22,819 nucleotides of DNA from positions 1 through 22,819 of the IMG/VR virus record IMGVR_UViG_3300034071_000233; one strand, written 5' to 3'. The notes beneath the pieces were generated by a model that was not told the DNA's origin, made no database searches, and saw nothing but the letters and a program-made list of their open reading frames with translations. The position numbers and the translations under genes were made by a program. Below are positions 1 to 22,819 of this stretch, in pieces. How positions within the stretch are numbered: position 1 is the first letter of the stretch; each line of letters opens with the position of its first letter. This DNA comes from a virus.

Positions 1-1
1 G

Positions 2-1540
2 TGCTTTATTACGGAAGACATTCCGAAAGCTGAATACGAACGCATGTATCCTGACGCAACGCCTGTGACGGGCATGATGAGTCAGGGCGTGGGCGACCAG
101 ACGCTAAGCATGTGGGTCAGCCAAGAAACGGTGCGCATCGCTGAGTATTTTTACATTGATACGAAGCGCGCCACTCTTAACCTCTACCCGGACAACATCA
201 CGGCGTTCAACAATACGCCAGAGGACAAACGGCTGAAGGCTGTCTATGGCAAGCCGCTGCGTAGCCGTGAGAGCGACCGTCGCAAGGTCATGTGGATCAA
301 AACCAACGGCTATGAGGTGCTGGAGGAGCGCGAGTGGGCGGGTAAATACATTCCCGTCATCCGCGTGATCGGCAACGAGTTCGAAGTCGACGGTCAGATT
401 TACATTAGCGGTCTGGTGCGCAACGCCAAAGACGCGCAGCGCATGTATAACTACTGGGTTAGCCAGGAAGCGGAAATGCTTGCGCTGGCCCCCAAAGCGC
501 CGTTTATCGGCTATGGCGGCCAGTTCGAAGGCTACGAAACCAACTGGAAAACGGCCAATACGAACAACTGGCCGTATCTGGAGGTCAATCCCGATGTTAC
601 CGACGGAGCCGGCAACCCGCTACCGCTACCTGAACGCGCCCAGCCTCCGATGGCTCAAACGGGCCTTATTCAAGCCAAGATGGGGGCTGGCGAAGACATC
701 AAGTCGACCACTGGCCAGTACGATAGTAGCATTGGGGCGACTTCCAACGAGCGGACGGGTCGTGCGATCCTCGCTAGGGAGCGGCAAGGCGACACGAGTA
801 CTTATCATTATGTCGACAACCTCGCGCGCGCGGTAAAATACGTCGCCCGTCAGCTCGTGGACATGATTCCGAAGATTTACGACACGCAGCGCGTCGCTCG
901 TATCATCGGCGTTGACGGAGAAGTCGGCATGGCGCGGATCAATCCGGCTCAGCCGGAGGCCGTCCGGTCTATCGTCAACGAAGAGGGCATTGAGATCGCC
1001 AAGATCTACAACCCGAATGTCGGCACCTATGACGTGCATGTCAGCTCTGGACCTAGCTACATGACCCGTAAGCAGGAAGCTATGGACACGATGGGCCAGA
1101 TCCTCCAGACCAATCCGGCGCTTTGGAGCGTCGCGGGCGATCTGTTCGTCAAGAACATGGACTGGCCAGGCGCGGAGACGATGGCCAAGCGGTTTGAGAA
1201 GATGCTGGACCCGAAAGTCTTGCAGGACACGGACGAATCGCCAGAAGCGCAGGTCATGCGTCAACAGATGGAGCAGATGGCGCAGCAAATGGAGCAGACA
1301 ACCGCTCAAATCCAGGCGCTTATGCAGTCCTATGAGATGCAAAAACTGTCGATTGACGAGCAAAACGCGCAGATTAAGGCTTATGACGCCGAAACGAAGC
1401 GTATTTCGGCGACATCGGCCAGTATGACGCCTGAACAGATCCAAGACATCGTGCAAGGGACTATAGCGGCGGCGCTCGATATGGGCGACATCGTGCCGGG
1501 TAACTCACCCATGCAAACTTTACCGGGGATGGAACAATGA
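2..1540 (+). CDS. P22-type portal protein, 3' part (5' end outside window)
   Basis: Portal ring subunit: forms the dodecameric DNA channel at the packaging vertex and joins the head to the tail factors. The frame is already open at base 2 and reads without a stop into the first ATG at 44, so that ATG is internal and the gene is truncated by the window edge. The sequence resembles the wing and stem of P22-like portals, with motifs such as RVIGNEFEVDG and a run ending SNERTGRAILARERQGD. The C-terminal part (roughly 120 residues from about base 1200) is Q/M/E-rich and predicted helical, fitting the portal barrel. The stop overlaps the next start as ATGA. The family call rests on recognised sequence and on the scaffold and coat genes downstream. 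Confidence 0.9.
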   Translation, partial: CFITEDIPKAEYERMYPDATPVTGMMSQGVGDQTLSMWVSQETVRIAEYFYIDTKRATLNLYPDNITAFNNTPEDKRLKAVYGKPLRSRESDRRKVMWIKTNGYEVLEEREWAGKYIPVIRVIGNEFEVDGQIYISGLVRNAKDAQRMYNYWVSQEAEMLALAPKAPFIGYGGQFEGYETNWKTANTNNWPYLEVNPDVTDGAGNPLPLPERAQPPMAQTGLIQAKMGAGEDIKSTTGQYDSSIGATSNERTGRAILARERQGDTSTYHYVDNLARAVKYVARQLVDMIPKIYDTQRVARIIGVDGEVGMARINPAQPEAVRSIVNEEGIEIAKIYNPNVGTYDVHVSSGPSYMTRKQEAMDTMGQILQTNPALWSVAGDLFVKNMDWPGAETMAKRFEKMLDPKVLQDTDESPEAQVMRQQMEQMAQQMEQTTAQIQALMQSYEMQKLSIDEQNAQIKAYDAETKRISATSASMTPEQIQDIVQGTIAAALDMGDIVPGNSPMQTLPGMEQ

Positions 1541-1893
1541 GCTGCGCGGATCTGATCGGCCACCTGTTTTTAGCGCGTGATGTAACCCATAGCGTCCATC
1601 TCAACACGCGGTCTTATGCCAAACACAAGGCTTTGGGTAAGTTCTATGAGGATGTGATCGGAATGGCTGACGATCTGGCGGAAGCCTATCAGGGCCGGCA
1701 TGGGCTGATCGGGCCGATTACGCTTCATTCAGCGGAAAAAACAGGGACTGTTGTTGAATTTCTTGAAGATTCGTTGAAAAAGATCGAAAAAGGCCGCGAA
1801 GAGTTCGGCGATGACATGGCTATTCAGAACATTGTCGATGAGATAGTTGGCTTGTATCTGAAAACGCTGTATAAACTGAAATTCCTGGCCTAA
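1537..1893 (+). CDS. Small Dps/ferritin-like protein (DUF5856-like)
   Basis: A 118-residue, mostly helical protein starting in an ATGA overlap with the portal stop, so probably translationally coupled. Residues H18, H30, D45 and E49 have exactly the spacing (12, 15, 4) of the ferroxidase ligands of Dps proteins (His31, His43, Asp58, Glu62 in Listeria Dps). The extra Dps aspartate (Asp47) corresponds to G34 here. The C-terminal helix, QNIVDEIVGLYLKTLYKL, resembles the last Dps helix. At 118 residues it is shorter than cellular Dps (about 155-180). From memory I place it near a family of viral unknowns (DUF5856). Iron oxidation, DNA protection or a structural role are all inference; it could be a ferritin-like fold without activity. 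Confidence 0.7.
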   Translation: MSCADLIGHLFLARDVTHSVHLNTRSYAKHKALGKFYEDVIGMADDLAEAYQGRHGLIGPITLHSAEKTGTVVEFLEDSLKKIEKGREEFGDDMAIQNIVDEIVGLYLKTLYKLKFLA

Positions 1894-1906
1894 AGGGGAT
1901 TATGTG

Positions 1907-4015
1907 ATGGCTGACGTAAAAATTTCTCAACTTCCAGCCGCCGCTACACCTTTGACGGGTAGCGAGATATTTCCTTTGGTGCAAAATAATGTCACTGCTA
2001 AAGCATCTATAGATAGCCTCGCCTCATCTATCATTAATAGCGATACTAATTTTACCCAAGCCGGCAATAATGCTGTGCCTCGCACGGTACAGAGTAAGTT
2101 ACGTGATTTTGTAAACGCTGCTGATTTTGGCGTTGTCGGCGATGGCGTGACCGACGATACAGTAGCCCTTGTTAATGCAATGATTTATTGCAGTAATAAT
2201 GCCAAAACGCTGGTGTTAAGCGGTAGCATTAAATTCCTCACAGTTTCGGTCCCATTGGCCAACAAATTCTCCGGTGTCGGGGGTTTTTATGTTTATGGCT
2301 GTTCAATGACCAGCTTTAATAGCGCGGTCTTGAACATAGATGGCGCTATTGGCTTTGATCTCAACAATGTACCAGATACCTTAATACAGGGTATCCGCGT
2401 AATAACGACTAATCGGTTTTTGCAAGAAAATCAGACCGAAACCGCGTTGCCATACTTATTTATGTCATCTACGGGCACGAAAGTCAGGGCTATCTATAAA
2501 GATCTTGATATATACAACACGGTTCCCGATCTGACAGGACAATATCGTGGCCCGACCACCATATATGAGAACGGATGTTCGAATGCGCTTTTTGATAACA
2601 TAAAAATCTCTAACGCTTCTATCTGCATAAGAATTAGCAACTCTAGTAGTGTCGCTATACGCGATATATTTACTTATAATATTCAAACTACGATGTATCT
2701 TTCATATGTTAACTACTATCAGATTAACAATATATCTCACATTAACACAAAAGAACAAGCCGATTATTGGGTTGGCCGATTGGCTACGCCAGCACGCGAA
2801 ATTAACGGAATGGATTGTATTCTTACGGAGTTCTGCACACAAGGTAATGTTAGCGGGTTAGATGTTTATTACGCAATCGAACGCGCCGTGTATATACAAT
2901 CTAAATATATTCAGATAAGCGACTCAAAAGTTCGTAATTCTACCGCATTTAAGGTTGTCGGAACCAATCAAAATTTTTTGGCCGTCGATGTTTATTTGGA
3001 AAACTGTCATTTAGCGATTGATGCAGATTATCCGGCTACGCGTGGCCGCGTTAATCTATCTTTGGCGGAGTTTTATTGGGCTGATAATATTTATGTGACC
3101 GGGTGTTCTGGCGTTAACGATGTATCTACCTCTACGGTTCTTACATCGCTTTGTGATTTCGCTGGATTGACTACAACAATTAATAATGTGGTTATAAAAG
3201 GCTGTTATGGGTTAAATATGCAGAGGCTTGTGTATGTAATATTAAAGTCATACACCGCTGCTGAGTTACAAGCTATTAATCCCGGCGCTTCTTTCCTTAA
3301 CATAAATTATATGCTCATTGAGGATTGTTTTATTAAAAATTGCGATTTTAGGAATAATGGCTCATTAATCACGCAACGTGATAATGAGGCCTCGGCTGAC
3401 GCCAAAAACACATACTCTATAAAAAATGTTCAGCTAATAAATAACACTATCGAACTCCCCGCTACTGCGGCCGACCGATGTGATTTTATTTTTGACCCAC
3501 GATATGCCGATACGCTGACATCGAAAGGCACAAAAATTAATCTGCCTTTTGTTAATGCCGGATTTTATACTTCAGCTATAACCGCGCCATACGTTAACAT
3601 AACCTTAGATGAAACTGATCTAAAATATAGCGGTACGACATTTGCGCTAGCGTCTCGGTTAAATAATCTTAACTGTCTAAAAAATTCTAGGATAGGTTTT
3701 ACTTTTACAGCTCTAAATCAAACTGCATACGCAGAATCTGTTTTATATGCTGATGGAGGACTTGGTGCTGGAGCCAGAACAGTAACCATTCGAGGAAAAG
3801 GTTACTATCAGTTTGGCGGCGCGGTTAACTGCGCGATAGAAATGAATACAGCCGGTAATTTTTATCTGGGTAAAGCTGTTGGTGGAACAAGAACAGATCA
3901 GCTTTCGACACCCACCGCCGCAGGCGTAGGCATTACTGTAGGCGCGGCTAATCTTGAAGTTCGCGGTGATGTTGTGCCTACCGTTGAATATGCTGTTAAA
4001 CTTACCCTTATCTAA
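1907..4015 (+). CDS. Tailspike with pectate-lyase-type beta-helix
   Basis: Probable receptor-binding tailspike of about 702 residues. Residues 1-45 carry a short N-terminal domain with KISQLPAA and PLVQ motifs, typical of phage fibre virion anchors. At about residues 72-88 the motif ADFGVVGDGVTDDT marks the start of a pectate-lyase-3-type right-handed beta-helix, followed by several hundred residues rich in N, I, V and S in short beta-strand periods. Such spikes usually bind or cleave surface polysaccharide; no catalytic residues can be assigned by eye. The GTG at 1904 and ATG at 1907 are both in frame. I prefer 1907, about 8 bases after AAAGGGG (1892-1898). The gene is markedly more AT-rich than its neighbours, suggesting exchange between phages. 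Its place between portal and scaffold is unusual for a P22-like layout. Confidence 0.82.
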   Translation: MADVKISQLPAAATPLTGSEIFPLVQNNVTAKASIDSLASSIINSDTNFTQAGNNAVPRTVQSKLRDFVNAADFGVVGDGVTDDTVALVNAMIYCSNNAKTLVLSGSIKFLTVSVPLANKFSGVGGFYVYGCSMTSFNSAVLNIDGAIGFDLNNVPDTLIQGIRVITTNRFLQENQTETALPYLFMSSTGTKVRAIYKDLDIYNTVPDLTGQYRGPTTIYENGCSNALFDNIKISNASICIRISNSSSVAIRDIFTYNIQTTMYLSYVNYYQINNISHINTKEQADYWVGRLATPAREINGMDCILTEFCTQGNVSGLDVYYAIERAVYIQSKYIQISDSKVRNSTAFKVVGTNQNFLAVDVYLENCHLAIDADYPATRGRVNLSLAEFYWADNIYVTGCSGVNDVSTSTVLTSLCDFAGLTTTINNVVIKGCYGLNMQRLVYVILKSYTAAELQAINPGASFLNINYMLIEDCFIKNCDFRNNGSLITQRDNEASADAKNTYSIKNVQLINNTIELPATAADRCDFIFDPRYADTLTSKGTKINLPFVNAGFYTSAITAPYVNITLDETDLKYSGTTFALASRLNNLNCLKNSRIGFTFTALNQTAYAESVLYADGGLGAGARTVTIRGKGYYQFGGAVNCAIEMNTAGNFYLGKAVGGTRTDQLSTPTAAGVGITVGAANLEVRGDVVPTVEYAVKLTLI

Positions 4016-4026
4016 CGAGGATTGAT

Positions 4027-5694
4027 ATGGCCGATAGATATTGGGTTGGTGGATCGGCGTCATGGGACGCCACGGCTGGCACTAAATGGGCGCTCACTTC
4101 GGGCGGAGCGGGGGGCGAAGCTGTCCCGACCGCCAGCGACGATGTTTATATAGACAGCGGATCGGGCGCGGTCACGGTTACTGTTGCAGCCTCTTCAGTC
4201 TGCCGTAATTTATCGTTCACAAGTGGCGCAGGCGCATTCGCCGGGACTTTTGCGGGCACTAGCGCTTTAGCAATAAGTGGCAGTTTTACGCTCGTAGCAG
4301 GTATGACGTATAGCTATACCGGCGCGCTTACGTTCAATAGCACTACTTCTCAGACAATAACGAGCGCGGCTAAAACATTAAACAATAACACTACGTTTAA
4401 CGGTTCAGGCGGTTCTTGGGCGCTTCAGGACAATGTTACTTTTGGGTCTGGCAGAGCAATAACTCTTACTACAGGCACTATAGGTCTAAACAATAAAATA
4501 CTTTCAGTTCCTACTATGTCCGCTTCTGGCACGGGCGTTCGTGGCATAGCCTTTGGAACATCCGGTAAGTGCGTTATTACTACGCCTTCCGGGAATGCGT
4601 GGCTATTCACAGATGCAACAAACGCATCTTTTACTGGAACAACACGCGTCGAATTTACGCCTTCTAGCGCGCCATCAAATAGAAATGTTTTCAATTCATC
4701 TACCGCCGGTTTTACAGAAACCAATACCGTAAGTATGTATTTTACTACAGGGTCGGACACTATTAACTTTCGCGGCCGCGCGCGGATAATGGACTTTACG
4801 GGATTTACAGGAACATTTTCGGCGACTGTTCAAGGCACCGTTGTCTACGGCGACGTTACATTAAATTCCGGCATGACTATAGCGGCGTCGACGTTCGGAT
4901 TTAGTATGTTTGGGGCGTCAGGAACGCAGACTTTTAGATCAAATGGCGTAACAGTTGACTCGCCGTTCAGTGTCGAAACCTCCGGCGCAACAGCTACATT
5001 AATCGATAATCTTACCTTAGGATCGACGCGACGTTTTTCGCTTACGGCCGGCACTGTTAATTTGGCGGGTAACATACTTTCCGCCGGTCAATTTTTTACC
5101 ACTGGGACAAGCACCCGCGCTCTTGATCTTGGGGCTAACGGAAAAATAACTGTTGTTGGGTCGGGCTCTAGCGCTTGGTCAATGGCTGGCTCAAACATTA
5201 CTTTCTTGGGGACTGGCACGGTCGATATGACATCCGCCAGCGCCAAGACTTTTGTGGGTAACTCATTTACGTATCCATACACGCTCAATCAAGGCGGCAC
5301 GGGTGCGCTGACTATATCTGGCAGCAACGCTTTCAATAACGTGACGGCTACCATTACGGCGACTTCAGCCGCGTCTATTTTGTTTACCGCCGGCACCACT
5401 CAAACGGTCACACAATTTACGGCGTCCGGCACGTCCGGTAATCTGTTGACGTTGAATAGCACCACCGCTGGGGCAACATATACGTTATCCGATAGCGCGG
5501 GGGGTAATTCAGTAAGTTATTGTTCTATAAAAGATTCAATAGCTACCGGCGGCGCTGTTTGGTTGGCTTACACTACTAACGGGAATGTAGACGACGGAAA
5601 TAACACCGGGTGGGATTTTAGCGCGCCAGATGTGGTAAGCTATTCTACGCCCATACAACTCAGATCTTTCACAGAACGTAGAGGGTTTAACTAA
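4027..5694 (+). CDS. Beta-repeat virion protein with N-terminal DRYWVGG motif
   Basis: A 555-residue protein opening MADRYWVGG, a signature I recognise from many phage proteins of uncertain function. The rest is T/S/G/N-rich and reads as short beta strands, suggesting a beta-helix or fibrous fold. Residues about 108-215 and 300-405 look like diverged copies of one another, with matching elements such as LTTGTIGLNNKILS and LTAGTVNLAGNILS. The C-terminus (CSIKDSIATGGAVWLAY, then DDGNNTGWDF) is a recurrent ending of such proteins. GAGGA sits just before the start. Lying after the tailspike, it is most likely a fibre or decoration protein helping adsorption; no enzymatic motif is visible. Function is inferred from composition and position. 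Confidence 0.7.
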   Translation: MADRYWVGGSASWDATAGTKWALTSGGAGGEAVPTASDDVYIDSGSGAVTVTVAASSVCRNLSFTSGAGAFAGTFAGTSALAISGSFTLVAGMTYSYTGALTFNSTTSQTITSAAKTLNNNTTFNGSGGSWALQDNVTFGSGRAITLTTGTIGLNNKILSVPTMSASGTGVRGIAFGTSGKCVITTPSGNAWLFTDATNASFTGTTRVEFTPSSAPSNRNVFNSSTAGFTETNTVSMYFTTGSDTINFRGRARIMDFTGFTGTFSATVQGTVVYGDVTLNSGMTIAASTFGFSMFGASGTQTFRSNGVTVDSPFSVETSGATATLIDNLTLGSTRRFSLTAGTVNLAGNILSAGQFFTTGTSTRALDLGANGKITVVGSGSSAWSMAGSNITFLGTGTVDMTSASAKTFVGNSFTYPYTLNQGGTGALTISGSNAFNNVTATITATSAASILFTAGTTQTVTQFTASGTSGNLLTLNSTTAGATYTLSDSAGGNSVSYCSIKDSIATGGAVWLAYTTNGNVDDGNNTGWDFSAPDVVSYSTPIQLRSFTERRGFN

Positions 5695-5999
5695 TGGCGC
5701 TTACACTCAAAGCTGTAACTAGCTGCATTGGCTATCAGCAAATTACCAATCTTTCTTCGGCAGTAGGGCTGACTGTTCCTGTGCTTGACAAAAACGGTCT
5801 AAATCAGAAGCCTACTTTCGCACTGATTGTTGCGGAAACGGAGGCAGTCAGATGGCGCGACGATGGTGTCAATCCAACGACCACTGTGGGGATGCCCCTT
5901 GCGGTAGGCGTTCCATTACAGTATGATGGCGACCTGTCTAGGATAAAATTCATAGAGCAGACTTCAGGCGGCGTGCTGAATATCAGTTACTACGCTTAA
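5694..5999 (+). CDS. Small conserved phage protein, beta-rich
   Basis: A 101-residue protein whose ATG shares one base with the stop of the DRYWVGG protein gene (TAATG) and lies about 8 bases after GAGGG. It has no signal peptide or membrane segment and appears to be a compact beta domain, with the segment VRWRDDGVNPTTTVGMP and the ending LNISYYA. The coupling suggests it is made together with the preceding protein and may be a partner or accessory virion subunit. I do not recognise a named function. Confidence 0.65.
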   Translation: MALTLKAVTSCIGYQQITNLSSAVGLTVPVLDKNGLNQKPTFALIVAETEAVRWRDDGVNPTTTVGMPLAVGVPLQYDGDLSRIKFIEQTSGGVLNISYYA

Positions 6000-6005
6000 C
6001 CCCGA

Positions 6006-6021
6006 CTAGCCGGATAGCTAG
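6006..6021 (+). other. Short inverted repeat before the scaffold gene
   Basis: CTAGC (6006-6010) and GCTAG (6017-6021) can form a 5-bp hairpin with a 6-base loop, ending three bases before the AAAGGAG ribosome site of the scaffold gene (6024-6030). It is too weak and lacks a T-run to be a terminator. It might modulate ribosome access or be chance. Confidence 0.25.
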
Positions 6022-6037
6022 GTAAAGGAGTCTCGCC

Positions 6038-6820
6038 TTGAGCGATGAGGAACAGGCTGTAGCGGAGATCAGCCCCGCGCCGGAACCGGAAGCCACGGCA
6101 GCACCGGAACCCGCTGTAGAGACGCCGGAGGAACAGCAGCCTACAAAATCGTTCTCTCAAGAAGAGCTGGACGCGATTGTAAGCAAGCGCCTTGCAAGAG
6201 AACAGCGTAAATGGGAAAGAGAGCAGGCCCAACGGCTTGCGGAGCAACAGGCCCGACAACAGCCTGTCGCACCTTTACCTGCGCCAGATGATTTTGAGAA
6301 TGCTCAAGCCTATGCGGAAGCATTGGCTAACCAGCGCGCTCAAGAACTTTTGGCTCAGAGAGAGGCCGCAGCTCAACAGGCGGTTCTTTTAGAGTCCTAT
6401 AAAGACCGCGAAGAAGAGGCTAGGGATAGATACGAAGACTTTGAACAAGTCGCGTATAACCCAAATCTCCCCGTCACGGACGTTATGGCTCAAGCGATTC
6501 AGGCGTCTGATATTGGGCCGGAGGTAATTTATTACCTCGGCTCCAATCCGAAAGAAGCCAGTCGCATATCCCGTCTACCGCCAGTTTTGCAGGCAAAAGA
6601 GATCGGAAAAATCGAGGTCAATTTGACTTCGAATCCGCCGGTTAAGAAAACCTCAACCGCGCCCGCACCTCTTGCTCCTGTCACGGCAACCCGGTCAAAC
6701 TCAGGCCCTCGTTATGACACGACTGATCCTAGATCGCTAAAGTCAATGTCAACGTCGGATTGGATCGAAGCGGAACGTCAGCGTCAGATCAAGAAGTGGG
6801 AAGCGCAGAATCGGAGATAA
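6038..6820 (+). CDS. Scaffolding protein
   Basis: Internal scaffold that directs coat assembly into the procapsid and leaves before DNA fills the head. The 260-residue protein has an acidic, proline-rich N-terminus, then SFSQEELDAIVSKRLARE and a long Q/E/R/A-rich predicted coiled coil (about residues 35-130). A conserved-looking segment follows (IGPEVIYYLGSNPKEASRIS). The short basic C-terminus ends in IKKWEAQNRR, comparable to the coat-binding end of P22 scaffold. It starts with TTG at 6038, chosen because AAAGGAG (6024-6030) lies 7 bases upstream and no ATG fits better. It immediately precedes the coat gene, the standard order. Confidence 0.85.
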   Translation: MSDEEQAVAEISPAPEPEATAAPEPAVETPEEQQPTKSFSQEELDAIVSKRLAREQRKWEREQAQRLAEQQARQQPVAPLPAPDDFENAQAYAEALANQRAQELLAQREAAAQQAVLLESYKDREEEARDRYEDFEQVAYNPNLPVTDVMAQAIQASDIGPEVIYYLGSNPKEASRISRLPPVLQAKEIGKIEVNLTSNPPVKKTSTAPAPLAPVTATRSNSGPRYDTTDPRSLKSMSTSDWIEAERQRQIKKWEAQNRR

Positions 6821-6823
6821 GGT

Positions 6824-8020
6824 ATGTCTAATTCACTTCTTACGATTGACATGATTACTCGCAAGGCTCTTGAGATCCTTGAGAATAATCTTGTCCTGAC
6901 GCGCACCGTTAACCGCCAGTATGACGACTCTTTCGCCGTTGAAGGCGCTAAGATCGGCTCGACCCTGCGTATCCGCCTGCCCGACCGCGCTCTGGTCACG
7001 GACGGCGCTGCGCTTCAGGTTCAGGACGACAACGAGCAGTACACGACCCTGACCGTTTCGTCGCAGAAGCACATCGGTGTCAACTTCACGACCGCCGAAC
7101 TGACGATGCAGTTGGACGACTTTGCGGAACGCGTGCTGAAGCCGCGTATTTCGCAGCTCGCCGCTAGCATCGACGCTGACGTTGCTAACTCGTTCAAATA
7201 TATCGGCAATTCGGTCGGCACGCCCGGCACGACCCCGGCTACCTCGCTGGTTCTGTTGCAGGCGCAGCAGAAGCTGAACGAGAACGCTGCTGTCATGTCG
7301 CCGCGCTATGCGACGGTCAATCCGGCTGCTAACGCCGCGCTGATCGAAGGCATGAAGGGCCTGTTCAATCCGGTTTCGGCTATTTCGAAGCAGTTCAAGA
7401 ACGGCCTGTTCGGCGAAGGCATCCTCGGCTATGAAGAGCTGAATATGTCGCAGTCAGTCAAGCAGTTCACGACTGGCTCGCGCGCGGGCACCGTGACGGT
7501 CAGCACCTCGGTCACGACCGAAGGTTCGACGACTGTTGTTCTGACTGGCTTGACGACCACGACGATCAAAGCCGGTGACGTGTTCACTATTGCTAACGTC
7601 TACGCCGTCAATCCGCAGACTCGTGAATCGACGGGCTCGCTGTATCAGTTCGTGGCTTTGGCTGACGTTACGGCGTCCACCACGGCTTCGGTCACTGTTC
7701 CGGCGATGTATTCGGCGACGCAGGCTCTGGCTACGGTCGACGCTCTGCCGGTTTCCGGCGCAACCGTCACGTTCGTTGGCGCTGCTTCGACGCAATACCC
7801 GCAGAACCTGATCTATCATAAGGACGCCATCGCGTTCGCCACCGCCGACCTTCTGCTTCCGCAGGGCGTCGACATGGCTTCGCGCCAGGTCCACAACGGT
7901 ATCTCGCTCCGCGTTGTCCGTCAGTATGACATCAACAACGACCGACTGCCCTGCCGTATTGACGTTCTGTATGGTTACAGCGTCATTCGCCCGCAGATGG
8001 CGGTTCGTCTTTGGGGCTAA
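6824..8020 (+). CDS. Major capsid protein, P22 coat family
   Basis: HK97-fold coat subunit of the P22 gp5 family, 398 residues compared with 430 in P22. The N-terminal half contains typical coat segments (LEILENNLVLTRTVNRQYDD, IGSTLRIRLP). Residues about 215-325 form a T/V/S-rich beta insert with GDVFTIANVYAVNPQTREST, matching the position of the P22 insertion domain. The chain then returns to a conserved core (HKDAIAFATADLLLPQGVDM). GGAG (6813-6816) lies 7 bases before the ATG, overlapping the end of the scaffold gene. Codon use is more GC-rich and uniform than in the tail genes, as expected of a highly expressed gene. A strong hairpin follows directly. Confidence 0.92.
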   Translation: MSNSLLTIDMITRKALEILENNLVLTRTVNRQYDDSFAVEGAKIGSTLRIRLPDRALVTDGAALQVQDDNEQYTTLTVSSQKHIGVNFTTAELTMQLDDFAERVLKPRISQLAASIDADVANSFKYIGNSVGTPGTTPATSLVLLQAQQKLNENAAVMSPRYATVNPAANAALIEGMKGLFNPVSAISKQFKNGLFGEGILGYEELNMSQSVKQFTTGSRAGTVTVSTSVTTEGSTTVVLTGLTTTTIKAGDVFTIANVYAVNPQTRESTGSLYQFVALADVTASTTASVTVPAMYSATQALATVDALPVSGATVTFVGAASTQYPQNLIYHKDAIAFATADLLLPQGVDMASRQVHNGISLRVVRQYDINNDRLPCRIDVLYGYSVIRPQMAVRLWG

Positions 8021-8021
8021 T

Positions 8022-8047
8022 AGAGGGGGCTTCGGCCCCTTCTTTCT
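8022..8047 (+). terminator. cUUCGg hairpin after the coat gene
   Basis: A 9-bp stem (8022-8030 with 8035-8043, one G-T pair) closes a UUCG tetraloop with a C-G pair. It begins two bases after the coat stop and is followed by a short pyrimidine run (TTCTTTCTC). It is probably a partial Rho-independent terminator or an RNA-stabilising 3' end that keeps coat mRNA abundant. The T-run is interrupted, so read-through into downstream genes is likely. Confidence 0.75.
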
Positions 8048-8068
8048 CAAATTAAGGAGTTTTAGATC

Positions 8069-8545
8069 ATGGCTATCACTACTCAGGGCGCTTCTTACCC
8101 GCTTGAATCGTTTGGCCCCACGCCGCCGATTTCGCAGGGCACCGGCGGCTATCAGTATTCGGCTGGCAACCGCACCGAACCGTTGATGCTTGCGCAGGGC
8201 GCTCCGGCTGCTCTGACGGGCGCTACTGTTACGGTTACGGCGGCCAATCTGGCGGCTGGTATCGTTACGATGGATTCCGGCGGCACGGATGCGGGCACCT
8301 ACACGTTCCCGACGGGCGCGTTGATCGACGCCGCTTTCTCGAGCGTTGCGGTCAATACCGCTTTTGACGTTGTTTTTATCAACATTGGCGACAATGCTGC
8401 TAACGACGTGACGTTCGGCGCGGGCACCGGCAACAGCATCGTCGGCAGCGCGGTGGTCATTGATGGCGCGACCACGCCGTCTTCGGCTATCTTCCGTTTC
8501 CGTAAAACGGGTACGGCAGCGTATTCGATCTATCGCATCGCGTAA
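8069..8545 (+). CDS. Probable head decoration protein
   Basis: A 158-residue, T/A/G-rich protein just after the coat gene. AAGGAG (8055-8060) lies 8 bases before its ATG. The N-terminal 50 residues are extended and proline-rich (SFGPTPPISQGTGGYQYS). The C-terminal two thirds look like a small beta-sandwich ending FRFRKTGTAAYSIYRIA. Position after coat, size and composition suggest a capsid decoration or head-fibre base protein. No catalytic motif, signal peptide or membrane segment is visible. The assignment is inferred from place and fold type. Confidence 0.6.
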   Translation: MAITTQGASYPLESFGPTPPISQGTGGYQYSAGNRTEPLMLAQGAPAALTGATVTVTAANLAAGIVTMDSGGTDAGTYTFPTGALIDAAFSSVAVNTAFDVVFINIGDNAANDVTFGAGTGNSIVGSAVVIDGATTPSSAIFRFRKTGTAAYSIYRIA

Positions 8546-8560
8546 CCATAGGAGAAGGCA

Positions 8561-9016
8561 ATGCCTAACACTAAAGCTGTCGGTGTTGCCTTCTCTGATC
8601 CCGAACTCGTTGCTGGCACGACCATCACGGGTGCGACGATCAGTGGAGGCACTATCTCAGGCGCTACTTCGGTCAGCGCGAGCGACATCACGACGACCGG
8701 CGGGCTGTATCTGAAATCGGCTACAGTCGCGGCGGCGGGCACTAATCAGGCGACGGCCGCGGCTGTTTCTGATGGTTTCACGCTTGTCTCGGGGGCGGAC
8801 GGCACCAAGGGTGTTGTTTTGCCGGCAGCTATTGCTGGCCGCACAGTCATCCTTAAAAATAATACTGCCGCAGTTCTAAAAGTTTGGCCGGCTTCAGGCG
8901 ATGGCATTAACGCCATCACCGTCGATTCAAACTTTACGATGACTAATCTTACGGCTTGTATGTACGTCGCATACGATTCGACTACTTGGTATTCTATCCC
9001 ATTGGTCGCGTCTTAA
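8561..9016 (+). CDS. Probable head fibre or decoration protein
   Basis: A 151-residue protein with AGGAGAAGG just upstream. Residues about 19-40 form a five-residue periodic stretch (TTITGATISGGTISGATS), as seen in thin triple-stranded beta fibres. The C-terminal domain (VVLPAAIAGRTVILKNN to TWYSIPLVAS) looks like a small beta domain. Its ending, YVAYDSTTWYS, resembles the ending of the fibre encoded at 9969-11000 (VMTYDVTTTKWYPSY). With the preceding gene it lies between two cUNCGg hairpins, so the pair may be expressed as a unit. Probably a slender head appendage; this is inference. Confidence 0.58.
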   Translation: MPNTKAVGVAFSDPELVAGTTITGATISGGTISGATSVSASDITTTGGLYLKSATVAAAGTNQATAAAVSDGFTLVSGADGTKGVVLPAAIAGRTVILKNNTAAVLKVWPASGDGINAITVDSNFTMTNLTACMYVAYDSTTWYSIPLVAS

Positions 9017-9027
9017 GCTAATCCTAC

Positions 9028-9047
9028 GGGCGGGCTACGGCCCGCCT
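9028..9047 (+). terminator. cUACGg hairpin
   Basis: GGCGGGC (9029-9035) pairs with GCCCGCC (9040-9046) around a UACG tetraloop; a G-T pair extends the stem to 9028-9047. It lies 12 bases after the stop of the head-fibre candidate and 22 bases before the next start. No good T-run follows (GGCCCTTTCC), so it may be a weak terminator or an RNA processing or stability element. Confidence 0.6.
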
Positions 9048-9068
9048 GGCCCTTTCCATAGGTGAAAA

Positions 9069-9314
9069 ATGGCCCTGATTTATTTGCGTCATGCGCGTCA
9101 TGGCGTTAAGATCGCTACGCTAGAAATGGAAGCCGAAGCCGACGAAGAAAACGGCTGGGAAAGGTTCGATCCGAATGACGACAACGGCGGGCGATCAGAT
9201 CAACGGAGCCCTGAGACTTCTGGGCGTCCTCGCAGAAGGCGAAACGCCTTCAGCCGAGACGGCGCAGGACGCGCTGACGGCGTTGAATCAGATGATCGAT
9301 TCGTGGATTACTGA
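9069..9314 (+). CDS. Small phage protein overlapping the gp4-like gene
   Basis: An 81-residue reading frame with AGGTGA just before its ATG. The first 38 residues (ALIYLRHARHGVKIATLEME, then an acidic stretch and NGWERFDPNDD) look like a genuine conserved small phage protein. From base 9175 the frame overlaps the start of the gp4-like gene for 140 bases in another frame. There its sequence becomes R/D/G-rich and reads like a by-product of the other frame. The gene is therefore probably real, but its C-terminal half may be tolerated rather than functional. Function unknown. Confidence 0.6.
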   Translation: MALIYLRHARHGVKIATLEMEAEADEENGWERFDPNDDNGGRSDQRSPETSGRPRRRRNAFSRDGAGRADGVESDDRFVDY

Positions 9315-9969
9315 GCGGCTGTCTGTATTTGCCACGCAGGATCAGATGTTCACATGGCCGTCTGGCGTCCGTGAATTGGCAATCGGCCCTACGGGCGACG
9401 TTATGTTAACGAATGCGGTGCTTTCCACTCAAACCGAAGTCCCGCTTACTACTCAAAACTCTATAGAAATTCTTGCCACTATTTTGGGCGGCCGCCCTAT
9501 TTTGGTGGATGACTCTACCTATTTCCGCGACCCGCAGACTAATGTGTCCTACGGGCTAAAGTTAATCAATCAACAGCAATATAATGGTATTGCGGTTAAA
9601 ACCGTCACCAGCACATACCCGCAGGTTATGTGGGTGAATATGTCTTTTCCCAACATGACCATGACGGTGTATCCCGTCCCGCTTAGATCTCTCGAGTTTC
9701 ACCTTATATCCGTCTCGCCGCTCAGCGCGCCGGCTACTTTGGCGACGCCGCTATCTTTTCCGCCGGGCTATCTGCGGGCGTTCCGCTATAATTTGGCTTG
9801 CGAAATGGCCCCAGAATTTGGTGTCGAGCCATCGGCGCAGGTCCAGCGGATTGCGATGTATAGCAAGAGAAACCTCAAGAGAATCAACAACCCAGACGAC
9901 ATCATGGCGCTGCCCTACAGCATCGTGGGAACACGTCAGCGCTATAACATCTACGCGGGGAATTACTAA
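9175..9969 (+). CDS. gp4-like tail accessory factor / head-completion protein
   Basis: A 264-residue protein resembling the P22 gp4 family, which binds below the portal, extends the channel and helps retain packaged DNA. The helical N-terminus (TTAGDQINGALRLLGVLAEG, then ALNQMIDSW) is the recognisable part. The middle is beta-rich, and the end is helical and basic (QRIAMYSKRNLKRIN). It is longer than P22 gp4 (166 residues), so it may include an additional domain. A purine-rich GGGAAAGG (9157-9164) lies 10 bases before the ATG. The gp10-like gene lies two genes downstream, as expected for a podoviral tail-machine module. Confidence 0.75.
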   Translation: MTTTAGDQINGALRLLGVLAEGETPSAETAQDALTALNQMIDSWITERLSVFATQDQMFTWPSGVRELAIGPTGDVMLTNAVLSTQTEVPLTTQNSIEILATILGGRPILVDDSTYFRDPQTNVSYGLKLINQQQYNGIAVKTVTSTYPQVMWVNMSFPNMTMTVYPVPLRSLEFHLISVSPLSAPATLATPLSFPPGYLRAFRYNLACEMAPEFGVEPSAQVQRIAMYSKRNLKRINNPDDIMALPYSIVGTRQRYNIYAGNY

Positions 9970-11000
9970 TGACTACCATTAAGATCGCTGACCTGCCGGT
10001 CGCTACTAGTGTCGCTGACATTGCCGTCCTTCCTGTTGTTCAAGGCGACATCACGCAGCAGGCAACCAAAGCTACATTTCTTACTGGCGTAACACTTACG
10101 AATCCAAATATAGGAACGCCGTCAGCGGGCACGCTTACTAACTGTGTTGGATTGCCTATCGACGGCGGGACTTTTGGCACGCTTCCGGTTAACCGAGGGG
10201 GTACCGGAGTCACGTCATTAGGCGCAAACGTAGTCACTTTTTTGCAGACGCCTACTTCAGCTAATTTAGCTGCGGCGCTTACTGACGAAACAGGTTCAGG
10301 CAGTGCTGTTTTTGCCACGTCGCCGACACTTGTGACGCCAGTGCTTGGCGTAGCGACAGCTACCAGCGTCAATAAAGTGGCCATAACCGCACCTGCTACT
10401 TCCGCCACACTTACTATTGCCAACGGTAAAACTTTCACAGCCAACAATTCTCTCACGCTGGCGGGCGTGGACGCCAAGACGCTGACGGTCAACAATTCTC
10501 TCACGCTGGCGGGCGTGGACGCCAAGACGCTAACCGTCAACAACTCGCTGACGTTGGCGGGCGTGGACGCCAAGACGCTAACCGTCAACAACTCGCTGAC
10601 GTTGGCGGGCACCGACGCGACTGTTATGACGTTTCCGACCACGAGCGCGACGATCGCGCGGACGGACGCGGCGCAGACTTTTACCGGCGATCAAACTTAT
10701 TCTGGATCGCAGATTGTTGCCGGTCTAAGAGCTAGTAGTGCTGCTGCTCCTACCATTGCCAGTGCGGCTACTATTGCTCCGACCACGCAGATTGTTTTTA
10801 TTAGCGGCACGGCAGCTATTGATACGATTACGCCGCCGTCTCCTATATCCCTTGGTGGCGGTCAGATCACGCTAATTCCCACGGGTCTATTTACCACGAC
10901 TACCGCCGGCAATATCGCTCTGGCGTCTACGGCCGTCGTTAGCCGGGCGTTAGTGATGACCTATGACGTTACCACCACTAAATGGTATCCGAGCTACTAA
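9969..11000 (+). CDS. Tail fibre-like protein with tandem 16-residue repeats
   Basis: A 343-residue fibrous protein. The N-terminus (TIKIADLPVATSV then LPVVQGDITQQAT) resembles the N-terminal domain of the tailspike at 1907. A widespread phage fibre motif follows (NPNIGTPSAGTLTNC, and DETGSGSAVFATSPTLVTP). Residues 159-214 hold three full copies and one partial copy of a 16-residue unit (NNSLTLAGVDAKTLTV), and the C-terminus is a small beta domain ending KWYPSY. Likely a trimeric beta-structured fibre attached to the tail complex, given its place between the gp4-like and gp10-like genes. No enzymatic residues are evident. Its stop directly abuts the next ATG. Confidence 0.72.
   Translation: MTTIKIADLPVATSVADIAVLPVVQGDITQQATKATFLTGVTLTNPNIGTPSAGTLTNCVGLPIDGGTFGTLPVNRGGTGVTSLGANVVTFLQTPTSANLAAALTDETGSGSAVFATSPTLVTPVLGVATATSVNKVAITAPATSATLTIANGKTFTANNSLTLAGVDAKTLTVNNSLTLAGVDAKTLTVNNSLTLAGVDAKTLTVNNSLTLAGTDATVMTFPTTSATIARTDAAQTFTGDQTYSGSQIVAGLRASSAAAPTIASAATIAPTTQIVFISGTAAIDTITPPSPISLGGGQITLIPTGLFTTTTAGNIALASTAVVSRALVMTYDVTTTKWYPSY
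10443..10610 (+). repeat. 48-bp in-frame tandem repeat, 3.5 copies
   Basis: Three full 48-bp copies (10443-10490, 10491-10538, 10539-10586) are followed by a 24-bp partial copy (10587-10610). The first two share the codon choice AACAATTCTCTCACGCTG, while the third and partial copies use AACAACTCGCTGACGTTG, so the array has mixed histories. All copies stay in frame within the fibre gene and encode the 16-residue unit. It probably sets fibre length and could change copy number by recombination. Confidence 0.9.
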
Positions 11001-12530
11001 ATGAAAACGCCGATCTTAGGCTCATCTTATGTTACCCGCAGCATTAACGCTGCGAACAGCCGTATGGTGAATTTATATCCTGAAATTGTGCCTGAAGGGG
11101 GTAAGGAGCCCGCATATCTTATGCGCGCTCCCGGTCTGCGGCTGTTGCAAACTCTAGGTAGTGGGCCTATCAGAGGTCTCTGGACCTACAATGGGTATGG
11201 GTTTGCCGTTTCCGGCGATAAACTATACCGCATAGATTCATCGTGGAACGTGGCCATCAAAGGGACGGTGTCTGGAACCGGCCCTGTCAGCATGGTCGAT
11301 AACGGAACGCAGCTATTCATTGCCTGTAATGGTCCGAGCTATATCTACAATTTGACCACAGATGCTTTTGCGCAGATAACAGACGCCGATTTTCCGGGCG
11401 CGGTTACGGTCGGCTATCTGGACGGCTATTTTGTCTTCACTGAGCCAAACAGCCAAAGATTCTGGGTCACATCCTTGTTGGATGGTCTTTCGGTAGATCC
11501 TCTGGATTTTGCTAGCGCTGAAGGATCCCCGGATGGGCTCATATCTCTTATTGTGGATCACCGCGAGGTTTGGCTCTTCGGCACCAATTCAGTCGAGGTC
11601 TGGTATAACGCCGGGCTACAAGATTTTCCGCTGGCGCGTATTCAGGGCGCGTTCAACGAGTTGGGCTGCGCTGCGACATATTCTGTCGCGAAGCTGGACA
11701 ATGGGCTTTTTTGGTTAGGCGCGGACGCGCGCGGTAAAGGCGTTGTCTATAGATCGGATGGCTACACGGGCAAACGCGTCAGCACGCACGCCGTTGAGTG
11801 GCATATTCAGCAGTATTCCGATATATCGGACGCAATAGGGTATACATATCAGCAAGATGGGCACGCTTTTTATGTTTTGATATTCCCTACAGCTAACACA
11901 ACATGGGTATATGATGTGGCTACCGGCACATGGCATGAGCGCGCCGGATGGGAGTATGAACAATTCACGCGCCACCGTAGTAATTGTCAGATGGCATTTA
12001 ATGGCGAGATTGTTGTCGGGGATTATCAAAACGGCAATATCTACGCTTTTGACATGGAAGATTACACGGACAACGGAAACGTACAAAAGTGGCTTCGTCG
12101 TTGGCGCGCGCTTCCAATGGGGCAGAATGATCTCAAGCGCACAACCCAACATAGTCTACAACTCGATTGTGAAACTGGTGTCGGATTAGACGGATATGAT
12201 TATGACACCGTTATTGTAGACTTGTTGGCTGCTGAATCAGGCCCTTTGATAACCACTGAATCTGGCGACAATATTCTTTTAGAAATTAATGTTACGGTTG
12301 GCGCTAATCCACAGGTTATGCTTCGTTGGTCTGACGACGGCGGCCATACATGGTCCAGCGAGCATTGGAAGTCTATGGGTAAAATAGGCCGTTATGGGTT
12401 TAGAACTATTTGGCGACGGTTAGGTATGACCATGAAAATCCGCGACCGGGTATATGAAGTATCAGGAACGGACCCAGTCAAAATCGCCATCATGGGCGCG
12501 GAACTTATTCTGAGTAATACGAATGCCTAG
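11001..12530 (+). CDS. gp10-like tail hub / DNA stabilisation protein
   Basis: A 509-residue protein of the P22 gp10 type (472 residues in P22), the hub protein below gp4 that plugs the tail and positions spikes and needle. The start (TPILGSSYVTRSINAANSRM and VNLYPE) is characteristic. The body has repeated W/Y/G beta motifs consistent with a beta-propeller (GLWTYNGYGFAVSGDKLYRI, LFIACNG, GEIVVGDYQNGNIYAFD). The C-terminus contains LRWSDDGGHTWS, an Asp-box-like loop. The ATG follows immediately after the previous stop, and its last 8 bases overlap the next gene. It is flanked by gp4-like and gp26-position genes, as in P22. Confidence 0.85.
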   Translation: MKTPILGSSYVTRSINAANSRMVNLYPEIVPEGGKEPAYLMRAPGLRLLQTLGSGPIRGLWTYNGYGFAVSGDKLYRIDSSWNVAIKGTVSGTGPVSMVDNGTQLFIACNGPSYIYNLTTDAFAQITDADFPGAVTVGYLDGYFVFTEPNSQRFWVTSLLDGLSVDPLDFASAEGSPDGLISLIVDHREVWLFGTNSVEVWYNAGLQDFPLARIQGAFNELGCAATYSVAKLDNGLFWLGADARGKGVVYRSDGYTGKRVSTHAVEWHIQQYSDISDAIGYTYQQDGHAFYVLIFPTANTTWVYDVATGTWHERAGWEYEQFTRHRSNCQMAFNGEIVVGDYQNGNIYAFDMEDYTDNGNVQKWLRRWRALPMGQNDLKRTTQHSLQLDCETGVGLDGYDYDTVIVDLLAAESGPLITTESGDNILLEINVTVGANPQVMLRWSDDGGHTWSSEHWKSMGKIGRYGFRTIWRRLGMTMKIRDRVYEVSGTDPVKIAIMGAELILSNTNA

Positions 12531-13449
12531 CCCAGTAAATATTACTCAGATACCGGCTCTGCGGGTTCCCATTATTGACCCCAGAACAGGGTTGATCTCG
12601 CGCGAATGGTATTTGTTTTTCTTTAGCCTGTTCAATCTGGCCGGCGCAGGCAGCAACCCCATATCGCTGACAGATTTGCAGGTCGGTCCGGCCGATTCTA
12701 TCCTGTCGACACAACAAACTCTCATCGATTCAGCTCTTCAGGCACTCAGCGTAACGCCGGATGAACCGGGCTGGTCGTCCGCGCAAGCATCTGTTGAGAA
12801 CGCTCTTCAAGCTCTTAACGTAACGCCGGGCGACCCAAATTGGTCCTCGGCGCAGGCCTCTGTTGAGAATGCTCTTCAGGCTCTTGGCGTAACGCCGCCC
12901 AGCGCTGAATGGATTTCGCAGCAGATGTCCGTGTTTAACGGGCTCGACGCTCTCGCTGTAGCACCATCCTACACACCTCAAAATCCTGACACGCGCTACG
13001 GCGTGTTTTCGGACACTACTACACAGACGGCAGCAGTAATAAATACTGCCTACGCGGTTACATTTAATACGACAGATTTATCTGATGGCGTCTATATAGG
13101 CTCCCCTACGTCGCGGGTGTATGTAGATAGATTGGGCGTTTATAATTTCCAGTTCTCGGCGCAGTTGGATAAAGCTGGCGGCGGGGCAGACAATGTCTGG
13201 ATATGGGCTGATATTAATGGCACAACGCAAGCAAACACCGGCACTAAAGTCACTCTTGCTGGCAATAACGCTGCCGCTGTTGCGGCGTGGAATTTCGTGT
13301 TTCGTATGAACGCGGGTGACTATTTTCGACTTATGTGGTCTACTGACGACACGGCCTGTCAAATAACAGCGGCTGCGGCTGCGGCACCTGTCCCTGCTAT
13401 CCCGTCTGTCATTTTGACTGTGACCGATAACATAGGAATTACACGTTAA
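12523..13449 (+). CDS. Tail protein in the gp26 (needle) position, repeat stalk and jelly-roll-like tip
   Basis: A 308-residue protein. The N-terminus has a phage motif (IDPRTGLISREWYLFFFSLF, residues 18-37). Residues 71-139 hold three 23-residue repeats, with a degenerate fourth, in A/L/Q/S-rich sequence compatible with helices. Residues about 158-308 form a beta domain (SRVYVDRLGVYNFQFSAQLD, then FRMNAGDYFRLMWSTDD) resembling C1q/TNF-like jelly rolls. In P22-like phages the gene after gp10 is the gp26 needle, and the Sf6 needle ends in a TNF-like knob, so this could be the functional counterpart. There is no clear sequence match to gp26. It overlaps the gp10-like gene by 8 bases and has a weak ribosome site. 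Confidence 0.65.
   Translation: MPSPVNITQIPALRVPIIDPRTGLISREWYLFFFSLFNLAGAGSNPISLTDLQVGPADSILSTQQTLIDSALQALSVTPDEPGWSSAQASVENALQALNVTPGDPNWSSAQASVENALQALGVTPPSAEWISQQMSVFNGLDALAVAPSYTPQNPDTRYGVFSDTTTQTAAVINTAYAVTFNTTDLSDGVYIGSPTSRVYVDRLGVYNFQFSAQLDKAGGGADNVWIWADINGTTQANTGTKVTLAGNNAAAVAAWNFVFRMNAGDYFRLMWSTDDTACQITAAAAAAPVPAIPSVILTVTDNIGITR
12733..12939 (+). repeat. 69-bp in-frame tandem repeat, 3 copies
   Basis: Copies at 12733-12801, 12802-12870 and 12871-12939 encode a 23-residue unit of the form ALQAL.VTP.....SSAQASVEN. The third copy is diverged, and a degenerate start of a fourth (GLDALAVAP) follows. Whole-codon periodicity keeps the frame, so copy number could vary and alter the length of the stalk in this tail protein. 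Confidence 0.85.
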
Positions 13450-14324
13450 TGGCTAACCTTGGCCCCGCCCCCAAAGCACAGTTTTTTACCGCTGCCGGAC
13501 AGCCTCTTGTCGGCGGTAAGGTGTATACCTACGCGGCGGGAACCACTACGCCATTGGCGACGTATACGAGTTCGTCTGCGTCTTCGGCTAACCCCAACCC
13601 CATAATTCTGGACGGCCGGGGCGAATGCAATATCTGGTTTTCGCCTGCGTCAGCCTACAAGATCAAATTGACGGATTCGAACGACGTAGAGATATATGTC
13701 GTTGATAATATTACTAGCGCCGGGTATGTTTCTGGCGGGTCCATAATCAATAGTTCTATTGTCAACGGAACTATGTCTGGCTCGGCACTGTCTGGCGTAA
13801 CTATAGCCAACAGCAGCATAAATAGCAGCAGCATAAATAGCAGCAGCATAAACAACACTGTTATCGGCGCTACAACGCCTACGACCGCTACATTCACCAC
13901 TTTTTCTGGTTCTTGGGCGTCCCTGCCGGCGGGCACGCGCATGTTGTTCGTTCAGACTGCGGCTCCAACAGGTTGGGTAAAATCAACGACGGATAACAAT
14001 AAAGCGTTGCGTATTGTCTCTGGAACGGCCGGAACTGGCGGTTCAGTAGCATTTACAACGGCGTTTGCTTCTCAAGCTATTACTGGCACTGTGGACGGCC
14101 ATGTGCTTACGGAGGCTCAAATTCCTTCGCATACCCATTCATATACCGCTGGCGGCGGCGTTATCGGCGTGGCGGCTGGCACTAGCTATAATGTGTTATG
14201 GAGCCCTGGCGGGGCGACGACGGGCGCTACGGGCGGCGCAAACGCTCATACGCATGGTCTCACTGCCGCAGCTATTAACTTAGCCGTTCAGTATGTAGAC
14301 GCTATTATAGCGGTGAAAGACTAA
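13449..14324 (+). CDS. Tail fibre with collar-type tip and two HxH motifs
   Basis: A 291-residue fibre. The N-terminal domain (AQFFTAAGQPLVGGKVYTYA, then NIWFSPASAYKIKLTDSNDV) is a common phage fibre anchor. The middle (about 95-150) is a five-residue periodic region (NSSIN, SSSIN), then a TTPTTATFTTF junction. The C-terminal domain begins near PAGTRMLFVQTAAPTGWVK, as in tail-collar or short-tail-fibre tips. It contains H228-T-H230 and H267-T-H269; HxH pairs of this kind bind metal along the axis of T4-type fibre tips. Probably a trimeric receptor-binding fibre. The ATG shares one base with the previous stop. Confidence 0.8.
   Translation: MANLGPAPKAQFFTAAGQPLVGGKVYTYAAGTTTPLATYTSSSASSANPNPIILDGRGECNIWFSPASAYKIKLTDSNDVEIYVVDNITSAGYVSGGSIINSSIVNGTMSGSALSGVTIANSSINSSSINSSSINNTVIGATTPTTATFTTFSGSWASLPAGTRMLFVQTAAPTGWVKSTTDNNKALRIVSGTAGTGGSVAFTTAFASQAITGTVDGHVLTEAQIPSHTHSYTAGGGVIGVAAGTSYNVLWSPGGATTGATGGANAHTHGLTAAAINLAVQYVDAIIAVKD
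13809..13853 (+). repeat. 15-bp in-frame tandem repeat, 3 copies
   Basis: Three near-identical 15-bp units (13809-13823, 13824-13838, 13839-13853) of the form AGCAGCAGCATAAAT encode NSSIN, SSSIN, SSSIN within the fibre shaft. The five-residue period continues imperfectly on either side, consistent with a beta-fibre shaft grown by slippage. Confidence 0.85.
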
Positions 14325-14599
14325 TGGAACTTAAAAACGGGAATTTTTGTCCGCTTATCAAAAAGGATTGCGTGCAACTTAAATGCGCGTGGTTTACGCT
14401 TTTGCGCGGGACAAACCCCAACACTGGCAAAGAAGTCGATGAGTGGATGTGCGCTGTGACAGCATTGCCCATGCTTCAGATTGAAGTGGCTAAAGAAGTG
14501 CGTCAGGGCGCAGCCGCCACCGAATCGTTCCGAAATGAAGTTGTGTCTATAAATCAACAGGCTATGATAGATTCTATCGGCCTTAAACGTCTATCATAA
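14324..14599 (+). CDS. Small four-cysteine phage protein of unknown function
   Basis: A 91-residue protein whose ATG shares one base with the fibre stop. Four cysteines, C9, C16, C21 and C43, are arranged C-x6-C-x4-C-x21-C in the N-terminal half, followed by a helical segment (LPMLQIEVAKEVRQGAAATE) and SFRNEVV. I recognise this pattern from conserved hypothetical proteins near tail-fibre genes, but no function is known to me. The cysteines could bind zinc or an iron-sulphur cluster. Coupling to the fibre suggests a role in fibre folding or assembly, which is inference. Confidence 0.68.
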   Translation: MELKNGNFCPLIKKDCVQLKCAWFTLLRGTNPNTGKEVDEWMCAVTALPMLQIEVAKEVRQGAAATESFRNEVVSINQQAMIDSIGLKRLS

Positions 14600-14607
14600 G
14601 GTGCGCC

Positions 14608-14943
14608 ATGACCGTTACCCCCACAAATATTATCCCGTCTAAAATTGCGGAGAATGTGCAGACCACGCAGTATACGTCGTCTGGCGTTACGACCATTATA
14701 GACAAACTGACGGCGACTAACTATAGCGCCACATCAGCGACGATTAGCGTCAATCTTGTGACTGTGACGGACACGGCGGGCAATCAAAACTTGATCGTCA
14801 AGACCAAGACGCTCCAGCCAAGCGAGTGTTATACATTCCCAGAGATCGTTGGACATATCTTGTCTAACGGTAGCTTCATCTCGACCGTAGCCAGCGCGGC
14901 TACGAGCATTAATATCCGCGCCAGTGGCCGCGTGGTGACGTAA
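14608..14943 (+). CDS. Small beta-sandwich phage protein
   Basis: A 111-residue protein with AAGGTG just before its ATG. It reads as alternating beta strands (TTQYTSSGVTTIIDKLTATN, ATISVNLVTVTD, SINIRASGRVV) and resembles a widespread family of small phage proteins in virion gene blocks. No signal peptide, membrane span or catalytic motif is visible. It lies between the fibre-associated small protein and the ejection genes, so a minor virion or decoration role is likely but unproven. Confidence 0.65.
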   Translation: MTVTPTNIIPSKIAENVQTTQYTSSGVTTIIDKLTATNYSATSATISVNLVTVTDTAGNQNLIVKTKTLQPSECYTFPEIVGHILSNGSFISTVASAATSINIRASGRVVT

Positions 14944-14979
14944 TAAAAGCCGTGTGGTATAACGTGGCAGGAGATTAAA

Positions 14980-15792
14980 ATGGACCCGTTTACAATGGCC
15001 CTTTTGGGCAGCACGGCTACAAGCGCCATTGGTGGATTGCTTGGCCAGCGCGCTTCAAGCCGCGCCGCCGGAGAGCAGTCGCAGGCGTCCATGATGTCGG
15101 CGCTTCTTCAGGCGCAGCAGGCGCAAGCGGCGCGGGAGCAGCAGGAAAAATATTTTAATATCGCCAAGAGCGGATACGACCCGTATCAGCAGTTTGGCAC
15201 GGAATCGCTAAACCGTTACGCGACGCTCATGGGTCTTCGGCCGGGAGAAGGATCTGGTAGCTTAATGGCTCAGCCAACGCTTGACCAGCTCCAGATGGAT
15301 CCCGGATATGCGTTCCGCGAGCAACAGGGCATGCAGGCTGTCAATCGCACGGCGGCGGCGCAGGCGGGGCTTCAGTCCGGCGCGGCGCTAAAAGCCGCGC
15401 AGCGGTTTGGCCAAGATCTAGCTTCAACCGAATACGGCAATGCATATAATCGGTTCATGCAGAACCGCGCTAATCAGATTAATATGTTACAAGGTGGCGT
15501 TCAGACTGGATTTGGAGCAGCGCAAGGCGTCGGCAATTTGGCGACTGGCACAGGCACCAATATCGCCAATACGATGATAGGCGCGGGTCAGGCGCTTGGT
15601 ACTGGCATTGAACAAGCCGGTCAGGCTCGCGCGTCTGGCTACATGGGCGGCGCATCCGCGCTTCAGTCCGCGCTTCAAGCGCCGGCTCAGAACTATATGG
15701 CGTACTCGATGATGAATCGGTTTTCGCCGCAAAGTGCGGGGCCGACTGGAACTTATTCATTTGGCGGACAGCAAGTCCCGTATTTTGGCTAA
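14980..15792 (+). CDS. gp7-like DNA ejection (internal virion) protein
   Basis: A 270-residue protein with AGGAG upstream. The N-terminus has a glycine/alanine-rich hydrophobic stretch (ALLGSTATSAIGGLLG), then long Q/A-rich helices and the motif SGYDPYQQFGTESLNRYATL. The second half is glycine, alanine and glutamine-rich with repeated short motifs and ends in an extended GTYSFGGQQVPYFG. This composition and the position, first of three similar genes after the tail block, match the P22 gp7/gp20/gp16 ejection proteins, which are packaged in the head and leave with the DNA to form a trans-envelope conduit. Confidence 0.72.
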   Translation: MDPFTMALLGSTATSAIGGLLGQRASSRAAGEQSQASMMSALLQAQQAQAAREQQEKYFNIAKSGYDPYQQFGTESLNRYATLMGLRPGEGSGSLMAQPTLDQLQMDPGYAFREQQGMQAVNRTAAAQAGLQSGAALKAAQRFGQDLASTEYGNAYNRFMQNRANQINMLQGGVQTGFGAAQGVGNLATGTGTNIANTMIGAGQALGTGIEQAGQARASGYMGGASALQSALQAPAQNYMAYSMMNRFSPQSAGPTGTYSFGGQQVPYFG

Positions 15793-15802
15793 GGATTAAT
15801 CT

Positions 15803-17140
15803 ATGCCCGTCCGGTATGACATAGCCGCGCAAGTCCCGCAGTATGGCGGAGGCTTTGACCCCATGAATATGTTCGCGCAGATGCAGACGATGGATTATCG
15901 CCAGCGTCAAAACGCGCTTGCCGAAATGCAGATGGCTGAATACCAACGAAAGCTGCAAGCGGATATGGCTACCCGCGCGCTGGGAGGCGAAGCTGGGTTT
16001 AATATTGCTGACCCTCGATTGGTAGGCCGCGCTGTTCAGCTTGGCGGGCTAGAGGAAGGCGTTCGAGTCGCTAATTATCAACGGCAAATGGAATCGCTTA
16101 AAGCCTCCGAAGCGGCGCAACGGGCGGCGGCAGCCAATCAGGCCAGTGAAGCCGATATTCGACGCCAGCGTTTTGAGGCGGAAAAACCAGGGCTTTTGGC
16201 GAAAGCGTCCAAAGAACAATTAGATAAATCAATGAGCGAACTTTCTCGTCTTCGCGAGGTCGCGGGAAATGTTTTACAAAATAACGGGAAAGGTTTTGAC
16301 GAACTTCGCAAATTTGGCGAAGGCACCGGTTGGGACGCCATGATTGGCGATAAGTATGATCCGGAGCGTATTCGTGCTCTGGCTACACAAGCGGCTACGG
16401 TGCAAGAATATCTTAAGCCTCACATAGGCGAAGTCGCCGGCAAAAAAGGTCAAATTCGCTTGGCGCTCGCGCCGGGGCAAGCGCCCGTATTCACAGAGAC
16501 TATGGTTCAGGATGTTGACGCAGGTAATGTCCCCGCGCCAACAGTGTACGCCCCGGGTAAAGAGCCTATGCAAGGGCGCCTTGTAACGGAAGGGTTGCCG
16601 ACCGAACGCCGCCCTGCGCTTCTTACCCAAAGACAGGCTACTGAAAAGGTAGGTCGAGAACAGTCGTCGCAGATATTCGGCGAGCTTTCGGGCATATTTA
16701 CCCAACTCGCCAAACGTGGAACGATGCCGTCAGTATCCATGACACCTTCAGAATCGCTTCGTGCGGTGAGCGCCGGATCCCGCGCAGGGCAAGAAGTGGC
16801 GCGTGTGCTTGACCCAGAGTCGCAGCGTTTGCGAGATGAAGCGTCCGCCACAATCGACCAATGGATTCAGACTAAGCGTCAGTCGGGAAGCATTTCCGCG
16901 CAGGAAGCTAATACCATTGATGAACTGGAGCGGTTAAAATCCATGCTCGGAAGCCCGCGTATGACGATTGAGGCGGTGCAAAATATTCTTTCGCGCGCGG
17001 ATAGATATTCGGGGTTGGGTAAGCTCAAGGGATATGAGCCGTCCGAGGAAGAGAAAAAAGGCGTTATCGACGCACGTAAATTGACGACTGGCGGCGGCGC
17101 TGCTGCGCGGCCTCCATTGTCTTCTTTCTTTGGGAAATAA
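15803..17140 (+). CDS. Second DNA ejection (internal virion) protein
   Basis: A 445-residue, largely helical protein with AAGGA 6 bases before the ATG. The N-terminal 160 residues are rich in M, Q, A and R (QMQTMDYRQRQNALAEMQMA) and predicted coiled. The remainder has mixed helices with NTIDELERLKSML near the end and an extended C-terminus (PLSSFFGK). It occupies the gp20 position in the P22 order. No transmembrane span or lytic transglycosylase motif is visible. The role is assigned from gene order and composition, not from a specific motif. Confidence 0.65.
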   Translation: MPVRYDIAAQVPQYGGGFDPMNMFAQMQTMDYRQRQNALAEMQMAEYQRKLQADMATRALGGEAGFNIADPRLVGRAVQLGGLEEGVRVANYQRQMESLKASEAAQRAAAANQASEADIRRQRFEAEKPGLLAKASKEQLDKSMSELSRLREVAGNVLQNNGKGFDELRKFGEGTGWDAMIGDKYDPERIRALATQAATVQEYLKPHIGEVAGKKGQIRLALAPGQAPVFTETMVQDVDAGNVPAPTVYAPGKEPMQGRLVTEGLPTERRPALLTQRQATEKVGREQSSQIFGELSGIFTQLAKRGTMPSVSMTPSESLRAVSAGSRAGQEVARVLDPESQRLRDEASATIDQWIQTKRQSGSISAQEANTIDELERLKSMLGSPRMTIEAVQNILSRADRYSGLGKLKGYEPSEEEKKGVIDARKLTTGGGAAARPPLSSFFGK

Positions 17141-17142
17141 CC

Positions 17143-18804
17143 ATGAAATTTAACGTGTCGGGCGCAAAAGAAGCGGGCTATTCAGACGAAGAAATTCGTA
17201 AGTTTTTGCTTTCTACGCCTGAAACTGCTGAAGCTAAAAAAGCTGGCTATTCAGATGAGGAAATATTCCAGCATTTTGGTTTATCTGCGCCTGAATCGAC
17301 GGCTATGCGCACGGCTAAAGTCGCGGCCGGCGGCGCGGCGGGACCGCTTTTTGGTTTGGCTTCTGGCGCATTGGCAGGATTGGCTACTGGCGGCGGCTTA
17401 GCGGCGGCGGCTCCGATGGCGGCTATTGGTGCGGGCGCTCTTGGCGGCGCAGAGCTTGTCGGAAACGTCTACAATTTAGGCCGCAGCGCGCTTGGCTACG
17501 AGCCTGTCAAGACGCCGTACCAATATATTCGTGGGGCTACTGAAGCGGCTTTCCCGTCCGTGGCCCCGCAAACGCCATATGAAAATGTCGTGCGCGCAGC
17601 GTCCGAAGGCGGCTTTGGTGCGTTGACTGGCGCTGCTGGTGCAGGGCAGATAGCCAACGCTATGTCGCAAGCTGGACGCGCCGCACCGGCTGCGTTGCGC
17701 GCGTTGGCTGCTCAGCCGGTGGCGCAAGGCGTTGCCGGCGCTGTTGGCGCAGCGACTCCCGAAGCGTTGGCGCAGGCCGGCGAAAAAAATCCGTATGTTC
17801 TTGGCGCGGCGGGGCTAATGGCCGGGTATGGCGCGGGACGCATGGCGGCCACTCGCGCGCCTTCTATCGGTGAGCAAGCGGCGGCTAAACGTGGCCGCAT
17901 GGAAGTTCGTGAGCAAACCGCTTTTAGACGTGCATATAATACCGGAGGTATATATGACAACGCCAACTTTAACAACTTTTTGATAAATACCGAAGCTGAT
18001 CTTAGAAACGCAGGCTACGCAAATGATCCTGAAATGCGCGGTGTTACGCGCGCACTAGATCAATTATCGGATGCTGGTCGCAGTAATGTTCTTGACGTTC
18101 AAGAAATTCATCGTCTTCGCAAACGTATAGGCGATACGCTAACGTCAAGAGATCCTAATGTTCAGCGTCTTGGCTATATGCTGCGCGACAGTTTCGATAA
18201 TTTTATATCCGACCCGTCTAATGCGCGCGCAGGACGTGAAGCGCAGACCGAACGCGCCGTTGAATATCTTAACCGCGCCATAACAACATCGTCGCGGCTG
18301 TTCAGAAATGACGAGATACGCGAGGCTGTTCGGCTCGCGTCGGTGTCGAAGCGAGATCAGCTCGGCGCGTTAAGTAACGAGTTCGGTAAGATATTCCGTG
18401 ACCCGGATAAGATTGCGCGATTCTCGCCTAACGAACAAGAGATCATCGCTGATCTGGCGGCAGGGCGCGCTTCGCCTCGCGCTGTGCAGCTTTTGGGCGC
18501 TTTAGCGCCTTCGGCTGATTGGAGTGGTATCGCCAAAGGCGTCGTGGAGTTTGGCCCTGCCATCATGGCTACCGGCGCAATCCCCGGCGTATCTGTGTTC
18601 TCTCCCGTTGCTTCATTGGGCTTGGCGGGAATTGGTGCAGGTAGTCTTTTAGCGCGGCGCGCTCAAAATGCTATGGCAGGCCAAGCAGCGCAGAATCTTA
18701 TGGCGTCTACATTAGGTGGCGTGCCTACATTGCCTCCAGATTACAGAAACCTTGCGCCGGCATTCGCTGCCGGATCGCAAAGTCTTAACGCGATGGCGAG
18801 ATGA
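17143..18804 (+). CDS. Third DNA ejection protein (gp16 position)
   Basis: A 553-residue protein. The N-terminus carries two copies of AGYSDEEI (residues 11-18 and 34-41). Residues about 58-110 are a long G/A-rich hydrophobic stretch (GLASGALAGLATGGGLAAAA) suited to membrane insertion, and a second such region lies around 150-235. The middle (about 265-410) is helical and charged, and a further hydrophobic segment lies near 480-520. This fits an ejection protein that enters the host envelope, like P22 gp16. The start lies 2 bases after the previous stop, with only a weak GGGAAA site, suggesting coupling. Confidence 0.68.
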   Translation: MKFNVSGAKEAGYSDEEIRKFLLSTPETAEAKKAGYSDEEIFQHFGLSAPESTAMRTAKVAAGGAAGPLFGLASGALAGLATGGGLAAAAPMAAIGAGALGGAELVGNVYNLGRSALGYEPVKTPYQYIRGATEAAFPSVAPQTPYENVVRAASEGGFGALTGAAGAGQIANAMSQAGRAAPAALRALAAQPVAQGVAGAVGAATPEALAQAGEKNPYVLGAAGLMAGYGAGRMAATRAPSIGEQAAAKRGRMEVREQTAFRRAYNTGGIYDNANFNNFLINTEADLRNAGYANDPEMRGVTRALDQLSDAGRSNVLDVQEIHRLRKRIGDTLTSRDPNVQRLGYMLRDSFDNFISDPSNARAGREAQTERAVEYLNRAITTSSRLFRNDEIREAVRLASVSKRDQLGALSNEFGKIFRDPDKIARFSPNEQEIIADLAAGRASPRAVQLLGALAPSADWSGIAKGVVEFGPAIMATGAIPGVSVFSPVASLGLAGIGAGSLLARRAQNAMAGQAAQNLMASTLGGVPTLPPDYRNLAPAFAAGSQSLNAMAR

Positions 18805-18806
18805 TT

Positions 18807-19055
18807 ATGGTTGAATACCAAGTTCTTTTTGATGTGGCCATTGGCGTGATCGGCGTGCTGGGCGGCTGGACGCTCAACACCGTCTGGGCGGCCGTGAAGG
18901 ATCTTCAGCAAGCCGACAAAGAATTGGCAGAGAAGGTCGGCCAGATTGAAGTGCTGGTCGCCGGGCGTTATGTGACCCGCGAGGACTTTAATCAGGTGTT
19001 GAATCAGGTGTTCGAACGCCTAGACCGCATCCGTGACTTGGTGAGCCGCCAATGA
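18807..19055 (+). CDS. Membrane-anchored coiled-coil protein of the lysis block
   Basis: An 82-residue protein with one N-terminal membrane span (about residues 6-27, LFDVAIGVIGVLGGWTLNTV) followed by a charged helical, coiled-coil-like tail. I prefer the ATG at 18807 to the one at 18801, because GGCGAG (18795-18800) then has proper spacing; 18801 would overlap the previous stop as ATGA. Its 3' end overlaps the endolysin start as ATGA. The architecture is that of an inner-membrane spanin (Rz-like) or small holin-associated protein, and similar proteins sit near phage lysozymes. Which role applies cannot be decided from sequence. Confidence 0.65.
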   Translation: MVEYQVLFDVAIGVIGVLGGWTLNTVWAAVKDLQQADKELAEKVGQIEVLVAGRYVTREDFNQVLNQVFERLDRIRDLVSRQ

Positions 19056-19558
19056 AAGAGAATTATGACGCCGCGCTGAAGGCGACACTGCGCTACGAGG
19101 GCGGCAAGGTCGACGACCCGCGTGATCCTGGCGGCCGCACTGCCTACGGCGTCACGCAGAATACCTACAATGCGTGGCGCGCTAAACACGGGCTTAACCA
19201 GAAAGACGTGTTTCAGATTGCCGATTCGGAAGTCGCGGCGATTTACAAACAAGAGTATTGGGACAAGATCAGCGGCGACGATCTGCCAGATGGGCTCGAC
19301 TTTGCCGTGTTCGACTTCGCGGTCAATAGCGGCGTCAGCCGCGCGTCTAAATACCTTCAGTCTATCGTTGGCGTGCCGCAGGACGGCATAATTGGCCCGA
19401 AGACGATCCTTGCCGCCAAGTCTTATCTAGGCAACAAGATCACGGACAAGCGGCTTGGATTTTTAAAAGGACTACCGACATGGGCTACCTTTGGGCGTGG
19501 CTGGGCCAATCGAATAAACGACGTTTATGCTGTTGTGCGGGACTTATGCTCGCGCTGA
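19052..19558 (+). CDS. Endolysin, glycoside hydrolase family 108 muramidase
   Basis: Peptidoglycan-cleaving endolysin of 168 residues. The N-terminal GH108 motif RYEGGKVDDPRDPGGRTAYG contains the likely catalytic glutamate E16. The downstream segments LDFAVFDFAVNSGVSRASKY and DGIIGPKTILAA fit the associated peptidoglycan-binding-3 domain. There is no signal peptide or N-terminal anchor, so release depends on a holin. The start overlaps the preceding stop (ATGA). The last 79 bases overlap an out-of-frame lipoprotein gene. Length and domain order are normal for the family. Confidence 0.9.
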   Translation: MKENYDAALKATLRYEGGKVDDPRDPGGRTAYGVTQNTYNAWRAKHGLNQKDVFQIADSEVAAIYKQEYWDKISGDDLPDGLDFAVFDFAVNSGVSRASKYLQSIVGVPQDGIIGPKTILAAKSYLGNKITDKRLGFLKGLPTWATFGRGWANRINDVYAVVRDLCSR

Positions 19559-19626
19559 CAGGCTGCGCCGATTTTAAATACGTCGAATGTATCGCCCGTG
19601 ATAGCACGTCGCGGCCATGTAACTAA
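19480..19626 (+). CDS. 48-residue lipoprotein embedded in the endolysin 3' end
   Basis: A short gene in a different frame from the endolysin. AAAGGA (19466-19471) lies 8 bases before its ATG, supporting translation. The protein has a positive patch (NKRR, residues 12-15), a hydrophobic segment (LCCCAGLMLALTG) and the lipobox LTGC with lipidated C29. The mature part is only 20 residues and ends with two further cysteines (C37 and C47, in VEC and RPCN). I recognise similar tiny phage lipoproteins ending like this, but not a proven role. An outer-membrane spanin-type or lysis-timing function is possible. About half of the gene overlaps the endolysin. Confidence 0.75.
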   Translation: MGYLWAWLGQSNKRRLCCCAGLMLALTGCADFKYVECIARDSTSRPCN

Positions 19627-19637
19627 AGGAGGCTAAA

Positions 19638-19814
19638 ATGTTAGCTAATTGGATGACCACAATCCCTGGCGTTATCGCTCTTGCCAGCGTTCTTTGGCAT
19701 GCTTGGCAGACCAAAAGCCTTAACTGGGAAGATCTTCAGAGCGCGCTTGTCGGTTTGGGCCTTGTCGCCGCTAAAGATTGGAACGTGACGGGCGGCACCA
19801 AGCCGAATGATTGA
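19638..19814 (+). CDS. 58-residue membrane protein, holin candidate
   Basis: A small gene with a strong AAAGGAGG (19625-19632) 5 bases before its ATG. The protein starts MLANWMTTIPGVIALASVLW and has a second apolar segment (LVGLGLVAAKDW) before a polar tail with the motif AAKDWNVTGG. Two short hydrophobic segments and position beside the endolysin suggest a class II-type holin or a holin-like accessory protein. The 'GL.AAKD..VTGG' ending recurs in small phage membrane proteins. The first segment is only moderately hydrophobic, so the holin call is tentative. Its 3' end lies next to the start of the second lipoprotein. Confidence 0.68.
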   Translation: MLANWMTTIPGVIALASVLWHAWQTKSLNWEDLQSALVGLGLVAAKDWNVTGGTKPND

Positions 19815-19824
19815 AGGGGTCAGG

Positions 19825-20040
19825 TTGCAGAACCTAAAACCAAAGATGAAACTGCCGCTGATCTTGATGCTGGCAAGTTTTAGTGGGTGTCAGTCGACCA
19901 GCAGGTGTCCCCCGCTGGTCGACTATTCGGCCGAACTCCAAACCAAAGCGGCCAAAGAGTTACGCGCTCTCCCCAATGACAGCGCTATTGCTAGGCTCGT
20001 CCAAGATTACGGCCAGCTCCGGCGAACTTGCCGCCTTTAG
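19825..20040 (+). CDS. Spanin-like lipoprotein
   Basis: A lipoprotein of 64-78 residues depending on the start. Candidates are ATG 19807, TTG 19825 and ATG 19846. I list 19825, because AAGGGG (19814-19819) lies 5 bases before it; starting at 19846 would give a clean MKLPLILMLASFSGC signal. The lipobox SFSGC is clear in all. The mature part has C.PPLVDYS, a helix with A/E/L/K and DYGQLRRTCR at the end, resembling Rz1-like and other phage lysis lipoproteins. It would sit in the outer membrane and work with an inner-membrane partner. Its last 81 bases overlap the convergent DUF6378-like gene. Confidence 0.68.
   Translation: MQNLKPKMKLPLILMLASFSGCQSTSRCPPLVDYSAELQTKAAKELRALPNDSAIARLVQDYGQLRRTCRL
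19892..19924. other. Perfect 11-bp inverted repeat inside the spanin-like lipoprotein gene
   Basis: AGTCGACCAGC (19892-19902) and GCTGGTCGACT (19914-19924) are exact inverted repeats around an 11-base loop. They lie in codons just after the lipidated cysteine and about 35 bases beyond the stop of the convergent minus-strand operon. There is no T-run on either side, so it is not a standard terminator. It could serve as a bidirectional RNA hairpin or a protein-binding palindrome. Confidence 0.6.
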
Positions 20041-20379
20041 ATTCTTAGAGATACGCGCGACTTTCATGTTATCGCGGCGTTTATACGCGGCTTCTGACCG
20101 ACTGCCATGCGAAGTTGCATAATCAGCGGCAAAAGTCGCGGCAAATAATTCATAGTTAACCGCGTCAATATGGCTGTCTAAGTGATTCGGCGTATTAAAT
20201 GCCCGCGCATTTTTTACACAAGCCATTATTATCGCGATTTCATACGGATGAAATTCACGGCCAATCCGCAGCGTCGCCAGATCGGCGGCAAGCTGAAAAT
20301 TATTCTCTATGCCACCGTAGCCTTCGCCGCGTTGGTCGATAATATCAGCGGCTTGCGCCAGTAGTTCTTGAGGGTTCAT
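19960..20379 (-). CDS. DUF6378-like phage protein
   Basis: A 139-residue protein, the last gene of the minus-strand cluster. GGAG lies 8 bases before its ATG. The first 85 residues match the pattern I associate with DUF6378: RGEGYGGIENNF (E25, N26), then VKNARAFNTPNHLDSHIDAV with K56, R59, H66, D68 and D72. The helical layout with acidic and histidine residues is reminiscent of MazG-like nucleotide pyrophosphatases, but I cannot show that activity. The last 50 residues are low in motif content and include the 81 bases overlapping the lipoprotein gene on the other strand. Confidence 0.72.
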   Translation of the reverse strand: MNPQELLAQAADIIDQRGEGYGGIENNFQLAADLATLRIGREFHPYEIAIIMACVKNARAFNTPNHLDSHIDAVNYELFAATFAADYATSHGSRSEAAYKRRDNMKVARISKNLKAASSPELAVILDEPSNSAVIGESA

Positions 20380-20563
20380 TTATGATCTCCATAATGGCCG
20401 CCCTTTCTCGCAACATTCTCAGCACCGTATAGCGCTGATGCAGTCGCACTAGGATTGTAGAGCGCCGGGCGTGACGCATCTCTTCCTCCAGAAGCTCTTG
20501 CACTTCTGTCTCGGTAAGATCAGCAAGCTGATCGTTAAGGGTTTTCCATGTTAAGTTCTGCAA
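20345..20563 (-). CDS. Small helical phage protein of unknown function
   Basis: A 72-residue, charged, predicted helical protein (LTETEVQELLEEEMRHARRS and LVRLHQRYTVLRMLRERAAI). It starts with TTG at 20563; a stop lies five codons upstream and no ATG is better placed. It overlaps the helicase end by 29 bases and the DUF6378-like start by 35 bases, as expected within a compact operon. The L-HQRY-LR-RER pattern looks like a conserved phage protein rather than a chance frame. It may be a small DNA- or protein-binding partner of the helicase; that is inference. Confidence 0.6.
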   Translation of the reverse strand: MQNLTWKTLNDQLADLTETEVQELLEEEMRHARRSTILVRLHQRYTVLRMLRERAAIMEIINEPSRTTGASR

Positions 20564-21821
20564 GGGCGATTTCCGCTAAAGATTTCTTGTCTTGTAAACT
20601 AGACAGGATACGCTCGTCAATAGTTTTATTACACATGATAAGATAACACCACACGTCGCGTGTTTGGCCGCTGCGGTGCAGTCGGCCCACGGTCTGTTCG
20701 AATAGCTCCAGCGACCAAGGTAACGAAAGAAACACGATCTTGTTACCGCCAAACTGAAGATTCAATCCGTGGCCGGCGCTCTTGGGATGGATCGCCAGCA
20801 ACTCAATCTTGCCAGCGTTCCAGCGCTCGATGGCGTCGGGCGCATCTATTGTAATAACATTAAATGACCGCTGAAGCTCGGCTAGTTCTTCTTTGTAATT
20901 GTAGACAACGATGGTGTTGTCTCGCTGGTTTTCGTCGAGGATGTCTCGGAGAGATTCAAACTTTTGGCGTCCAAACCACTGAGCATCGCCTTGGCTATCA
21001 TAAGCGAAGCCGGACGTGAGCTGCTGAAGCTTGTTTGTGACAGCAGCCGCTGTCGGAGCCGTGATCTCTTCATGCACATATTCCTTCTTCATGTTTTCGT
21101 ATGGCGTGCGGTCCTCAAGATCGCAACGCATTTGCACCACATGGAGCGGCGGCAACTTGTCCTTATACTCGCCAGGCTCCAGCACATAGGTCGCTGGCTT
21201 GATCGCCTCCATGACCTTGGGCAACGCTTGCGGCAGCGGTTCCCACTGGCCGAAGTCACGGTTAACGCAATAAAAATATTGCTGAAGAAACGCGCCTTTG
21301 CTTCGGCCTAGCAGCGTCTGGTCGACGACCTTGCACTGCCCGAACACGTCTTCCAGACCATTCGACGTGAAGCTTCCGGTTAATCCCCAACGAATCTTGA
21401 ACTGGTCAAGTATCTTAAGTAGGAACTTGAACCGTTTGCCGGACGGGTTCTTAAGCCGCGTCAGCTCATCAAAGACAATTCCGTCGAAGTCTTTAGGATC
21501 AATTGACGGGATGTTGTCGTAGTTGGTGACGACTATATCCGCGTCTGATTCGAATGCTTTCTTGCGCTGCGCTGGCGTGCCAACAGCGATGGCCATGCTC
21601 ATGTGTTCGGCCCATTTCGGTCGCTCAACAGGCCACACGTCAGTGCAAACGCGCTTCGGCGCAAGCACAAGCCAGCGGTCACAATGACCTTTGGCCGTCA
21701 TGTCTGACATCGCCGTCAACGTAATCGCTGTTTTGCCCGCGCCGACTGGCGCGAGAATCATAGCCCGATCATGGGCGAAGAGGAAATCGGCGGCTTCGTG
21801 CTGGTATGGGCGCAAATCCAT
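20535..21821 (-). CDS. SNF2-type superfamily 2 helicase
   Basis: A 428-residue ATP-dependent DNA translocase. Visible motifs in order: Walker A APVGAGKT (24-31), motif Ia LVLAPKRV (51-58), motif II VFDELT (116-121, a DELx variant of DEAH), motif III LTGS (147-150), motif V HPKSAGHGLNL (345-355) and motif VI QTVGRLHRSGQ (376-386). The length is short for SNF2 proteins, with both RecA-like lobes and little else, as is usual in phages. AGAGGA precedes its ATG. Its start overlaps the VRR-NUC gene by 64 bases. Likely acts in phage replication, recombination or fork remodelling with the adjacent nuclease. Confidence 0.88.
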   Translation of the reverse strand: MDLRPYQHEAADFLFAHDRAMILAPVGAGKTAITLTAMSDMTAKGHCDRWLVLAPKRVCTDVWPVERPKWAEHMSMAIAVGTPAQRKKAFESDADIVVTNYDNIPSIDPKDFDGIVFDELTRLKNPSGKRFKFLLKILDQFKIRWGLTGSFTSNGLEDVFGQCKVVDQTLLGRSKGAFLQQYFYCVNRDFGQWEPLPQALPKVMEAIKPATYVLEPGEYKDKLPPLHVVQMRCDLEDRTPYENMKKEYVHEEITAPTAAAVTNKLQQLTSGFAYDSQGDAQWFGRQKFESLRDILDENQRDNTIVVYNYKEELAELQRSFNVITIDAPDAIERWNAGKIELLAIHPKSAGHGLNLQFGGNKIVFLSLPWSLELFEQTVGRLHRSGQTRDVWCYLIMCNKTIDERILSSLQDKKSLAEIALAELNMENP

Positions 21822-22075
21822 TGGTCAACATCCTCTTTAGACCATAAACAGGCATAATTTTGGTTTAGCGCACGCATGTCAGACGCAAATATTTGTTGCA
21901 ATGGCGATAACTTACCGCCATGACGTTTCAACTCGACAAAATGTGTGGACCCATCTGCAAAGCAAACAACGCGGTCACTGACGCCGCGATTTGATGGCGA
22001 CACGAATTTATATGCTTTGCCGCCAACGGCTTGCACACATTTTACAAAATATTTTTCTATCTCGCGCTCTAGCAT
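21758..22075 (-). CDS. VRR-NUC domain nuclease
   Basis: A 105-residue protein of the VRR-NUC (PD-(D/E)XK superfamily) type. Core motifs are GVSDRVV with D34 and HFVELKRHGGKLSPLQ, giving catalytic E48 and K50 and a downstream Q60. Stand-alone VRR-NUC proteins in phages are typically about 90-110 residues and often lie beside SNF2-type helicases, as here; structure-specific cleavage is known for some members. No clear ribosome site precedes the ATG at 22075, which starts the minus-strand cluster. The last 20 residues overlap the helicase start and look dispensable. Confidence 0.85.
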   Translation of the reverse strand: MLEREIEKYFVKCVQAVGGKAYKFVSPSNRGVSDRVVCFADGSTHFVELKRHGGKLSPLQQIFASDMRALNQNYACLWSKEDVDQWICAHTSTKPPISSSPMIGL

Positions 22076-22085
22076 AAAAAGTCTA

Positions 22086-22115
22086 TTGACACACCCGTAA
22101 AGAAAAGTCTAGTGT
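22086..22115 (+). promoter_or_regulatory. Probable promoter for the DUF2800 gene
   Basis: A consensus -35 element TTGACA (22086-22091) lies in the 62-bp region between the divergent genes. A weak -10 candidate (TAGTGT at 22110-22115, 18-base spacer; or CTAGTG at 22109-22114, 17-base spacer) follows, about 23 bases before the ATG at 22138. The 9-base word AAAAGTCTA occurs at 22077-22085 and 22103-22111, flanking and entering the core promoter, which might be an operator. The transcription start is inferred. Confidence 0.5.
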
Positions 22116-22137
22116 CGAATCACTGAAAGGTAAGGTA

Positions 22138-22819
22138 ATGGCGCACAGCAACATCGTAGGCGGTTCGACCGCTAAGCGTTTGATTAACTGTCCCGCTTCG
22201 CGGGCGTTAGTCAACACAGTTCCTGAGAAACCAACCAGCAAATACGCCGAAGAAGGCTCGCGTCTGCATGACGCAATGCACATGATCTTGTCGCATGGCG
22301 CAAGTGTTGACGATTATACAGATAATGAGAAGTTAATCCTAGCGCTTGACTCACTTAACGAGATTGATCCTAATAGTGAGCTTGAGTTTGCCACGGAGGT
22401 GAATGTCCATTTTAACGACTTTCTTGCCGGAGTTTACGGTTCTTGCGATCTCGCTGGCCGTATTCGCAATCGTGCGATAGTTCTCGACTGGAAGTTCGGG
22501 GATGGCGTTGCGGTAGACGCCGAAGAAAATGAGCAGCTTATGTTCTACACCGCCGCAGGGATGCGGACGGAAGCGCTGCGTTGGGTGTTTGAAGGCGTTG
22601 ACGAGATCGAACTAATCATTGTGCAGCCGCCGTATGTAAAGCGCTGGGTGACGACGCCCGGTCGCATCAAAGCGTTTGAGCGCACGCTGTATGATGCTGT
22701 GCAGCAATCTTTCAAGCCCGACGCGCCGTTTGCCGCTGGCGATCATTGCCGTTGGTGTTCGGCTAAGCCTGTCTGCCCATTGCTTACAGGTAAACTTGAG
22801 CGCGCCGTTGCGACTAAAG
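22138..22819 (+). CDS. DUF2800-like PD-(D/E)XK nuclease with four-cysteine cluster (3' end outside window)
   Basis: Open from ATG 22138 to the right edge (227 residues seen), with AAAGG 7 bases upstream. It resembles phage DUF2800 proteins and RecB-type nucleases: EGSRLHDAMH (E39, H44), GSCDLAGRI with D104, then VLDWKFGDG with D117 and K119, and NEQLMFYTAA with Q133. Cysteines C18, C204, C207 and C213 mirror the one-plus-three arrangement that holds the iron-sulphur cluster in Cas4 and AddB. It is likely to process DNA ends during phage recombination, possibly with a partner recombinase gene to the right. The truncated C-terminus prevents a full family check. Confidence 0.82.
   Translation, partial: MAHSNIVGGSTAKRLINCPASRALVNTVPEKPTSKYAEEGSRLHDAMHMILSHGASVDDYTDNEKLILALDSLNEIDPNSELEFATEVNVHFNDFLAGVYGSCDLAGRIRNRAIVLDWKFGDGVAVDAEENEQLMFYTAAGMRTEALRWVFEGVDEIELIIVQPPYVKRWVTTPGRIKAFERTLYDAVQQSFKPDAPFAAGDHCRWCSAKPVCPLLTGKLERAVATK

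Follow-up and report, generated by a model that had tools for sequence, protein, structure and literature searches.

A tiny lipoprotein gene that begins inside a phage endolysin gene and recurs behind four unrelated endolysin types

The window, meaning the whole 22,819-nt stretch of DNA analysed here, is a 22.8-kb virus record that encodes a P22-type coat protein (PHROG 283, 5e-76) and a portal protein (PHROG 156, 4e-85). Its closest named relatives by coat protein are the Manatee Spring podovirus ctNMl277 (MW202483, L144; 96.5% identical) and phage DSL-LC05 (75.9%). The endolysin of ctNMl277 is 58% identical to that of the window and the tiny gene described below is absent from it, a difference that we read as a lysis-module swap between near relatives. 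The window cassette runs from an 84-aa transmembrane/coiled-coil protein through a GH108 endolysin, a tiny ORF and a 58-aa putative holin to a 77-aa second lipoprotein, and comprises the following features.

18801–19055, plus strand: 84-aa protein with an N-terminal transmembrane helix and a likely coiled coil (PHROG 462, 8e-11; no Pfam match above cut-off).
19052–19558, plus strand: GH108 endolysin of the N-acetylmuramidase type (Pfam GH108, 1.5e-28; PHROG 315 endolysin, 5e-49).
19465–19471, plus strand: Shine–Dalgarno sequence AAAAGGA, within the endolysin gene and 8 nt from the ATG.
19480–19626, plus strand: tiny lipoprotein gene, 48 codons, ATG start, MGYLWAWLGQSNKRRLCCCAGLMLALTGCADFKYVECIARDSTSRPCN (from the ORF sequence, conservation in 51/51, synonymous constraint and pN/pS).
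19555–19566, plus strand: lipobox L-T-G-C, with the codon of the predicted acylated Cys29 at 19564–19566.
19585–19623, plus strand: C-terminal motif ECIARDSTSRPCN, cysteines 9 residues apart (from alignments).
19638–19814, plus strand: 58-aa putative holin (from sequence and conserved position).
19807–20040, plus strand: 77-aa second lipoprotein (SFSGC...CPPLVDYS...) in the o-spanin position (PHROG 26778, 1.7e-14).
19815–19880, plus strand: C-terminal tail of an i-spanin, in frame after the conserved TGA of the holin (from pN/pS by frame).

The tiny ORF is read in a different frame from the GH108 endolysin and overlaps it by 79 nt, corresponding to codons 1–26. The endolysin stop (19556–19558) sits just upstream of the lipobox cysteine codon, and thus only the signal peptide, with its K13-R14-R15 stretch, hydrophobic core and LTGC lipobox, is hidden within the endolysin gene. 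The mature lipoprotein (codons 29–48, CADFKYVECIARDSTSRPCN) is encoded outside it, and its 20 residues include two further cysteines, C37 and C47. An earlier note on this DNA had described a 48-residue frame with good ribosome spacing, a KRR stretch, a hydrophobic core, an LTGC lipobox and a mature part of 20 residues with two extra cysteines, all of which are present; its placement of the gene in the endolysin 3′ end holds for the signal peptide but not for the mature peptide. An AlphaFold model contains just a low-confidence helix across the signal peptide (pLDDT 68, pTM 0.27) and is otherwise uninformative. No SAR or signal sequence is evident in the endolysin. Downstream, the Shine–Dalgarno sequence of the putative holin (19625–19632) overlaps the stop codon of the tiny gene; since the 58-aa protein matches no family in Pfam or PHROGs, its role as a holin is one that we infer.

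An endolysin-based scan of viral contigs returned 80 loci, from which 51 sequences with a complete ORF region, the window included, form the clade set; these were selected by their endolysin and not by the lipoprotein motif. The Shine–Dalgarno sequence, start, basic n-region, lipobox and EC..RD.TS.PCN motif are kept in all 51 (25 distinct proteins), the lipobox varying among LTGC, LSGC, LGGC and LNGC and the Shine–Dalgarno sequence among AAAGGA, AAAGGG and AAGGGA. A broken start or lipobox beside the same endolysin, named beforehand as the observation that would count against the gene, occurs in 0/51. All 53 clade endolysins contain a Shine–Dalgarno sequence with an ACATGG start. Related endolysins lacking the tiny gene never do: there the same segment reads MQSL.IW in the protein and contains neither a Shine–Dalgarno sequence nor an ATG. 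Synonymous diversity in the endolysin (observed/expected) falls to 0.31 in the overlap, compared with 0.60 upstream, and the lowest upstream block of equal length is not below 0.49. The control clade without the tiny gene has no such dip in the corresponding segment (0.72 vs 0.72). Beyond the endolysin, codons 28–48 have a pS of 0.50 and a pN of 0.055, giving a pN/pS of 0.11. When the endolysin codons are reshuffled synonymously, a start and open frame appear at this site in 5% of cases, which is not very rare, so the case for the gene rests on comparison. From that comparison we conclude that the ORF is a genuine gene, on sequence evidence translated in its own frame and under purifying selection; the selection tests strongly support its status as a gene, as had been suggested. 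At one locus (L026) the endolysin stop is lost and six codons are added, extending the overlap to 97 nt and leaving the lipoprotein unaltered.

Three scans, with a lipoprotein query, a motif and an alignment, together yielded at least 82 distinct lipoproteins and at least 102 distinct contexts. The motif scan imposes EC..RD.T..PCN by construction, a bias from which the 51 endolysin-selected sequences are free. Among the matches listed, the lipobox cysteine is retained in 81/82 distinct relatives, which supports a lipoprotein, and the residue at +1 after it is mostly Ala, Glu, Ser or Gln, with Asp in three. The only listed copy with a Cys-to-Phe change (LTGF; L140, 2923–3066) follows an M15 endolysin and is otherwise intact; it could be a pseudogene, a sequencing error or an unlipidated variant. 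Family members outside the GH108 clade can be as short as 33 aa. They start where the endolysin stops, most often overlapping it by 4 nt, so the overprinting in the window clade looks like a local solution.

The gene upstream among the matches listed encodes a GH108 endolysin in about 34 contexts, an M15 peptidase in about 16 (PHROG 465 endolysin, 6e-62), a GH19-like enzyme in 11 (PHROG 181 endolysin, 8e-24) and an amidase in one (PHROG 1794, 1e-28). It is because the lipoprotein gene directly follows these four unrelated endolysin types that we link it to lysis. The other contexts are mostly in larger genomes, some of 160–170 kb; in T4-like carriers outside a cassette the neighbours include a T4-type exonuclease (PHROG 298) and a single-strand binding protein (PHROG 224, gp32), so a part in lysis may not hold for the whole family. 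The earlier note's idea of a possible lysis or envelope factor is thus supported in its lysis part by gene position in the cassettes and not in the T4-like genomes, and the endolysin overlap that it reported is a property of the window clade only.

The post-endolysin slot also has other occupants. More distant GH108 loci (L068, L069, L071, L072, L074) carry a different 31-aa lipoprotein, SGCAPAKYIFHCTVTQPRNCN, at −10 to +86 from the endolysin stop; with its lipobox, two C-terminal cysteines and final CN it is probably a diverged family member. Three others (L061, L063, L066) have a 66-aa lipoprotein there. In L137 and L193 a gene resembling an HNH-type homing endonuclease by eye separates the lipoprotein gene from the M15 endolysin, and ~1.4 kb downstream of the lipoprotein gene in one large phage (L161, 4681–5079) lies a gene for a YkuD L,D-transpeptidase (Pfam, 1e-20) that has a signal peptide.

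No model in Pfam, PHROGs or NCBIfam matches the family beyond the signal peptide. Weak matches in these libraries to DUF6726, DUF4971, LptM and Cor were dropped, as they mainly cover the signal peptide: the LptM (YifL) NCBIfam model reached one relative at an E-value of 0.019, below cut-off, over residues 1–20 only, leaving the mature part unmatched, and Cor PHROG 1119 aligned at 0.038 to residues 3–24 of one relative, mostly signal peptide. The colicin lysis-protein family was absent from the Pfam matches of 54 family members and from the NCBIfam matches of the window protein, and a profile search of PDB chains gave signal-peptide-like matches only (E 1.6). A tblastn search of 50,697 phage records found no convincing relative, the short query limiting sensitivity, though partial matches of ~27 bits were reported. 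Five further queries gave nothing, or weak matches mostly to signal peptides or non-lipoproteins. Matches in Menderavirus were rejected as chance similarity to a distinct 97-aa lipoprotein. Pattern and profile-pattern scans of 84,980 GTDB genomes found no relative, hence no host or prophage copy, and in the open literature we found no description of a small lysis-cassette lipoprotein beyond the spanins. The term unrecognised is therefore supported for Pfam, PHROGs, NCBIfam and the searched phage and GTDB collections. The lipoprotein is carried by many uncultured phages and was found in no cultured phage genome searched. The case also shows that current phage family libraries lack genes of fewer than 50 codons, among them genes that share their signal-peptide region with an enzyme gene in another frame.

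Lysis by phages of Gram-negative bacteria is usually described in terms of a holin, an endolysin and spanins, and a lipoprotein that accompanies four unrelated endolysin types and coexists with spanins suggests a further, overlooked component. The explanation we place first, and propose tentatively, is that the tiny gene is an accessory beside the holin, endolysin, i-spanin and o-spanin, whose product would, around the time of lysis, weaken the outer membrane or periplasm of the host, or reprogram it, and so make release of progeny efficient; opening of the outer membrane is ranked first because of the position in lysis cassettes. The lipoprotein would be made with the endolysin, late in infection, from its own Shine–Dalgarno sequence in the window clade and through ATGA stop–start coupling in most other carriers. 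As judged from the sequence, signal peptidase II and acyl transfer would leave the peptide lipid-anchored in the envelope, facing the periplasm, where C37 and C47 may close a disulfide loop. Most probably it acts on a conserved component of the host envelope and not on a phage lysis protein, since the motif stays constant while the fold of the endolysin, the type of holin and the o-spanin family vary, and since the gene also occurs outside cassettes. That some dozen residues of the motif hardly vary points to a fixed envelope target in the host, which would give a ready lead to a weak point of the outer membrane.

In form, the colicin lysis proteins, or bacteriocin release proteins, are similar: these too belong to a lysis module and have a precursor of about 45–50 aa, a lipobox and a very short mature lipopeptide. 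They are plasmid-borne, whereas the tiny lipoprotein is phage-borne, matches them nowhere in sequence and has a conserved Cys-x9-Cys motif, which to our knowledge no bacteriocin release protein has. Additions to lysis modules do exist, as a standalone SH3 protein has lately been proposed as an auxiliary component in T1-like phages (PMC13164509). A bolder proposal, speculative and probably too strong, is that the family represents an unknown class of effector, in which a loop of some dozen residues, anchored by lipid and closed by a disulfide, attacks or reprograms one conserved host envelope machine (Lpt, Bam, Tol-Pal or the lipoprotein–peptidoglycan linkage, for example). The gene would then be a cassette gene exchanged between podoviruses and T4-like phages, and would mark an additional, unrecognised step of Gram-negative lysis.

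The serious rival to an accessory lysis role in our analysis is superinfection exclusion or receptor masking, which we think possible though doubtful. Here the lipoprotein would bind the periplasmic face of an outer-membrane protein, stop further adsorption and shield released progeny from receptors on debris. The idea is serious because Llp and Rtp45 are likewise tiny and disulfide-held: these functional precedents are periplasmic lipoproteins, Rtp45 of about 6 kDa with a Cys30–Cys38 disulfide (PMC12685063) and Llp, very small, with a Cys11–Cys58 disulfide (PMC9586334). A small cysteine pair near the C terminus and late production would also suit protection from debris. The tiny lipoprotein thus shares with T5 Llp, T1 Cor and Rtp45 its phage origin, small size, cysteine pair and presumed periplasmic location. 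However, sequence similarity to them is confined to the signal peptide, the Cor PHROG matching no further, and with a mature peptide of about 20 aa it is one third their size or less. Its gene is linked to endolysin and not to tail genes, and its motif is nearly invariant over P22-like and T4-like phages, whose receptor-binding proteins are probably unrelated.

Less favoured, and unlikely, is a spanin role, accessory or alternative, in which the peptide would serve as a minimal o-spanin and dock through its C-terminal cysteine loop on an i-spanin or on the i-spanin tail behind the holin. The lysis-cassette location agrees with this, as do the two cysteines: the two-cysteine class is the commonest among o-spanins (240/526; PMC6139136), and T4 PseT.2 likewise has two C-terminal cysteines, 87 and 98. 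Like lambda Rz1 and T4 PseT.2, the product is a small lysis-cassette phage lipoprotein with a lipoprotein signal, a lipobox and periplasmic cysteines, and its gene, as is frequent for o-spanins, overlaps another and goes un-annotated. The overlap is with the endolysin gene instead of an i-spanin gene, and no i-spanin gene was found as overlapping or adjacent partner, the neighbours being the endolysin and the putative holin. The proline-rich region is absent, and the mature chain of about 20 residues is half of Rz1 (40 aa). Of the 55 lysis-cassette contexts that extend 850 nt or more downstream, 54 contain, by pattern, a second lipoprotein of o-spanin type after the gene, belonging to one of two families, and inspection by eye adds the last (L258), so the tiny lipoprotein is not simply the o-spanin. 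That place is taken by the downstream CPPL or PHROG 1275 lipoprotein; in L133 this gene scores 1e-8 against PHROG 1275 ('Rz-like spanin'), and the gene beside it 3e-4 against PHROG 1026, which has the same annotation. The inspected M15 and GH19 cassettes contain i-spanin-like genes, and the peptide is constant although i-spanin types vary among cassettes. The window protein has no PHROG match, and its relatives reach spanin PHROGs at E 0.08 or worse, at the level of the signal peptide. The 84-aa transmembrane/coiled-coil protein was discarded as an i-spanin partner, being absent from GH19-type and some M15 lipoprotein-carrying cassettes.

A periplasmic, antiholin-like regulator of holin or endolysin timing seems highly improbable: the gene does lie between endolysin and holin in the inspected GH108, M15 and GH19-type cassettes, but the holin and endolysin families vary freely around an unchanged peptide, and the carriers outside cassettes have neither gene adjacent. 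A chance open frame preserved merely by the overlapping endolysin is already refuted by the comparative data, for all that reshuffled codons can produce one, as half of the ORF, mature peptide included, extends past the endolysin gene and is under constraint, the synonymous dip is confined to clade members that have the gene, and the same peptide recurs behind unrelated endolysins.

Downstream of the tiny gene, the holin stop codon is TGA in 27/27 distinct clade sequences (window region 19812–19880), and the 22–24 in-frame codons after it match the C terminus of the ctNMl277 i-spanin (..VMAPKTVDDTATDLDNGTF vs ..VAAPKTVDETAADLDAGKF). No start codon is present behind the TGA, and the N-terminal part of the i-spanin is missing in the clade phages. 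Across 23 aligned sequences the pN/pS of the tail is 0.22 in the holin frame, compared with 2.8 and 1.4 in the others. This pattern suggests TGA readthrough into a holin/i-spanin fusion, which would explain continued selection on the tail once the N-terminal part of the i-spanin had gone.
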